Below the pieces are notes generated by a model. The model saw nothing but the letters and a program-made list of their open reading frames with translations. It searched no databases and was not told the DNA's origin. The position numbers and the translations under genes are program-made. 62,970 bases of DNA, from NCBI GenBank assembly GCA_014189895.1, contig BJFQ01000006.1, forward strand, positions 1 to 62,970, in the 5' to 3' direction. Positions 1 through 62,970 of this stretch are shown here, piece by piece. Every line of letters starts with the position of its first letter. Within the stretch, counting starts at the first letter, position 1. The DNA comes from Acidobacteriota bacterium. Lineage in GTDB: Bacteria; Acidobacteriota; Holophagae; Holophagales; Holophagaceae.

Positions 1-558
1 CTCGATTAGTCCTCGAAGCATGATGGTCTCTTCATCGCCGGAAAGAGAAATAGGGGGTGAAAAATGTCCTATTTTCTCAAGGACTGCTCGGGGAGCCCAC
101 CAAGACTCTTGGCGAACCACCTCTTTGAAGTGTTGAATGGACATCAGTGAAGCGGGAGCTAAAGGTGTTTCATGTGCCCATGGCTGAACGAAGAGATCCC
201 CGCGTTGACCCTCAAGGGCAATCCAACAGGACGAGACGTGTTGATCAAGGTAAAGAGCTGTATGACGAAATTCAAAGGAAGTAAAACCCCAAGTGGAAAG
301 ACCTCCAATAGCTAGGCCCTCGGCCGTCGCAACACCCACCCGTAAACTGGTAAATCCACCCGGGCCTACCCCGCAGACCACTCCCTTAATTTGAGTTGGC
401 ACCAAATGATGCTTCGCAAATAGGGTATCGATAGCTTTCATCAAAAGTACGCTATGGCGCTTTCCTTGCTCAGACGGAACGGCCAAAGAAAAAGATTCTG
501 ATTCATTCAGGACAGACAAATAAATGATATCGGTGGCAGAATCGAGGGCGAGAATCAT
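1..558 (-). CDS. tsaB: TsaB, tRNA N6-threonylcarbamoyladenosine biosynthesis protein (3' end cut by window)
   Basis: The reading frame is open from an ATG at 558 down to base 1 (186 codons); the C-terminus lies outside the window. The protein starts MILALDSAT, the ASKHA-type first strand of TsaB, and carries the family hallmark GVGPGGFTSLRVG followed by ATAEGLA at about residues 72-92. TsaB is the non-catalytic partner of TsaD in the complex that makes t6A37 on ANN-decoding tRNAs in the cytoplasm. It lies 38 bp downstream of rpmB on the same strand, so they may be co-transcribed. Family assignment is confident from motifs and position of the start. Confidence 0.9.
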   Translation of the reverse strand, partial: MILALDSATDIIYLSVLNESESFSLAVPSEQGKRHSVLLMKAIDTLFAKHHLVPTQIKGVVCGVGPGGFTSLRVGVATAEGLAIGGLSTWGFTSFEFRHTALYLDQHVSSCWIALEGQRGDLFVQPWAHETPLAPASLMSIQHFKEVVRQESWWAPRAVLEKIGHFSPPISLSGDEETIMLRGLIE

Positions 559-596
559 GATCCTAACCTAACCTTTGGGAATCAAGTCCAAAGAAT

Positions 597-818
597 CTAA
601 GCAGTTTTTTTAGCGCGACCTAGTCCTCGAGGCGCTTTCGTAATTTTTCCAGCCTGAATGCAGGACGTACAAACCGAAATACGTTTAGGGGCGTCGTTTA
701 CGAAAGCCCGAACCGTTTGAAGATTCGGATTCCAACGACGTTTCGTCACATTATTAGAGTGAGAAACATTGTTACCAAATTGAGGTTTTTTACCGCAGAC
801 TGAGCATTGACGAGACAT
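597..818 (-). CDS. rpmB: 50S ribosomal protein L28
   Basis: This 73-residue basic protein matches L28 in length and layout: N-terminal [12 protein letters not shown], the NNVSHSNN segment, the RRWNPNLQ segment and a C-terminal CTSC pair. The four cysteines (CxxC near residues 5-8 and CxxC near 50-53) make this the zinc-binding form of L28. It is a structural protein of the large ribosomal subunit. A plausible promoter lies upstream at 857-885 on the same strand. Confidence 0.96.
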
Positions 819-856
819 AAGAACCCTCGATTTTGAGTCGTTTTTCGTGATTGATT

Positions 857-885
857 AGTTTATCAGCGAACGCTGAAAGCCGCAA
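857..885 (-). promoter_or_regulatory. Candidate sigma-70-type promoter for rpmB
   Basis: On the minus strand, TTGCGG (885-880) and TAAACT (862-857) are separated by 17 bp, about 40 bp upstream of the rpmB start. Both hexamers match the consensus at four of six positions. This is only a sequence resemblance. Confidence 0.35.
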
Positions 886-1018
886 AGTGTGATTTCAAAG
901 GGTGGGGAGCCCTTTGGTTGTCAGGGATTTACCGGGGATCCAATGTGAGAGGGGCTTCTGAAACAAAATATATATTTTAAGAAATATCAAATTACTCAAT
1001 AAATCAAAGGGGTTCGGA

Positions 1019-1041
1019 CTGTTTTAGGCCCCCTAAAACAG
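1019..1041. promoter_or_regulatory. Perfect 10-bp inverted repeat between rpmB and topA
   Basis: CTGTTTTAGG, a CCC spacer, then CCTAAAACAG form a perfect inverted repeat in the 310-bp gap (819-1128) between divergent rpmB and topA. It lies just upstream of a TTGACA hexamer (1064-1069) that could be a topA -35 box, although no good -10 box follows at standard spacing. It could be an operator for topA or a transcript hairpin; no T-run follows, so a terminator is unlikely. I see no small gene in the rest of the gap. Confidence 0.4.
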
Positions 1042-1128
1042 AGGGGGTTGACTGAATGGCCTATTGACAGACCCCTATAGGGATACCTCATTATCCGCTA
1101 TTCACCCTAATGTGGAGATGAACCCCTC

Positions 1129-3684
1129 GTGAAACTTGTCATTGTTGAGAGTCCAACCAAATCTAAAACCATTGGCAAGTACCTTGGAAAAGATTTCAAA
1201 GTTTTAGCTTCAGCCGGCCATATTCGTGATCTTCCGACTCAAGAAACGATTACCCTGACGGGGGGTAAACGAGAAACGATCGATGTCGAGAATGATTTTG
1301 ATGAGTACTACGAAATACCTGATCGTCAAAAAAAGAATGTTGCAGAACTTAGAAAGTTTTCCAAGGCTGCGGACGAAATCTACCTAGCAACCGATCCTGA
1401 TCGTGAAGGAGAGGCTATTGCCTGGCATCTAATGGAAGTCATCAAGCCTCCTAAAAACTTGCCTGTTCACCGCGTCTTATTCAATGAAATAACGCCTAAC
1501 GGAATCAAGGTTGCCATGGAACATCCTCGGGATGTGGATCAACATCTCGTTGATGCACAAAGAGCGCGCCGCGTTCTTGATCGACTCGTAGGGTACAAGG
1601 TGTCTAAGGTTCTTTGGGACAAGGTTCGGCGGGGCCTTAGCGCAGGTCGGGTCCAAAGCATTGCGTTGCGACTAATCGTAGACAGGGAAAAGGAAATTGA
1701 AGCTTTCCAACCCGTCGAATATTGGACGTTTAAAGGAGAATTTAAGCCCCTTAGAAAGGTTAAGCCTGCGACTTTCTGGATGCGTCTTAAGAAGATAGAC
1801 GACCAGATGCTTCAATTTGGAAATGCAGAACAAAAACTCAGAATAGGCAGTGAGAAAGACGCACAGATTCTTCATCAAGAACTGAAAAAAGCAAGCTATA
1901 CCATTTCAGATCTCAATACAAAAGAGAAGAATCGAAATCCTTCAGCGCCTTTCACGACGGCAGCACTTCAGCGAGAAGCCTCTAATAAATTAGGGTTTGG
2001 CGCAACTCGAACGATGCAAACTGCTCAGCGTCTTTATGAAGGTGTTGACTTAGGCTCAGGAGAGCCGATAGGTCTCATCACTTATATGCGAACAGATTCT
2101 CCCCGCATGGCGCCCGAAGCCATCGAGGGGGTACGTGATTTTATTAAAAATAAATATGGAGAAGATTTTCTCCCTAAAGAACCGCGGATCTATAAGGGGA
2201 AATCGGATGCTCAGGATGCCCATGAATCGATTCGCCCCACGGATTTCAACCGAACTCCTGAATCGATTCGAGGACATCTTGATCCCTCCCAATTCAGGCT
2301 TTACGCCTTGATTTGGCGGCGAGCGGTGGCTTCACAAATGGAGGCTTCGCGTTTCGATCTAACAACGGTCACGGCTTCGAGTACTTTAGGCAACAAGCAG
2401 GAAGTGATCTTTGAGGCTAAGGGTGAGATTGAACGATTTGCTGGATGGCTCAGTGTTTACCGAGCCGATGAAGAAGAGTCCTTGGCAGAGAGCATCAAGG
2501 ATGCCACTAAAACCCAGGGGGAAGAGGAGGAGGAAGAATCGATTGGTCTACCAGATCTTCAGCCTAATGAAACATTAGAGTTGGTTAATACGGATGTGAA
2601 TCAGCAATTTACCAAACCCCCCGCACGCTATAACGATGCTTCACTCATTGAGAAATTAGAAAAAGAAGGGATTGGTCGACCAAGTACCTATGCGGCCATT
2701 ATAGAAACTGTTCAAAAGAGGGAGTACGTAGTCAAAATTGAAAAATCATTCAAACCTACTCAGATCGGAATGGTCGTTAGTGATCTTCTAGTTGAGGGCT
2801 TTGCGGAACTAATGGAAATGGGCTATACCCGGCATCTAGAAGAAGACTTGGATTTAATCGAAGAGGGCAAGAAGACATACGCAGCTACGCTGCATGAGTT
2901 TTACAAACCTTTCATTAAGTTAGTCAACGTGGCTGGAAAGAAAATGCAGGATCTCAAAGCTGGAGTTCCAACTGGTGAATCCTGCCCCAAGTGTGGCGAA
3001 GCAGAAAAGGGCAAGCTCATCAAACGTATTGGTCGTAATGGTTTATTTTTGGGATGCACGCGATATCAAAAACCTAAAAAGACCAAAAAGAAGAAGATCG
3101 AAGAATCTCTTGAGATCTCTACCTGTGACTACACGCGAGATCTAGAAGAAGTGGATCCCAATATTGATCCGCCCGAATGTCCACTCTGTGGGGAAACGCC
3201 GATGGTTCTGAAGCGAGGACAATATGGACCTTTTTGGGCCTGCCCCCATGGGCCCAAGGACTGTAAAGGCATTGTCAAAGCCGATCCCAAGGGTATTCCA
3301 GCTCCACCCGACGAACGTACAGAAGAAAAATGCCCCAATTGCGATAAATATTTCGTTAAACGATGGGGACGTTACGGCCTCTTTACTTGTTGCGAGAATT
3401 ACCCAACCTGCAAAACTGTCAAACGCGAAATCCTCGAGGGCTTTCAATGTCCGAAGTGCCAGTCAGATATTTCTCCGCGCAAGAGCCGATTTGGAAAAAT
3501 CTTTTATGGGTGCACGGGATATCCAAAATGCGACTTCATCACTTGGGATAAGCCTCGACCTATTTCATGTCCCCAGTGCGCCAATGCCTACATGGGTGAA
3601 AAGGTCAGGAAGCCTCGTGGCAAAGATCCTATCACCGTCTTGCTTTGTCCTGAATGCAAACACGAAGAACCGCTGCCTGCTTAA
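1129..3684 (+). CDS. topA: DNA topoisomerase I
   Basis: Type IA topoisomerase of 851 residues that relaxes negative supercoils. The TOPRIM domain begins MKLVIVESPTKSKTIGKYLG and has the acidic triad D89-x-D91-x-E93 in TDPDREGEA. The catalytic tyrosine is Y319 in GLITYMRTDSPRM. From C619 to the end there are five consecutive CxxC-type zinc-ribbon modules, the last starting CPQC, which is at the upper end for this family. The start is GTG with a GGAG about 11 bp upstream; the protein begins exactly where TopA proteins normally do. The TAA stop overlaps the end of convergent holB by 4 bp. Confidence 0.97.
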   Translation: MKLVIVESPTKSKTIGKYLGKDFKVLASAGHIRDLPTQETITLTGGKRETIDVENDFDEYYEIPDRQKKNVAELRKFSKAADEIYLATDPDREGEAIAWHLMEVIKPPKNLPVHRVLFNEITPNGIKVAMEHPRDVDQHLVDAQRARRVLDRLVGYKVSKVLWDKVRRGLSAGRVQSIALRLIVDREKEIEAFQPVEYWTFKGEFKPLRKVKPATFWMRLKKIDDQMLQFGNAEQKLRIGSEKDAQILHQELKKASYTISDLNTKEKNRNPSAPFTTAALQREASNKLGFGATRTMQTAQRLYEGVDLGSGEPIGLITYMRTDSPRMAPEAIEGVRDFIKNKYGEDFLPKEPRIYKGKSDAQDAHESIRPTDFNRTPESIRGHLDPSQFRLYALIWRRAVASQMEASRFDLTTVTASSTLGNKQEVIFEAKGEIERFAGWLSVYRADEEESLAESIKDATKTQGEEEEEESIGLPDLQPNETLELVNTDVNQQFTKPPARYNDASLIEKLEKEGIGRPSTYAAIIETVQKREYVVKIEKSFKPTQIGMVVSDLLVEGFAELMEMGYTRHLEEDLDLIEEGKKTYAATLHEFYKPFIKLVNVAGKKMQDLKAGVPTGESCPKCGEAEKGKLIKRIGRNGLFLGCTRYQKPKKTKKKKIEESLEISTCDYTRDLEEVDPNIDPPECPLCGETPMVLKRGQYGPFWACPHGPKDCKGIVKADPKGIPAPPDERTEEKCPNCDKYFVKRWGRYGLFTCCENYPTCKTVKREILEGFQCPKCQSDISPRKSRFGKIFYGCTGYPKCDFITWDKPRPISCPQCANAYMGEKVRKPRGKDPITVLLCPECKHEEPLPA

Positions 3685-4676
3685 GGGAACAAAAAAGCAA
3701 TCTCTTGAAGGATCATAATGGCCGAAGGGTTTCGTTCTACATGACGTAAGGCCTCGAGAGCCCTCTCTTCAATTTCTCGTAAGGGTAGGTCTCGCTCGCT
3801 GATGCCTCTCAGCCTATCGGCATAAAATAGTAAACTTGGTTCAGTTTGATTACGAATACGGTTTAGGTCGTTGATGATTCTCAAAAGCAATTCAAGAGTT
3901 TCCCGCAGCCACTGATTTGAAGCCATATCTTCATCTTCTTTTTTTTGATTCAGGAGATGGTCGATATCCCGAAGATCACCGTTTCCCTCTAAAAGTTTAA
4001 TCCAGGTGTCGACCTGAATAAGAATCCGATCATAGCGCTCAAGATCGAGATAGCGACAAGTTCCTTCCGCGAGAGAAAGCATGGGGGGGATTATCCCTCT
4101 TTCCCAATCATGTGATTGGGCAATTTGCTGGATCTCGCTAGGATCTAAGGGGGGGATAATTACCCGTTCACAACGGCTCTTAATCGTTGGAAGCATCGCT
4201 TCAGGTCGATGGGTAATCAAAATAAAATATACATGGGCAGGAGGCTCTTCAAGGAGTTTAAGTAGCATATTCGCTGAAGTACTGTTCAATTGATGCGCGT
4301 CATCAATGATCACCCATTTATGAAGGCTGGGTCCGAGAGAAGTCCCGAGCCACTCAAAAATACCGCCTTCTAAATCCTGGGCGTTTCTCAAGCTTTCAAC
4401 CTTAATTTGTCCCGCCTTACCTTCAGGGGCAATAAATAGTAGATTGGGTGGGGGCTTATCAATAAGATTCGTTTCTAGATATAAATGACAAGCTTCGCAT
4501 TCACCACAGCTGATTTTTTTTTCACAAAGATCTTTTTGAGCCAAGTCTAGGGCAAGAAGTTTTTTTCCAATGGCGGCGGGGCCTTGAAAGAGGAGGGTCT
4601 GACCTAGTTTCTGTAGTCGAAATCGCTTCTCGAGTTGCTCACGAAGAGCACCGTGTCCTACAAGGCGCGATGGCAT
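3681..4676 (-). CDS. holB: DNA polymerase III subunit delta' (clamp loader)
   Basis: An AAA+ clamp-loader subunit of about 331 residues. The N-terminal region has a degenerate Walker A GPAAIGKK (32-39), four clustered cysteines (51, 57, 60, 63) typical of the DnaX/HolB zinc module, and a TIKSRCERV segment matching the SRC motif that completes a neighbour's ATP site. The frame is open upstream to 4727, but the ATG at 4676 shares its A with the tmk stop (TGATG), a classic coupled start, and begins MPSRLVGH as expected. The start at 4676 is therefore preferred. The tmk-holB pairing is common in bacteria. Its 3' end overlaps topA by 4 bp. Confidence 0.92.
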   Translation of the reverse strand: MPSRLVGHGALREQLEKRFRLQKLGQTLLFQGPAAIGKKLLALDLAQKDLCEKKISCGECEACHLYLETNLIDKPPPNLLFIAPEGKAGQIKVESLRNAQDLEGGIFEWLGTSLGPSLHKWVIIDDAHQLNSTSANMLLKLLEEPPAHVYFILITHRPEAMLPTIKSRCERVIIPPLDPSEIQQIAQSHDWERGIIPPMLSLAEGTCRYLDLERYDRILIQVDTWIKLLEGNGDLRDIDHLLNQKKEDEDMASNQWLRETLELLLRIINDLNRIRNQTEPSLLFYADRLRGISERDLPLREIEERALEALRHVERNPSAIMILQEIAFLFP

Positions 4677-5359
4677 CAGGAAACCAAATGACCGTGCGCT
4701 TTGAGTGTCTCGGATACTCGATCCCAAATCGATTCAAAAACATGATCGGGGCTACGATGAGCTTCGACAACATGGATACGATGGGGTTCTTGTTTGGCAA
4801 TACCCAAAAAACGTTGACGAACTTCTTGATGAAATCGAAGAGTTTCTTGGTCATAACGGCGTTCCTTAAATCCACCGCCCAGAGATGAATTACGAGTTTC
4901 TACGCGTTGAAGACTCAACTCAGAATCTATGTCTAACAAAATCGTGAGATGAGGTCTTGTTGATCCCAATATATTTTCAGCCAATTGATCGAGGAGAATT
5001 TTAGAAACCCCTAGCGTTCCTTGGTATGCACGACTGGAATCTTCGAACCGATCCACTAGGACAATTTTATTTTCAGCTAAAGCAGGTCGGATAACTTCTT
5101 GAAGATGCTGCGCGCGATCGGCGTAGAAAAGAAAGAGTTCTGATTCTGGGGTGCAGGTTTCGATCTTGGGATCTCGGTCTAGGAGTAGTTGTCGAATCCG
5201 AATGCCAAGGGATGTGCCTCCTGGCTCTTTGGATACAACCAGGGGTAGCCCTTTTTCCCTCAGTCGCTGAGACAGGAGGAGCATCTGGGTACTTTTGCCA
5301 GATCCTTCAATTCCTTCAAGCGTTAAAAAGACACCGGAGGCCACGACGGCACCTATCAT
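4676..5359 (-). CDS. tmk: Thymidylate kinase (dTMP kinase)
   Basis: A 227-residue P-loop kinase that phosphorylates dTMP to dTDP. The P-loop GIEGSGKST is at residues 16-24, the DRF form of the DRx motif follows at about 101 (DRFEDSSRAYQG), and the LID region is rich in basic residues (FKERRYDQE). The N-terminus is slightly long; a GTG five codons in is an alternative start. It is translationally coupled to holB by a TGATG overlap and lies divergent from a small lipoprotein gene. Confidence 0.95.
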   Translation of the reverse strand: MIGAVVASGVFLTLEGIEGSGKSTQMLLLSQRLREKGLPLVVSKEPGGTSLGIRIRQLLLDRDPKIETCTPESELFLFYADRAQHLQEVIRPALAENKIVLVDRFEDSSRAYQGTLGVSKILLDQLAENILGSTRPHLTILLDIDSELSLQRVETRNSSLGGGFKERRYDQETLRFHQEVRQRFLGIAKQEPHRIHVVEAHRSPDHVFESIWDRVSETLKAHGHLVS

Positions 5360-5481
5360 TTGTTGTGAATATCTAGTCTAAAGAGTCCCTGAGGATACTC
5401 CAAGTACTGTTTCATGAATCCCATAGAGACCTTGTTTTAGACTGAAATTATGATGCTTGGTATATTCAAGTGAGGCACCTT

Positions 5482-5997
5482 ATGAATATAAATCGAACCC
5501 AAACAGGTAAAAGTTTTGCTTTTCTGGGAATACTTCTATTGTGCGCATGTCGACCGATCGATATGCTCAAGGTAACTCCACAAGATTCTGTCATTAAAAA
5601 TCCGGCTGACGATAAAACATCACCACTAAAGAGTCTTGGGCACAGCAAATTACCGTTTCAGTGGGATAGAATCATCCGGGTAGAAAATGAAGTTGATGGT
5701 CTTATTGTGAATCATATTATTTTTACTCAAAAGAAATCTTTATTTAATTTGAAAAGTACTGAAATCAAGGTCACAGCCAATATTCAAGTTACCAACGCCA
5801 GTTCAGTCGAGAAATATCCTTCGTTTTCAATTGCAGTCTTCAATGAAGAGGGTTCTTTAGTAGGTGTGGCGAGCGGTGGGACCTGGATCAAGGGAGTGAA
5901 CTCCAAAGAGACCACTTCTTTCACGCTTGAGTTTGAACCCATGAAAGAACGAGTTCCCTTGGGCACCCTTTTCCATCTATCTACTGAGCTCAAGTAG
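5482..5997 (+). CDS. Small lipoprotein with FxLYD-like beta domain, function unknown
   Basis: The predicted product (about 171 residues) has a lipoprotein signal: basic start, hydrophobic stretch and lipobox LCAC with the acylated cysteine at residue 23. The rest is beta-rich. The second half (ANIQVTNAS, then SIAVFNEEGSLVG, then KETTSFTLEF) resembles FxLYD-type domains, but the match is by eye. The ATG at 5482 has GTGAGG seven bases upstream; a GTG at 5470 is an alternative start. The 3' end overlaps convergent heptose kinase by 8 bp. No function can be assigned. Confidence 0.7.
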   Translation: MNINRTQTGKSFAFLGILLLCACRPIDMLKVTPQDSVIKNPADDKTSPLKSLGHSKLPFQWDRIIRVENEVDGLIVNHIIFTQKKSLFNLKSTEIKVTANIQVTNASSVEKYPSFSIAVFNEEGSLVGVASGGTWIKGVNSKETTSFTLEFEPMKERVPLGTLFHLSTELK

Positions 5998-6982
5998 TCA
6001 AAGCCTGATAGAGCTCATCAGCAGTCACAAAACTAGTTCCCACTTTTGAGACAACAATCCCTGAGGCGAGATTAGCGAGAGCTGCTGCTGTTTCCCAAGA
6101 AGCTCCAGAAGCTCGTGCTGCCGTAAAAACGGAAATGACCGTATCGCCTGCCCCACTGACATCCACGACTTTTCGAGCAAGTGTTGGAACGTGAATCACT
6201 TGGGCCGCTAGAGAAGGAAAGAGGGACATCCCTTTTGCTGATCGCGTAATAAGAAGGCCTTCAAGATGGAGCTCAGACATGAGCGCTCTTCCAGCTCGTT
6301 CAACTTCGTCATCGGAATCGCAAGGCAGGCCCGAAAGATCAGAAGCCTCCTGGGTGTTAGGGGTGAGCAACTTAGCATTATGGTAAAAATCTTTATGTTG
6401 AGGTTTCGGATCTACAACCCAAAGTTTGTTTTGGGATTTACAAGCGTGATGAATTTGATCCACAAGATCTTGGTCAACGACGCCTTTTGCATAATCGGAG
6501 ATTAGAACCGCGGAAGCATTGGGGAGTGTGTCTAAAATGGACCGAATCAAGGCATCGTGCAAAATAGGTTTGAGAGGAGTTCGAACTTCACGGTCATATC
6601 GAATTCGATGTTGATTGGGTAATTCAATGAGACGCGTTTTAGTCGTCGTGGGTCGATGACGGTCAAGGTGTAAACCTTCAGTAGGGATAGCTAAGTCGGC
6701 TAAATATTTAACGAGCATCTCGCCTGCTTCGTCCTCGCCTCGAATGCCGAATGGAATGGGATAACATCCTAATTTTTTTAAATTGATTGCAACATTGCCT
6801 GCCCCCCCAGGCATGAGTGTCTCGGATTCAATATCGAGAATAGATACTGGGGCTTCCGGTGATTGTCGATGAACGGAGCCGAAAATAAAATGGTCCAAAA
6901 TGAAATCACCGATGACGATAATCTTGAGACCCTGAATCTGACCAATCTGGTGGCGAAGCGAATGGGAGCTAGGAGAGTTCAT
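5990..6982 (-). CDS. hldA: D-glycero-beta-D-manno-heptose-7-phosphate kinase (RfaE1/HldA type)
   Basis: A 330-residue PfkB-family sugar kinase. It has the RfaE1 pattern VIGDFILDHFIFG, RQSPEAPVSILD and PGGAGNVAINLKKLG in the first 70 residues, and the PfkB signature DVSGAGDTVIS with the catalytic aspartate near the C-terminus. The enzyme phosphorylates heptose-7-phosphate for ADP-heptose synthesis, the precursor of the LPS inner core. The nucleotidyltransferase half of bifunctional HldE is absent, so this is the single-domain form. Its ATG overlaps the Trm112 stop (ATGA), so it is the last gene of the ETF-QO / Trm112 / hldA operon. Confidence 0.9.
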   Translation of the reverse strand: MNSPSSHSLRHQIGQIQGLKIIVIGDFILDHFIFGSVHRQSPEAPVSILDIESETLMPGGAGNVAINLKKLGCYPIPFGIRGEDEAGEMLVKYLADLAIPTEGLHLDRHRPTTTKTRLIELPNQHRIRYDREVRTPLKPILHDALIRSILDTLPNASAVLISDYAKGVVDQDLVDQIHHACKSQNKLWVVDPKPQHKDFYHNAKLLTPNTQEASDLSGLPCDSDDEVERAGRALMSELHLEGLLITRSAKGMSLFPSLAAQVIHVPTLARKVVDVSGAGDTVISVFTAARASGASWETAAALANLASGIVVSKVGTSFVTADELYQALTT

Positions 6983-7137
6983 GAAGGTTTTCGAGCTCTT
7001 TCGATAAGCATCACGGGAATTCCGTCTTCAATAGGATAACGAAGCTGACATTTGACACAGGCAATTTCATGATCAGACAAAACGACATCTCCATGACACA
7101 CGGGACAGCAAAGGATATCAAACATTTTAGGGTTCAT
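6979..7137 (-). CDS. Trm112-family small zinc protein
   Basis: This 52-residue protein has the Trm112/YcaR pattern: LCCPVCHG near the N-terminus, CVKC in the middle, then YPIEDGIPVML. It likely binds one zinc ion; bacterial members are thought to act as methyltransferase partners, though the role is unsettled. The frame continues upstream, but that extension overlaps ETF-QO coding sequence. The ATG at 7137 has GAGG seven bases upstream and gives the family's normal length. The stop overlaps the hldA start as ATGA. Confidence 0.85.
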   Translation of the reverse strand: MNPKMFDILCCPVCHGDVVLSDHEIACVKCQLRYPIEDGIPVMLIERARKPS

Positions 7138-7144
7138 GGATACC

Positions 7145-8914
7145 TCAACACAGAGTGTACTTAGGTCCACCACCCCCTTCAGGGGGTGTCCAAATAACAT
7201 TTTCTTCGGGACATTTGATGTCGCATGTTTTGCAGTGTACACAGTTGGAGAAAGCAATATCAACTTGCTTAACATGACCTGATGCGTCTGGGTGCATTTC
7301 GTAAACTTGTGCCGGACAGAAGACGGTACAGGGAGCCCCTTTTTCCTCATAACATTCAACACATACTTCATTACCTTTAACAATCTTCAAATGACAGGGT
7401 TGATGCTCATCGTGTTGAGTTCCACTCGCGTAGACATCATCCAGCTTTGAAAATTGCAACCCTTCTGACTTAATAAGATCCCGTAAGTCCCCGTATTTTA
7501 AACCCTTCTTACCATAATATTTCTCTGTTGATTCTGTTTGGAGGGCATCGGCATGAACGCGCAAAGGATCACCGGGCACCCAGCCATTCGCCAAGAGTGC
7601 AACATTGAGCTTCGTGAGCGCTGATGGAGTTAGTCCATGTTGGACGATTCCATGAAAATTTCGGGAAGTGTAAAGTTCAGCCCCCGCCCATGAATTCATA
7701 AAACGTTGAGGATAGGTCTCCAGTTGGGGAGATGAAAAATTATTCACTAACAGACAGGAAGCAATTGTTTCAGCCGCACACATACCGCCTTTCATGGCAA
7801 GATGAATCCCTTTGAGACGGGCCGCATTAACCATTTGGGCTGCATCTCCCACCAGCATGCCTCCAGGAAAAGCGAGTTGGGGCATCGAATACCAACCTCC
7901 AATAGCCAGCGCTTTGCCACCATATTGAATCATTTTTCCGCCGTCTAGAAAGGGGGCTATCTTGGGATGTTTTTTGAAGGCCTGTAAAACGGCGTGTCCA
8001 TCCACGAAGGGATCTCGGGAATCAAGGCTGACGACATAGCCAATAGAAACCTTGTTTTTCCCAAGGGCATAGACCCAAGATCCTCCGATTTCACCTTCTG
8101 GAAGCGGCCAGCCAGTACTATGTAAAACAAATCCTTCTTCGATATTGCCATCTGGAACTTCCCAAATCTCTTTGACCCCCATTTCGTAAACCTGAGGATT
8201 AACTGAGGTCGACTGCAGGTGTAAGACTTCTTCCAATTCTCGCGATAGATGGCCGCGGGGACCTTCTCCGAAGATAGTGATCTTTGCATGAAGATAATTG
8301 CCGGGTTCAAAATTGGACTTAGGATTGCCATCTCGATCCACACCCTTGTCAGTTGTTTGTACCCCTTTGACACGAGGGACTCCTGAAGTCTCTTTCTCCC
8401 ATAAAACTTTCATCGCTGAAAAGCCAGGAAGGATCATGACATCTACGCCTTCAATCGATCGCTTTTCGATTTCCGAAGCAAGCCAACGACATACTTTAGA
8501 AAGAGAAATAATGTGATGCCCTATATTATGTAGAAACGGAGGGACAATGGGTGCCCGTACACCTTGTCGATCCGAGGTCAAGAGCCAGACTTCTTCTCGT
8601 TGGACACGTCCTTCGGTAGGAAACCCTCGCTCAAGATAATCCGGCATAGCCTCCTCAAGCGCTTGTGGGTCGAGGACTGCGCCGCTGAAAATATGATCTC
8701 CGATTTGATCCCCTTTTTCGATCAAGCCAATAGTGAGAGGAGGCAATGTTTTTCCTTCTTTCTTAGCTTCTTCTATTTGGTTTAATAAATGCCACAGACT
8801 TATTAAGTTCGCTGGTCCCCCGCCGATATAGAGGACGTCAAAATCAAGAATTTCTCTGTCGAGAGCCTCTCTCTCGGGATGACGTGAAGACCAATTCGTA
8901 CCTAGATCATTCAT
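7145..8914 (-). CDS. Electron transfer flavoprotein-ubiquinone oxidoreductase
   Basis: A 589-residue homologue of ETF-QO, which passes electrons from reduced ETF to quinone at the inner membrane. The N-terminal FAD-binding motif is YIGGGPANL (about 31-39). The family's FAD/quinone region follows (GDAAQMVNAARLKGIHLAMKGG). The C-terminus carries the 4Fe-4S motif NCVHCKTCDIKCP plus the conserved cysteine in GAPCTVFCPAQVYE. The start is ATG with GGAG about 9 bp upstream. It is the first gene of an operon with Trm112 and hldA. No ETF subunit or acyl-CoA dehydrogenase gene is in the window. Confidence 0.95.
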   Translation of the reverse strand: MNDLGTNWSSRHPEREALDREILDFDVLYIGGGPANLISLWHLLNQIEEAKKEGKTLPPLTIGLIEKGDQIGDHIFSGAVLDPQALEEAMPDYLERGFPTEGRVQREEVWLLTSDRQGVRAPIVPPFLHNIGHHIISLSKVCRWLASEIEKRSIEGVDVMILPGFSAMKVLWEKETSGVPRVKGVQTTDKGVDRDGNPKSNFEPGNYLHAKITIFGEGPRGHLSRELEEVLHLQSTSVNPQVYEMGVKEIWEVPDGNIEEGFVLHSTGWPLPEGEIGGSWVYALGKNKVSIGYVVSLDSRDPFVDGHAVLQAFKKHPKIAPFLDGGKMIQYGGKALAIGGWYSMPQLAFPGGMLVGDAAQMVNAARLKGIHLAMKGGMCAAETIASCLLVNNFSSPQLETYPQRFMNSWAGAELYTSRNFHGIVQHGLTPSALTKLNVALLANGWVPGDPLRVHADALQTESTEKYYGKKGLKYGDLRDLIKSEGLQFSKLDDVYASGTQHDEHQPCHLKIVKGNEVCVECYEEKGAPCTVFCPAQVYEMHPDASGHVKQVDIAFSNCVHCKTCDIKCPEENVIWTPPEGGGGPKYTLC

Positions 8915-8991
8915 TCAGTAAACTCCAATAGATAAGTTTAGCCTCCGCATGGGACGATAGAGATAATGTAACTAAGGGTAAGGATTTCTAA

Positions 8992-9360
8992 ATGAAAGAA
9001 ACCTCTGATAAATACAAGTTTGAGGCAGCCGTTCAGCGACCGCTGAGTATCGTTTTTCGTCATCCTAATGGGGCCTGGGAGGGTCATGACTACTTGATCG
9101 AAGTAGTGACAGAACGCCAGGGACTCGATAGCTTTGATGTTGTCATGGACTTTAGAGAACTGGAATCTCATCTCGACGCTCTTCTGGATCCTTTCCGGGG
9201 AAAACTTTTATCAGACTCAGGAATTAATGATCCTATCGAATTGGCTCAACATCTTGCGCGTGAGTTAGAGAAACAAGTTCCGCCCCCAGCTCAGATTAAA
9301 GAAATTAATCTCATCGACGGTCACCAACAACGTCTCACCTATCGAGTTGGTCGTGGATAA
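8992..9360 (+). CDS. Divergent 6-pyruvoyltetrahydropterin synthase / QueD-like protein, metal site degraded
   Basis: The 122-residue protein follows the QueD/PTPS fold pattern: an initial FEAA strand, GHDYLIEVVTE, VVMDFRELESHLDALLD, then a DPIELAQHLARELE helix. However, the zinc histidine of the first strand is missing (FEAAVQ replaces FDAAH), the HGH motif is WEGH, and no catalytic cysteine is seen in the usual place. It therefore probably lacks classical synthase activity. The start has AAGGA about 8 bp upstream. It overlaps murA, suggesting co-expression. The family call is by eye and moderately sure; a role is not assignable. Confidence 0.6.
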   Translation: MKETSDKYKFEAAVQRPLSIVFRHPNGAWEGHDYLIEVVTERQGLDSFDVVMDFRELESHLDALLDPFRGKLLSDSGINDPIELAQHLARELEKQVPPPAQIKEINLIDGHQQRLTYRVGRG

Positions 9361-10645
9361 AATCACTTTACGCGGCGGGTCACATCTTCATGGATCGATA
9401 GAAATTTCTGGAGCCAAAAATGCAGCGCTCCCATGCATGGCGGCATGCCTACTCACCGATGAAACTTTAATTTTAAAAAACTTACCGGCCGTAGCAGATA
9501 TACGAACGATGGAGAAAGTTCTAGGCACCTTGGGAACTCTTGTTTCTCATGAAACAAGTCCTTCTCTTCTGGCTATTAGCCAATCTCTAACCTGCAATCA
9601 ACCTAGTGACTTTAAGGCTCCTTATGAATTAGTGAAAACAATGCGGGCTTCCATTCTTGTGCTGGGCCCACTCTTAACGCGTTTTGGAAAAGCTTCAGTC
9701 TCCTTGCCAGGAGGATGTGCAATCGGTGCAAGGCCCATCGATCTTCACTTAGAGGTTTTGTCTAAAATGGGAGCTTCTATTGATATTCATCATGGATACG
9801 TAGAAGCGGCCCTTCCTTCAGGAAAAAGGCTCAGGGGTATTGATCATACCTTTCCATATGTCAGTGTAGGAGCGACAGAGAATAGCTTATTAGCCGCTGC
9901 GCTCGCTGATGGAAAAACCATTCTGAGAAATGCCGCTCAAGAACCAGAAGTTTCAGATCTCGCTTTCCTTTTGGTTGCGATGGGAATTCCCGTTGAAGGG
10001 ATTGGCACCTCAACACTGACTATCGAGGGTCAACTCCGGGCCCGCGGAGCTCATTACACGATCATCCCCGACCGTATCGAAGTGGGTACTTTCATATGCG
10101 CCTTAGCCATTACGGGTGGATCCTTGAGTCTCTTGGGGGTGATCTTGGAGCATGTGGAAACCCTCCTGGTAGCTTTAGAGCGATCAGGATGTCAATACCG
10201 ATACGATGTAGCCAAAAAGATTCTTCACCTAGAGCGCTCGCCCTCCGATCGTTTACAACCCATTCATATCAGCACGGCTCCTTACCCAGACTTCCCTACG
10301 GATCTGCAGGCACAATGTATGGCAGTTTTAACTCAAGCCGAAGGAACATCCACGATTATTGAGAATATTTTTGAAAATAGATTCCAACATGTTATGGAAC
10401 TCCAGCGTTTAGGTGCATCAATCGATATTGATGGACGCACTGCACGCGTTCACGGCCCTTCTCGTCTCTCGGGTACAACCGTAATGGCCTCTGACCTAAG
10501 AGCTTCTGCCGGACTCGTGATTGCAGGGTTGGTTGCAGAAGGATCCACAACCATTGAGCGCATTTATCATCTTGATCGAGGCTATGCGCATCTCGACCAT
10601 AAACTTCGATCCGTAGGTGTCGATATTCAGCGCATAAGAACCTAG
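9353..10645 (+). CDS. murA: UDP-N-acetylglucosamine 1-carboxyvinyltransferase
   Basis: MurA transfers enolpyruvate from PEP to UDP-GlcNAc, the first committed step of peptidoglycan synthesis. The protein starts MDKITLRGGSHLHG and has the fosfomycin-target cysteine at about residue 122 in PGGCAIGARPIDLH. ISGAKNAALP, SVGATENSLLAAA and DRIEVGTFICALA also match. The GTG at 9353 gives the conventional N-terminus; a TTG at 9347 is also in frame. It overlaps the upstream QueD-like gene by 8 bp, implying translational coupling. Confidence 0.96.
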   Translation: MDKITLRGGSHLHGSIEISGAKNAALPCMAACLLTDETLILKNLPAVADIRTMEKVLGTLGTLVSHETSPSLLAISQSLTCNQPSDFKAPYELVKTMRASILVLGPLLTRFGKASVSLPGGCAIGARPIDLHLEVLSKMGASIDIHHGYVEAALPSGKRLRGIDHTFPYVSVGATENSLLAAALADGKTILRNAAQEPEVSDLAFLLVAMGIPVEGIGTSTLTIEGQLRARGAHYTIIPDRIEVGTFICALAITGGSLSLLGVILEHVETLLVALERSGCQYRYDVAKKILHLERSPSDRLQPIHISTAPYPDFPTDLQAQCMAVLTQAEGTSTIIENIFENRFQHVMELQRLGASIDIDGRTARVHGPSRLSGTTVMASDLRASAGLVIAGLVAEGSTTIERIYHLDRGYAHLDHKLRSVGVDIQRIRT

Positions 10646-10693
10646 GCGATTAGTCTATTGGGTTTTCATACGCCCTGGGTTCCGTTAGAATAG

Positions 10694-11656
10694 GTGATGG
10701 GGCGACATATGCTAGGAGAAATGAAGATTTTTTCTGGGAGCAGCCACCCTAACCTTGCAAAGTCAATTGCCGGACATATGGGCATGCCCTTGGGCGAACT
10801 AAAAATTACTCGATTCAGCAACGAGAATATCAAAGTTAAAATTGAAGAAAATGTGCGTGAAAGCGATGTCTTTGTTGTCCAGACCACGACATCCCCTGTA
10901 AGCGATTATTTACTAGAGCTCTTGATTATGATTGATGCGCTTAAGTTTGCGTCAGCCGCACGTATCACGGCTGTTCTTCCCTACTTTCCATACGCACGTA
11001 GCGACAAAAAGGATGAAGCACGTATTTCCATCACAGCGAGACTAGTCGCCGATCTCTTGGAAACCGCAGGAGCGGACCGAGTATTAACAATGAATCTGCA
11101 TGCGCCTCAAATTCTAGGGTTCTTCAGAAAGCCTGCGGATCATCTTTTGGCTTCGCCCATATTGGCCCAATACTTTAAAACTAAGGATTTATCTAATTCA
11201 GTGGTCGTTGCGACGGATGCTGGGGCGGCTAAATTCGCTGGAACCTTTGCAAAACGCTTGGGTATCCCCTTGGCCATTATCGACAAGCGTCGTTCTGATG
11301 ATTCTGAGCGTGCTCAAAGTGTTGCACTCATTGGAGAAGTCAGTGGGATGGATGCCATCATCTATGACGATGAAATCTCCACGGGGGGCTCGATCAAAGC
11401 AGCTAGTCGTATGTTGAAAGAGGCAGGGGTTCGATCGGTCCAAGTTGGAGTTACCCATCCCGTTCTCTCGGGGAATGCCGTCGAGTGCCTCAATGAAGCG
11501 GAACTCAATGAGATCGTTGTCACGGATACGATTCCCATCGCCGATGACAAGGCATCCGCTCTTAAGGGCCTGAAGGTGTTATCAACCGCTTCTATGTTCG
11601 GCGACGCCGTCATGAGAATTCATGAGGGACGAAGTATCTCCGAAATGATGGGTTAA
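10694..11656 (+). CDS. prs: Ribose-phosphate pyrophosphokinase (PRPP synthase)
   Basis: Makes PRPP from ribose 5-phosphate and ATP for purine, pyrimidine, His and Trp synthesis. Family signatures are all present: KIFSGSSHPNL at the start, RFSNENIKVKI, LPYFPYARSDKK, the NLHAPQILGFF segment and the PRPP-binding loop IIYDDEISTGGSI. The start is uncertain: in-frame GTG (10694), ATG (10697), ATG (10709) and ATG (10721) all occur, and the last gives the canonical MKIFSGS terminus but has AGGAG only 2 bp away. One base separates its stop from the next frame. Confidence 0.95.
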   Translation: MMGRHMLGEMKIFSGSSHPNLAKSIAGHMGMPLGELKITRFSNENIKVKIEENVRESDVFVVQTTTSPVSDYLLELLIMIDALKFASAARITAVLPYFPYARSDKKDEARISITARLVADLLETAGADRVLTMNLHAPQILGFFRKPADHLLASPILAQYFKTKDLSNSVVVATDAGAAKFAGTFAKRLGIPLAIIDKRRSDDSERAQSVALIGEVSGMDAIIYDDEISTGGSIKAASRMLKEAGVRSVQVGVTHPVLSGNAVECLNEAELNEIVVTDTIPIADDKASALKGLKVLSTASMFGDAVMRIHEGRSISEMMG

Positions 11657-11657
11657 C

Positions 11658-12311
11658 TTGAACACGCTTCGTCACCTGTTAGTTCAGCGGGCGGCTAGAT
11701 TACAAGATCGACCGGCTCTAAGTTGTAAAGCCTGGGGCACCCTAGACTATAGCCAATTGAGGAATCGAGTCGAAGGAGTAGCTCTAGGCTTGATGGTAGA
11801 CGCTCCGCCTCCTGAGACGCTCTACTATGTACCTTCGAGTGATTCAGGATCGCCTAATGGGCCCTGGAGCTGGATTGCAGAAGTCGCAGTGATCGCCTGT
11901 GGTTTTGTCTGGAGTCCCCAAGGTAATCCGATCGATTCTTCTGTTTTAGGTGGTCCACGCTTCAACGATGAAGAAGGCCGGGGGCCTTTTCATGATCGTG
12001 ATCATCAGATCACTGGATCCTGTTTGGCTGTTTCGGGACTATCTCACAAAGATATCTTATTGAGACTCCAGCGAGAAAATGAAAAACGAGGCTGGGATCA
12101 TACGACAAAACTTTCCTTATCGTGCTCTGATGCAACGACGGCAAGCGGACGGGCGCTTCTGTGGAATGCGCTTTATGCTGGAAGCCATGTCATCTTGACT
12201 GAGCCAGAACTTCCCTCCCGTTTTCAAACATTCTTTTCTAAAAATAAGCCCATCCCTGCGTCTTTAGAGAATTGGGGTGATTTTTGGATACCCAATCAAG
12301 ATTTGGGGTGA
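11658..12311 (+). pseudogene. Truncated, degenerate AMP-dependent synthetase (ANL) N-terminal domain
   Basis: The 217-codon frame opens with RAARLQDRPALSCKAWGTLDYSQLRNRV, where segments match the usual N-terminus of acyl/aryl-CoA ligases (compare RPAL plus LTYAEL). Later LSHKDILLRL and LLWNALYAGSHVIL resemble segments that follow the P-loop in ligases such as MenE. The Ser/Thr/Gly-rich ATP loop is reduced to an ITGSCLAVSG stretch, and the whole catalytic second half is missing. It begins with TTG one base after prs. It may be a decaying gene or a small repurposed protein. Motif matching was by eye. Confidence 0.5.
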
Positions 12312-12433
12312 TAACGATGCTACGGAAGGTGAGAGCGACGACGGGCATTCAGGGGCTGTCTTTCTCCTAGCGAAGAGCCATTAAGCTCAACGGGATCAAG
12401 AATCGTATTTCACGAAACATAGGTATTGTGCTG

Positions 12434-12532
12434 ATGCGAAGTAGTCGCCCAAAAAAGGTGGTTCGGCTCATGGGCTACGCCCTTCCTTTTATTATTTTTA
12501 TTTCCTTATTTGGTCTGGCATTAAAAATATAA
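12434..12532 (+). CDS. Possible 32-residue single-span membrane protein
   Basis: An ATG-started frame of 32 codons encodes a basic N-terminus (MRSSRPKKVVRL) followed by one hydrophobic span (ALPFIIFISLFGLAL). The frame stays open upstream to 12371, with a GTG at 12428 as another start. No strong ribosome-binding site is present. The basic-then-hydrophobic layout in an otherwise empty gap argues for a real small protein but does not prove it. Confidence 0.35.
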   Translation: MRSSRPKKVVRLMGYALPFIIFISLFGLALKI

Positions 12533-12536
12533 AGAT

Positions 12537-12611
12537 TGGTAGTCCCAAGGGGAATCGAACCCCTGCTACCGCCGTGAGAGGGCAGTGTCCTAACCGCTAG
12601 ACGATGGGACC
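12537..12611 (-). tRNA. tRNA-Glu (anticodon CTC)
   Basis: Read on the minus strand from 12611, the sequence folds as a 75-nt tRNA including an encoded CCA end. The acceptor stem is GGTCCCA with TGGGACT (a G-T wobble at the first pair). The anticodon loop CTCTCAC carries CTC, and the T arm has GGTTCGATTCC. Confidence 0.95.
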
Positions 12612-12625
12612 GATTTTTTTCTTGA

Positions 12626-12700
12626 TGGTTGGGGAGGAAGGATTCGAACCCTCACCTGACAGATTCAGAATCTGTTGTCCTACCATTAGACCACTCCCCA
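12626..12700 (-). tRNA. tRNA-Gln (anticodon CTG)
   Basis: The minus strand from 12700 folds as a 75-nt tRNA with an encoded CCA. The acceptor stem is TGGGGAG with CTCCCCA, the anticodon stem is CAGAT/ATCTG around loop TCTGA with anticodon CTG, and the T arm has GGTTCGAATCC. It sits 14 bp upstream of tRNA-Glu on the same strand, so the two are probably processed from one transcript. Confidence 0.95.
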
Positions 12701-12783
12701 GAGAGTGGAATTAGAATTCTAACAAGGTGGTTGAAAGAACCCAACTGTTGATTTAGAAAGTTGTGAAAGATCTGGCAATCATT

Positions 12784-12814
12784 AAAAAAGGGCCTGATGA
12801 ACAGGCCCTTTTTT
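12784..12814 (-). terminator. Rho-independent terminator of the HU gene
   Basis: GGGCCTG and CAGGCCC form a perfect 7-bp stem around a 5-nt loop, flanked by six A on one side and six T on the other. On the minus strand this lies 18 bp past the HU stop and ends in a U-run. Its symmetry lets it work in both directions. Confidence 0.85.
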
Positions 12815-12831
12815 AGGCATTCTGAAAAAAG

Positions 12832-13113
12832 TTACTTCTTGCCTTTTTTCTGAGCTGAAGCAGCTTTGAAGCCGATGGATGAAGAAGCTTTGATTTGGAT
12901 GGCTTCACCCGTTTGTGGGTTACGACCCACACGAGCCTTGCGTTGACGCAAGGTGAAGGTACCAAAACCAAAAATGCTCACGCGGTCACCCTTGTGGACG
13001 CCTTTGGCGATGTTCTCAAAAACGTTCTTCAGGGCATCATAAGTAGCAGACTTAGGTGCTCCGAGTTCGTCGGCTAGCGAGTCAGATAGCTCGCGGAGTG
13101 ATAGATTGGCCAT
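12832..13113 (-). CDS. hup: HU-family DNA-binding protein
   Basis: A 93-residue nucleoid protein. It has the HU/IHF pattern: helical N-terminus (LRELSDSLADELG), VSIFGFGTFTLRQRKARVGRNPQTGEAI with the DNA-intercalating RNPQTG turn, and a lysine-rich tail (AQKKGKK). It acts as a dimer that bends and wraps DNA. The ATG has AAGGAG about 6 bp upstream, a promoter at 13166-13193 and a strong terminator downstream, so it is a single-gene unit. A second, divergent HU/IHF-type gene is at 49980-50273. Confidence 0.95.
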   Translation of the reverse strand: MANLSLRELSDSLADELGAPKSATYDALKNVFENIAKGVHKGDRVSIFGFGTFTLRQRKARVGRNPQTGEAIQIKASSSIGFKAASAQKKGKK

Positions 13114-13165
13114 ATTGATCTCCTTAGAGGTTGTCCTCTTTCAAATGCTATCAGGAGAAATAGCC

Positions 13166-13193
13166 AATATATATGCGGAAAATATGAGATCAA
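13166..13193 (-). promoter_or_regulatory. Candidate promoter for the HU gene
   Basis: On the minus strand, TTGATC (13193-13188) and TATATT (13171-13166) are separated by 16 bp, about 50 bp upstream of the HU start. This is a good sigma-70-like match in an AT-rich region. Confidence 0.45.
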
Positions 13194-13312
13194 GAAGAAT
13201 TTTTCCTTGTTGGGAAAGGGGCTCGAGTGGGAAGATGGGTCAAGTCCGCTACAAAAAAAGGGCGTTTTCTGTATTTTCTAGATACGTTTTTTATTTCCTG
13301 GATATATTTTAA

Positions 13313-14251
13313 ATGTTGCAAATAGTGTACATAGCTATCATTTCATTCCTCACAGCTCTGATAGATGGGGTCTTGGCGCATTGCTTCCGTTCCCTGCCTT
13401 TGTACCGGAGGCACTTCTATCTCTCGGTGGCCTTGATCTTAGTCCCAATGGGGGCATTGCCCCTGGGTTTAGGCACCCAGGTCATCGGGGTTTTAATGGG
13501 GTTGACCCTACCTGCTCTTCTAAGAATGAGTACGCGATCTTGGTTTGCGCACTCCTGGATGAAAGGATCATTCAAGCGAAAGGATACCAACAGGCCCCTC
13601 ATCGTGATTGCAGATCCCCATTGGTCACAAGACACCGGTCATCTGAAAGAGATCCAAAAAAAATATGTTCAGGCAGATTGGCTGTTCCTAGGTGACTGCT
13701 TTGATCTTTGGATCGGGCTTCCTAACTACGAAACATCAGCACAAAAAGAATTTTTAAATTGGGTCGATCAACGTCGCCAAGAAGGGGCTTGGGTCGGTCT
13801 TTGGCTAGGTAACCGAGAATATTTTCTCGATTACCTAGCACCAAGATTTGATTTAATGGGCGAAGGTACGGGGGGGTACTTGGCGGGAGAATCTCTTTAC
13901 TTTGAACATGGAGATCTCATCAACAAGGGCGACGTTCAATACCGCTTATGGAATCTCCTTTCGCGATCTTCTCTGGCGTGGATTATGTTTCGGCTCATTC
14001 CTTCCAGCTGGGGTCAGCGCTTGGGATCATGGTTGGAATCAAAACTGAGAACTACAAATCAGAATTATAAGATTATATTCCCTCAAGATTCTTTTTCCGA
14101 GGTTGCTCAATCCTTTTCCCCTTCCACCTTTATCGTTGGACATTTCCATACAGAACACCAAGTGGAAAACGGGAGAGTGATTCCATGGAATTATTCAGGG
14201 GTCCACGCCCTTTGGTCTAAGGGTCATCTCGAGGTTAAATCGATCTCTTAA
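13313..14251 (+). CDS. LpxH-like metallophosphoesterase with N-terminal membrane segments
   Basis: The 312-residue protein joins about 75 hydrophobic N-terminal residues (probably two or three membrane spans, 1-22 and 36-70) to a calcineurin-like phosphoesterase domain. All metal motifs are visible: D101-x-H103, G127-D128, G166-N167-R168, H199-G200-D201 and G276-H277-x-H279. The GNR and FEHGD forms point to UDP-2,3-diacylglucosamine hydrolase (LpxH), which makes lipid X in lipid A synthesis. LpxH itself lacks membrane spans; Chlamydia LpxG is a membrane-linked alternative. Function in lipid A synthesis is inferred and fits the heptose kinase nearby. Confidence 0.65.
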   Translation: MLQIVYIAIISFLTALIDGVLAHCFRSLPLYRRHFYLSVALILVPMGALPLGLGTQVIGVLMGLTLPALLRMSTRSWFAHSWMKGSFKRKDTNRPLIVIADPHWSQDTGHLKEIQKKYVQADWLFLGDCFDLWIGLPNYETSAQKEFLNWVDQRRQEGAWVGLWLGNREYFLDYLAPRFDLMGEGTGGYLAGESLYFEHGDLINKGDVQYRLWNLLSRSSLAWIMFRLIPSSWGQRLGSWLESKLRTTNQNYKIIFPQDSFSEVAQSFSPSTFIVGHFHTEHQVENGRVIPWNYSGVHALWSKGHLEVKSIS

Positions 14252-14320
14252 GACCATGAGGGGGCTAGCCTTGCTCAACCCCGAGCACCCTGATAGGGTC
14301 TATAAGTAGTGGGAGAATGT

Positions 14321-14899
14321 ATGTTGAGAAAATATTATGCTGCTCTTATGGGGCTCCTCCTTCTAGCCTGTGGGCCCACCATTCGGTTCAACTATGATCC
14401 CGGTATTGATTTCAAATCCTTCAAGACATGGGCTTGGGTCGAGCAAAATGAATTTCGTGAAGGAGGTCGTGGAGCTCGACGTAATCAGCGACTCCTAACT
14501 GAACGACCCCTAATGGATAAACGTATCGAGGTTATTTTAGAAAAAGAATTGATCTCTATGGGTTATCAGAAAGTGAGTATATCGGAAGCTCAGTTCTTGG
14601 TCCGACAGTATGCTCGGTACAAACAAGTCCCCGTGGAGACTAGAACCCGCATGTCGTCGAATGGCTGGGGATGGGGCTGGGGATGGCCTGGACTAGGGAT
14701 CGGAGGAAGCATCTCGACTTCACGAAGAGATACCTACGAACAAGGGACGATCATGATTGAAATTGTCGATACAAAAACAAACGAACCTATTTGGGAAGCT
14801 GGGGCCGTAAATGCTTTATCCGATGTACGCGATCCCGATGAAGCCGATGCCCAAATTACGCGAGCTATCAAAGGGGCTTTAGCCAAACTGCCAAGATAG
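14321..14899 (+). CDS. DUF4136-type lipoprotein
   Basis: About 192 residues with a lipoprotein signal (MLRKYYAALMGLLLLACG, cysteine at residue 17). The body has DFKSFKTWAWV near residue 40, an R-x(n)-I-x(3)-L-E-K-E-L-I segment, and a C-terminal region (ETNEPIWEAGAV-like, then DADAQI and AIKGALAKLP) typical of DUF4136 lipoproteins. A Gly/Trp-rich stretch (GWGWGWGWPG) sits mid-protein. The ATG at 14321 has GGGAGA upstream; the in-frame GTG at 14309 is less likely. Its function is unknown; it probably resides at the outer membrane. Confidence 0.75.
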   Translation: MLRKYYAALMGLLLLACGPTIRFNYDPGIDFKSFKTWAWVEQNEFREGGRGARRNQRLLTERPLMDKRIEVILEKELISMGYQKVSISEAQFLVRQYARYKQVPVETRTRMSSNGWGWGWGWPGLGIGGSISTSRRDTYEQGTIMIEIVDTKTNEPIWEAGAVNALSDVRDPDEADAQITRAIKGALAKLPR

Positions 14900-14950
14900 A
14901 TTTCATTTATTTATAGCCCATGAGAAACTAGAGATTCTTATGGAGAGTTT

Positions 14951-15448
14951 ATGGCCCAAGTGATGCTCGGTGGAAATCCTGTACAAACGAATGGCGAATT
15001 ACCTAAGCTAGGAGAGACATGTCCCTCTATGGTCTTGGTTAAAAATGATTTATCCGAACTGACCCTTAAAGAACTCCAAGGAAAAAAAGTCGTTTTAAAT
15101 CTTTTTCCCAGCATCGATACACCTACGTGTAGCAAATCGGTTAAAGCCTTTAATGAGAAAGCCTCCGCGACTAGGAATACGGTGATCCTATGCGTGAGCG
15201 CCGATCTGCCGTTCGCCCAAAAACGCTTCTGTAGTAGCGAAGGGATTGAGAATGTGATGGCCGTCTCTACGTTTCGGGATCCCAGTGTATTAGATCGATT
15301 AGGCATCCGCTTAACAACAGGAAAATTGAAAGACTTGGCGACTCGCGCTGTCATCGTTTTAGATGAACAAGGAAAAGTCATTCATACGGAATTAGTGAGT
15401 GAAATTGCGAACGAGCCCAACTACGAATCAGCTCTAAGCGTCCTCTAA
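14951..15448 (+). CDS. tpx: Thiol peroxidase (Tpx, atypical 2-Cys peroxiredoxin)
   Basis: A 165-residue peroxiredoxin that reduces hydroperoxides with thioredoxin. The peroxidatic cysteine is C60 in FPSIDTPTC and the resolving cysteine is C94 in FAQKRFCSSEG, the same arrangement as E. coli Tpx (C61/C95). The N-terminal GNPVQTNGELPKLGE segment also matches. A GGAG precedes the start. The 3' end overlaps the convergent MFS gene by 15 bp. Confidence 0.96.
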   Translation: MAQVMLGGNPVQTNGELPKLGETCPSMVLVKNDLSELTLKELQGKKVVLNLFPSIDTPTCSKSVKAFNEKASATRNTVILCVSADLPFAQKRFCSSEGIENVMAVSTFRDPSVLDRLGIRLTTGKLKDLATRAVIVLDEQGKVIHTELVSEIANEPNYESALSVL

Positions 15449-16660
15449 GCGATCTAGTTTACGAAGGGTAGGAATTTTCCAAGCCACGGCACTGACTGTG
15501 GCTAAGGTCATAACCCCGCCGAATATAACACTAGGGACGACGCCTAGGATTCTCGCAGCCACACCGCTCTCGAAGGCTCCGATTTCATTACTGCTGCCGA
15601 TAAAAAAGGAGTTCACGGCACCCACTCTTCCCATAAGGTGTCGGGGGGTCTGTGTCTGTACTAGAGCCGATCGCATAATGACGCTCACGTTATCGGCGGC
15701 GCCACACACAACGAGAATCATCAGACTGATCGTGAACGAGCGAGAAAGGGCAAAAGCAATCCATCCAAGACCAAAAATAAAAACACAGATCAGGAGTCGC
15801 CTTCCCATGTGGCGAGCGGGGGGTGAAAAGGTGAGCCATAGGGACATGACAATAGCGCCCATCGCTGGGGCGCTTCGCAAAAGACCAAATCCTTTTTCTC
15901 CAACCTGCAGAATATCTCGAGCAAAAATGGGCAACAGTGAGGTAGCTCCACCGAAAAGAACGGCAAATAAGTCTAAAGTCAGCGCACCGAGGACGATTTT
16001 TTCTTTAAAGACAAACCGAACTCCATCGAAGAATCTTGTTTCATCGGAAACTTCTTTCTTGAAGCGAACAAGGGGTTGAATTTTAAGGTACGAAATCAGC
16101 GTGCAAAAGATGAGAATACACACGAAAGCATAAGCCATTCGATAGCCCAAAGGGATAAGGAATCCTCCCAAGATGGGTCCGATCACCATGGAAATATGAA
16201 AGGTACTGCTACGCATGGTAGAGGCGTTCACATAACTCTCTTTAGGAACAAGATCCGCGGCGAGCGCTTGGTAAGCGGGTCGAAAAAAAGCACGCCCAAT
16301 TCCACCAAGAGCTTGAGCCCCATAAAAAATCCATACATGCTGGGTTGATGTATTCCAATTGCTTACCACGAGCAAAAGCCCTCCAGCTAAAATCGGTAAC
16401 AAGGATAGAAGACAGAGGGTCTTGCGGTCCAATCGATCAGCGAGATAACCCCCAAAGAGGGTTAGGCTTAAAAAAGGAAGCGCCTCCGATAATCCAATTA
16501 ATCCCAACGAAAGCGGATTCTGGGTAAGGGTATAGACTTGCCAACCCAGAACAACCATTTGAATTTGATTGGCGATAAAAAGGGTAAATCCACCGATTAG
16601 AAACCAGCTGTAGGGTTTATAGCGAAGAGATTGAAACGGTGAGGAGGTCGACTCACTCAT
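15434..16660 (-). CDS. MFS transporter
   Basis: About 408 residues with around twelve hydrophobic spans. The loop-2/3 motif GGYLADRLDRKT is the MFS A-motif, and the overall pattern (LGWQVYTLT, then GIGRAFFRPAYQALAADLVP) resembles the EntS/enterobactin-exporter-like MFS group. The ATG at 16660 overlaps the permease stop as ATGAGTGA, so translation is coupled; a TTG at 16675 is a longer alternative. It ends the adaptor / permease / MFS transcript. Substrate is unknown. Confidence 0.8.
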   Translation of the reverse strand: MSESTSSPFQSLRYKPYSWFLIGGFTLFIANQIQMVVLGWQVYTLTQNPLSLGLIGLSEALPFLSLTLFGGYLADRLDRKTLCLLSLLPILAGGLLLVVSNWNTSTQHVWIFYGAQALGGIGRAFFRPAYQALAADLVPKESYVNASTMRSSTFHISMVIGPILGGFLIPLGYRMAYAFVCILIFCTLISYLKIQPLVRFKKEVSDETRFFDGVRFVFKEKIVLGALTLDLFAVLFGGATSLLPIFARDILQVGEKGFGLLRSAPAMGAIVMSLWLTFSPPARHMGRRLLICVFIFGLGWIAFALSRSFTISLMILVVCGAADNVSVIMRSALVQTQTPRHLMGRVGAVNSFFIGSSNEIGAFESGVAARILGVVPSVIFGGVMTLATVSAVAWKIPTLRKLDRLEDA

Positions 16661-17876
16661 ACCGGAGTGCATCAATCACATCGAGATTGGCGGCTTTCAG
16701 GGCAGGTAAGAAACCGGCCGAAAGCCCAATCAACGATGAGAAGCCCAAACCAAGAATCACAGCCCAACCAACAATCACAGCTTGAACATTGAGTACCTGC
16801 ATTAAAGCGATCAAAGAGAAGGCCAGGCAAACGCCAATCATTCCGCCGAGGGAGGATAAGACCGAAGCTTCGATTAAAAACTGCCATAAAACACTTCGTC
16901 GTGTTGCCCCAAGGGCCCGACGAATTCCAATTTCGCGAGTTCGTTCCGTCACGCTCACCAACATAATATTTCCAATTCCGATCCCACCCACAATGAGGGA
17001 TATGGAAGCGGCCACTGCAAGGAGGGTGGTAATAATAGCGCTCTGTTGAGCAGAAGCTGCTAACCAATCATTCTGTTTTCGTATCGAGAAATCATTATCA
17101 ACATTCGAGGGAAGCCGGTGTCGTTGACGGATGAGACTTGTAATTTCTGATTCAGCATAATCAACTTGATTTTCAGAGATGGCTGAAACTAAAATTTGTT
17201 GAATTTTGTCACGGCCCATGATTTTTTTCATGACTGTGGTGTAGGGGGCATGAATTACATCGTCTTGATCGCCCATAAAACCTGCTCCTTTGCGAGACAG
17301 GACACCAATGACTTCAAAAGGCATCGTACCAATTCGAATGGTTTTCCCCAAGGGATCCTCTCCGCTGGGAAAGAGATTCTCTTCCACGGTTTTCCCAATA
17401 ACACAGACTTTAGACAAAGATCTCACTTCCTGGGAATTGAAATATCTTCCTGCATCAAGGCCCCAAGATTTAATATCTAAGTACTCTTCATTGGCCCCTT
17501 CCACTCGGCCCACTAACCAATTATTTGCCCCATAAACAGCGGGTTTAGCCGTTCGCACATAGGGAGTTGCGTAAGCAACGCTGTTCGGGAGTTCAGCTCT
17601 TAGAGCTAGAGCATCCTCTTCGTTCAAAGTATCGACTGCACCCTGCCCTACGGGACCCCATGCGCCTTTGGGAATGGAACCGGGTATGACGGTGATGAGG
17701 TTTGTGCCCATTGAGCGAATTAACTGCTCTGAAGCTTGCTTGGATCCCTGGCCAATGCCAATCATCGTGATCACTGCACCTACACCAATAATGATGCCGA
17801 GCATTGTCAGCATAGAACGTGTTTTATTCCGACGAATCGCCGTCAGAGCTAATTTGAGAAATTCAAGATACTTCAT
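16653..17876 (-). CDS. MacB-type ABC transporter permease (no ATPase domain)
   Basis: The 407-residue protein has a first membrane span followed by a large periplasmic MacB_PCD domain, then three spans of the FtsX type at about 280-400. Signatures include the RNKTRSMLTMLGIIIGVGAV start and the VTERTREIGIRRALGATRR segment. It lacks an ATP-binding domain, unlike E. coli MacB, so it needs a separate ATPase. None is encoded beside it, although such permeases usually have an adjacent ATPase gene. AGGA lies 8 bp upstream and the adaptor gene ends 17 bp upstream. It probably exports a compound or protein through a tripartite system. Confidence 0.88.
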   Translation of the reverse strand: MKYLEFLKLALTAIRRNKTRSMLTMLGIIIGVGAVITMIGIGQGSKQASEQLIRSMGTNLITVIPGSIPKGAWGPVGQGAVDTLNEEDALALRAELPNSVAYATPYVRTAKPAVYGANNWLVGRVEGANEEYLDIKSWGLDAGRYFNSQEVRSLSKVCVIGKTVEENLFPSGEDPLGKTIRIGTMPFEVIGVLSRKGAGFMGDQDDVIHAPYTTVMKKIMGRDKIQQILVSAISENQVDYAESEITSLIRQRHRLPSNVDNDFSIRKQNDWLAASAQQSAIITTLLAVAASISLIVGGIGIGNIMLVSVTERTREIGIRRALGATRRSVLWQFLIEASVLSSLGGMIGVCLAFSLIALMQVLNVQAVIVGWAVILGLGFSSLIGLSAGFLPALKAANLDVIDALRYE

Positions 17877-17893
17877 AGTGAGATCCTTTCGAT

Positions 17894-19579
17894 CTACCGA
17901 CCTCGACCCATACCGCCGCCCATCGGAGAGACCGTAGTGGGCGCTGATCCACTTTTCTTGATAGGCTCTATGACGCCAACCAGTACTTCAGAACCTTCAG
18001 GGAGTTCACTCCCCGTAATTTCAGTAAATTGACCGTCACTGAGCCCTACGCTAATCTTCACGCTCTTAAGCTCACCCTTGGAATCGATAATCCATACACG
18101 ATCCTCGCGACGACTCACAAATCCTTTACCAGAGCCTCCCAACATCATCGGCGACGTCGAAAGGGGCGGAGTGACGGAACGTTTTGAACTTTGGGTATCC
18201 TGAGAGTTAACGGGTGAAGCAGGTTTTATATCACCCGATGAAGGCGGTCTTGTGTCGGACCTACCCCGACCCCCAGATCTTTGACCAGCAATGTTGCCAC
18301 CGCCAGACTCGCGTTGTTTCCTAAAGGCTTCGATCTGCTCTGGCGTCATATTTTTCCTAAAGGCTTCGATCTGCTCCGGCGTCATATTTCGTCGCCATCC
18401 CCCACCGGCCCCACTAGCCCCAGCGGGTCTATCAGGTCGGTCCATGGGTGGTTTGGAACCTCGAGCATCTTGAGACGGTTTAGTTACCGCAGGAGTTGAG
18501 GGCTTCTCGGGAATTGAAGTGACCGGTGTAGTGGATGGATTTTGAACCTGAGCCATCCTCTTTTTCATCTCTTCTTGTGCTTTATTACGTTCATCTTGTA
18601 ATTTTTTGTTGAAAGCCTCTTGGGCTTTGGGGGGGAGAAAGGTCACTGGATTAAAGCGAAGAGCCGACGAGGGTATACGAAGCACAGAGTCTCTACTTGC
18701 CGTAAAGATGGTCACGTTAGCGGTCATGCCTGGACGAATCTTGAGTTCTCTGTTATCGACTTCAATTTGTACCGTGTAATTCACGACGTTCTGTTGAATA
18801 CGCGGGTCAATTCGTACCAACATAACTCTTCCCGCGAACTGAGTATCAGGAAACGCATCAACGCTAAAAAAAGCTTGCTGATCAACCTTGACTTGGCCAA
18901 TATCGGCTTCATCAATGTTGGCTTCGAGTTTCATTCGGGATAAGTCTTGGGTAATAACGAACATATTCGGTGTGTTGAAACTAGCTGCAACTGTTTGTCC
19001 CCTATCCACTAATCGACTAATCACTATTCCATCTAAGGGAGACTTGATGGTGCAGTAATCCAGATTAACTTGGGCTCGAGTCAGGGCAGCTTTTGCCGAG
19101 ATGAGATTTGATTCGGCGGAGATTTTGGCTGACTCGGCATCTTGAAGATCTTTTTCTGAAATAAGTTTAGCTTCAAAAAGTCTTTTCTGTCTTTCAAACT
19201 GGCGCTTCGCATCATTAGAAATCTGTGTCGTTTTTTGGACGGTAGCTTGGGCATCGCTTACCAAAGCCATATAAGTTGTCGGATCAATTTCGGCTAATTT
19301 TTGCCCTTTTTTCACAGGCGTATTAAAGTCTACGTATAAATTAGAAACAATGCCTGATATTTGGGATCCAATGTTGACCTGGAGTAAGCCCGATAGAGTT
19401 CCAGTCGATGTGATGCGCTGACGAATAGGCCCACGGTCAATTTTGGTGGTTCTCCATTTTGGCATTTCTTCGGTATTGTTGAAAAAGAAGAAAACAATAA
19501 CTAAGCCCACAAGAGTGCCTAGGACTATTCCCTTCTTTTTAGGGGAGAGATTTTTTAGGTTGGAAAACTTAAAATCCAT
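17894..19579 (-). CDS. MacA/HlyD-type periplasmic adaptor with a long repeat-bearing insert
   Basis: About 561 residues. A membrane anchor near the N-terminus is followed by the biotinyl-lipoyl-like, helical hairpin and beta-barrel domains of efflux adaptors (GSQISGIVSNLYVDFNTPVKKGQKLAEI, then TIKSPLDGIVI). The adaptor links an inner-membrane permease to an outer-membrane channel. A Pro/Ser/Gly-rich stretch of about 170 residues splits the C-terminal part, with MTPEQIEAFRK present twice in tandem. The ATG at 19579 has GAGG six bases upstream; an upstream start at 19621 is possible. It heads the adaptor-permease-MFS operon. No outer-membrane channel gene is in the window. Confidence 0.88.
   Translation of the reverse strand: MDFKFSNLKNLSPKKKGIVLGTLVGLVIVFFFFNNTEEMPKWRTTKIDRGPIRQRITSTGTLSGLLQVNIGSQISGIVSNLYVDFNTPVKKGQKLAEIDPTTYMALVSDAQATVQKTTQISNDAKRQFERQKRLFEAKLISEKDLQDAESAKISAESNLISAKAALTRAQVNLDYCTIKSPLDGIVISRLVDRGQTVAASFNTPNMFVITQDLSRMKLEANIDEADIGQVKVDQQAFFSVDAFPDTQFAGRVMLVRIDPRIQQNVVNYTVQIEVDNRELKIRPGMTANVTIFTASRDSVLRIPSSALRFNPVTFLPPKAQEAFNKKLQDERNKAQEEMKKRMAQVQNPSTTPVTSIPEKPSTPAVTKPSQDARGSKPPMDRPDRPAGASGAGGGWRRNMTPEQIEAFRKNMTPEQIEAFRKQRESGGGNIAGQRSGGRGRSDTRPPSSGDIKPASPVNSQDTQSSKRSVTPPLSTSPMMLGGSGKGFVSRREDRVWIIDSKGELKSVKISVGLSDGQFTEITGSELPEGSEVLVGVIEPIKKSGSAPTTVSPMGGGMGRGR
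18317..18388. repeat. 36-bp tandem duplication inside the adaptor gene
   Basis: Two near-identical 36-bp units (18317-18352 and 18353-18388) sit head to tail and encode the repeated MTPEQIEAFRK segment in frame. The copies differ at one base (CTCTGG versus CTCCGG). This is a recent in-frame duplication in a low-complexity linker. Confidence 0.85.
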
Positions 19580-19682
19580 TAGAAACCTCGGCAATGAATA
19601 GGATTGAGCAGTTGCCATCAATTGGTAAAGACTAATCTATTACTTTCCCATATTCCTTTAGACACCACTAGGGGCTAGGAGG

Positions 19683-21200
19683 TTAATTCCCGGTAATAAA
19701 TGGCTCAATGAGCCTAAAGGGGTGCTCAACGGTAGGGATCGCAATATGGTCGAGTAACCACTGGGGCCATAGACTCAGAGTAATAATCGCAACAACAGCC
19801 AACAGCACGGACGCACTGCTCCAAAAATAGGGGCTTGAGGCATGATGATCTTGAGTGAACTCCAGGCCTTGTGGTGGCTTATCCATAAAAAGGACAACAG
19901 GAAGTCGAAGATAAAAATAAACTCCAATCAAGCTAGCCAAAATGCCAAAGACCGCTAATCCAAGATGACCGCTCGAGATTAATTCCCTAAAAATAAAATA
20001 TTTTGCATAGAAGCCAGCAAAGGGCGGAAGTCCCGCAAGACTCAAGAGCAGAACCAGAGAGGCCATACCTAAGAAGGGGCGTTTCCAACCCTGCCCTCGG
20101 GCATGATCGAAATCTGTTTGCGAACCTACCCATCCAAAAGCCGTGAGGATTCCAAACAGCCCGGCATTGGTAAATCCATAAATAACTAAATAGTAAAAAA
20201 CATACTGAAGACTTTGCTCTGTACCCGAAACGAAAGCTAAAAGCAGGTAACCAGCGTGCGCGATGGATGAGAAGGCTAGCATTCGCTTGATATTGTGTTG
20301 AGCCAAGGCGGTAAGATTACCCACGAAGAGCGTCAAGATTCCAATAATGGAGAGCAGGGGTTGAAGATTAAAAGAGGTTGTCTGGGAATCATTCAGGAAA
20401 CCCCAAATAAAGATTCTGATAAAGACGATGAAGGCGGCTGTCTTGGTGGCAACGCTCATAAATCCAGAGATGGGGTGAGGAGCCGCTTGATAAACGTCAG
20501 GTGTCCATTGGTGCATAGGAACAGCACTCATCTTAAATAACACGCCAAATAAAATAAGACCTAAACCTAAGAGCATCAAAGAATCAGACCAACCATGTTG
20601 ATGAGCGAATTGGGAAATCTCCATGAGATCTAAGGATCCCGTTAATCCAAAAAGCAGGACGATACCCAATAACAAGCAACTCGATGCAACGGCGCCTGAA
20701 ATAAAATACTTGAGACCTCCTTCGGCTCCCTCTGTGCGAACTCGAATCGACCCCGTTAGGACATAAAGGGGCAGGCTAAAAAGCTCGAGCGCTAAGAATA
20801 AAACTAATAAATGCGTAGAGGCCATGAAAATCATCACCCCTGCTACCGAAAATAAAAAGAGGGCTAGGGTCTCACCCTTAAACCAACCTTCGTGATGGAG
20901 GTGGTCCCATAACTGAAGGACAGACAGCCCGGCACTTCCCAAAACAACGAGTGAACCAAATTGAGTTAATCGATCTACCAAGAGGGGTCCATAACTAGGT
21001 TGATGTCCACCGATCCATAGTTGGAGTAGAGATTTGATCGCGGCGTATAAAACCCAGAGCGTCACCAACCACATTGTCCATCGAACCAGCTTTTCATTCC
21101 GCGTTGTTCGCGTTAGAACCATCAAGGGGATAACAAGAGCGCCTAGAAGAGGGAAAAGAAAAGGAGTGAGGGCTGACCACTGAATATAGGTAAGCGTCAT
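19683..21200 (-). CDS. nuoN: NADH-quinone oxidoreductase subunit N
   Basis: A 505-residue polytopic antiporter-like subunit of complex I. The protein has the Mrp-type pattern typical of NuoN: FLALELFSLPLYVL, LKYFISGAVASSC, FKMSAVPMHQWTPDVYQAAPHP and HNIKRMLAFSSIAHAGYLL. It is the smallest of the three antiporter-like subunits and one proton path. It is the last gene of the nuo cluster; its ATG overlaps the nuoM stop by 4 bp. Downstream is the export adaptor operon after about 100 bp. Confidence 0.95.
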   Translation of the reverse strand: MTLTYIQWSALTPFLFPLLGALVIPLMVLTRTTRNEKLVRWTMWLVTLWVLYAAIKSLLQLWIGGHQPSYGPLLVDRLTQFGSLVVLGSAGLSVLQLWDHLHHEGWFKGETLALFLFSVAGVMIFMASTHLLVLFLALELFSLPLYVLTGSIRVRTEGAEGGLKYFISGAVASSCLLLGIVLLFGLTGSLDLMEISQFAHQHGWSDSLMLLGLGLILFGVLFKMSAVPMHQWTPDVYQAAPHPISGFMSVATKTAAFIVFIRIFIWGFLNDSQTTSFNLQPLLSIIGILTLFVGNLTALAQHNIKRMLAFSSIAHAGYLLLAFVSGTEQSLQYVFYYLVIYGFTNAGLFGILTAFGWVGSQTDFDHARGQGWKRPFLGMASLVLLLSLAGLPPFAGFYAKYFIFRELISSGHLGLAVFGILASLIGVYFYLRLPVVLFMDKPPQGLEFTQDHHASSPYFWSSASVLLAVVAIITLSLWPQWLLDHIAIPTVEHPFRLIEPFITGN

Positions 21201-22738
21201 GGAGTCACCGCCACTGGAATAGAGGTGGGCGAAAAAACCTGAGTCACAATCGTCTTCATCAACGATTCGCTATCGATCATGAAGGTTTGAGGATGAATGC
21301 CCATCCAAAAAATCAGAACGACGAGAGGGAGAAGGACTAGGCCTTCCCGCCAACTCAGATCCTGAACGAGATAAGTGTTCCCTTTGGCTAATGGACGGTC
21401 CGGCGATCCCCAGAACATCCGCTTAAACATCCAAAGCAGATAAGCTGCACTCAGGATGACGCCCAAAGAAGCGATGATGGCCAAGAGTGGGCTCCCTTCC
21501 AGACTCGAGGTAAAGGTCCCATTGAGAATAAGGAATTCACCCACAAAACCGTTCGTGAGTGGTAAGCCAATGCTACTCAGAACAACGACGAAAAATACTG
21601 TGGTTAAGATGGGAAGCCGGTGTGCAATCCCACTGAAATCTTCAATCTGTCTTGTATGCGCCCGATCATAAATCATCCCTACTAAAAAGAATAGGGCGCT
21701 CGTACTCACTCCATGATTGAGCATTTGCAACATGGAACCCTGAAGACCAATGAGCGTAAAACTAAAAATACCCAGGATCACGAAGCCCATATGAGAGACA
21801 GAGCTATAAGCCACGAGTTTTTTCATATCTTCTTGAACAAAAGCAACCCAGCCCCCGTAAAGAATAGCGATGACGGAAAGGATGCTGAGACCTCGACTCA
21901 TGCTCAGGGCGATTTCAGGAAACATAGGAATGGCAAAGCGAAGTAATCCATAACCGCCTAGTTTCAGCAGGATTCCAGCTAAAACCGCGGACCCGGCCGT
22001 AGGGGCTTGAACGTGGGCATCGGGTAGCCACGTGTGTAGAGGGAACAGAGGCACTTTGATGGCAAAAGCTAATACAAAAGAAAGAAATAAAATTTCTTGG
22101 GTATATATCGATTGGCTTCGAGCCACTAATGACAAGAGGATAGGGTCAAATCCGCCCGCAAGGTTGGCTAAATAAATTAATGCGAGGAGCCAAATCAAAC
22201 TTCCCGCAAGCGTGTAAAGAATAAATTTATTAGCAGCATATTTTCGCTCACTGCCACCCCATATTCCTATAAGGAAGAACATGGGGATTAACATGACTTC
22301 CCAAAAGATATAAAAGAGTAAAAGATCTTGAGCCAAAAGAGCCCCGAGGATACTGGACTCAAGAATCAAGAAGAGGCCAAAGAAAACAGGTTCTTTTTCT
22401 TTAATATTTCTCCATGAAGCCAAAAGAGCTAAAGGAATCAAAAGCGTGGTGAGCTGAATCAACCAAACATTTAAACCATCCATCACGAGGACGTAATTGG
22501 CCGACAAGCCTGCGACGGAGAACCAAGACCTCGATTCCGATAAAAAGCCCGCCATCCGCATGGGTTGAATCAATAAAAGGCTGTACAGGAAGGTAAGTAG
22601 AGAAGCACCCAGTCCAAGTAACTTCATGGTTTTAACAGATGGATAGGAAGGGAGCACGATCAAACGTAAACCGACAATCAATGGAATAGCGATCAACCAA
22701 GTGAGTGGGAAATTGGATTCTGAAAGAAAAGACAACAT
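21197..22738 (-). CDS. nuoM: NADH-quinone oxidoreductase subunit M
   Basis: A 513-residue antiporter-like membrane subunit of complex I. It shows DGLNVWLIQLTTLLIPL, FYIFWEVMLIPMFFLIGIWGG with the conserved glutamate, FPLHTWLPDAHVQAPTAGS and DMKKLVAYSSVSHMGFV. These match NuoM, including the proton-path lysine and glutamate positions. It overlaps nuoN by 4 bp and shares one base with the nuoL stop, so the genes are translated together. Confidence 0.96.
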   Translation of the reverse strand: MLSFLSESNFPLTWLIAIPLIVGLRLIVLPSYPSVKTMKLLGLGASLLTFLYSLLLIQPMRMAGFLSESRSWFSVAGLSANYVLVMDGLNVWLIQLTTLLIPLALLASWRNIKEKEPVFFGLFLILESSILGALLAQDLLLFYIFWEVMLIPMFFLIGIWGGSERKYAANKFILYTLAGSLIWLLALIYLANLAGGFDPILLSLVARSQSIYTQEILFLSFVLAFAIKVPLFPLHTWLPDAHVQAPTAGSAVLAGILLKLGGYGLLRFAIPMFPEIALSMSRGLSILSVIAILYGGWVAFVQEDMKKLVAYSSVSHMGFVILGIFSFTLIGLQGSMLQMLNHGVSTSALFFLVGMIYDRAHTRQIEDFSGIAHRLPILTTVFFVVVLSSIGLPLTNGFVGEFLILNGTFTSSLEGSPLLAIIASLGVILSAAYLLWMFKRMFWGSPDRPLAKGNTYLVQDLSWREGLVLLPLVVLIFWMGIHPQTFMIDSESLMKTIVTQVFSPTSIPVAVTP

Positions 22739-24654
22739 TAGATCCTCCCGACCAAAAGAAGTGTCAAGAGTCCCAGAAGTCCCAGTACCGAAAGCAGAGT
22801 GTAGTTTCGCAAACGTCCGGTTTGAAGATGGGAGCCAAGATCTCCCATGACACGGGTAAGTGCCCCCGGAAGATTCACTCCAATGCCATCAATGATAATG
22901 ACGTCACCCAATTTCCAAAATACTTTACCCAGAAAGAAGAAGGGGTTAATGATTAAGGCCATCACACCTTGATCAACAAAATATTTTTCTCGAAGGATCT
23001 GGTAGGTTCTAGAAAACTTTTTCTCGAAACTTTCTTCCCAGCCGAGACCTTTTCCGTAAAGTTTCCAAGCTATTCCCGCGCTAACCAAACTCAAGACCGT
23101 GGAGATAAGGGCTAATGTCCAAGCCAAGGTGGGTTGTAACGGATGGGCTTCAGGCTCAGCACTTTGACCATAATTGATGGCTGAATGGAGCCATGAAGCG
23201 ATCGTATTGTGGCCCCCAAAAGACTCAGGCCAGCCGAAAGTAACTGCCAACAAAGCCCCAAGGGACAGGAGGATGAGGGGGGCAGTAATCCACTTGGGGC
23301 TTTCGTGGGCATGATCAAATATTTTCAAATCACGAGGCTTGCCTGCAAATACTAAAACCATAAGTCGTGCGGTATAAAAAGCAGTACAAATGGCCGCAAG
23401 AACTCCAAAGCCCCACAGAGTAGGACTATGCAGGTACGTCAAATAAAGAATTTCATCTTTACTCGCAAAACCACTCGTACCTGGGAAGCCCATCAAGCAA
23501 AGAGCTCCGATAAGCATGGTGTAAAAAGTGATGGGCAATTTTTCTCGAAGCCCGCCCATTTTGAAAAGATCTTGCTCGTGATGGAGCGCTACGATGACGC
23601 TTCCCGCTCCCAAAAAGAGCAAAGCTTTGAACCATGCATGCGTGAAGACATGGAAGAAACCTGCTGAAAAACCGGTTACACCGAGACCTAAAAACATAAA
23701 CCCCAATTGCGAAACGGTGGAATAGGCTAGAACTTTCTTAATGTCTCTCTGGAAGAGGGCCATGGTGGCGGCAAAAAGAGCGGTTGCAACACCAATCCAC
23801 GCAATCACGTGAAGCGTGATGGGGGCCAATAAAAAGAGGGGTGCGAGTCGACAAATAAGGTAGATGCCGCTGGTGACCATGGTGGCGGCATGAATGAGGG
23901 CCGATACGGGTGTCGGACCCGCCATGGCATCTGGTAGCCAGAGGTAGAGAGGAATTTGAGCACTCTTTCCAGTACAGCCAATGAACAACATGAGTGTGGC
24001 AAAGGTGATCAAACCAAAGTGTGTTTCAGGCCCAAGTAGGGATACATGTTGAAGTAGATCGCCTACCGTCAGGGTTCCGAAGATTAAAAAGAGAGTCATC
24101 ATGCCGATGAGGACCCCTACATCTCCAACGCGATTATATAAAAAAGCCTTAAGGCCTGCCCGAGGCGCTTCCTCGGTTTCAAAGTAATAACCAATGAGGA
24201 GATACGAGCAAAGACCGACGCCTTCCCACCCAACAAAGAGCAAAGGAAGACTAGAACTCATGACCAATAAAGTCATAAAGAATACGAAGAGATTCAAATA
24301 AGCAAAGTAGCGAGCGGTACCTTTCTCGTGATGCATGTAGCCAACGGAATAAATATGAATCAAGAGCCCAATGCCTGTAATGACGAGCAACATCACGCTG
24401 CTTAAAGCATCAATGACAAACCCAAATGGAATCTGGAGATTGCCAACTGCCATCCATTGCCCAACCACCAAGTCGATTCGATGTTCAGGACTCGCTAAGA
24501 CTCGGCCAAACCAAATCAGACTTAACCCCAAAGATGAAGCAATGGTACTGCAAGCGATGACATGGGAGAGAACCCGCGACAAGCGATGACCGATTAAGCC
24601 GTTGATCAGAAATCCCAGCAGAGGGATCAGGGGGATAAGAATCGCCGAAGTCAT
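22738..24654 (-). CDS. nuoL: NADH-quinone oxidoreductase subunit L
   Basis: A 638-residue subunit, the largest antiporter-like one, with the long lateral helix at its C-terminal end (about residues 510-620). Motifs are HIYSVGYMHHEKGTARYFAYLN, FVGWEGVGLCSYLLIGYYF, LYLWLPDAMAGPTPVSALIHAATM and DIKKVLAYSTVSQLGFM. Its start codon shares one base with the nuoK stop and its stop shares one base with the nuoM start. Confidence 0.97.
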   Translation of the reverse strand: MTSAILIPLIPLLGFLINGLIGHRLSRVLSHVIACSTIASSLGLSLIWFGRVLASPEHRIDLVVGQWMAVGNLQIPFGFVIDALSSVMLLVITGIGLLIHIYSVGYMHHEKGTARYFAYLNLFVFFMTLLVMSSSLPLLFVGWEGVGLCSYLLIGYYFETEEAPRAGLKAFLYNRVGDVGVLIGMMTLFLIFGTLTVGDLLQHVSLLGPETHFGLITFATLMLFIGCTGKSAQIPLYLWLPDAMAGPTPVSALIHAATMVTSGIYLICRLAPLFLLAPITLHVIAWIGVATALFAATMALFQRDIKKVLAYSTVSQLGFMFLGLGVTGFSAGFFHVFTHAWFKALLFLGAGSVIVALHHEQDLFKMGGLREKLPITFYTMLIGALCLMGFPGTSGFASKDEILYLTYLHSPTLWGFGVLAAICTAFYTARLMVLVFAGKPRDLKIFDHAHESPKWITAPLILLSLGALLAVTFGWPESFGGHNTIASWLHSAINYGQSAEPEAHPLQPTLAWTLALISTVLSLVSAGIAWKLYGKGLGWEESFEKKFSRTYQILREKYFVDQGVMALIINPFFFLGKVFWKLGDVIIIDGIGVNLPGALTRVMGDLGSHLQTGRLRNYTLLSVLGLLGLLTLLLVGRI

Positions 24655-24995
24655 TAGTGCCTCAACGTAGAATGTTGGTCTGCATCGGTCGTATTCTTGA
24701 GGCGATAAAGTTCAACAATAAGAGCCAAGCCGACAGCTGCTTCACACGCAGCAACACCGATAATGAAAAGATAAAAAATCGAAGCGGTGGGGGCTCCCCC
24801 TTGCCATTTGCCAAAGGCTAAGAGAATAATATTGATGGCATTCAGCATCAGTTCAATGCCCATAAATTGAAGAAGAAAGGAGCGGCGAAGCAGAACCGTC
24901 ACGAGCCCAATGACAAATAAAAGAAACCCTACCAATAGATAACCCTGCAACCCGCCCGTCCACAGGGCCTGAAGGAAAGAAGGCATTGAAATCAT
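24654..24995 (-). CDS. nuoK: NADH-quinone oxidoreductase subunit K
   Basis: A 113-residue subunit with three hydrophobic spans; GIELMLNAINIILLAFG with the conserved membrane glutamate and AACEAAVGLALIVELYR match NuoK. It belongs to the E-channel of complex I. The frame overlaps nuoJ by 4 bp and shares one base with nuoL. It is slightly longer than the usual 100 residues, owing to extra N-terminal residues. Confidence 0.94.
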   Translation of the reverse strand: MISMPSFLQALWTGGLQGYLLVGFLLFVIGLVTVLLRRSFLLQFMGIELMLNAINIILLAFGKWQGGAPTASIFYLFIIGVAACEAAVGLALIVELYRLKNTTDADQHSTLRH

Positions 24996-25486
24996 AGGTG
25001 CTTCTTGACCAAACTAATGGCCCCAATCATTGAAACTAACAAGAGAAGTCCAATCATTTCGAAAGAAACAATATGACGGGTCAGCATTTCAGCCCCTATT
25101 TGATTAAGAGATACAGGGGCGATCTGATCGACCGGTCGCTCCGAGAGCGACTGGAGAAGTTCAGACTGCTTGATGAACCAGAAACTTCCGCCCACCAAAA
25201 GTGCCCCAACCCCTAAGGCTAAATAGCGTTGAAGGTAGAGATCGTCTTGGGGCGATTCCTCTTCGTGTGCATTGAGCATCATGATGACAAAAAGTAGAAG
25301 GACTAAAATAGCTCCTGCGTAAACAATAATTTGAAGTGCGGCTGATACAGGATTAGAGAGCAAAATAAATAGCCCAGAAACTCCGATAAATGTAGCTACT
25401 AAAAATAAACCCGCCACAATGACGTTTTTCTGAAAGGCCATCGCTAAAGCCGAACCGAGAGTCAAGAGAGCAAAGGCAAGAAACAT
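24992..25486 (-). CDS. nuoJ: NADH-quinone oxidoreductase subunit J
   Basis: A 164-residue subunit with about five spans. FLVATFIGVSGLFILL and LQIIVYAGAILVLLLFVIMML with the TM3 region match NuoJ. It lies 2 bp after nuoI and overlaps nuoK by 4 bp, consistent with an operon. Confidence 0.93.
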   Translation of the reverse strand: MFLAFALLTLGSALAMAFQKNVIVAGLFLVATFIGVSGLFILLSNPVSAALQIIVYAGAILVLLLFVIMMLNAHEEESPQDDLYLQRYLALGVGALLVGGSFWFIKQSELLQSLSERPVDQIAPVSLNQIGAEMLTRHIVSFEMIGLLLLVSMIGAISLVKKHL

Positions 25487-25488
25487 GG

Positions 25489-26058
25489 TTACATCGTGAC
25501 AAAATTACGGGGTGGAGAGGGGGGTAATTCATTGGCTTCGGACTGGAGGGGTTTCCCATCCGTGTCCGCGTAGGTATTCATGAGATCCCACTTACCGTAG
25601 TTCAGAGAAAGCCGATCGTAGGCTGCCAACTCATAGTCCTTTCGGAGCCAAATGGCATCCTTGGGACAAGCCTCTTCACACATCCCGCAATAAATACAGC
25701 GCAACATATCGATCTTGAATACCTTCGGGCGTTTTTCTTCGAAACCTTGGGTAAAATTCAAATCACTAAATTCTTCTGCTTCAATAGTGATGCAGCGAGC
25801 GGGGCACGCTTCTTGGCACATAAAACAAGCCACACATTTAATAGATCCATCTTCAAACTGTTTCAATTCGTGAAGGCCACGATACCCCTCGGGCATCTCT
25901 TTTTTCATCTCAGGATATTGAATCGTGAATCGTTTAGAGGTCGGGGTTAAGATCTGACGAATGAAGTGACCCCAAGTAATCCACATTCCCTTCAGGACCG
26001 AGGGGAAATAAAGGCGGTCCCACCAAGAAAGTTGTATTTTTTTAACTAAAATAGCCAC
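25489..26058 (-). CDS. nuoI: NADH-quinone oxidoreductase subunit I
   Basis: A 189-residue ferredoxin-like subunit that holds clusters N6a and N6b near the quinone site. Two 4Fe-4S motifs are clear: CVACFMCQEACP and CIYCGMCEEACP, each with the CxxCxxCxxxCP pattern. The start follows the nuoH stop by 6 bp. The C-terminal 40 residues are poorly conserved. Confidence 0.97.
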   Translation of the reverse strand: MAILVKKIQLSWWDRLYFPSVLKGMWITWGHFIRQILTPTSKRFTIQYPEMKKEMPEGYRGLHELKQFEDGSIKCVACFMCQEACPARCITIEAEEFSDLNFTQGFEEKRPKVFKIDMLRCIYCGMCEEACPKDAIWLRKDYELAAYDRLSLNYGKWDLMNTYADTDGKPLQSEANELPPSPPRNFVTM

Positions 26059-26064
26059 CGGTTG

Positions 26065-27117
26065 TTACCTCGTCATCCACCAAGCATTCAAAACTAAATT
26101 AAGTAGACTCAGCGGAAACATAATTTTCCAGCCAAGGAACATCAGCTGGTCATATCTAAATCTTGGCAGAGTCCATCGAACCCAGACAAAGACCCAACAC
26201 ATAAATAAAAGTTTTACCAAGAAAGAGGCCATCGTGACCACCACGGGCCAGCCATCTCCGTCTCCATTAAATGGGACACTCCATCCGCCAAGATAAAGCG
26301 TCACAATAAGGGCTGAGGCCACAACAATGTGAATATATTCGGCCAAGGCCATGAGGCCAAATTTCATAGAACCGAATTCAGTGTGAAAGCCTGCCACAAT
26401 TTCCGACTCGCCTTCGGCAAAGTCAAAAGGTAGTCGATTCGTTTCAGCAAACTGGCAAACAAAGAAAACTAAAAAACCTAGGGGTTGCCGCCACAAGAAC
26501 CAGCCATGCTCAACCTGATCGAGGATCACTTCATGGGGATCGTACCCCCCGACGGCAACAAAGAGGGCTAAAACCGAAAGTCCGAGGCCCAGCTCATAAC
26601 TGACCATTTGCGCGCTGGCACGCATTCCGCCTAGGATTGACCACTTGTTGTTACTGCTCCAAGCGGCCACTAGGACGCCATAGACCGCGAGTCCTCCGAT
26701 GGCTAATGGGTACAGCAGACCCATGCCGTTATTGGGATCAATGAGACTCAAATGGTAAGTGATCCCTTCCGTTTGAAAACTTCGTCCAACCGGAATGACC
26801 GCAAAGCCAAGAAGAGCAGGAATAAAAGCAAGCGCAGGCGCGATCCAAAAAAGGGAACGGTTAGCATCCTTGGGAATAAGGTCCTCTTTAAAAAAGAACT
26901 TGAGCCCATCGGCTAATACATGAGCCATGCCTAATATTTTTATTTTTCCAAAAAGTGCTGCTCGATTGGGACCGATTCGATCTTGAATCATGGCACTTCC
27001 TCGTCGCTCGACCCACGTCAGAGGAGGAGCGAGAAGCATGAGAAACCCAATACACACTGCTGCCTTAATGAGCATCCACGAAAGCTCGGGAGTGAGAGAT
27101 AAAATACTGAGGATCAA
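26065..27117 (-). CDS. nuoH: NADH-quinone oxidoreductase subunit H
   Basis: A 350-residue subunit at the junction of the membrane and peripheral arms, forming part of the quinone chamber. PPLTWVERRGSAMIQDRIGPNRAA, the FAETNRLPFDFAEGESEIVAGF loop and LAEYIHIV match NuoH. It is the first nuo gene here, 91 bp after gltX, and the genes for NuoA to NuoG are absent from this stretch. Confidence 0.96.
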   Translation of the reverse strand: MILSILSLTPELSWMLIKAAVCIGFLMLLAPPLTWVERRGSAMIQDRIGPNRAALFGKIKILGMAHVLADGLKFFFKEDLIPKDANRSLFWIAPALAFIPALLGFAVIPVGRSFQTEGITYHLSLIDPNNGMGLLYPLAIGGLAVYGVLVAAWSSNNKWSILGGMRASAQMVSYELGLGLSVLALFVAVGGYDPHEVILDQVEHGWFLWRQPLGFLVFFVCQFAETNRLPFDFAEGESEIVAGFHTEFGSMKFGLMALAEYIHIVVASALIVTLYLGGWSVPFNGDGDGWPVVVTMASFLVKLLFMCWVFVWVRWTLPRFRYDQLMFLGWKIMFPLSLLNLVLNAWWMTR

Positions 27118-27208
27118 AGAAGTGATTCTCCCAAACCAAGCCCATTAATAAAGAAAATTCAATTCTTCAAGTTACCACTTTGACAAAAAGATGGCTAGAG
27201 AGAAGCGG

Positions 27209-28681
27209 TTAAATCCACCGTAGTAATCGACGTTTAATTTCTTCAGCACCGAGCAACAACAATGTCTCATGGATCGGCGGACTGATCGTGCCCCCCGTCA
27301 AAGCCACCCTCAGGGCTTGCGCTAGATCTTTCAGTTTTATTTGATGTCCTAGGAGTACCTGATCCAAGCCCTCTCGGAGGCCCTCAGCGGTCCAGTCTTT
27401 GAGCGCACTAACGCTTCGGAGAGCCAAACGGTGAGTTTCACAAAGATGTTTAGAAAGCAATTTTTCGTCGAATACTTGAGGGGCTTCCCAGCAAAAAGAT
27501 AGAGACTCTGCCATTTCTTTCAAGGTACGCGAGCGCTCCTTTGTACAACTCACGGCCAACTCTTTCCAGGCCCTATCGCGTAAAAGCCAGGGGGGTGGCA
27601 TAAAGGGATTGAGGGCCTGAATCAAGAACTCATTGGTGGAATTCATGATGAGTTTCTGATTGATCCAATAAAGTTTATCAATATCAAAAACAGAAGGACT
27701 GGTTTGAATATCTTCTAAATTGAAGGATTCGATTAACTGGGCATCAGTGAGAATTTCTTCTTCGGCTGATTCGGCTACTCTCCCGTCAATCTTGGGAGTC
27801 CAACTCAACTTAGCAAGGGTCAAGCGAACGGCCTGAGGTAAAAAGCCTAGATCCTTAAATTCCGTAATACTCGCAGCCCCATGGCGTTTACTTAACTTTT
27901 GTTTATCTTTGCCCAAGATCATGGGTACATGGGCAAAGACCGGCAGCGCGTAACCGAGCGCTTCAAAAAGTGGGATTTGTTTCGGTGTATTGGCCACATG
28001 ATCATCGCCCCGAATGACGTGCGAGACTTTCATGGCGACATCATCAACCACCACTGAAAAATTATAGGTAGGTACCCCTATTTCGCCAGGCTCTGACCAG
28101 CGCGCAATAATCCAATCATCCAAACTCTCTGAAGGGAATCGGATCGTTCCTTTGATGGCATCTTGCAGAAGGATATCTCCCTCAAGGGGCATCGCAAATC
28201 GAATTGAACTCGGAGATGAATCATCGTAATGCTGGTCGCGACAGCCTCGACCGAGATCCAAACCACGGTTATATTGAAAGGGCTTTCCTGCACGATCAGA
28301 TTCTTTACGTCGATCTTCCAAGGATTCCTTGGTGCAGCGACAGCGGTAGGCTTTTCCTTGATCAAGCAGTTCGGTAATTTTTAATTTATAGAGATCCATC
28401 CGGAGAATCTGACGATAGGGACCGTGGTCACCCAACCAGGCACCTGAACGCTTTGGATCGGGGCCTTCATCCCAGATCAAACCCGACCAGAGCATTCCCT
28501 CTTCGATAATGCGAATATTGTCTTCTGTGGATCGGTCGGTGTCGGTATCTTCAACGCGTAAGATAAATTTTCCAGAATATTTCTTTGCAAAAAGCCATGC
28601 AAAAAGAGCTGTGCGAACGCCCCCGATGTGCAGCATCCCGGTCGGAGAGGGTGCAAAACGTGTCACCACTGAACTAGGCAA
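27209..28681 (-). CDS. gltX: Glutamyl-tRNA synthetase
   Basis: A 490-residue class I synthetase that charges tRNA-Glu. The HIGH motif is in FAPSPTGMLHIGG, the KMSKS motif is KLSKRHG, and the anticodon-binding helical C-terminal half follows. A CxC pair at about residue 112 plus a later cysteine resembles the degenerate zinc site of many GluRS proteins, but spacing is longer than in E. coli. The window carries one tRNA-Glu at 12537-12611. It lies just upstream of nuoH on the same strand. Confidence 0.96.
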   Translation of the reverse strand: MPSSVVTRFAPSPTGMLHIGGVRTALFAWLFAKKYSGKFILRVEDTDTDRSTEDNIRIIEEGMLWSGLIWDEGPDPKRSGAWLGDHGPYRQILRMDLYKLKITELLDQGKAYRCRCTKESLEDRRKESDRAGKPFQYNRGLDLGRGCRDQHYDDSSPSSIRFAMPLEGDILLQDAIKGTIRFPSESLDDWIIARWSEPGEIGVPTYNFSVVVDDVAMKVSHVIRGDDHVANTPKQIPLFEALGYALPVFAHVPMILGKDKQKLSKRHGAASITEFKDLGFLPQAVRLTLAKLSWTPKIDGRVAESAEEEILTDAQLIESFNLEDIQTSPSVFDIDKLYWINQKLIMNSTNEFLIQALNPFMPPPWLLRDRAWKELAVSCTKERSRTLKEMAESLSFCWEAPQVFDEKLLSKHLCETHRLALRSVSALKDWTAEGLREGLDQVLLGHQIKLKDLAQALRVALTGGTISPPIHETLLLLGAEEIKRRLLRWI

Positions 28682-28793
28682 AAGAGTCCTCCAAGAACTT
28701 TATTTAGTTTGACCTAGAACACAGAATCTCGTGAATGAAGGGGGTTGTCCTGCAACCTCAAAGTCTAAGGTAGCCTAATAGATTGGAGCCCTT

Positions 28794-30164
28794 GTGAAAG
28801 TTGGATTTGTCAGTTTAGGTTGCCCTAAGAATCTCGTAGACAGCGAAGTCATGCTTGGTCACTTAAGGCTTAAGGGATATCAGATCACATCTAAGATGGA
28901 CGAGGCTCATATTCTTGTTGTGAATACTTGCAGTTTTATTGAAGATGCGAAGCGTGAGAGTTTGGACGCTATTTTCGAAGCGGCCTCCATGAAGAAGGCG
29001 GGCGTCTGTGAGCGATTAATTGTGGCGGGCTGCATGGTGGAGCGCTACCGAGAAACGCTCCTCAAAGATATTCCCGAAATTGATGCTTGTTTGGGTACTA
29101 GAGATATTGAAAAGATTGCGGAAGTCATTGGAGGTTCTGGATGGGAGGAATTAGACCGCAATCCCTCTTATCTTTATGATGAGCATTCTCCCCGGTTGCT
29201 CACGACACCCAAAGCTACGGCCTATCTAAAAATCAGCGAGGGCTGCGATCATAGTTGTGCGTTTTGCATCATCCCTGCCATCCGAGGTGGACAACGCAGT
29301 CGATCGGTCGAGAGTGTCGTCAACGAAGCCCGACAACTCGTCGATCAGGGAGTCTTAGAAATTTGCTTGGTGGCCCAAGACACAACCGACTATGGGCGTG
29401 ATTTTGGCCAGCCCGAAGCCTTAGCAACCTTGATTCGCGAGCTTGGGAAAGTCCAAGGGCTTCAATGGTTTCGAATTCACTACGCCTATCCCAATCGATT
29501 ATCTGACGAAATGATTCGAGCGATTGCTGAAACTCATAATTGCGCCAAGTACCTCGATATGCCCCTTCAGCACGCCAGCAGCCAGCTCTTAAAAAAAATG
29601 TCTCGAGGGGGATCTTCAGAAAGTTTTGGTCGCTTGATCCGTAAAATTAGAGCGTCTTGTCCCGAAATCCACTTGAGATCTAACTTTATTGTAGGTTTTC
29701 CTGGAGAAACCGAAGCGGACTTCGATGAACTTAAATCCTTCATCTTGGCCATGCAGTTCGATCATGTGGGAGTATTTACCTACAGTCAAGAAGAGGGGAC
29801 CCCGGCTTTTACCTTAGGTGACCCAATTCCCTTATCAGAAAAGATACGAAGAAAGAATCACATCCTGAGTCTTCAACAAGACATCGCACGATCAAAGAAC
29901 CAACATAAGATTGGAAAGACGCTCAAGGTATTTATTGAAGGGGCCCACGAAGAAACGCCTATGATCTTCAAAGGCCGGCATGAAGGTCAATCCCCTGATA
30001 TCGATGGAAATGTGCTTATTGTCGATGGCGATCCACAACCTCAAACCTTTCAATGGGTCAAAATTCTTGAGGCTCATGCCTATGATTTAGTTGGCGAGAT
30101 TCGGGAGGGTGGATTAGAGTCAACCATAGAAGATTATGAAAAAAATTACCGAAATCAACCCTGA
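28794..30164 (+). CDS. rimO: Ribosomal protein S12 methylthiotransferase
   Basis: A 456-residue radical SAM enzyme that methylthiolates an aspartate of ribosomal protein S12. The N-terminal MTTase domain has GCPKNLVDSE, NTCSFIEDAKRES and AGCMVERY with its three cluster cysteines; the radical SAM motif C151-x3-C155-x2-C158 is CDHSCAFC; the TRAM domain is at the end. GCPKNLVDSE and SFIEDAKRES favour RimO over MiaB. The start is GTG with GGAG five bases upstream. The 3' end overlaps pgpA by 29 bp. Confidence 0.95.
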   Translation: MKVGFVSLGCPKNLVDSEVMLGHLRLKGYQITSKMDEAHILVVNTCSFIEDAKRESLDAIFEAASMKKAGVCERLIVAGCMVERYRETLLKDIPEIDACLGTRDIEKIAEVIGGSGWEELDRNPSYLYDEHSPRLLTTPKATAYLKISEGCDHSCAFCIIPAIRGGQRSRSVESVVNEARQLVDQGVLEICLVAQDTTDYGRDFGQPEALATLIRELGKVQGLQWFRIHYAYPNRLSDEMIRAIAETHNCAKYLDMPLQHASSQLLKKMSRGGSSESFGRLIRKIRASCPEIHLRSNFIVGFPGETEADFDELKSFILAMQFDHVGVFTYSQEEGTPAFTLGDPIPLSEKIRRKNHILSLQQDIARSKNQHKIGKTLKVFIEGAHEETPMIFKGRHEGQSPDIDGNVLIVDGDPQPQTFQWVKILEAHAYDLVGEIREGGLESTIEDYEKNYRNQP

Positions 30165-30699
30165 GCCTCATGCCTTTCCTCAGCCTGGCTCGTGGATTAT
30201 TGCCACGGGATTAGGTTCGGGCCTGCTCCCTTTTGCCCCCGGCACTTGGGGAAGTTTTGCTGCTCTTACCGCCTGGATAGGCATAGTCATTCTGGGGCTC
30301 CTATTGAATTTAAGAAAACCGCTAGCGGCTTTTGTTTTTTTAGGTCCTTTTTTACTTTGGTGGATTGGTTCACGAAGCATTAAAAAGATTCAGTCCACAT
30401 TCGAAAATGAAGATCCCCCTTATATCGTCATTGACGAATGGGTAGGCATGTGGATTGCACTGATGCCCCTCGCCTCTGTAATCGCAAGGGATCCCTTTGC
30501 ATCCTGGCAGGAGTATCTCTTGCGATGTGCCCTTCCCTTTGGTCTCTTTCGTATATTGGATATCTGGAAGCCCGGACCGATTGGTCGTGCTCAAAAACTA
30601 GGCGGTTCTGCAGGCATTATGATGGATGATGTCCTCGCAGGTTTTGGAGCTGCTTTGCTCACCAAACCCCTACTTGTCCTAATTCATCGTCTTTTATAA
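30136..30699 (+). CDS. pgpA: Phosphatidylglycerophosphatase A
   Basis: A 187-residue inner-membrane protein that dephosphorylates PGP to phosphatidylglycerol. Family motifs are TGLGSGLLPFAPGTWGS near residue 25, DEWVGMW near 100 and GGSAGIMMDDVLAG near 158. About four hydrophobic spans are present. It begins inside the rimO 3' end in another frame, which suggests coupling; the neighbouring genes do not otherwise explain its job. Confidence 0.92.
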   Translation: MKKITEINPEPHAFPQPGSWIIATGLGSGLLPFAPGTWGSFAALTAWIGIVILGLLLNLRKPLAAFVFLGPFLLWWIGSRSIKKIQSTFENEDPPYIVIDEWVGMWIALMPLASVIARDPFASWQEYLLRCALPFGLFRILDIWKPGPIGRAQKLGGSAGIMMDDVLAGFGAALLTKPLLVLIHRLL

Positions 30700-30719
30700 A
30701 CTAAGCAATATTAGAGTTC

Positions 30720-32438
30720 TTACGTTTCCGATATGGGGGCGATTTTACCTTCGCTGTCGAGATGACGACTCTGAATATGATATTTATAGCCTTGCTCGGT
30801 CAGAAAAAGCTGGCGATTACGGGCAAATTCCTGTTCGGTCGTATCCCGGCTGATCAAAGTATAAAAATAACTCACATTATCTATATCTTTAGGTCGAAGA
30901 ATGCGACCCAAACGCTGGGCTTCTTCTTGCCTCGAACCGAAGGTTCCTGAAACTTGGATCGCAACACTCGCATCGGGTAAATCAATCGCGAAATTAGCGA
31001 CCTTACTGACAATCAATATTTTTAATTCACCCTTTCTGAAAAGATTGAAAAGTCTTTCGCGTTCTTTCGCGGGAGTCTGACCCATCAGCACAGGGGCTTG
31101 AAAATACTCGGAGATGATTTTAAGTTGTTCAATGTATTGACCAATAATTAAAACTGAATTCTGAGGGTGCAGAGCTAGAATTTCAGCAATCACCTTCATC
31201 TTGAGTGAATTTTCCGAAGCGATTCTGAAGCGTTGGCGCTGATCAGACACGGCATAATTCATTCTTTCTTCATTGGGAAGCGGAATTCTAATTTCAAGGC
31301 ATTGGGCCGTGGCAATGAATCCATCTTTCTCTAGGACTTTCCACGGAACATCGACTCGCTTAGGCCCAATCAAAGAAAAGACATCTTCTTCTTTGTTGTC
31401 TTCGCGGACTAAGGTGGCCGTTAAACCGAGTCGACGGCGGGCTTGGAGTTCCGCGACGGCTCTAAAAATAGGAGCCGGGAGCATGTGGACTTCATCGTAG
31501 ATAATGAGTCCCCAGTTGGAGGCTTCAAAGATTTTGAAGTGGTCAAAGGGTCCATTTTTGTCTTTACGATAAGTCAATATTTGATAGGTTGCGATCGTGA
31601 CGGGACATATTTCTTTACTTTCACCGCTGTAGAGACCGATTTGATCTGCTGTCAAAGTTGTTTTATCGAGTAATTCTTGTTTCCATTGTTTAACCGCTGT
31701 TACATTGGTCGTCAGAATGAGCGTATGGGTTTGCAAGCCACTCATACAGGCCATCCCGATAACTGTTTTGCCCGCTCCACAGGGAAGGACAAGGACGCCA
31801 GCCCCCCCTTCGGGACCGCCCCCTGCATGAAAGACATCGGCGGCGGCTTGTTGGTATTTTCTCAAAATAAAAGGTTTCTTGCTCTGCTGTAACTGGGATC
31901 TTAGTTCAAAAGACAGAGGATGACCCTCTTTAAAGCCCGCTAAATCTTGAACAGGATGGCCCAATCGAATAAGTTGAAGCTTGATTTCTCCTCGAGATCC
32001 CTCGCGGATATAAATTCCTTTCTGATCACCAAAGGGCTCTTGGAGAAAATCTTGGAGTGTTTTTTGATTCGAGATTTCCCAAAAAAGACCACGATCTTCA
32101 ATGTCAAGGGCTAAACGATTATTTTTTTTAATTAATTTAATTTTTCCATACCGAGTGGAATGATCTTTGATTTCTTGAGTAATATTTTGTGGGATTTCAT
32201 ATTTAGACCACTTTACTAGGATTTCAATAATTGTTTCTTCGAGGATTCCAGATGCGGAGGCGTTCCAAAGACTCAAGGGGCTGATGCGATAAGTGTGAAT
32301 ATGTTCCGGGCTTTTGATCAATTCAGAGAAACGAGAAATCTCATCTCGGACTCTCTCAAATTCTGGATGGGCAACCTCCACCAACAAAGTTCGATCACTT
32401 TGGACAATCAAGGGATTATCGGGTCGAAGAGGAGTCAC
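30720..32438 (-). CDS. XPB/Rad25-type DNA helicase
   Basis: A 572-residue SF2 helicase. Residues 1-135 form the XPB/Ssl2-type helicase-associated domain (NPLIVQSDRTLLVEV, SPEHIHTYRISPLSLWNA). The motor has P-loop 219-225 (LPCGAGKTV), DEVH at 315-318, TATLVRED with the XPB-specific RED motif at 345-347, and motif VI QRLGRILRP. It likely opens DNA in repair or transcription-linked processes; the bacterial role is not well defined. The start is a GTG with no strong RBS. Its partner candidate, sharing the associated domain, is the gene at 36325 on the other strand. A Bax1-like nuclease was not seen. Confidence 0.93.
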   Translation of the reverse strand: MTPLRPDNPLIVQSDRTLLVEVAHPEFERVRDEISRFSELIKSPEHIHTYRISPLSLWNASASGILEETIIEILVKWSKYEIPQNITQEIKDHSTRYGKIKLIKKNNRLALDIEDRGLFWEISNQKTLQDFLQEPFGDQKGIYIREGSRGEIKLQLIRLGHPVQDLAGFKEGHPLSFELRSQLQQSKKPFILRKYQQAAADVFHAGGGPEGGAGVLVLPCGAGKTVIGMACMSGLQTHTLILTTNVTAVKQWKQELLDKTTLTADQIGLYSGESKEICPVTIATYQILTYRKDKNGPFDHFKIFEASNWGLIIYDEVHMLPAPIFRAVAELQARRRLGLTATLVREDNKEEDVFSLIGPKRVDVPWKVLEKDGFIATAQCLEIRIPLPNEERMNYAVSDQRQRFRIASENSLKMKVIAEILALHPQNSVLIIGQYIEQLKIISEYFQAPVLMGQTPAKERERLFNLFRKGELKILIVSKVANFAIDLPDASVAIQVSGTFGSRQEEAQRLGRILRPKDIDNVSYFYTLISRDTTEQEFARNRQLFLTEQGYKYHIQSRHLDSEGKIAPISET

Positions 32439-32500
32439 GGGGTGGCCTAACCCTCAAGGCTAGAGCCATCTGGCTCAAGGGTCAAATATGAATTTTAATT

Positions 32501-32530
32501 TTGCTTAATAGTTAGATAGATCAGTATAAT
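32501..32530 (+). promoter_or_regulatory. Candidate promoter of the Asp-box / cohesin-like operon
   Basis: TTGCTT (32501-32506) and a perfect TATAAT (32525-32530) are separated by 18 bp, 48 bp upstream of the start at 32578. A GAGCC/GGCTC hairpin (32463-32476) lies just before it, between this promoter and the divergent helicase start. Confidence 0.5.
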
Positions 32531-32577
32531 TTCAACTTAGAATAGATTTTGGTATTCTTACTCAAGGAGAATGAGGA

Positions 32578-35328
32578 ATGAATTCTATGAAGCGACTTTT
32601 CACTGTGATGATGATTGTGCTTTTAGGTCAAGTCATTTGGGCACAAAATACTACCCGAGATAATGAATTAGGAAGCCCCGGAGAAAGACGAAGGAATTTA
32701 CCTGCCCGAGTCGGTCCCAATGTTTTAAAAGGCCATGATTTGGCAGAAGAGAGACAAAAATGGGCTCTAGAGTGGTTTGGGCCTACGTCCATCGAATATC
32801 TCGATGCAATTAATGAAATAGCCGTCAAAGAAGTCAGCAAATATCGATCTAAAGTTTCTGTGCCTGTTTTTTCAGGATCATCCGCTGTTTTAACTTATCC
32901 ACTTTTGGGAGGGGCCATTGGACCTTTGGGCGGAGGAACGTGGGTCAATATTGGACCTTTTGGTAATTTGATTGATCCCACTTGGCCGGACCATGACACT
33001 GGTCGCGTGACTCGCATTGTTCCTCATCCAAATTGGCCTACGACTCCCACGCTCTATGTATCTTTTGCAGGGGGGGGTGTTTTCAAATGCACAAATGCGG
33101 ACCCCGCTGCAGCGGCAACGGGTTGGTCTTGGGTTTCTATTACGGACAGCCTTCCCACCTCTAGTTCTGATGGAAGTCAAGCTGTCGGAGCTTTGGCCAT
33201 CGATCCTAATAATGGCAACACGCTCTACTTAGGTTCGGGAGATTTCGTGGATGGCGAGGGACGCGGCTTTTACAAATCTATAGATGGGGGTACCACTTGG
33301 TTTGCCGCGACTGGTTTGGGTGCAGCAACTCGAAGTCATGACATTCTTGTGATGAATGACGGTCGTATTTTTTGGGCAACCAATGATGGCCTTAAGGTGA
33401 GTTCATCGAATACCTCCACAAGCTTAACGTTTGTTCCAGTCGGTGTTGCACAAGGTATTACTGGGCTGGTATGGACCATAAAAAAACTCGATCAGAATAA
33501 ATTAGTCTGTAGCGTTGAAGGCTCAACAGGTTCTATTTTTTACTCAACCGATGGGGGCTCGACTTGGAGTTCTTCCTCTATCTCAGGAATTCCAGGAGGC
33601 TCTTCTTCGACTACGAATGGTCCAATATACCGAATTACTCTAGCCGCTAATGGCTCAAAGGTGGTCGGTATTTTTGAGACGGGAAGCGTGATATCCAAGG
33701 GACTGCTCGTCAGTAACAACGGGGGAGCCACCTTTACCTATCAAGCCCAAACCGGTTCAGGCGCTACTGGTCTTTTCTATGGCAGCGGGGGGTCTGGTGA
33801 CGGAGGTCAGGATTGGTATAACCAACTCCTTGCTATTGATCCCAACAATGGAAATAATGTATTCGTGGCTGCTAATTTAGCCTCCTATCGAAGCCAAGAC
33901 GGTGGGTTGACCTGGCAGCAGATGACCCATTGGTATGGGGGAGGAAAAGTCTACACGCATGCCGACCACCATACGGCAGCGTGGTCATCTAATGGACAGA
34001 TCTTACTGATTGGAACCGATGGCGGATTTGCTATCTTGCGCGATCCTTTCCGTTCAGTTGTACCCACTGCGGTGGGAACGACAGGTGTTCCCGCCGACGT
34101 CACCTTTGTAGACCATCGTCGCAATTATGGTCTGGCTACTCATCTGATTTACAATCTAGGATCGACCAATGCTACTACTCCAACGGACTCTAAGTATCGA
34201 GTGATCATCGGCCTTCAAGATAACGGAACCCGAGTGAGACAAGCCGTAGATAATACCGGACTAGTTGGTACCTCGGGGTTGCTCCAAAATAGCGGAATAT
34301 TCGAGGATCAGATCGGAGGTGATGGTTTTTCCTCATTGATTCACCCCGATAATGGAAACCTCATGCTCGGCTCACTTTACTACACGCGTATTTTTAAAAG
34401 CACAAATGGAGGAACGTCGTCGTTCCCAGAGTCGAATTCTGGAATCGTAGGTGCTGGGTCTAGTTCAACGTCCCCTTTTTACCCCAAAATGCATTTAGGT
34501 AATTCCATCGCCCCTGATTCTGTCTACACCCAAACTAATTATGTACTTTATAAAAGTGGTAATTTTGGATCAACTTGGTCTGCATTACCCATGACGGGAT
34601 ATCCAACGACTAGCACTATTCGTAATTTTCATGTCTCGGAGGCCAATCAAGCCTTGCATGTCATCGTGGGAAGTAATGGTACTTTTTATAAAGCTCGAAT
34701 TCCTGAATTAAATAATGATGCAGTGATCGATGCTCTAGATTTACTCGTTGTGGCGAAACATCATGGGTCATCAACGGCAACATCTAGAAAATCGGCTGAT
34801 GTCAACGGTGACGGAAGCGTCGGAGATTCGGATATTACGGCCACAATTGGCGTTCTCGACGGGGCTTCGAATAACATTGGTACGTGGACCCAATTAGGTG
34901 GAACAGCCAATCCTGCCCTGAATAATTCATGGGTTTGGGTTGATACCACCAATGAACAAATTATGTACATCGGATCGGTCACGCGTAATTTAAGTAGCAC
35001 GGGACTTCAGTCAAAATTATATAAATCCATAGACGGTGGAACCACATGGTCTGCTATCGGCGGTGCTTCCAGTGGACTTCCCTTTGGTGTACCCGTCCAT
35101 GTAATCAAGAATGTCCCTGGAGATGGTACTAAGCTATTCTGTGGAACCGATTTCGGTATGTATTATTCAGAAAACTCTGGAGGCACATGGGTCCGCTATG
35201 GTGCTGGTCTACCCTTAGTGGCCGTTAGAGATATCTATATTGCTCCGGATAAGTCCTTCATTCGAATTGCCACTTACGGAAGAGGTGTGTGGGAAATTAA
35301 TAATCCTACTTACACTGCTTCTGAATAA
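32578..35328 (+). CDS. Secreted Asp-box (BNR) repeat protein with internal dockerin-like insert
   Basis: A 916-residue exported protein. A signal peptide with basic MNSMKR start and AQ-type cleavage (around residue 23) is followed by at least eight Asp-box motifs (S-x-D-G-G-x-T-W types such as SIDGGTTW, STDGGSTW, SQDGGLTW), the sortilin/VPS10-like propeller pattern. At about 710-760 there are two EF-hand-like calcium loops, NNDAVIDALDLLVVAKHHG and ADVNGDGSVGDSDI, which look like a type I dockerin. It lies inside the propeller series, not at an end. GGAG precedes the ATG. A lipoprotein with a possible cohesin-like fold follows after 14 bp. No enzymatic motif was found; binding or scaffolding is an inference. 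Confidence 0.85.
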   Translation: MNSMKRLFTVMMIVLLGQVIWAQNTTRDNELGSPGERRRNLPARVGPNVLKGHDLAEERQKWALEWFGPTSIEYLDAINEIAVKEVSKYRSKVSVPVFSGSSAVLTYPLLGGAIGPLGGGTWVNIGPFGNLIDPTWPDHDTGRVTRIVPHPNWPTTPTLYVSFAGGGVFKCTNADPAAAATGWSWVSITDSLPTSSSDGSQAVGALAIDPNNGNTLYLGSGDFVDGEGRGFYKSIDGGTTWFAATGLGAATRSHDILVMNDGRIFWATNDGLKVSSSNTSTSLTFVPVGVAQGITGLVWTIKKLDQNKLVCSVEGSTGSIFYSTDGGSTWSSSSISGIPGGSSSTTNGPIYRITLAANGSKVVGIFETGSVISKGLLVSNNGGATFTYQAQTGSGATGLFYGSGGSGDGGQDWYNQLLAIDPNNGNNVFVAANLASYRSQDGGLTWQQMTHWYGGGKVYTHADHHTAAWSSNGQILLIGTDGGFAILRDPFRSVVPTAVGTTGVPADVTFVDHRRNYGLATHLIYNLGSTNATTPTDSKYRVIIGLQDNGTRVRQAVDNTGLVGTSGLLQNSGIFEDQIGGDGFSSLIHPDNGNLMLGSLYYTRIFKSTNGGTSSFPESNSGIVGAGSSSTSPFYPKMHLGNSIAPDSVYTQTNYVLYKSGNFGSTWSALPMTGYPTTSTIRNFHVSEANQALHVIVGSNGTFYKARIPELNNDAVIDALDLLVVAKHHGSSTATSRKSADVNGDGSVGDSDITATIGVLDGASNNIGTWTQLGGTANPALNNSWVWVDTTNEQIMYIGSVTRNLSSTGLQSKLYKSIDGGTTWSAIGGASSGLPFGVPVHVIKNVPGDGTKLFCGTDFGMYYSENSGGTWVRYGAGLPLVAVRDIYIAPDKSFIRIATYGRGVWEINNPTYTASE

Positions 35329-35342
35329 TATTGAGGATCATC

Positions 35343-36182
35343 ATGAAACAGTCATATCAACGTTTTTGGGTTTTAGGTGCCTTAGTAAGTCTTATGATCG
35401 CCTGCGGTGGAGGAGGTGGAGGTGGTGATACGGTAGTCGTAGTACCTCCACCCTCCATCACAAGTTTTATAGCGGGAAGCGCTTCCATCAATGCCGGCCA
35501 AGCTACGACGCTCACGGCTATTTTCTCTAATGGCACTGGTACGGTTTCGGGAGGGCCTGCTCCAGTCGCCATCCTCTCAGGAGTCCCTATCTCGGTAACC
35601 CCGACGACGACCACCACCTACACCTTGTTCGTTACTAATACAGCTGGCGCATCGGTAACAAGCTCGGCAACAGTCTCGGTGACTTCAGCCTCAAGATCCT
35701 TGAACTACACAGATCCAACCATAGGCATCTATAAACTCATCAGGAACACTTCTTTAAGCAACTCTAGCCATCTCGTGCTCGACCTAGTAAGTAGTGATAC
35801 GAATTTAGTCAGTGGTATCGGATTCAATATTTCAACCGACACTACAAAAGCTACCTGGGTTAAGGTGGCTTCTGCTGATGCCACCTTCGTACAAAATGGA
35901 ACTATTTTCAATCTAGGACCTTCTCCACAAGTTCAATATGGAAAAATCACTACATCAGGGGTCTCTTCGACTATTCTCTCAGCGGCTCTTGCCTTGAAAG
36001 GATCGTCCGGAGTAGCCATTAATGGCAGCGGGGGTGTCTTAGCACGTATCGCCCTCGATCCCGTGGGAACAGGGGCCGTTGGGGCGGTCCCTTTAACAAT
36101 CACTAAGGCTCAAGCCATAGTCCAAGGCATCGCTAATCCATCAACTATTACAGTTTATGTTGGAACTTTAACGCTCAATTAG
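35343..36182 (+). CDS. Lipoprotein with Ig-like and possible cohesin-like domain
   Basis: A 279-residue lipoprotein: basic start (MKQSYQRF), hydrophobic span and the lipobox region LMIACGGGGGGG with cysteine around residue 21, then a Pro/Val linker. Residues about 35-120 form an Ig/PKD-like Thr/Val-rich domain. The C-terminal half (LVLDLVSSDTNLVSGIGFNI, then GSSGVAINGSGGVLARIAL and the VPLTITKAQAI strand) resembles cohesin folds by pattern, though this is by eye. The ATG has GAGG upstream, 14 bp after the preceding gene, and a terminator follows. It may anchor the preceding dockerin-bearing protein at the cell surface. Confidence 0.7.
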   Translation: MKQSYQRFWVLGALVSLMIACGGGGGGGDTVVVVPPPSITSFIAGSASINAGQATTLTAIFSNGTGTVSGGPAPVAILSGVPISVTPTTTTTYTLFVTNTAGASVTSSATVSVTSASRSLNYTDPTIGIYKLIRNTSLSNSSHLVLDLVSSDTNLVSGIGFNISTDTTKATWVKVASADATFVQNGTIFNLGPSPQVQYGKITTSGVSSTILSAALALKGSSGVAINGSGGVLARIALDPVGTGAVGAVPLTITKAQAIVQGIANPSTITVYVGTLTLN

Positions 36183-36202
36183 GCTCCCGAAATAGGTTGG
36201 AT

Positions 36203-36229
36203 AAAAAGAGGGTTTCAAACCCTCTTTTT
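36203..36229 (+). terminator. Rho-independent terminator after the cohesin-like lipoprotein
   Basis: A perfect 13-bp inverted repeat, AAAAAGAGGGTTT and AAACCCTCTTTTT around one central C, would fold with a GAGGG/CCCTC core and a five-T tail. It lies 20 bp past the lipoprotein stop and ends the two-gene operon. Confidence 0.85.
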
Positions 36230-36324
36230 ATATATCCTCTCCCGGGGATCACATAAGTATTTTTTGTTATGCATTTGAATATCTCAATGAGACACTATAA
36301 GGTAATTCTTTGGGTATTGTTTGC

Positions 36325-38250
36325 ATGAATGAGGTCTTAAATCATTTCCAACTCCTCTCCAATTGTACGGAAGGCGAATTGGAATTGATCTGCGAACGAC
36401 GACATATAACCATCCCCATCCGATGGAAAGATAGACCGGATGGATTAAAATCTTTAATCAAAAGCATGATCTACCATCTCGAGGATCATCATCACTTATC
36501 GGGCGTCTTGGCTTCACTCCAAGAGACCGAGTTGATTGCCTTAAAGCATCTGACCCAGGGACACCAACCGCCTATCTCAATCGTTCCTGCTTTATTCTCT
36601 CTGGGCCTAATTCTCCCAGTTAGAGCTCAACATCGAGATGTATGGATTCTATCGGAACGGGTCCGAGCTGCGCTAGATGACTTTGACGATTCGGCGTTGT
36701 CGCTTCAGGCTCCCGTAGGAACTCAGCTTAATCACAGTGGTTCTTTCCGGTTTTCTTTGGCGCTTGTCGTCATTCTCCTCCGTTGTGTGCATGGGGTGCG
36801 CGTCCTCAAAGCTGGATTACCTGCCAAGAAAGAGTTAGACCATATCACGCGAAATAATACTCTCTTCTCTGCCAATCTTTCGGGTGAAGAAGATGCTTCT
36901 TTGCTCTTTACCTTACTCCACCGACTTGGCTTGTTATGGCAACGCGAAGGACGAGTCGAGACGTTAATTCCCGCAGTCTTAGCTCATCCACCTAGGTGGA
37001 TTGCTGAGCGCACCTTCTCTTATTTGGTGGAACATGATTTAGATGCTTGGCAAATGCCAATGTCTGAACATCGCATCTTCTTTCTCCAGCACCTTTTAGA
37101 TCGACCCAAGCAAATTGTAAAAGTCGATATCTTTTTGCATTTCTTGGGTACGCTTCGCCAATTTGATGCCCAAAAGATCAGAGAACAATTCATTCCTTTC
37201 CTTTACCGTATGGGTTTATTGGATATGGATTTAAATGGTCATTTTTTAGCTCTTTCAGAGCATGGCCTAGCCTTAACCGAAGAATATATTCACAGAAATC
37301 CTTCATCGACTCGCGCCCATTGGGCTTTGTTTGAAGCCACTCAAGACTTGGTCATTCAGCCGAATTTAGAAATCCTGACCCCACTCCTCCAAAACCCACA
37401 CCGCCTTCTTCGACTTGCCGAAATTTCATCATTAGAATCCGTCGATACGTTGGCTAACTTTAAGCTCTCCCATGATTCCATTATCAAAGCGGTCGATTTA
37501 GGACTCACAATTGGAGAAATAAAAGATACGTTAGGTTTGAAAGTTCCATCCACAGTGGCCGATTTGCTAACAGATCTTGATCGTCGAATTGGCGAAGTCG
37601 AAATCAAGCAGAATGCGCGGCTTATTGAAACGAAAACCCCAGAGCTCGCAAAAGAGATCATGGTGCGCCCCGAATTTATCTCTTTAGGTCTGAAACAGAT
37701 TGGTCCCAATCTCATTGAAGTTCATGGGCAAGGCAACATTAATACGTTCCTCAAAGAGGCGGGTTACCTTCCTAAACCGTCTCGTTTTCTCCCGCTAAGC
37801 ATTGATGCACAAGAAGATCTTTATCTTTGGTCCCTGGCGGGCCTAGCCTTCATCGATGAGAAAGGCCTCAATCATCATTTAGATCCGATCCGTCAAATGA
37901 TTCGACAGTCCCTTCAGCAGATTCATGATGAAAGCCCTTCCCTGTTCCAGCAAATACAACGTCGCATCCCTATGCTCCATCTGTCGGGAGAGCAGCAGCC
38001 CATGGAAGAAACGAGGGGAATTCTAGACTACGCAACCATACATAATTTAGCCGTCGAAGTAACCTATTTACCTCCGGCGGCACACCGCACACAACTTCGA
38101 CGACTCAGTCCCAAATCAATCGAAGAAGATACGTTAGTGGCTTTTTGCCATTTACATCAGGAAGATATGGTTTTCAGGCTTAAACGCATTCATGGCGTCC
38201 GGCTTCTCAATGAAAAAGGATGGAACCGCGATACGCCTCAGGTTGGCTAG
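36325..38250 (+). CDS. Helicase-associated domain protein (Rv0862c-like), likely XPB partner
   Basis: A 641-residue protein without helicase motifs. Residues about 340-480 (TQDLVIQPNLEILTPLL, LLRLAEISSLESVD, KLSHDSIIKAVDLGLTIGEI) match the helicase-associated XPB/Ssl2-N-type domain also found at the N-terminus of XPB. The N-terminal 300 residues are helical and the C-terminal end (HLHQEDMVFRLKRIHGVRLL) resembles a WYL-like module. In mycobacteria the homologous Rv0862c sits beside the XPB gene. Here it is 3.9 kb away on the opposite strand. The ATG at 36325 is preferred; a TTG at 36310 is also open. It overlaps the convergent anti-sigma gene by 4 bp. Confidence 0.75.
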   Translation: MNEVLNHFQLLSNCTEGELELICERRHITIPIRWKDRPDGLKSLIKSMIYHLEDHHHLSGVLASLQETELIALKHLTQGHQPPISIVPALFSLGLILPVRAQHRDVWILSERVRAALDDFDDSALSLQAPVGTQLNHSGSFRFSLALVVILLRCVHGVRVLKAGLPAKKELDHITRNNTLFSANLSGEEDASLLFTLLHRLGLLWQREGRVETLIPAVLAHPPRWIAERTFSYLVEHDLDAWQMPMSEHRIFFLQHLLDRPKQIVKVDIFLHFLGTLRQFDAQKIREQFIPFLYRMGLLDMDLNGHFLALSEHGLALTEEYIHRNPSSTRAHWALFEATQDLVIQPNLEILTPLLQNPHRLLRLAEISSLESVDTLANFKLSHDSIIKAVDLGLTIGEIKDTLGLKVPSTVADLLTDLDRRIGEVEIKQNARLIETKTPELAKEIMVRPEFISLGLKQIGPNLIEVHGQGNINTFLKEAGYLPKPSRFLPLSIDAQEDLYLWSLAGLAFIDEKGLNHHLDPIRQMIRQSLQQIHDESPSLFQQIQRRIPMLHLSGEQQPMEETRGILDYATIHNLAVEVTYLPPAAHRTQLRRLSPKSIEEDTLVAFCHLHQEDMVFRLKRIHGVRLLNEKGWNRDTPQVG

Positions 38251-38744
38251 TTCGTCTTGTTCCTAACCTTCACAGTATTAATCTGATTGACTGAGTTTTC
38301 TCGATTGGGCAAAGGAATCACTGGATATTTTTGACGATCTTTGGCTAATTGAAGTTGGGCATCCTGGATGACTCTTTGAAGATTCTGATTGGCATTCACA
38401 AGACGTTGTTGTTCTAATCGATTCTGCTCAATTTGTTGAGCCAAGACTTGTGCTTTTTTTTGCTGTGCCATACCCCATGAGCCCAAAGCAAAAATAACCG
38501 GGATTGCGGCGGCCGCAAGTATCCAACTTAAATTGGAACGCTGACGGAGAGTGCGACGGCGACGCAGTGCCTCACGATAGAGGTCTTGAGCAAGATTTTG
38601 AAGGCGATGTGATTCTGCCATCACAGACGCCTCAGATGGTACTTTCAAGCCAAGCATTTGTCCGAAGTCTGATCGCAGTTGTGCATCCTCGAGGGGCTCT
38701 ATTCTGGGAGACATTGTTTGAAGCCGAGTGTTAAACCATGACAT
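38247..38744 (-). CDS. Putative anti-sigma factor (single-span membrane protein, coiled coil)
   Basis: A 165-residue protein of unknown family. The cytoplasmic N-terminal half is helical and acidic-to-basic (REALRRRRTLRQR), one hydrophobic span follows (SWILAAAAIPVIFALGSW, about 73-90), then an extracytoplasmic coiled coil rich in Gln/Leu (VLAQQIEQNRLEQQRLVN). It overlaps the sigma factor gene by 14 bp and has GGAGG near its start. The topology and pairing suggest an anti-sigma factor, but no zinc-binding motif (HxxxCxxC) is present. Confidence 0.6.
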   Translation of the reverse strand: MSWFNTRLQTMSPRIEPLEDAQLRSDFGQMLGLKVPSEASVMAESHRLQNLAQDLYREALRRRRTLRQRSNLSWILAAAAIPVIFALGSWGMAQQKKAQVLAQQIEQNRLEQQRLVNANQNLQRVIQDAQLQLAKDRQKYPVIPLPNRENSVNQINTVKVRNKTN

Positions 38745-39234
38745 GGTGACCTCCTGGATTGAGCTGATCTCTAAGCTGGGCTTTAGCGCGATGAATACGA
38801 GTCTTCACAGTGGCTTCGGGAATTTCTAAAATATGAGAAATTTCACGGATCGACAGTCCGTCGACGACAAACAACCAAATAGATTCTCGAAAAGTAGAGG
38901 GGAGCTTTTGAATTTCTCTTCGAATTTCACGAGAAAGAAGTGCATCGTATGCATCACCTTCTTTGCCTTGATCAACCAAAAATTCGAGCGAAATATTTTG
39001 ATTTTTAAGAGGACGACGTTCCGTTAACGCTAGAGTACGAACTGTGCCGTATAAAAAAGCAACGGGGTGTTCGATTTTATCTTCCCGTTGCATGATAATA
39101 ACAAAGGCTTCTTGGGTAATATCTTCAGGATAGACGGCTCCAAACCGGCGCGCATAGCTCACTAATTTGGGATAGTATTCGGAAAAAGTAGCGTAAAACG
39201 CTTCATTGGTTCCAAAGGGACTAAAATCATTCAT
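38731..39234 (-). CDS. ECF-type RNA polymerase sigma factor
   Basis: A 167-residue sigma factor. Region 2 is at about 15-75 (FSEYYPKLVSYARRF, PEDITQEAFVIIM), and region 4 at about 115-155 carries the helix-turn-helix IREISHILEIPEATVKTRIHRAKAQL. It directs RNA polymerase to a special promoter set. It is the first gene of a two-gene operon with the membrane protein at 38247-38744, the usual layout for a sigma/anti-sigma pair. Target genes are unknown. Confidence 0.92.
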   Translation of the reverse strand: MNDFSPFGTNEAFYATFSEYYPKLVSYARRFGAVYPEDITQEAFVIIMQREDKIEHPVAFLYGTVRTLALTERRPLKNQNISLEFLVDQGKEGDAYDALLSREIRREIQKLPSTFRESIWLFVVDGLSIREISHILEIPEATVKTRIHRAKAQLRDQLNPGGHHVMV

Positions 39235-39310
39235 GGGAGATTTTCCTGAGAATATGCCTATTATGACTTGTATGCCCTGAAATGCATGAAAGTTCCCTAA
39301 ACTAGGCTAT

Positions 39311-40078
39311 ATGACCAAGGAAATTGAAGATTGGAAGGCTGCCTTAAGGGATCTTGGGGTGACCTCTTTGATTCGACCTGAAAATCCTCATACCCCTTCG
39401 AATGAGAGTCCCTCAGTGAGCCCCCCAAAAAATAAAAAAGTAGAGCGTAACCAATCGATTCCATATCAGCAACCGACGGATGCTGTTCGAAATCCGCCTA
39501 TAGAAATTATTCGAGCATCTTCAGATTTACAAAAGTTGTTGGAAGCGATACGTGGTTGTCAAAAATGTATCTTAGGGACTACACGGAATAAGTTTGTATT
39601 TGGAGAAGGCAATCCCCATGCCGACATGATGTTTGTCGGGGAAGGACCTGGGAGAGATGAGGATCTTCACGGTAGGCCTTTTGTTGGACGTGCGGGCGAT
39701 CTTCTAGAAAAGATGATTGGTGCAATCGGTTTAAAACGTGCAGAGGTCTATATTGCAAATATTGTTAAATGCCGCCCTCCGGACAATCGTATCCCCACCC
39801 CCGAAGAAGTTCACTCATGTCTAGGCTACTTAGAGAAACAAATTCAGTTGATTCAACCCAAAGTAATCGTCACGCTAGGCGCTACACCCCTTCGGGAACT
39901 CCTGGGAATTACTGAAGGAATCACAAAAATCAGGGGTACGTTGCAGTCTTACCAAGATATCCCGGTAATTCCCACTTTCCATCCAGCTTATGTGCTTAGG
40001 ATGTACACACCTGAAGTCAGAAAAGCTGTCTGGGATGATCTAAAATTTGCCAAATCAAAGATCGAAACAGGGATCTAG
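39311..40078 (+). CDS. Uracil-DNA glycosylase, family 4
   Basis: A 255-residue DNA repair enzyme. After a variable 75-residue leader rich in Pro/Ser/Asn, the family-4 pattern appears: CQKCILGTTRNKFVFGEGN with two cluster cysteines, GEGPGRDEDLHGRPFVGRAG with the catalytic region, the later cysteines in IVKCRPP and VHSCLGY for the 4Fe-4S cluster, and FHPAYVLRM. It removes uracil from DNA. It lies 3 bp from the S4-domain gene on the opposite strand. Confidence 0.93.
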   Translation: MTKEIEDWKAALRDLGVTSLIRPENPHTPSNESPSVSPPKNKKVERNQSIPYQQPTDAVRNPPIEIIRASSDLQKLLEAIRGCQKCILGTTRNKFVFGEGNPHADMMFVGEGPGRDEDLHGRPFVGRAGDLLEKMIGAIGLKRAEVYIANIVKCRPPDNRIPTPEEVHSCLGYLEKQIQLIQPKVIVTLGATPLRELLGITEGITKIRGTLQSYQDIPVIPTFHPAYVLRMYTPEVRKAVWDDLKFAKSKIETGI

Positions 40079-40081
40079 AAA

Positions 40082-40402
40082 TTAGTGAGACTTGGGTGTT
40101 TTAGTTTGCGAAGGGGAAGCATCTGAAAAGAATTCCATTTCACTGTGTACTTTTCTTTTTTCGATGATTTCCAGATAAGACCACTGATCCTTAAGTGTAA
40201 TTTTGCGTGTTGGAAAAGCAAGGACACGCACTTGGTATTGATCATTGAACAGAGTGAACTCAATGGTTTCTCCCCCGGAGAGATCGAAGAGGCCTCTTCG
40301 AGGAATACCATTGACGCGTATTGAACCTTCTTCACATAAATAATGGATAATATCTTTTCTTGAGATTAAAGCGGTGTTTCGTAGAAAGGTATCAAGACGC
40401 AT
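40082..40402 (-). CDS. S4-domain RNA-binding protein (RqcP/HslR-like)
   Basis: A 106-residue protein with the S4 fold: MRLDTFLRNTALISRKDIIHYLCEEGSIRVNG followed by LSGGETIEF. Similar small S4 proteins include RqcP (YabO) and Hsp15, which bind ribosomes in rescue pathways. The C-terminal tail is Ser/Lys-rich and variable. It lies 35 bp after the parvulin-type lipoprotein on the same strand. Which of the S4 subfamilies applies cannot be told from the sequence alone. Confidence 0.75.
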   Translation of the reverse strand: MRLDTFLRNTALISRKDIIHYLCEEGSIRVNGIPRRGLFDLSGGETIEFTLFNDQYQVRVLAFPTRKITLKDQWSYLEIIEKRKVHSEMEFFSDASPSQTKTPKSH

Positions 40403-40437
40403 GAGTGTAATCCTAAACTAGATTCCACGCAAAAGGG

Positions 40438-41592
40438 TTAGCCTTTTATCAATTGTTCCTTGGGAATCATATAGCGGATATTAGCTCGTGTTCTCAAATT
40501 ATTCATGAATTGCTCAATCGCAGATTCAGCTTTAGGCTCTTGGACTTTGACTATGAGTTTATCTTTCACCTCAGCAAAAGGCTGGTAAGGGGTAATTTCT
40601 CGGTCTATGAGTTGCACAAAATAATAGTCACGAGCTGTCTCGATCACCGGGGAAATATCTCCTATATTGAGGGCTAGAGCAGCTTCTTCGATCGATGGAC
40701 GAAGCATGCCTTTATTCATCCACCCGGCATCTCCCCCTAAATCTTTAGTTGGGGACACAGAATGCATACGGACCAAAGATTCAAAACTCTTCTTGTCTCT
40801 TATCTGCTTTTCAATATCGAGAAGGAGCGTGGAGCTTTTAGACTTTTCCTCGGGGGTAGCACCTCGCGGGAGGACTAATTCTCTAATTCGAAACCTCTCA
40901 GGTAACCGATACTCATCTTTGTTTTGTTCATAATAAGCTCGCACTTCATTCTCAGTCACGGCCATCTTGGAATAGACCTCTCTTCCGAGAACCTGCTGTT
41001 CCAACATCATACGTTTTTGATTTTTTCGATACTCGGATAATCCAATACCCAGATTGGCTTTCAGAGCTCTTTCGAATTCCTCATCCGAAGCAATTTTATT
41101 TTCTTTTTTAATTTGCTCTATGTTGGACTCTACATAGTCATCAGGAATGGAAAGACCCATTTCGTTAGCCTTATCTGCCAGCAAGAAAGCGTCGATCAAA
41201 CCCTGGAGTGTTTTGGCTCGAGCTTCTGATAATTTTTCATCAAGAGTCTTCCCTGAAAATTGTCGATATAAGGAAGCGTTTTGTTGTTCAAAGGCTTGTT
41301 GAAATGACTTTCGTGTGATGATGTGGGAGTTAACAGCCACTAGGATTTCTTCTTGAACTACTGAATCGCTTTTATTTAAATTTGTAATTACCGTCGGAGC
41401 AGCTGTTTTATCCTGTTCTTTTTCTTTAGCGGGAATTTTCTTTTCGTCTTTTGCACTCGTCGAAGTTTTTGATCGTGAAGCAAGAAGTTCGCTTTCCCTT
41501 TCGGAAGCCTTGGCTTGCTTGAGCGAGGAACTTAGTGGGCTATTACAGCCAAGGGTTGCTAGAAGAAGAATCGAGATTAAGATGTGGCTCAA
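40438..41592 (-). CDS. Parvulin-type peptidyl-prolyl isomerase lipoprotein (SurA/PrsA-like)
   Basis: A lipoprotein foldase. After the lipobox ATLGC and a Lys/Glu/Ser linker, a helical SurA_N-type chaperone domain follows (ITRKSFQQAFEQQNASLYR), then a parvulin domain at the C-terminal end (RIRELVLPRGATPEEKSKSSTLL, then HSVSPTKDLGGDAGWMNKGML). The frame is open to 41763, but the TTG at 41592 has GGGA seven bases upstream and places the lipobox near the N-terminus. It likely assists outer-membrane protein folding. The start call is uncertain. Confidence 0.8.
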   Translation of the reverse strand: MSHILISILLLATLGCNSPLSSSLKQAKASERESELLASRSKTSTSAKDEKKIPAKEKEQDKTAAPTVITNLNKSDSVVQEEILVAVNSHIITRKSFQQAFEQQNASLYRQFSGKTLDEKLSEARAKTLQGLIDAFLLADKANEMGLSIPDDYVESNIEQIKKENKIASDEEFERALKANLGIGLSEYRKNQKRMMLEQQVLGREVYSKMAVTENEVRAYYEQNKDEYRLPERFRIRELVLPRGATPEEKSKSSTLLLDIEKQIRDKKSFESLVRMHSVSPTKDLGGDAGWMNKGMLRPSIEEAALALNIGDISPVIETARDYYFVQLIDREITPYQPFAEVKDKLIVKVQEPKAESAIEQFMNNLRTRANIRYMIPKEQLIKG

Positions 41593-42031
41593 GGCGGTTC
41601 CCTTTGTGAAATGGGCTTCCAATGTATGGTAAATCAAAGGAGGATTTATACCTATGGGCACGCCCTCTGGGATTAACCCAAGCAATTTGGAATCGAGTGT
41701 GTAACTTTTCGTGACAACCCTAGATAAATCCCTGACAGGAAAGTATTCCATCCTCACTCTCACGCACTAGCTAAATCCATCTGATTTACCAGAAGAGGTT
41801 TGTGCGATTAACTTCAACTATAAGAATTTTATTACATTTATAATCATTGTATTGATTAGACTTATCATTATAATGTTAGATAATATGCATTCTTTATGTA
41901 GTTATTTAATGCCTGTCTAGGAGAAGATGATAGGAAGGCTAAAAGTAGCCCGTTGTGTCATTCCAATCTTTTTGAGGATTTCACAGTTTTTTTACACAGA
42001 TTGCGTCTCTCACTTTTCTAAAGGAAAATCC
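41593..42031. promoter_or_regulatory. AT-rich gap before the TonB-dependent receptor with promoter-like boxes
   Basis: No confident gene is seen. Two perfect TATAAT hexamers occur at 41839-41844 and 41869-41874; the second has TTGTAT 16 bp before it. The 41831-41885 stretch has overlapping near-palindromes (TTATC and GATAA arms around ATTATAAT) that could bind a regulator, for example a metal-responsive one. This is suggestive only. Confidence 0.35.
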
Positions 42032-45004
42032 ATGAATAACCGAAAGAATACCCCAATTTATCTGGCTGCCTTAAGCGCCTTCTCATTGGCACTTGTTGGC
42101 CAAAGTTCGTCCGTAACAACCTCAGATCTCAAGGGAACCGTTACCGGACCGAATGGTCAAGCCGTAGCTAAAGCGATGGTACGCCTCACGTCAGAGAGTA
42201 CGAATCAAACAAGAACCACGATGTCTGATGAGAGCGGTAATTACTCATTTCGCTTAGTTAATCCTGGATCTTATCTATTAACAGTAGAAGCAGAAGGTTT
42301 TGCCCCTAAGAAGTTCGGTAATCTTTCTCTGCGCTTAGCTTCCACTTTAGATTTTGATGTAGTTCTAAATAAAGAAAATCTCTCGGCTACCGTCGAGGTC
42401 ACTAGTCAAGGTACGGGTGTAGATCTAACCCGAACTCAGGTTTCGACGACTATTTCCAATGATGCCATTATGAATCTTCCGATCAATCGAAGAGACTTTA
42501 CTTCCTTTAGTTTGACGGCTCCAGGAGTCACAGAAGCAAATGGCCCGGAAAGTCGTAAGGGTGGTGCAGCCACGGATTCAGGTCTTTCGTTTGCAGGTAT
42601 CAATCCTAGATCCAACAACATCATGGTCGATGGATTGGACAACAACGACCTAGCGGTCGGAGCTGCCCGAACTACTTTTGGACAAGATTCCATTCAAGAA
42701 TTTCAAATTGTGACCAACGGCTTTAGCGCAGAATATGGTCGCGCTGCAGGTGGAACGCTTAATGTGATTACCAAGAGTGGCGGGAATGACTACCAAGGTT
42801 CTGTCTTCTACTTCGGTCGACGTGCACGTTTCGACACCAAGCTTCCGATATCTGCCGCCCAGCCTTCTACAACTCAGAATCAATATGGATTTAGTGTCAG
42901 CGGTCCGATTCTCAAAGATCAACTTTTTTACTTTATTTCAGTTGAGACCCTAGCTAAGGACGATTCAGCAAATGTCGCCTTCAGCAATAATGCCTCGACT
43001 AACGCGGCTATCATCGCAGCTGTCGCAGCTAAGGGCTTCACGATCAAGTCAGGCCCTTCAGCCTACAGCGAAAATTCTACCTCGAACTTAATCAAGCTCG
43101 ACTACTTGCTTTCTTCAGATCAACGCCTGAGTGTTCGTTATTCTCATACCAATGAGTTTAATGGTAAACAACTAGACTTTGGCGGTCAGACCGACCGAAG
43201 TGCAGGGGGTGCAAGAAAAATTACAGATGACGCTTTCAGCCTGAATCATCAATGGACGTCCTCTAACTGGGTGAATGAATTTCGATACATGTACTCCATG
43301 CGAGATCATTCCTTGCTGAGTTTGGATACAGCAAATACCCCCTATATAAGCATCATTGGTGTAGCTACCTTTGGTGCCCAACGATTTTTACCTCAATTGA
43401 GAACAGAGAAGACTCGTCAAGTAGCAGATACCTTCTCGTTTTTCACAAAAGACCACTCGTTTAAAGTTGGTATCGACAGTCTCGAAACCCGAATTGTGGG
43501 ACAACTCCCTCTTCAGTTTGGTGGGATTTATCGATTTGGTGGTTTCCCTGCGAGTTCGGGTATTCCCTATACAGATGGTTTAACAGCGTTCAACAATAAT
43601 GCTCCCCTCGTATTTGCCCAAAATTTCGGGACCCCATCAAATAGTCCCAAGGTGACTTATATCAGTACGTTCTTCCAAGACGATTGGCAAGTCACTAAAG
43701 ACTTCACCGTGAAATTGGGTCTACGTTATGACAGAGAGGGATTGCCCGACTTTCTTGCTAAATCGACGGGTCAAGTTCCTGCTGCTTACACCGCACTAGC
43801 CACTCCTGACTATACGTCTTTAGGGGTGAATATCGGACCCATCAGAATTGCTCCAGCTTTCCAGCAATATAACTTTAATAAGAACCTCACGGCTTCGGTC
43901 GCTAATTCTAGTTCGCGTGTTTCTCCTCGAGTCTCATTCAGTTGGCAAGCTGCTTCAGACCTCCGCCTCTATGGCGGCTACGGCGTCTTCTCGGGCCGTA
44001 CGCAAATAGGACCTCTCGCTGCCCTCTCGGTTTCTAACGGGACGGATATGCGTACTTATATCCTTCAAGGTTTACCTGCTTTCCAGGTCTTTAGTAATGC
44101 GCTAGGCAATACTAATCGACGCTTCCAGGTTGAGCCCACGGCTAATCCACTCACAGGAATCTTTCCATCTCTGCTCTTGCCCGGAAAGATCAATATGTCG
44201 CGAAGCATTCAAACTAATGCGGGTGCAGAGTATAACTACTCAAACACACTTAAGTTGACCTTAGACTTAGTCCACTCCAACGGTGATGGATTCTTGCAGG
44301 TTCGTGACGCTAATCCGACTGTTCTTAATCCGTATGCAAACTTTGCTGCAGCTAACTCATCAACCAATCCTTGGGTCCGTCGTCCGGATATCCGTTTTGG
44401 ATCGATCTTTTTATACGATTCCTCGGGTTCTAGTTCCTATAATTCAGCCACTCTTGGCGTGAACTGGCGTCCACAATCAAACTTCGCCCTCAACGCAAAT
44501 TACACCTTTAGCCGGGCGTTGGATAACTATATTGATTGGTTAACAGACTACTATCCAAATGATTCTTATAACCTCACTGGTGAACAAGGTCCTTCGAATC
44601 AAGATCAACGTCATCGATTCAATGTGACGATGATCTACAGCAAAGATACATGGACGTTCTCCATGATCGGCAAGATATTCTCAGGCCGACCCTGGAATAT
44701 CGCTGCAGGTGCGGACCTCAATAATAACGGTGACGGTGGGGCAGGAGATCGACCCGCAGGTGTAGGTCGTAATTCTGAATATCTACCTAGTAGTCATAAT
44801 ATTGATCTTCGGGTTTCAAAGTCTTTTGCTCTAATGGGTAAACGGAAACTTGAACTGATGGTTGATGTCTTCAACGCAACCAACCACTTCACAGTCTCGC
44901 GAGTCCAAAATGTGGCGGCCCTCACTTCAACCTTTGGTCAACCTATTGCCCAAAGCTATGACTTCAGACGTCAGCTCCAGTTTGGAGCCCGTTTCAGTTG
45001 GTAA
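42032..45004 (+). CDS. TonB-dependent receptor with carboxypeptidase-regulatory-like domain (Oar-like)
   Basis: A 990-residue outer-membrane receptor. A signal peptide is followed by a carboxypeptidase-regulatory-like (CarboxypepD_reg) domain at about 32-112 (LKGTVTGPNGQAVAKAMVRL, ESGNYSFRLVNPGSYLLTVEAEGF), a plug (MNLPINRRDFTSFSLTAPGV, NNIMVDGLDNND, FGQDSIQEFQIVTNGFSAEYGRAAGG) and a barrel ending in an aromatic residue (GARFSW). This is the Oar-like type common in Acidobacteriota and myxobacteria. The ATG at 42032 has AGGA seven bases upstream; an in-frame start at 41927 is less likely. The substrate is unknown and no TonB-ExbB-ExbD genes are in the window. Confidence 0.93.
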   Translation: MNNRKNTPIYLAALSAFSLALVGQSSSVTTSDLKGTVTGPNGQAVAKAMVRLTSESTNQTRTTMSDESGNYSFRLVNPGSYLLTVEAEGFAPKKFGNLSLRLASTLDFDVVLNKENLSATVEVTSQGTGVDLTRTQVSTTISNDAIMNLPINRRDFTSFSLTAPGVTEANGPESRKGGAATDSGLSFAGINPRSNNIMVDGLDNNDLAVGAARTTFGQDSIQEFQIVTNGFSAEYGRAAGGTLNVITKSGGNDYQGSVFYFGRRARFDTKLPISAAQPSTTQNQYGFSVSGPILKDQLFYFISVETLAKDDSANVAFSNNASTNAAIIAAVAAKGFTIKSGPSAYSENSTSNLIKLDYLLSSDQRLSVRYSHTNEFNGKQLDFGGQTDRSAGGARKITDDAFSLNHQWTSSNWVNEFRYMYSMRDHSLLSLDTANTPYISIIGVATFGAQRFLPQLRTEKTRQVADTFSFFTKDHSFKVGIDSLETRIVGQLPLQFGGIYRFGGFPASSGIPYTDGLTAFNNNAPLVFAQNFGTPSNSPKVTYISTFFQDDWQVTKDFTVKLGLRYDREGLPDFLAKSTGQVPAAYTALATPDYTSLGVNIGPIRIAPAFQQYNFNKNLTASVANSSSRVSPRVSFSWQAASDLRLYGGYGVFSGRTQIGPLAALSVSNGTDMRTYILQGLPAFQVFSNALGNTNRRFQVEPTANPLTGIFPSLLLPGKINMSRSIQTNAGAEYNYSNTLKLTLDLVHSNGDGFLQVRDANPTVLNPYANFAAANSSTNPWVRRPDIRFGSIFLYDSSGSSSYNSATLGVNWRPQSNFALNANYTFSRALDNYIDWLTDYYPNDSYNLTGEQGPSNQDQRHRFNVTMIYSKDTWTFSMIGKIFSGRPWNIAAGADLNNNGDGGAGDRPAGVGRNSEYLPSSHNIDLRVSKSFALMGKRKLELMVDVFNATNHFTVSRVQNVAALTSTFGQPIAQSYDFRRQLQFGARFSW

Positions 45005-45019
45005 TCTAGAGCTTCACTG

Positions 45020-45047
45020 AAAAAGCCATCAGAAATGATGGCTTTTT
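45020..45047 (+). terminator. First terminator after the TonB-dependent receptor
   Basis: AAAAAGCCATC and GATGGCTTTTT form an 11-bp stem around a six-base loop, ending in a five-T run, 15 bp past the receptor stop. Confidence 0.85.
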
Positions 45048-45107
45048 CTTTGTCTATCAGTGAGTTAGGGTAGTTGCATCTTTCGTTGAAAAGGGGACCG
45101 CTTTTTC

Positions 45108-45137
45108 AAAAAAAGGTGCCGATAGGCACCTTTTTTT
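45108..45137 (+). terminator. Second terminator in the gap after the receptor
   Basis: AAAAAAAGGTGCC and GGCACCTTTTTTT form a strong 13-bp stem with a GATA loop and seven-T tail. It comes 60 bp after the first terminator, before the FAH-family gene, so readthrough from the receptor is probably stopped. Confidence 0.85.
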
Positions 45138-45190
45138 GTTTTAAGGGATCAAAGAACGTTGGCTAGACTAAAAGTAACAAGGATTTAAAC

Positions 45191-46210
45191 ATGAAACTCA
45201 TTACTTTTAAACACTTGGGGCAAACGAGGATCGGGGCTATCGTCAATGAGAATCAAGGGGTAGATTTTTCCAAACTAGAGGAGGCCGTCCCCCCCACGAT
45301 GCTGGAATTGATCAAGAATCACCAACAGTATTTACCAAGTCTCAAACAAGCTCTTTCAGCCCCAACGACATCAAGCCTTTTCAACCTTTCCGAAGTGGAG
45401 GTCCTAAGCCCACTTCCTAATCCAGTTTCCATGAGGGATGCTTACGCCTTTCGGCAACACGTAGCCACAGCTCGAAAGAATCGGGGATTAGAGATGATTC
45501 CTGAATTTGATCTGTTTCCCGTTACCTATTTCACCAACCACCTGGCTGTAACAGGTCCCGGGAGTGTCTTGGTCCAAGAGCATCATCTTGCAAAATTAGA
45601 TTATGAGCTTGAAGTCGCCGTTGTCCTTGGAAAACCTCTCTGGAATGCAACGCTCGAAGAGTGCGATGATGCAATTTTTGGATACATGATTATGAATGAT
45701 TGGAGTGCACGTTACCTTCAAATGGAAGAGATGAAACTATCTTTGGGACCTGCCAAAGGTAAAGACTTTGCAACAAGTTTAGGTCCTTGGTTGGTCACCA
45801 AAGATGAACTGAGTCTGAGATCGACACTAGCAGGTCATGTACTTGATGCCACGATGAAGGCTTTCGTTAATAACAAACTCTTATCGGAAGGCAATGTCAA
45901 TTCAATGAATTGGACCTTTGCTCAGATACTACAAAGAACTTCTTATGGAATTCACCTATGCCCTGGAGAAGTAATCGGCTCTGGAACAGTGGGGACCGGG
46001 TGTCTTTTGGAACTGAATGGATCTCGAATTACTGACAATCTATGGCTACAGCCTGGAGATCAGGTAAGGATGGATATCGAGGGCTTAGGGTCTCTGTCAA
46101 ACGTAGTTGTTCGGCAAGAAGGGCGGCTCCAAGGAGTAGCACCTACCCTTTTAGGCGGCTCATTGGGAGATCTCTTTCGTCAAACTCCCTCGGGCGAATC
46201 TGGAAATTAG
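45191..46210 (+). CDS. Fumarylacetoacetate hydrolase family protein
   Basis: A 339-residue FAH-fold hydrolase. Typical motifs are KLDYELEVAVVLGK with the metal-binding glutamates, GYMIMNDWSARYLQ, and GPAKGKDFATSLGPWLVT near residue 195; the C-terminal part (GEVIGSGTVGTGC) also matches. The family cleaves fumarylacetoacetate in tyrosine breakdown, and a homogentisate dioxygenase gene lies 1 kb away. AAGGA precedes the ATG. It is 11 bp upstream of the flavin reductase-like gene. Confidence 0.85.
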   Translation: MKLITFKHLGQTRIGAIVNENQGVDFSKLEEAVPPTMLELIKNHQQYLPSLKQALSAPTTSSLFNLSEVEVLSPLPNPVSMRDAYAFRQHVATARKNRGLEMIPEFDLFPVTYFTNHLAVTGPGSVLVQEHHLAKLDYELEVAVVLGKPLWNATLEECDDAIFGYMIMNDWSARYLQMEEMKLSLGPAKGKDFATSLGPWLVTKDELSLRSTLAGHVLDATMKAFVNNKLLSEGNVNSMNWTFAQILQRTSYGIHLCPGEVIGSGTVGTGCLLELNGSRITDNLWLQPGDQVRMDIEGLGSLSNVVVRQEGRLQGVAPTLLGGSLGDLFRQTPSGESGN

Positions 46211-46221
46211 GTGAACCTCAG

Positions 46222-47073
46222 ATGAAAACCATCCTAGCGAAAGACCTCAGCCCCATGGAGACAAATGCCTGGCTTTGTGGGGGTATTACGCCGAGACCCA
46301 TTGCTTTTGTCAGCACAATCAACAGTGAAGGAAGTCGTAATCTTGCTCCGTTCTCCTTTTTTAATGCCTTTGGTAGCAATCCGCCAACTATTGCCTTTGC
46401 CCCTAACCGACGGGGGAGAGACGGGAGCCTCAAGGATACTTATCGAAATATTAAAGCTACGGAGCAGTTTGTCGTGGCTACTGTAAGTTATGCAATGACT
46501 GAACAGATGAATATTAGCTCAGCAGATTATCCATCGGCTATTGATGAATTTGTCAAATCAGGATTTACGCCAGAGAAAGCAAAATTTATCATGCCCGCCC
46601 TGGTAAAAGAAAGCCCTTTTCAAATGGAGTGTCGATTGAACCAGATTGTCGAATTAGGCTCTGGTCCAGGATCAGGATTAATGATCATCGGTGAAGTGCT
46701 TTGTTTTCATATCGCTGAAGATTGTCTTCTCAATAACCTCCCGGATCCAGAACGCCTAGACCAAGTTGGGCGCAATGGGGGTTCCTTTTATACCCGAGCA
46801 TACGGAGAGGCTTTATTTAAAGTGACGAAACCCGTAGGGAAGCCAATTGGTTACGATGCACTCCCTGCCTCATTGAAGAAAGCGACTTTTTTAACTGCCA
46901 ACGATCTAGGTCGCTTGGCCAATTCGGATCATATGCCATCCTTTGGGGGCTTGCGGTCGCCCGAAGATGCCGAGCTAGGTAAGGAAGAGCTGGAGCAACA
47001 TATCGCTGAAGCCTTGCAATATCATCGCCTGGATGATGCTTGGTATTGGATTTACGTCTACACCTCGAAATAA
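46222..47073 (+). CDS. Flavin reductase-like (FMN-binding split barrel) protein
   Basis: A 283-residue protein with the flavin-reductase-like pattern ITPRPIAFVSTINSEGSRNLAPFSFFNAFGSNPPTIAF-type segments at residues 22-60 and KATEQFVVATVS. It may reduce flavin or use FMN directly. The frame is open upstream to 46042, inside the FAH gene, but the ATG at 46222 gives the standard start. It shares a transcript with the FAH-family gene and sits opposite homogentisate dioxygenase. Its exact role is unclear. Confidence 0.8.
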   Translation: MKTILAKDLSPMETNAWLCGGITPRPIAFVSTINSEGSRNLAPFSFFNAFGSNPPTIAFAPNRRGRDGSLKDTYRNIKATEQFVVATVSYAMTEQMNISSADYPSAIDEFVKSGFTPEKAKFIMPALVKESPFQMECRLNQIVELGSGPGSGLMIIGEVLCFHIAEDCLLNNLPDPERLDQVGRNGGSFYTRAYGEALFKVTKPVGKPIGYDALPASLKKATFLTANDLGRLANSDHMPSFGGLRSPEDAELGKEELEQHIAEALQYHRLDDAWYWIYVYTSK

Positions 47074-47129
47074 GCAAGAAGACCTCTGCATTAAGGACTT
47101 CTTCTAGGCTTAGCAGTAATTCGATTGTT

Positions 47130-48293
47130 CTATTTCCAAGACGCCCAATAGTTAAGAGTTTCAACAGCTGTAGCTGCAGGTGTAGGGTGTAGGTAATGAA
47201 GGGCATCGACCATAACGGCGACTTCATTGGTACGATCTTTTTTTCGTGATAATGGAATGGCTTTGGGATGGGGTCCATGATGAATACCCGTAGGGTGCCA
47301 AGTAACCATACCGGCTCCAATACCATCTCGACTAAAGAACTCACCATCGCTATAAAAGATGACTTCATCATAATCAATATTGCGATGAAAGAAGGGAACT
47401 CGCATGGCGTCCTCATCTTCTTCAAAAGGCCTCGGTAGGAAGGTACAGACCACGAAATGCGTTCCCAGAAAAGTCGTATGAACGCTCGGAGGTAGGTGAT
47501 AACGATGGCTTGTGATCGGACGAATATCTTTAACGTTAATTTTCATCACCGTTAAATCCCCTTTCCAACCCACAGCATCGAGGGGCTGAAAAGGATAGGT
47601 TACTTTGGTCATTTGATTTTCACGCTTGATATGAACTTGATACAGGCCAGGAGTATCTTGATAAGTTGGAATTTCCGGCGTATCAATCATGGCGGGATCA
47701 AAGAGGGCATTAGGGCCAAGCATTCCGCGATCTGGAATATTAATTTCGCTAAAACCCTCGATTAAAAGATACATCTGCTCCCCTGCGTCGGACATAAAGC
47801 GATAAGTAGTCCCTCGAGGGATCGAGATGTAGTCTCCTTTGGCATAAATCAGATTACCAAAGTCGGTTTCCAGAAGCCCAGAGCCTTGATGAATGAAATA
47901 GAGGTCATCGCCATCTGCATTTCGATAATAGAACGGCATAGACTTGGGGCTTACTAAATGCAGAGCCACATCGTGATTTTTTAAAAAGCAGATCGGCTTA
48001 AAGGCATCTTCTTGACTACCTAATGCTGAAGCTTTCAAAGCAGCAGCCAGTTCTTTGGAATCTACTGGAGCATTAATAAAATGATTCAGGTTATAACTTC
48101 TTGGTTTCAAAGGCCCTTCAATTTCGGTCCAACCCGTAGGGGGGTGCTGTCGATAAAGATGGGAAACTTTTCCATAAAATCCTTGGCGTCCGTGCTCTTC
48201 CTCGAAAGTACCGGGCGGAAGAGATACGTGCGCCTGGCGCGCGTGAATACCTTTTCGTAGAGGGAATAACGGGGATGATTTTTTGTTGCTCAT
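47130..48293 (-). CDS. hmgA: Homogentisate 1,2-dioxygenase
   Basis: A 387-residue cupin-fold dioxygenase that opens the ring of homogentisate in phenylalanine/tyrosine breakdown. The metal-ligand segments are visible: FFHRNIDYDEVIFY (His and Glu) and HPTGIHHGPHP (His). ISIPRGTTYRFM and the central cupin region also match. The ATG has AAGG upstream. It follows pruA by 33 bp on the same strand and faces the FAH-family gene. No 4-hydroxyphenylpyruvate dioxygenase gene is in the window, so the pathway is incomplete here. Confidence 0.9.
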   Translation of the reverse strand: MSNKKSSPLFPLRKGIHARQAHVSLPPGTFEEEHGRQGFYGKVSHLYRQHPPTGWTEIEGPLKPRSYNLNHFINAPVDSKELAAALKASALGSQEDAFKPICFLKNHDVALHLVSPKSMPFYYRNADGDDLYFIHQGSGLLETDFGNLIYAKGDYISIPRGTTYRFMSDAGEQMYLLIEGFSEINIPDRGMLGPNALFDPAMIDTPEIPTYQDTPGLYQVHIKRENQMTKVTYPFQPLDAVGWKGDLTVMKINVKDIRPITSHRYHLPPSVHTTFLGTHFVVCTFLPRPFEEDEDAMRVPFFHRNIDYDEVIFYSDGEFFSRDGIGAGMVTWHPTGIHHGPHPKAIPLSRKKDRTNEVAVMVDALHYLHPTPAATAVETLNYWASWK

Positions 48294-48326
48294 GGGAAGC
48301 CTTTAGTTGTGATTTATGTTACTTGA

Positions 48327-49955
48327 TTAATCTTTACCCATATAGGGGTACCTATAGTCCGTCGGGGGGCGATGGGTTTCCTTAATGGTTCTAGGGCTGA
48401 TCCATCGCAGTAAATTCAACATAGAGCCACCCTTATCATTCGTGCCGCTAGCACGGGCTCCTCCAAAGGGCTGTTGGCCGACCATAGCCCCTGTAGGCTT
48501 ATCGTTCAGGTAAAAATTACCTGCGCTATACCGCAGAGCTTTGGTAGCCTCTTCAAGCGCTGATCGATCTTGTGCGAACACAGCTCCGGTGAGTGCATAG
48601 TGAGTGGATTGATCTACAACAGAGAACATGTCTGACCATTTCGCATCTGGGTATACATAAATGGTGAGAATAGGACCGAAAAGCTCTTCGCACATCGTTG
48701 AGTACTTGGGATTATCCGTGAGAATAATCGTCGGACGAACAAAATAACCCTCACGATCATCACAGACGCCACCCGCTAGGATACGGGTCCCGGCAGTATG
48801 TCGGGCTTCTTCAATGGCTTTTTTGTGGGATGCGAAACTTGGAGCATCAATCACAGCACCCATAAAGTTAGTGAAGTCCGATACGTCCCCAACCTTGATG
48901 GACTCAACCTGCTCGATCAATTCTGCTTCTATTTGAGACCAGATACTTTGCGGGATATAGGCCCGACTAGAGGCCGAACACTTTTGACCTTGGTATTCAA
49001 ACGATCCACGAACCAAGGCTGTGACAAGGACTTTAGGGTCCGCGGAAGGATGAGCTAAAATGAAATCTTTTCCGCCTGTTTCACCCACGAGTCTAGGGTA
49101 ATCACGATATTGATGTATTCGATCACCCACCGTTTTCCACATATTCTGAAAAACAGATGTAGATCCTGTGAAATGTATCCCCGCTAAATTACGTTGTTGG
49201 AGCATCTGGGATCCAATCTGTACGCCAGAGCCATACACTAAATTGATGACGCCATCAGGAAGCCCAGCTTCCGTCAGAAGTTGCATTAAGTAATGAGCAC
49301 TCAGGGTTGAGGTGGTCGCAGGTTTCCAAACCACAGTATTTCCGCAGAGAGCGGGTGCACAGGAAAGATTAGCTGCAATGGAAGTGAAGTTAAAGGGTGA
49401 TACGGCAAAAATGAAACCCTCAAGAGGTCGATGATCCAGTCGATTATGAACCTCGGGAGTAGATAAGGGTTGGAGTTGGAGTGCTTTTTCGTAAAAATGA
49501 ACATTGAAACGGAAAAAGTCAATCAGCTCACAGGCTGCGTCGATCTCAGATTGATGGACTGTTTTGCTTTGCCCCAACATGGTAGACGCGTTGATGCGAT
49601 CTCGCCAAGGGCCGGCTAGTAGATCAGCGGCTTTCAAAAAGATTTGTGCTCTCTTTTCCCAGGGCCAAGAAGACCATTCATGGTGGGCCTTTAGAGCAGC
49701 ATTAATGGCTGATTGAACCTCGGTCTCTCCAGCTTGATGATAATGCCCTACGACATGTTTATGGCGATGAGGCATAACGGCTTGGCTAGTCCGATCTGTT
49801 TGAATGGCTTTACCGTTAATCCATAAAGGCATGTCGACCTGCTCAGAGGACATGGTAGCCAACGTAGCTTGAAGCGTTTTACGCTCAATGCTACCTGGCT
49901 CATAATTTTTTACGGGCTCGTTAACTGGTTCTTGGATCTTCAGGGGTTCTGACAT
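48327..49955 (-). CDS. pruA: 1-pyrroline-5-carboxylate dehydrogenase
   Basis: A 542-residue aldehyde dehydrogenase that turns P5C/glutamate semialdehyde into glutamate in proline breakdown. The catalytic cysteine is in SFEYQGQKCSASSR, the base glutamate in LVGETGGKDF, and NAD-binding FTGSTSVF precedes. The size and the QGQKCSA form fit the long PruA type. The ATG at 49955 is preferred over a TTG at 49973; AAAGG lies about 10 bp upstream. It sits 24 bp after the second HU-like gene and upstream of hmgA. No proline dehydrogenase gene is in the window. Confidence 0.92.
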   Translation of the reverse strand: MSEPLKIQEPVNEPVKNYEPGSIERKTLQATLATMSSEQVDMPLWINGKAIQTDRTSQAVMPHRHKHVVGHYHQAGETEVQSAINAALKAHHEWSSWPWEKRAQIFLKAADLLAGPWRDRINASTMLGQSKTVHQSEIDAACELIDFFRFNVHFYEKALQLQPLSTPEVHNRLDHRPLEGFIFAVSPFNFTSIAANLSCAPALCGNTVVWKPATTSTLSAHYLMQLLTEAGLPDGVINLVYGSGVQIGSQMLQQRNLAGIHFTGSTSVFQNMWKTVGDRIHQYRDYPRLVGETGGKDFILAHPSADPKVLVTALVRGSFEYQGQKCSASSRAYIPQSIWSQIEAELIEQVESIKVGDVSDFTNFMGAVIDAPSFASHKKAIEEARHTAGTRILAGGVCDDREGYFVRPTIILTDNPKYSTMCEELFGPILTIYVYPDAKWSDMFSVVDQSTHYALTGAVFAQDRSALEEATKALRYSAGNFYLNDKPTGAMVGQQPFGGARASGTNDKGGSMLNLLRWISPRTIKETHRPPTDYRYPYMGKD

Positions 49956-49979
49956 GCAAAATGGCCTTTCCAAAGTAAT

Positions 49980-50273
49980 TTAGATGGATCCTTTAAGGTG
50001 TTTAGAGGCTTTGAAAATAACCTTTTTCCGAGCTGGAATGGCAATTTGTTGGCCCGTCTTGGGATTGCGACCAATCTTGGGTTTCGTATCACGAACTTCA
50101 AGAATCCCGAGTCCGAAGAGGTTAACTCGATGTCCTTCCGTGAGCTCAGCAATCATTTTGTCTCGGATGCGATCCAATATGATTCGAGCTTTGACTTTCG
50201 AAATATCTTGTTCTTCGGCCAATCGCGAAGCTAGATCGGCCATCCCTATGGTTGGATTAAGCACTTTGGTCAT
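49980..50273 (-). CDS. Second HU/IHF-family DNA-binding protein
   Basis: A 97-residue protein of the HU/IHF fold: MADLASRLAEEQDISKVKARIILDRI, VNLFGLGILEVRDTKPKIGRNPKTGQQIAIPARKKVIFKAS with the RNPKTG turn. It differs clearly from the HU at 12832 (GLGILEVRDTK in place of GFGTFTLRQRK). GGAG lies 6 bp upstream of the ATG at 50273; longer TTG/ATG starts exist. It is 19 bp after rplI, so may be co-expressed with it. Confidence 0.88.
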   Translation of the reverse strand: MTKVLNPTIGMADLASRLAEEQDISKVKARIILDRIRDKMIAELTEGHRVNLFGLGILEVRDTKPKIGRNPKTGQQIAIPARKKVIFKASKHLKGSI

Positions 50274-50292
50274 CATGAGCTCCAATAACTAA

Positions 50293-50751
50293 TTAAGCTT
50301 TTTCATTCTCTTGAAGAGGAACAACTTCAACTTCGATCGTGGCTGTAATACCGGAATACACTTTGACCTCGACAGAATGAACACCCAAATCTTTTATGCG
50401 CCCTGCATTGATTTGATGCTTATCGATTTTGAAACCCTTTTCAAGGAGTAGCGCAGCTACTTCGGCATTGGTCACACTTCCAAATAAGTGGCCATTTTCG
50501 CCCACCTTCTTCGAAATAGTGACTTTGATATCAGAAAGCTTGCTCTTAATTTGCTCGGCGTCGAGAACCTCAGTCGCTCGAATTTTTTGGGCTTTTTCTT
50601 TTTCTAACTCGATTTGGCGCTTATTACCTGCAGTAACAGGAATGCCAATTTTGTTTGGCAACAAGAAGTTACGCGCATATCCGGGCTTCACGTTAACTAT
50701 GTCTCCTCGGCTTCCGAGGCTAATTAGATTTTCAATTAATAAGATTTCCAT
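50293..50751 (-). CDS. rplI: 50S ribosomal protein L9
   Basis: A 152-residue ribosomal protein. The N-terminal signature MEILLIENLISLGSRGDIVNVKPGYARNFLLPNKIGIPV is shown by its start MEILLIENL and by GYARNFLLP; a long central helix and a C-terminal beta domain follow. It binds the L1-stalk region of the large subunit. A second HU-like gene follows closely. Confidence 0.96.
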   Translation of the reverse strand: MEILLIENLISLGSRGDIVNVKPGYARNFLLPNKIGIPVTAGNKRQIELEKEKAQKIRATEVLDAEQIKSKLSDIKVTISKKVGENGHLFGSVTNAEVAALLLEKGFKIDKHQINAGRIKDLGVHSVEVKVYSGITATIEVEVVPLQENEKA

Positions 50752-50888
50752 AAATCCACATCCTTATGTGTATGAGAGTCAGCGCTTATGCGTTGTTCCA
50801 ATTTGGTTAGGCAATCAATATTGCCAAAGAGAAAATCTCTCTGTTCCTCATGAGGTTAGACTCGAAATTTCATTCTACCCTAAAAGGC

Positions 50889-52010
50889 TTAACGAAAAAA
50901 GGACTCAATGACTTCAGCGACCTCTTCGAGTTGCTGAAGGGTCATCTCTGGATAGACGGGGATACTCACAACTTCACTAGCCGCTAATTCGGATTGAACA
51001 AACTGACCTTGGGTCTTACCCAAATAGGCAAAACAGGGTTGCTCATGAAGACACATGGGATAGTAAACCGCATTCCCAATCTCATGTTTATTGAGATGTG
51101 CCCTGAAAGCATCTCGTTGTCCTTTTTTAATCTTCAAGGTGAACTGATTATAAATATGCCGCCCTTCGGGAATTTTAAAAGAAGGGAGCTCGACTCGATC
51201 AACATCTAGATGAGCTAATCGGGCAAGATACCAAGTGGCATTTCGGATGCGCCCCTCGTGCCAGGATTCAAGATGTTTTAGTTTGGATCGGAGCACCATG
51301 GCCTGAAATTCATCAAGTCGACCATTGATGCCCACTTCGTGATGAACATAAACTGGTTCCATACCATGCACTCGAAGCCGTTTAACTTTTTTGTAAAGGG
51401 ATTCATTTTCAAGAATAGTGGTGAGCCCTGCATCTCCAAAGGCGCCTAAATTTTTAGTTGGGTAAAAACTAAAAGAGCTCATCGACCCCCACTCTCCGGC
51501 CTCTCTCCCCCAACCCCTTGCGCCCATGCTTTGACAAGCATCCTCAACGACAGGGACTTGTAGCGCATTAGCCATTTTCATAATGGCGGGCATATCTGCC
51601 AACTGCCCAAATAGATGAACGGGCATAATGGCTTTGGTTTTAGAGGATAAACAAGTGGCTAGGCTCGAGGGGTCCATATTAAAAGTTGCAGGGTCTATAT
51701 CGGTAAAAACAGGGGTCGCTCCCAGTCGAGCTACTACCCCAGCCGTTGAAAAGAAGGTGAAAGTTGGAATAATCACTTCATCTCCAGGTCCCACACCTAA
51801 CGCCATGAGAGCAAGGAGTTGAGCGTCGGTACCACTGGAAACCCCCACGGCATAATGTGTATGTGCATAGGCAGCAACTTCTTTTTCGAACTCCGCAACA
51901 TGAGATCCCAAAATAAAAGAGGACCTATTCATCAAATCCTGGAGACCCTCCACAATTTCTTGGCGAACTAATTCGTTCTGAGCGCGGAGGTCAAGCAGGG
52001 GAACAGGCAT
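50889..52010 (-). CDS. DegT/DnrJ/EryC1/StrS-type sugar aminotransferase
   Basis: A 373-residue PLP enzyme. The catalytic lysine is in FSFYPTKNLGAFGDAG near residue 190, with VGVSSGTDAQLLAL, GDEVIIPTFTFFSTA, VHLFGQLADM and EDACQSMGA typical of this family. It transaminates a keto-sugar, probably a nucleotide sugar used in LPS or exopolysaccharide; the specific sugar is unknown. It follows lysS by 3 bp on the same strand, with no other sugar-pathway genes adjacent. Confidence 0.9.
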   Translation of the reverse strand: MPVPLLDLRAQNELVRQEIVEGLQDLMNRSSFILGSHVAEFEKEVAAYAHTHYAVGVSSGTDAQLLALMALGVGPGDEVIIPTFTFFSTAGVVARLGATPVFTDIDPATFNMDPSSLATCLSSKTKAIMPVHLFGQLADMPAIMKMANALQVPVVEDACQSMGARGWGREAGEWGSMSSFSFYPTKNLGAFGDAGLTTILENESLYKKVKRLRVHGMEPVYVHHEVGINGRLDEFQAMVLRSKLKHLESWHEGRIRNATWYLARLAHLDVDRVELPSFKIPEGRHIYNQFTLKIKKGQRDAFRAHLNKHEIGNAVYYPMCLHEQPCFAYLGKTQGQFVQSELAASEVVSIPVYPEMTLQQLEEVAEVIESFFR

Positions 52011-52013
52011 AGA

Positions 52014-53531
52014 TTAAGCATTCTCTAGCGAATCATCTTTAGGTTTCTGGGGGCGCATAAGGGGAAACAAGATCACGTCTCGAATGCTGGCTTGATTCGT
52101 AAGTAACATGACTAAACGATCCACACCTAGACCCTGCCCTCCCGCAGGAGGCATGCCGTGCTCCATGGCGGTTACAAATTCATTATCCACGTGCATCGCT
52201 TCTTCGTTACCACTTTCTCTGTCCCGAGATTGGATTTCAAGCCGCTTCATTTGGTCGATAGGATCATTGAGTTCGGAGTAGGCATTAGCGAGTTCCATGC
52301 CACCAATGAATAATTCAAAACGATCAACAGTCGAAGTGCTGCCTTCAACAAGCTTAGTAAGAGGGCTTACTTCGACAGGATAATCCGTGATGAAAGTCGG
52401 TTGAATGAGGCGACTTTCGACCAAATGCTCAAAGGCATAAAATTGAAGAAGTCCTATGGATTTTTGATCAGCCTTTTCCACGCCAATAGAAGCACAGAAT
52501 GTTTTCATGAATTCATGGTTATCGACCTTTGGCTCTGCGAGTTCGCCGACAGAAACGAGAGCCTCTCGTAAGGTGAGCCGCTGAAAAGGGCTCTCGTAAT
52601 TAATGGAGGTCTCTCCCCATGGTAGATGCAGCTTGCCTGTAACTTGCTGAGCTAAAAAGCGAATGAGGCCTTCGAGAAGGTTCATCATGTCACGAAGATC
52701 TTCTCCCGCAGCATAAGATTCCATCATGGTGAATTCGGGATTATGCCGTGTGGATAATCCCTCATTTCTAAAATTACGATTGATTTCAAAAACTTTTCTG
52801 AAACCACCGATGATCAATCGTTTAAGAAAAAGCTCGGGGGCAATGCGAAGATACAGGGGAATATCTAGGGCATTATGATGGGTAACAAAAGGACGAGCGG
52901 TCGCACCCCCAGGGATAGCATGCATCATGGGTGTTTCTACTTCTAAATAGCCCAATTGATTCATGTAGGTTCGTAGAGAGGCAACGAGGCGACTTCGTTG
53001 CTCAAAGATCTTGAAAACATCCTCATCGGAAATGAGATCTAAGTATCTCTGGCGATATCGTATTTCAATATCTTGGAGACCATGCCATTTCTCGGGAAGG
53101 GGTAATAGCGCCTTTGCTAAAAAAGAAATCGTACTGGCTCGAAGGGTCAATTCGCCAGTTTTAGTCCTCATCAAAGTACCTTCAACTGAAATAAAATCTC
53201 CAAGGTCGACGAGATGCATCAACTCCCATTGCACATCCGTCAAAGCATCTTTCCTTAGATAAGCTTGAACCTTAACGCCCCCTTCAAATAAATGAAGAAA
53301 TATGGTTTTGCCTTGGTCGCGCAATGAAACGACGCGGCCCATAATCGAGATGGTCTTCGTCACTCCCTGTAGGGCTAGTTCATCGAGGGGTTGAAATTCT
53401 TGAATAAACTCGACTAGAGCATGCGTCGTATGAACTTTTCTGGGATACGCTTCGCCTGTAATGGCTTGAATTTTTTTTAACTTATCTTCGCGAACTTGAC
53501 GAAGTTGGTTAGATGAATGGGGAATGTCCAC
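52014..53531 (-). CDS. lysS: Lysyl-tRNA synthetase, class II
   Basis: A 505-residue class II synthetase. An N-terminal OB-fold anticodon-binding domain precedes the catalytic core; motif 2 is FRNEGLSTRHNPEFTMMESY and motif 3 is GLGVDRLVMLL near the C-terminus. The start begins MDIPHSSNQLRQVREDKLKKI as in LysRS. It is the first gene of a possible pair with the aminotransferase, 3 bp apart. Confidence 0.97.
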   Translation of the reverse strand: MDIPHSSNQLRQVREDKLKKIQAITGEAYPRKVHTTHALVEFIQEFQPLDELALQGVTKTISIMGRVVSLRDQGKTIFLHLFEGGVKVQAYLRKDALTDVQWELMHLVDLGDFISVEGTLMRTKTGELTLRASTISFLAKALLPLPEKWHGLQDIEIRYRQRYLDLISDEDVFKIFEQRSRLVASLRTYMNQLGYLEVETPMMHAIPGGATARPFVTHHNALDIPLYLRIAPELFLKRLIIGGFRKVFEINRNFRNEGLSTRHNPEFTMMESYAAGEDLRDMMNLLEGLIRFLAQQVTGKLHLPWGETSINYESPFQRLTLREALVSVGELAEPKVDNHEFMKTFCASIGVEKADQKSIGLLQFYAFEHLVESRLIQPTFITDYPVEVSPLTKLVEGSTSTVDRFELFIGGMELANAYSELNDPIDQMKRLEIQSRDRESGNEEAMHVDNEFVTAMEHGMPPAGGQGLGVDRLVMLLTNQASIRDVILFPLMRPQKPKDDSLENA

Positions 53532-53588
53532 AGAACCTCAGACGAATAGAGTGCTTCTATTTAATTTAAACGTCTTGAGGCCCGAAAC

Positions 53589-54083
53589 CTAATGTTTTGG
53601 TTGAACTAAGACGATTCCTAGGGCCTCTTCTTCAAGGGCCTCAATTTTATAGGGGGATCCCTGAATGGTGATATCAAAGCCGTTAGGTACGCGACCATCT
53701 TCGAGTGGCTTTAGTGCTTTGAGATGGGATTCAAAATTTACATCTAGGGTCGATAAACGTTGTCCTTCTAGTGGAAGTCCTCTTTGAATCCAGGCAGGCG
53801 TGGCTTTTATCACAACGCCGGATGTTCGGTCGATTAGGCATGCAGAGACGTCTAATCTGGACCAAGCTTTTCGAAAAGAACCAAAGTAGAAATTTTGATC
53901 TCGTTGGGTAGCCGCCATAGTTCCTTCCAAACGTCGATTCTCCCGCCAAAATCGATGAGCCAAGATGGATGAGAACAAAAAAGCTATGACTAAGAAAAGA
54001 ACCCCACGGTCTAGAGGCTCCGACGAAGGTCCCTGAATTTGATAAAGGAGGGAAAAGTACCCAGCTTGGAAAAAGATAGCCAT
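53589..54083 (-). CDS. Membrane protein with PAS-like domain, function unknown
   Basis: A 164-residue protein with one or two N-terminal hydrophobic segments (DRGVLFLVIAFLFSSILA) and a cytoplasmic half (ACLIDRTSGVVIKATPAWIQRGLPLEG) that resembles a PAS-type sensory fold by pattern. No kinase or output domain is attached. It is divergent from the citrate synthase gene. The domain call is weak and no function is proposed. Confidence 0.55.
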   Translation of the reverse strand: MAIFFQAGYFSLLYQIQGPSSEPLDRGVLFLVIAFLFSSILAHRFWRENRRLEGTMAATQRDQNFYFGSFRKAWSRLDVSACLIDRTSGVVIKATPAWIQRGLPLEGQRLSTLDVNFESHLKALKPLEDGRVPNGFDITIQGSPYKIEALEEEALGIVLVQPKH

Positions 54084-54113
54084 CCTAATACCTCCTGACC
54101 TCAGATTAACCTT

Positions 54114-54132
54114 ATCTTGTATAGAACAAGAT
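54114..54132. promoter_or_regulatory. Inverted repeat upstream of the citrate synthase gene
   Basis: ATCTTGT, five bases, then ACAAGAT form a perfect 7-bp inverted repeat in the divergent gap before the citrate synthase gene, 53 bp upstream of its start. It may be an operator for either gene; this is inferred from symmetry only. Confidence 0.3.
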
Positions 54133-54184
54133 GCAACCCTAGTCTAAAATAAATTATTGGACATTGAAGGAAAACGGGAGCGTT

Positions 54185-55315
54185 ATGTCGCCACAAGAGA
54201 AATTCAAAGAAGGGCTCGAAGATATCGTCGCGGGCACCTCGAGTATTTGTTTTATTGATGGAAAACTAGGACGTCTAGTCTATAGAGGTTACGACATCAA
54301 GGATCTCGTTAAAGGCTCTTTTGAGGAGACGATTTTCCTTCTCTGGAAGGGAAAATTACCTACGGTTCTTGAATTAGAGGATTTTAAGAAAGAGCTCAAG
54401 TCGCATCGCAAAGTAAATCCAGATATCTTAAAGCATCTTTACGATCTTCCTCGGCAAGGTCATCCCATGGATCATTTGCGGACGGCTGTGAGTATCAATG
54501 GTATTTACAATAAAACAGGGAGTTCGGTCAGTGAGGCTGAAGAAAATCTAAACGCCCTCAGGCTCACGGCTAAATTCCCAACGTTTGTAGCTGCTATTTA
54601 TCGATTTTCGAAGGGGTTGCCACCAATCGACCCCAGAGAAGATCTAGATCATGCGGATAACTTTTTGTACATGATGTTTGGTGAGCGAAAACCTGATCTT
54701 TTCGTAAAAGCCATGGACATGGGATTGGTCTTACATGCCGATCATGAATTTAATGCTTCGACTTTTTCCGCTCGCGAGATTGCATCGACGATGTCGGATA
54801 TGTATTCCGCCGTGACGGGCGCTATCGGAGCCCTCAAAGGACCTCTACACGGGGGAGCCAACGAAGCAGTTATGAAGATGTTGATTGAAATTGGCAATAT
54901 GAGCAATATTGAGCCCTGGCTTGCAAAAGCACGAAGTGAAAAAAGAAAAATTATGGGCTTTGGGCATCGTGTGTATAAAACGAAAGATCCTCGAGCCGAA
55001 GTCCTTGAAGGTATGAGTGAACAGATCGGCATTGCCACTAAGAATCGTAGCTGGTTTGACATGAGTCGCGTGATTGAGTCCTATATGCTCAAATCAGAGA
55101 AGCCCATCTACCCTAATGTCGATTTTTATAGTGCGTCGATGTACTACCAAATGGGAATTCCTTTCGAACTCTTCACTCCGATATTCGCTGTGAGTCGTAT
55201 TGCTGGTTGGAGTACTCACGTGCTTGAACAGCATGCCCGAAATCGCATCATTCGACCTGCAGCCGAATATACTGGTCCCGAATCACTCCCCTACCTCCCT
55301 ATTGTTGAACGATAA
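54185..55315 (+). CDS. gltA: Citrate synthase
   Basis: A 376-residue enzyme that condenses oxaloacetate with acetyl-CoA in the TCA cycle. GSFEETIFLLWKGKLPT, LHADHEFNASTFSAR, LKGPLHGGANEAVMKML and MGFGHRVYKTKDPRAEVL carry the active-site histidines; a later aspartate (PNVDFYSASM) completes the triad. The short type lacks the long N-terminus of E. coli GltA, like Bacillus-type synthases. A GGGAG lies before the ATG at 54185; a TTG at 54164 is an alternative start. Confidence 0.95.
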   Translation: MSPQEKFKEGLEDIVAGTSSICFIDGKLGRLVYRGYDIKDLVKGSFEETIFLLWKGKLPTVLELEDFKKELKSHRKVNPDILKHLYDLPRQGHPMDHLRTAVSINGIYNKTGSSVSEAEENLNALRLTAKFPTFVAAIYRFSKGLPPIDPREDLDHADNFLYMMFGERKPDLFVKAMDMGLVLHADHEFNASTFSAREIASTMSDMYSAVTGAIGALKGPLHGGANEAVMKMLIEIGNMSNIEPWLAKARSEKRKIMGFGHRVYKTKDPRAEVLEGMSEQIGIATKNRSWFDMSRVIESYMLKSEKPIYPNVDFYSASMYYQMGIPFELFTPIFAVSRIAGWSTHVLEQHARNRIIRPAAEYTGPESLPYLPIVER

Positions 55316-55335
55316 GCAGACTGAGGCAACCCAAA

Positions 55336-55830
55336 GTGCTCATGCTTCCTTTTTTGATCTCATCCTTGCTCTCGGCGCAAGATCCTAAAGTCGAGCCACC
55401 CACTTCTACGATGCCTACGATCCGAGAACTATGGGATAAAAAAGATGTGTGGCTCTTAAAGCGTGTACACCCCATTGGGTCTATTGTGGGTTCAAAATTG
55501 ATAACCGTTGGGACCGTTCGTGTCGCCGAAGATAATACAAATATCGAAGGTATTAACCTAGTGTTAGATAAAGATGATCAGTATCTTTTCTCTCTCGACG
55601 AAGCAAATAAATTCACTAAACAACTTGCATTATTATCGGCTAAGATGACCAGTCCTATGTCGCCTGAGGAGACATATTCTTTCGCAACAGAAAATGGCAT
55701 CCGTATTGTTTACTCACCGAAGGGTACGACCCTTTTTATAAGCCTCAATAACATCACGCTTACGCAGCGACAGTTTGTTGATCTGATAAAACTTCTTGAA
55801 AAAGCGCTGGGTACTAAGAAATCTTCATAA
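55336..55830 (+). CDS. Secreted protein of unknown function
   Basis: A 164-residue protein (or two residues shorter if the ATG at 55342 is used). It begins with a short signal peptide (LMLPFLISSLLSAQD), then a mature region of about 145 residues with IRELWDKKDVWLLKRV, DQYLFSLDEANKF and a C-terminal amphipathic helix (QRQFVDLIKLLEKAL). It matches no family I recognise. The GTG start is 20 bp after citrate synthase. Its 3' end overlaps the convergent transketolase by 17 bp. Confidence 0.65.
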   Translation: MLMLPFLISSLLSAQDPKVEPPTSTMPTIRELWDKKDVWLLKRVHPIGSIVGSKLITVGTVRVAEDNTNIEGINLVLDKDDQYLFSLDEANKFTKQLALLSAKMTSPMSPEETYSFATENGIRIVYSPKGTTLFISLNNITLTQRQFVDLIKLLEKALGTKKSS

Positions 55831-57790
55831 TATCTTGCGCAAGTTTGGTCACGCGATCAGCAGTGAGACCGTATTTTTTAAATAATTCTGACGAAGGTGC
55901 GCTAGCTCCAAATGTATTGATCCCTAATATATGTCCCTTGGGCCCAGCGATTGGCTCCCAACCCCATGTAATCCCCGCTTCAATAACAATCCGCCTGGAA
56001 ACAAGGGGTGGCAAAATACTGTCGCGATAAGTAAGGGGTTGAGACAAAAAGAGCTCAAGGCTTGGCATTGAAACAAGACGTATCTTCATACCTAGGGATT
56101 CAAGTTGACGGCAAGATTCTTCTGCGATCATCACTTCTGAACCACTGGCCACGAGAATAATATCGGGGTTTACGACACTCGGATTAACGACATAGCCACC
56201 TTTATTGAGTTCGTGGGCGCGACCATAGGTTAAGTTTTTTGTTTTTTGACGGGTTAAAATGACTGCCGTAGGCCCTGTTTGTCGGGCTAAAGCATGTTGC
56301 CAGGCATAAATCGTTTCGTAACTGTCGGCCGGTCGCATAACGCATATATTAGGAATCACCCTAAGGCTCATCAAGTGTTCGATGGGTTGGTGAGTGGGTC
56401 CATCTTCGCCGAGACCAATGGAATCATGTGTAAATATGTACGTCACTGGTAGTTTCATAAGGGCTGCGAGGCGAATGCTCGGCCTCATATAATCGGCAAA
56501 CTGTAAAAAAGTTGCTCCGTAGACACGTAGACCGCCATGAAGCGCTAGGCCGTTCAAAATGGCTCCCATAGCATGTTCACGAACACCAAAATGAATATTG
56601 CGACCCGAACCCTCCCGAGTGAAATCTTTTTCTGTCTTGAGGTAAGAATTATTACTTGGAGCTAAATCGGAACTTCCTCCTAAAATATTTGTAAAGATCG
56701 GCGATAGTGCATTCAAAATCCGTCCACTCGATTCACGAGTAGCAATAGACTCGTCCTTAGTAAAGAGGGGTAATAAACTTTGCGCATCGACGCCTATTTC
56801 ATTTTTAAGGTATGTTTTAAGTTCTCGGGCTAGATCTGGATATTGGACTTCATAGCGCGTGAAGAGTTCTTGCCACTGCTTCTCGCTATTCTTACCCTTG
56901 GCAACCGTTTCTCCCCAATGCTGCATGATGGATTCTGGGATTGAGAATTCGGGTTCGGTCCACTGGAGAATATCCTTGGTCAGTTTGATTTCAGCTGCGC
57001 CCAAAGGCTCTCCGTGTGCCTTTGAAGTTCCCTTCTTATTCGGGGAAGGAAATCCGATTTGGGTCCTGCAATTAATTAGAACCGGTTTGGTTTGCCGGCG
57101 AGCTTCATAAAAAGCTTCATTCAAACGACTAAGGTCTTCACCATCCTGAACGTCAACGACATGCCAACCATATGATTGAAATCGTTGAGAAACATTTTCC
57201 TTGAAAGCTAAATCTGTACTGCCTTCAATCGTAATCTCATTATTATCCCAGAGTACAATAAGCTTTCTTAGACCTAAATGACCGGCAAGACTCGCAGATT
57301 CCTGGCCGACCCCTTCCATCAAATCACCATCACTACAAAAAGCGTAAGTGTAATGATCGATAACGTTGAACTCGGGTTGATTAAATTTTTCAGCCAAATA
57401 GCGCTCTGCCATGGCCATCCCTACCGCGTTGCCGAGGCCTTGCCCTAGGGGGCCCGTGGTTGTTTCAACCCCCGGAGTATGGCCTACCTCAGGGTGGCCC
57501 GGGGTTTTCGAGTCTAATTGACGGAAATTTTTAAGGTCCTCGAGTGAGAGGTTGTAGCCTGACAGAAAAAGCAGCGAATAAATTAGCATTGAGGCATGGC
57601 CACAGCTCAAAACAAATCGATCGCGATTCATCCACTCGGGATTCTTTGGATTATGGTTCATAAAACGGTGCCACAAAACATAACCCGCTGGAGCCAAAGC
57701 CATTGGAGTTCCGGGGTGACCAGAGTTAGCTCTTTGAACAGCGTCCATAGATAAGACGCGGATGGCATCAATACTTCTTTTTTCAATCAT
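55814..57790 (-). CDS. tkt: Transketolase
   Basis: A 658-residue thiamine-diphosphate enzyme of the pentose phosphate pathway. Motifs include RANSGHPGTPMALAPAGYVLW, the GHTPGVETTTGPLGQGLGNAVGMA loop, GDGDLMEGV-type ThDP region (FCSDGDLMEG), and the C-terminal domain EAGITWGWE. It is the last gene of the argS-pyrG-tkt operon, 5 bp after pyrG. It overlaps the secreted protein by 17 bp. Confidence 0.97.
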   Translation of the reverse strand: MIEKRSIDAIRVLSMDAVQRANSGHPGTPMALAPAGYVLWHRFMNHNPKNPEWMNRDRFVLSCGHASMLIYSLLFLSGYNLSLEDLKNFRQLDSKTPGHPEVGHTPGVETTTGPLGQGLGNAVGMAMAERYLAEKFNQPEFNVIDHYTYAFCSDGDLMEGVGQESASLAGHLGLRKLIVLWDNNEITIEGSTDLAFKENVSQRFQSYGWHVVDVQDGEDLSRLNEAFYEARRQTKPVLINCRTQIGFPSPNKKGTSKAHGEPLGAAEIKLTKDILQWTEPEFSIPESIMQHWGETVAKGKNSEKQWQELFTRYEVQYPDLARELKTYLKNEIGVDAQSLLPLFTKDESIATRESSGRILNALSPIFTNILGGSSDLAPSNNSYLKTEKDFTREGSGRNIHFGVREHAMGAILNGLALHGGLRVYGATFLQFADYMRPSIRLAALMKLPVTYIFTHDSIGLGEDGPTHQPIEHLMSLRVIPNICVMRPADSYETIYAWQHALARQTGPTAVILTRQKTKNLTYGRAHELNKGGYVVNPSVVNPDIILVASGSEVMIAEESCRQLESLGMKIRLVSMPSLELFLSQPLTYRDSILPPLVSRRIVIEAGITWGWEPIAGPKGHILGINTFGASAPSSELFKKYGLTADRVTKLAQDIMKIS

Positions 57791-57795
57791 GGATA

Positions 57796-59406
57796 TTAAT
57801 TTCCTGAAGGGAGGCTGGCTTTAATGAATGAGACAAAAAGGGGATGGGGGTGAAGAGGCTTGGATTTGAATTCTGGGTGGAACTGACAAGCTATAAAATG
57901 TGGATGATCTTTCAGCTCAATCATCTCAATAAAGACACCATCTGGGCTAATCCCAGAAAAACATAAGCCTGCGGCTTCAAGTTGGGGTCGATAGGCATGG
58001 TTGAATTCATAGCGGTGACGATGGCGTTCGCTAATTTCTGAGGATCCATAAGCCTGATAAGCCTTACTGCCATAGGTTAGTGTGCAAGGATAAGCACCTA
58101 GGCGCATCGTCCCACCTAACTCTTCAACATCCACGAGGTCACGCAGTTTAAAGATTACTTTGTTCTCTGCGTTCTCATTAAATTCAGTGCTATCCGCTTT
58201 GGGTAGACCCGCAACGTTTTGTGCAAACTCCAGGCAGGCCATTTGGAGACCCAAGCAAATTCCAAAAAATGGGATTTTATGTTCACGCGCATATTGAATA
58301 GCGCGAATCATTCCCCGTGTGCCTCGGACCCCGAAGCCTCCGGGCACCAAAATTCCATCAGAGCCTATGAGCAATGTGTCGGATCCATCCTTTTCTAAGT
58401 GTTCGGCTTCAACCCAACGCAATTGAACGTCAGCTGCATGACTGTAGCCGGCATGATAAAGACTCTCTGTCAGGCTCTTATAACTTTCTTTGAACTCCAC
58501 GTATTTCCCAACGATGGTGATCACTACTTTTTTATTGGGATTATGAATGCGATGAATTAACTCTTCCCACGGGTTCAAATCTGGCTCACGACTGGAAAGG
58601 CCCAGCAGTTCAGTGATTTTTTGATGGATGTTTTGTTGATGAAAATTAATTGGTACTTCATAAATAGACGAAACATCCTGCGCACTAAAAACAGCATCTT
58701 TGGTGACTGAGCAGAACAAAGCGATCTTTTCTCGAAGATCATCTGGAAGAGCCATGTCACCTCGGCATAGAAGAATATCGGGGTGAAGGCCAAGGGCACG
58801 AAGTTCTCGAACGCTATGTTGTGTGGGTTTTGATTTGAGTTCGCCAGCCGTTTTAATATAAGGGACATACGTTAAGTGAATATTAAGAGCGTTGGGTTTT
58901 CCTTTTTCATCAGAACCGACATCCACGCGAAATTGTCGTACGGCTTCAAGAAAAGGCTGACTTTCAATATCGCCGACGGTACCTCCGATTTCGACAATGA
59001 CAATGTCGACGCCTTTGGCTACCGTATGCATTGCGGCTTTAATTTCATTGGTGACGTGCGGAATCACTTGGACGGTTTTTCCGAGGTAATCCCCTCTACG
59101 CTCTTTACTGAGGACATTGTTATAGACACGACCGGCCGTCCACGTATGGTTCTTCGAAGTTTGACTGGAAGTAAATCGCTCATAGTGGCCTAGATCTAGA
59201 TCCGTCTCAGCACCATCGTCGGTAACGAATACCTCTCCGTGCTGAAAGGGCGACATAGTACCGGGATCGATATTGAGATAGGGATCCATCTTCATAAGTG
59301 TAACTTTTAATCCCTTTGCTTCTAGGAGAGCTCCGATACTAGCCGAAGCGATTCCCTTCCCCAAACTACTGAGCACACCGCCTGTCACAAAAATATACTT
59401 AGCCAT
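57796..59406 (-). CDS. pyrG: CTP synthase
   Basis: A 536-residue enzyme that makes CTP from UTP, ATP and glutamine. The N-terminal synthase has KYIFVTGGVLSSLGKGIASAS and YLNIDPGTMSPFQHGEVFVTDDGAE; the C-terminal glutamine amidotransferase has the nucleophile cysteine in GICLGLQMA, with the catalytic His-Glu pair in QFHPEFKSKP. The ATG at 59406 has GAGGAG upstream; the ORF extension to 59427 is unlikely. It lies 10 bp downstream of argS. Confidence 0.97.
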   Translation of the reverse strand: MAKYIFVTGGVLSSLGKGIASASIGALLEAKGLKVTLMKMDPYLNIDPGTMSPFQHGEVFVTDDGAETDLDLGHYERFTSSQTSKNHTWTAGRVYNNVLSKERRGDYLGKTVQVIPHVTNEIKAAMHTVAKGVDIVIVEIGGTVGDIESQPFLEAVRQFRVDVGSDEKGKPNALNIHLTYVPYIKTAGELKSKPTQHSVRELRALGLHPDILLCRGDMALPDDLREKIALFCSVTKDAVFSAQDVSSIYEVPINFHQQNIHQKITELLGLSSREPDLNPWEELIHRIHNPNKKVVITIVGKYVEFKESYKSLTESLYHAGYSHAADVQLRWVEAEHLEKDGSDTLLIGSDGILVPGGFGVRGTRGMIRAIQYAREHKIPFFGICLGLQMACLEFAQNVAGLPKADSTEFNENAENKVIFKLRDLVDVEELGGTMRLGAYPCTLTYGSKAYQAYGSSEISERHRHRYEFNHAYRPQLEAAGLCFSGISPDGVFIEMIELKDHPHFIACQFHPEFKSKPLHPHPLFVSFIKASLPSGN

Positions 59407-59416
59407 ACAAACTCCT

Positions 59417-61240
59417 CTACATTTCACTTGGGGCGTGTATCCCCAACCATCGTAAACCTTGATTAATTACTCGAGCAGTTGCCAAACACACAAAGAGGCG
59501 AGACTGTTTAATCGCTTCGGACTGCTCCGCATTAAGAATGGGTGAATCACTATAAAAGGCACTGAACGCTTTGGATATAGTAAGCAGTTGTCGAGCGAGG
59601 GAGGTAGGCGAGAGACTCACTGCCGAAGCCCTAAGCGCAGGCTCTAAACCATTTAACTCGAAAATCAGATTCTGAGCGGAGGCATGGTCGAGGCCCTCTA
59701 GTGTCTTGGGTAGTTCAATGGCTTCGAAGTGAAGCCGCCCAAAGTCCTCAGGGCGAGGCTGTGCCCACGAAGACCATGACCCCCCAGCACGTCGGAAGAT
59801 TGAACAAATTCGAGCATGGGCATATTGAACGTAAGGACCTGTGTCTCCCTCGAAGGCTAAAATCTTATCCCAATCAAAAGTAATCGATGTGTTGCGATCA
59901 TTAAAAGCATTAACAAAGATGACTGCACCCGTCCCAAGCATTTCAGAAGTTGCAACTTGGTCAGCAAGATTTGGATTTTTAGTATTAATAATTTTTTGGA
60001 TCCGATCCCGGGCTTCGTTGAGAACGTCCTCAAGAAAGATGACATTTCCTTTTCGGGTACTCATTTTGCCTTCGGGCAACTTGATAAGCCCAAAGGGAAC
60101 ATGAGTTTGTTTATTCTCAAACCAAGGATCAAGTTTATTCAGAATGGCAAACACTTGTTGGAAATGAAAATTTTGTTCCGATCCTGCTACATAAAGACAT
60201 CGCTCATAGTTCCATTTATTTTTTCTAAATAAGGCTGCAGCAAGATCTCGGGAGGCATAAATGCTCGTGCCGTCTCCTTTTTGAATCAAGCATGGAATTT
60301 CAAAGCCCTCTTTCGACAAATCAACAATTTTGGATCCGCCCTCTCCTTCACTTAGAAGACCTTGGGAAGTTAAGGCATTCAAAACTCCCGGAATTTGATC
60401 TTCATAAAAAGCCTCACCGTATTCGAGGGAGTCGAACGTGACACCTAATCGCTCATAGATCCGATTAAATTCAATCAAGGAAAGCTCTCTGAATTTTTTC
60501 CAGAGACGGCGGGCGTCTGAATCTTGCTTTTCAAGTTTTTTAAACCAAGCCCGAGCTACTTCTCGGAGCGATGTGTCTTTTTCTTCCTCAGCATGAAAAC
60601 GAATATAAAGTTGTAAGAGTCTGTGAAGGGGAGTGGTGGATTCCGAAGAATGCTCTAATGCCCATGGAAAGTTTTTCTCTAAATTAGGGTTGTCATCTTT
60701 AGCCCACAATTCATAGGCTGCAAGTAACGTACCAAATTGGGTCCCCCAATCCCCTAGATGATTCAGGCGAACGACATCGTATCCTTCATGGGCATAGATA
60801 TTGGCTAGAGCATGACCCAACATCGTGCTTCGAACATGGCCAATTGTAAACAACTTGGCAATATTGGGCGAACTGTACTCCACCAGGATCGTGGCATTCT
60901 TTTTTTCCCGGGGAGGAAGTGCATAATTGCCTAAGGTACCCGTAAGGGTCGCTCTTGAGCGAACTGATTCGAGCAGTCGAAGATTAACGTAAGGTCCGAT
61001 GGCTTCAATAGTCGCATCATCAATGTTGATTTTAGATGCAAGCAAAGCGGCTAAGGCGTGAGGACTCATCCCAAGAGATTGGGATGCCTTGAAGCATGGA
61101 AATGCAAGATCCCCCTTCAGGTAATCCTTGGGGCGCTCTAAAGCAACTTCCTGAGATGGCAAAGCGAGCCTCAATTGCTCCGCAAATGCCTTCTTAAATC
61201 CTTGCACGCACTGCCCCCCTGAGATCACTGTGGAGGTCAA
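59417..61240 (-). CDS. argS: Arginyl-tRNA synthetase
   Basis: A 607-residue class I synthetase. It has the N-terminal tRNA-recognition domain, VEYSSPNIAKLFTIGHVRSTMLG with the HIGH-type GHV motif, LNHLGDWGTQFG, and KMSTRKGNV as KMSKS. The C-terminal DALR anticodon domain ends the protein. The start is uncertain: TTG at 61240 has AGGGAGG three bases upstream, while GTG at 61207 follows a run of six G. It leads the argS-pyrG-tkt operon and is divergent from rpsT. Confidence 0.94.
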   Translation of the reverse strand: MTSTVISGGQCVQGFKKAFAEQLRLALPSQEVALERPKDYLKGDLAFPCFKASQSLGMSPHALAALLASKINIDDATIEAIGPYVNLRLLESVRSRATLTGTLGNYALPPREKKNATILVEYSSPNIAKLFTIGHVRSTMLGHALANIYAHEGYDVVRLNHLGDWGTQFGTLLAAYELWAKDDNPNLEKNFPWALEHSSESTTPLHRLLQLYIRFHAEEEKDTSLREVARAWFKKLEKQDSDARRLWKKFRELSLIEFNRIYERLGVTFDSLEYGEAFYEDQIPGVLNALTSQGLLSEGEGGSKIVDLSKEGFEIPCLIQKGDGTSIYASRDLAAALFRKNKWNYERCLYVAGSEQNFHFQQVFAILNKLDPWFENKQTHVPFGLIKLPEGKMSTRKGNVIFLEDVLNEARDRIQKIINTKNPNLADQVATSEMLGTGAVIFVNAFNDRNTSITFDWDKILAFEGDTGPYVQYAHARICSIFRRAGGSWSSWAQPRPEDFGRLHFEAIELPKTLEGLDHASAQNLIFELNGLEPALRASAVSLSPTSLARQLLTISKAFSAFYSDSPILNAEQSEAIKQSRLFVCLATARVINQGLRWLGIHAPSEM

Positions 61241-61389
61241 TCGCCTCCCTTCAGAATGCCCTATTTCTGATCTTTCTTGTAGTGCCCAGTAGACTGCCTA
61301 ATGCGAAATACTATTTATCAGGGCCTATTCATAGGTTACGATTAAATTTCGGTCTAAATGCCCTATAAACCTAGCCCCCTGGAGCCCCC

Positions 61390-61653
61390 ATGGCCAATAT
61401 CAAATCTGCTGCTAAAAAAGCCCGTCGAGACGTTAAAGCGCGACTTCGAAATCGCGGATCACGATCTTCACTGAAAACCCAATTAAAGTCTTTTGATGCC
61501 CTGATTCTCTCTGGCAATCGAGCTGAAGCCCTTAAGCTTTTGCCCGCTATTTTTGGTTTGGTCGACCGAGCTCAAAAAACAGGCTTAATTCATAAAAATG
61601 CAGCCAACCGGAAGAAATCTCGTTTAAGTATCAAAGTAAAAAAACTTAAGTAG
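61390..61653 (+). CDS. rpsT: 30S ribosomal protein S20
   Basis: An 87-residue, highly basic helical protein matching S20: MANIKSAAKKARRDVKARLRNRG start, a central helical hairpin and a KTGLIHKNAANRKKSRL segment near the C-terminus. It is a primary 16S rRNA-binding protein. It is divergent from argS and ends 5 bp before the convergent deoxyhypusine-synthase-like gene. Confidence 0.96.
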   Translation: MANIKSAAKKARRDVKARLRNRGSRSSLKTQLKSFDALILSGNRAEALKLLPAIFGLVDRAQKTGLIHKNAANRKKSRLSIKVKKLK

Positions 61654-61658
61654 CTTTT

Positions 61659-62636
61659 TTACCAACCAAGAATGTGGGCAAACATGAGGGGAGCAACGAT
61701 GGTTGCGTCACTCTCAATTATGTATTTAGGCGTCTTGGCTCCGAGTTTACCCCACGTTATCTTTTCATTGGGGACAGCACCCGAATAGGATCCATAGCTA
61801 GTTGTGCTGTCACTAATTTGACAGAAGTATCCCCATAATTTAGCTTTGATTTTTAGATCTTGATGCAACATGGGAACTACGCAGATAGGAAAATCGCCAG
61901 CAATTCCTCCGCCGATCTGAAACATACCTAATGTATGGCGTCGCGTGACTTCTTGGTAGTGTTTGGCAAGCCAAGTCATGTATTGAATACCTGTTTTAAC
62001 GGTATGGACATTCTTGATCTCCCCACGGTAGACCGCGGCAGCGTACATATTGCCAAGCGTACTATCTTCCCAGCCAGGAACCACAATCGGTATATTCTTT
62101 TGTGCGGCGGCAAGCATCCAAGAATTTTTAGGATTGATTTGATAATATTTCTTGAGCAGTCCCTTCTTCAGAATTCTCATGAAGAATTCATGGGGGAAAT
62201 AACTTTCACCCGACTTATCTGCACCGATCCATTCCTTTAGCATCACCTTTTCGATTCGCCGCATGGCTTCATCTTCGGGAATACAGGTATCCGTAACTCG
62301 ATTCATATGGCGACGATAAAGTTTTTCTTCATCGGCAGGGGTCAAATCTCGGTAACGAGGGACTCGCTCATAGAAGTCATGGGCGACTAAATTAAAGATA
62401 TCTTCTTCGAGATTAGCTCCGGTACATACAATGAGATGGATCTTGTCTTGGCGGATCATTTCGGCCAAAGAAAGTCCAAGTTCAGCCGTACTCATAGCGC
62501 CGGCTAAGGTCACCATCATTTTTCCATCCCGTTTGAGAAAGTCGTTATAGCCTTGAGCCGCATCGATCAGTGCTGCCGCATTGAAATGACGGAAATGATA
62601 TTCAATGAATTTTCCAATCGGACCCTTTTTACTCAT
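61659..62636 (-). CDS. Deoxyhypusine synthase-like protein
   Basis: A 325-residue protein of the deoxyhypusine synthase fold. Family segments are VTLAGAMSTAELG, VCTGANLEEDIF, GWEDSTLGNMYAA, GGGIAGDFPICVVP, and WGKLG with the lysine (about K297) that forms the imine intermediate in eukaryotic DHS. Bacteria lack eIF5A, so bacterial members are thought to make homospermidine or related polyamines; this specific substrate is not shown. The ATG gives a complete protein. Convergent with rpsT. Confidence 0.87.
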   Translation of the reverse strand: MSKKGPIGKFIEYHFRHFNAAALIDAAQGYNDFLKRDGKMMVTLAGAMSTAELGLSLAEMIRQDKIHLIVCTGANLEEDIFNLVAHDFYERVPRYRDLTPADEEKLYRRHMNRVTDTCIPEDEAMRRIEKVMLKEWIGADKSGESYFPHEFFMRILKKGLLKKYYQINPKNSWMLAAAQKNIPIVVPGWEDSTLGNMYAAAVYRGEIKNVHTVKTGIQYMTWLAKHYQEVTRRHTLGMFQIGGGIAGDFPICVVPMLHQDLKIKAKLWGYFCQISDSTTSYGSYSGAVPNEKITWGKLGAKTPKYIIESDATIVAPLMFAHILGW

Positions 62637-62675
62637 ACACGATTACCTCTTCTCTCAACAATTAATTAATAAAGA

Positions 62676-62970
62676 CTAAGGAGTTCTTCCATAATTATCT
62701 TCTATGCGCTTAATATCGCCTTCATCAAAGGTGCCGAAGCTGACCTCAAGGATTCGGACCGAATGCGGATGGCCCGCGGGACAACTCAAACGATGGGTCG
62801 AACCTGCGGGGAGCCAAAGGGATTCCCCTATTTGAGGTCGATGATGTTGCCCGTCAATTTCAACCACGGCGCCCAAGTCGAGAGCGACCCATAATTCACT
62901 TCGGTGTTGGTGTTTTTGTAAACTGAGTTGATGTCCCGGATTGCAAGTAAGGACCTTAACCGTACTTTTT
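62676..62970 (-). CDS. Cupin domain of mannose-6-phosphate isomerase / mannose-1-phosphate guanylyltransferase type (5' end cut)
   Basis: The frame is open to the right edge. The encoded part (about 97 codons) has the type II PMI cupin pattern: PGHQLSLQKHQHRSELWV with the metal-binding histidines, then GESLWLPAGSTHRL and a C-terminal DEGDIKRIEDNYGR. These domains either stand alone or end a guanylyltransferase that makes GDP-mannose; the missing upstream part would decide. The ATG-led frame at 62876 is internal, not the real start. It lies 39 bp upstream of the deoxyhypusine-synthase-like gene on the same strand. Confidence 0.8.
   Translation of the reverse strand, partial: KSTVKVLTCNPGHQLSLQKHQHRSELWVALDLGAVVEIDGQHHRPQIGESLWLPAGSTHRLSCPAGHPHSVRILEVSFGTFDEGDIKRIEDNYGRTP

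Follow-up and report, generated by a model that had tools for sequence, protein, structure and literature searches.

Layout of the two-gene locus and the propeller

The window, a stretch of 62,970 nucleotides from an Acidobacteriota bacterium of the family Holophagaceae (contig BJFQ01000006.1), carries on its forward strand a gene encoding a secreted 916-residue propeller protein, followed directly by a lipoprotein gene (Table 1). The coordinates assigned to this pair in an earlier note, made from the sequence alone, agree with the ORF list, and the 14 nt between the propeller stop codon and the likely ATG start of the lipoprotein were confirmed; the mechanically called ORF of the lipoprotein (35331..36182) starts at a TTG at position 35331. 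Of the promoter and terminator that had been proposed to frame the pair, the terminator was recovered as a strong hairpin after the lipoprotein gene, and a consensus scan upstream of the pair found no promoter above chance. An XPB-type helicase gene (30720-32438) and a separate gene for a Helicase_C_3-domain protein (36310-38250) flank the pair; both products contain the same Helicase_C_3 domain, and this arrangement is kept across genera.

Table 1. Positions of the genes, domains and terminator of the locus in the window, with the evidence for each
Feature	Position	Strand	Evidence
Secreted putative cargo, signal peptide and GH74/sortilin-like Asp-box propeller, 916 aa	32578..35328	+	ORF, NCBIfam, PDB profile, Foldseek
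Internal dockerin insert, aa ~708-764	34699..34869	+	Dockerin_1; PDB sequence match; comparison with relatives
Pfam Dockerin_1 stretch, aa 711-754	34708-34839	+	Pfam
Putative receptor lipoprotein gene	35343..36182	+	ORF and sequence; signal peptide with lipobox
Ig-like spacer of the lipoprotein, aa ~36-118	35436..35684	+	Matches to aa 15-123
Predicted cohesin-fold domain X, aa 119-283	35685..36179	+	AF2, Foldseek, hhalign
Intrinsic terminator hairpin at the end of the two-gene unit	36201..36231	+	-23.2 kcal/mol, z -4.6

The family of the propeller emerged mainly from profile and structure comparison. In NCBIfam, the protein matched F510_1955 with 66.9 bits, under the cut-off of 175 for that family, and Pfam propeller signals were weak, with BNR under its cut-off. 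Run against the PDB, a profile built from the propeller and its relatives matched GH74 xyloglucanases and sortilin (E 1e-19), and the best Foldseek matches of the propeller model were GH74 tandem propellers (E 2e-24). Both searches support the two-propeller fold of GH74, in a model of modest confidence (pLDDT 61); identity to the GH74 xyloglucanases and sortilin-type tandem propellers that share this fold is about 15%. The count of at least eight Asp-boxes in the earlier note holds only under relaxed motifs, given that Pfam BNR stays below its cut-off: five close matches are present (aa 234, 323, 379, 439 and 817), along with about three weaker ones recognized by eye.

An internal dockerin and a predicted cohesin-fold domain

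A type I dockerin had been noted at about residues 710-760 of the propeller protein, and Pfam Dockerin_1 (PF00404) identifies it there with 31.1 bits, above the curated cut-off of 22.9; the top PDB sequence match of this region is a dockerin, 6kg9. By inspection, most of the acidic and Asn ligands are kept in the two F-hand calcium-loop repeats, ELNNDAVIDALD and DVNGDGSVGDSD, and comparison with relatives shows that loop 1 has Glu at its first position and is missing the usual Gly, and that a Gly replaces an Asp in loop 2. The dockerin forms an insert of about 57 residues, bounded by ‘..GTFYKAR’ and ‘NNIGTWTQL’, inside an Asp-box hairpin. In relatives, the propeller is uninterrupted at this site, which bears out the proposed placement within the propeller series, and the dockerin is C-terminal, often behind an Ig-like spacer; the window and the two other genus members have lost the C-terminal copy and possess the internal one. 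We conclude that the internal position is the derived state of the window's genus. Several other genera share the gene order PgpA, XPB helicase, propeller, lipoprotein, Helicase_C_3 gene, sigma factor and uracil-DNA glycosylase, so that the locus is probably ancestral and the dockerin was relocated in place. To our knowledge, no other dockerin is inserted inside a propeller blade. The AlphaFold2 (AF2) model of the full-length protein was uninformative on the insert (pLDDT 20-36), its alignment having been built without dockerin fragments because these were misaligned when added to the propeller sequences.

The downstream gene product has the signal peptide and lipobox expected from its earlier description as a lipoprotein (...SLMIA/C-GGGG, Cys codon 35403-35405). 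The lipobox is followed by an Ig-like spacer, of a type repeated in many Holophagaceae proteins (matches to aa 15-123 fall in long repetitive ORFs), and, at the C-terminus, by a domain of about 165 residues, hereafter X. The identity of X is central to the interpretation of the locus: in cellulosomes, dockerin binds cohesin, and the C-terminal half of the lipoprotein had been called cohesin-like by eye.

This call gains support at the level of structure and of profiles, and finds none in sequence libraries. Neither single-sequence nor profile searches matched X to any entry in Pfam, NCBIfam or the PDB sequences, and Pfam Cohesin (PF00963) matched neither the window lipoprotein nor any of 29 relatives. 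The AF2 model of X, based on 34 aligned sequences, reached pLDDT 91.5 and pTM 0.88. When it was searched against the PDB with Foldseek, cohesins were returned almost exclusively: the top 41 matches are all cohesin or cohesin-like modules, including the non-cellulosomal cohesin of Archaeoglobus (2xdh), and the best is 5nrm_A (E 5.6e-6, prob 1.00, TMq 0.52), with moderate TM-scores to cohesins of about 0.4-0.6; a carbohydrate-binding module first appears at rank 42.

As a reference for profile-profile comparison with hhalign, 23 Pfam-identified cohesins from other Acidobacteriota were used. The score of X against this profile was 24.5 with 29 X sequences, 27.4 with 89, and 29.6 after trimming (E 2.3e-4). 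None of 200 column shuffles reached the score of X (maximum 18.1), the reversed profile scored 10.1, and three Ig-like families from the same genomes scored 12.8-15.5 against the cohesin profile. The register of the alignment is sensible, with the cohesin YDP..L strand on the aDttkvtW strand of X and the cohesin SGxGxLxxLxF strand on the LARvALdlk strand. AF2, Foldseek and the profile-profile comparison all point to the nine-stranded cohesin beta-sandwich, and on these models X is a cohesin-fold domain of a family unseen by sequence libraries. Searches with the whole lipoprotein also produced weak antibody light-chain matches (E 0.002). They cover both the Ig-like spacer and X and are lost when the profile is used, and were accordingly treated as general beta-sandwich similarity.

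Conservation of the pair and variety of the cargo

A query with X alone detected 36 loci among 84,980 species genomes, including Geothrix fermentans, G. campi, G. terrae and many Holophagaceae assemblies. In 33 of these, a dockerin ORF lies directly upstream of X; the other three comprise a locus at a contig border (L126), one with no dockerin (L134), and L135, where an M4 peptidase ends in a degenerate dockerin that was seen by eye and then detected with a wider profile. Over all loci examined, a dockerin ORF was detected immediately upstream of 77 of the 90 distinct X domains. One further X domain is cut off from its upstream neighbour by a contig edge, and no dockerin was detected beside the remaining 12, although 5 of these 12 follow ORFs that, by eye, end in a degenerate dockerin-like tail. 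In 75 of the 77 paired proteins, 3 to 17 residues separate the dockerin from the C-terminus; the other two are proteins of the window's genus. A lipobox pattern is present in 86 of the 90 X proteins, the remaining 4 having a plausibly placed Cys. Two outcomes that the earlier note had named as refuting its reading, no cohesin in a fold search and no conservation of the pair, are thus contradicted by these results. Such pairs also occur in assemblies labelled Bacillota and Proteobacteria (L129 and L135), reflecting either mis-binning or transfer.

Dockerin and X also coincide at the level of whole genomes. X is present in 32 of the 37 sampled Holophagaceae genomes, and the five genomes without it also lack Pfam dockerins; among the 32, a Pfam dockerin was found in 26, and a family-specific profile added 5 of the remaining 6. 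None of the 37 genomes contains a Pfam cohesin over the cut-off, whereas Pfam cohesins do occur in genomes of other Acidobacteriota families. Outside Holophagaceae, X was detected in only three other genomes of a 396-genome sample of the phylum. Tallied over the searches, X adjoins 31 of 39 dockerin matches in Holophagaceae (E <= 0.001), and the window's genome encodes exactly one dockerin and one X, which are adjacent.

Chance adjacency of the two genes, coupled with a spurious structural resemblance of X to cohesins, would account for its missing sequence-family match; with dozens of conserved pairs, synteny of the locus across genera, a fold search dominated by cohesins and a profile score above all shuffles, this explanation is highly improbable.

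The pairing is not absolute. A few X genes are without a dockerin neighbour (L134, L178, L179 and L191), and in one genus (g11; L167, L168 and L170) the propeller of the ancestral locus still has its C-terminal dockerin, with no X beside it. The X genes of these genomes are located elsewhere, suggesting that the receptor acts in trans. In clusters at L185, L187, L189 and L199, two X genes enclose a gene for a secreted protein that ends in a degenerate dockerin-like stretch; such clusters may form a divergent two-receptor subclass.

The proteins that carry the dockerin are extracellular and diverse, with peptidases and propellers predominating. Typing with Pfam of 20 proteins chosen as not clearly similar to the window's propeller identified thermolysin-like M4, M6, sedolisin-type S53 (pro-kumamolisin), papain-like C1 and C39 peptidases and one S8 match, as well as sortilin/BNR propellers and Ig/TIG proteins. 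Across 75 pairs, the distances among dockerins and among X domains are correlated (Mantel r 0.77, against a maximum of 0.26 in 5000 permutations). The correlation between X and cargo similarity is 0.54, and with cargo held constant the partial r for dockerin and X is 0.67. Common inheritance of the gene pair contributes to this correlation, which is therefore taken as support, not as proof.

These distributions also bear on whether X binds dockerins at all. X could be cohesin-like in fold and have another role, such as the binding of glycans or of a surface by a lipoprotein whose gene is co-transcribed with that of a secreted hydrolase, while the dockerin has some other binding partner or acts as a calcium-stabilised tail. 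The carbohydrate-binding module ranked 42nd by Foldseek, the rapid divergence of X within the window's genus and the standalone X genes are in keeping with such a role. However, X accompanies the dockerin across unrelated cargoes, genomes without X are also without Pfam dockerins, and no other recognisable cohesin was found in the Holophagaceae genomes. We consider a non-binding X unlikely.

A candidate surface-attachment module and its relation to known systems

The locus is probably a two-gene surface-attachment module that consists of a dockerin-bearing cargo and a cohesin-fold lipoprotein receptor. This reading, a membrane-anchored receptor with its secreted cargo, had been put forward in the earlier note and is strengthened by the predicted cohesin fold of X and the conservation of the pair. 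Both proteins would be exported and meet outside the inner membrane, where the lipidated cysteine would anchor the lipoprotein in a membrane, presumably facing outward. The cohesin-fold domain would then bind the calcium-loaded dockerin of the neighbouring gene product, perhaps one to one, and this grip would retain the cargo at the cell surface; the purpose may be the retention of secreted hydrolases. In Holophagaceae generally, the dockerin forms the C-terminal tail of a propeller or peptidase, whereas in the window's genus it has moved into a propeller loop. With the pair recurring across Holophagaceae, including Geothrix, it probably represents an overlooked means of retaining secreted proteases and other proteins at the surface. 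A more specific proposal, to which we give about an even chance, is that X domains constitute a separate cohesin family of one-cargo membrane receptors, each encoded beside a dockerin-tagged peptidase or propeller, with specificity set by gene neighbourhood in place of a scaffoldin, and with one genus docking through an internal blade loop.

Known counterparts include the cellulosomal type I pairs of Clostridium, Acetivibrio and Ruminococcus, which share the two-F-hand type I dockerin and the cohesin fold of the predicted partner. Cellulosomes combine a multi-cohesin scaffoldin with glycoside hydrolase cargo, whereas the predicted receptor here is a single-domain lipoprotein with a cohesin unrecognised by Pfam: all loci examined encode one X per ORF, and the cargoes are mostly peptidases and propellers. 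Single cohesins and dockerins outside cellulose degradation also include those of Archaeoglobus fulgidus (2xdh) and the modules surveyed by Peer et al. 2009; these are reported to have been recognised by sequence, in contrast to the X partner, which is invisible to the libraries, lipid-anchored and fixed beside the dockerin across Holophagaceae.

Cohesin-dockerin attachment of secreted peptidases to the cell surface has been proposed, likewise from genomes only, for the Planctosome of freshwater Planctomycetes, which uses a large anchoring protein and an adaptor (PMC6461901), whereas each cargo here would have one small lipoprotein encoded by the adjoining gene. In ANME archaea, as in Holophagaceae, dockerins occur on diverse extracellular proteins outside cellulosomes; ANME archaea encode scaffoldin-like multi-cohesin proteins (PMC9012536), and none were found in the Holophagaceae loci. 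No natural fusion of dockerin and X was found either. Non-cellulosomal cohesin-dockerin attachment is thus known as a kind, including the proposed attachment of peptidases in Planctomycetes. New here are a library-invisible cohesin-fold family, the usual gene pair of one receptor per cargo across Holophagaceae, and a dockerin inside a propeller blade; the openly available literature searched yielded no description of the dockerin-X pair in Holophagaceae or Geothrix.

Orphan dockerins are easily left unexplained, and in this case the missing partner is apparently the product of the neighbouring gene, hidden by sequence divergence; structure prediction of genes adjoining orphan dockerins is an approach usable elsewhere. 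The pair suggests how the little-studied Holophagaceae keep secreted peptidases on their surface, and Geothrix species that can be cultivated would be a source of compact one-to-one docking pairs for biotechnology. It also presents a docking tag that apparently works, or formerly worked, from within another domain.

X of the window is about 54% identical to X of both genus relatives (L041 and L042), against 89-91% identity for the dockerin, 87-92% for the propeller and 72-94% for all neighbouring genes, a disparity unexpected for a tightly co-evolving interface. The lipoproteins of L041 and L042 are 85% identical to each other, which indicates that the window's lineage sped up the evolution of its receptor or replaced it. 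Together with the standalone X genes and dockerins, this divergence would allow that the pair is decaying in the window's lineage, the dockerin having become a structural calcium insert of the propeller and X drifting away from its earlier function; such decay is compatible with surface attachment in the family as a whole. Decay would fit the internal dockerin position, unique to this genus, and the substitutions in the calcium loops, but the insert is conserved among the three genus members and keeps a Pfam score of 31 bits, X is intact with its lipobox and a confident fold, and both genes are retained in a genome of 1.17 Mb; we regard decay as rather unlikely. This genome is 97% complete, its genus relatives measure 0.9-1.2 Mb and the rest of the sampled family 1.3-5.2 Mb, making the window's genus a reduced lineage that retains the pair.
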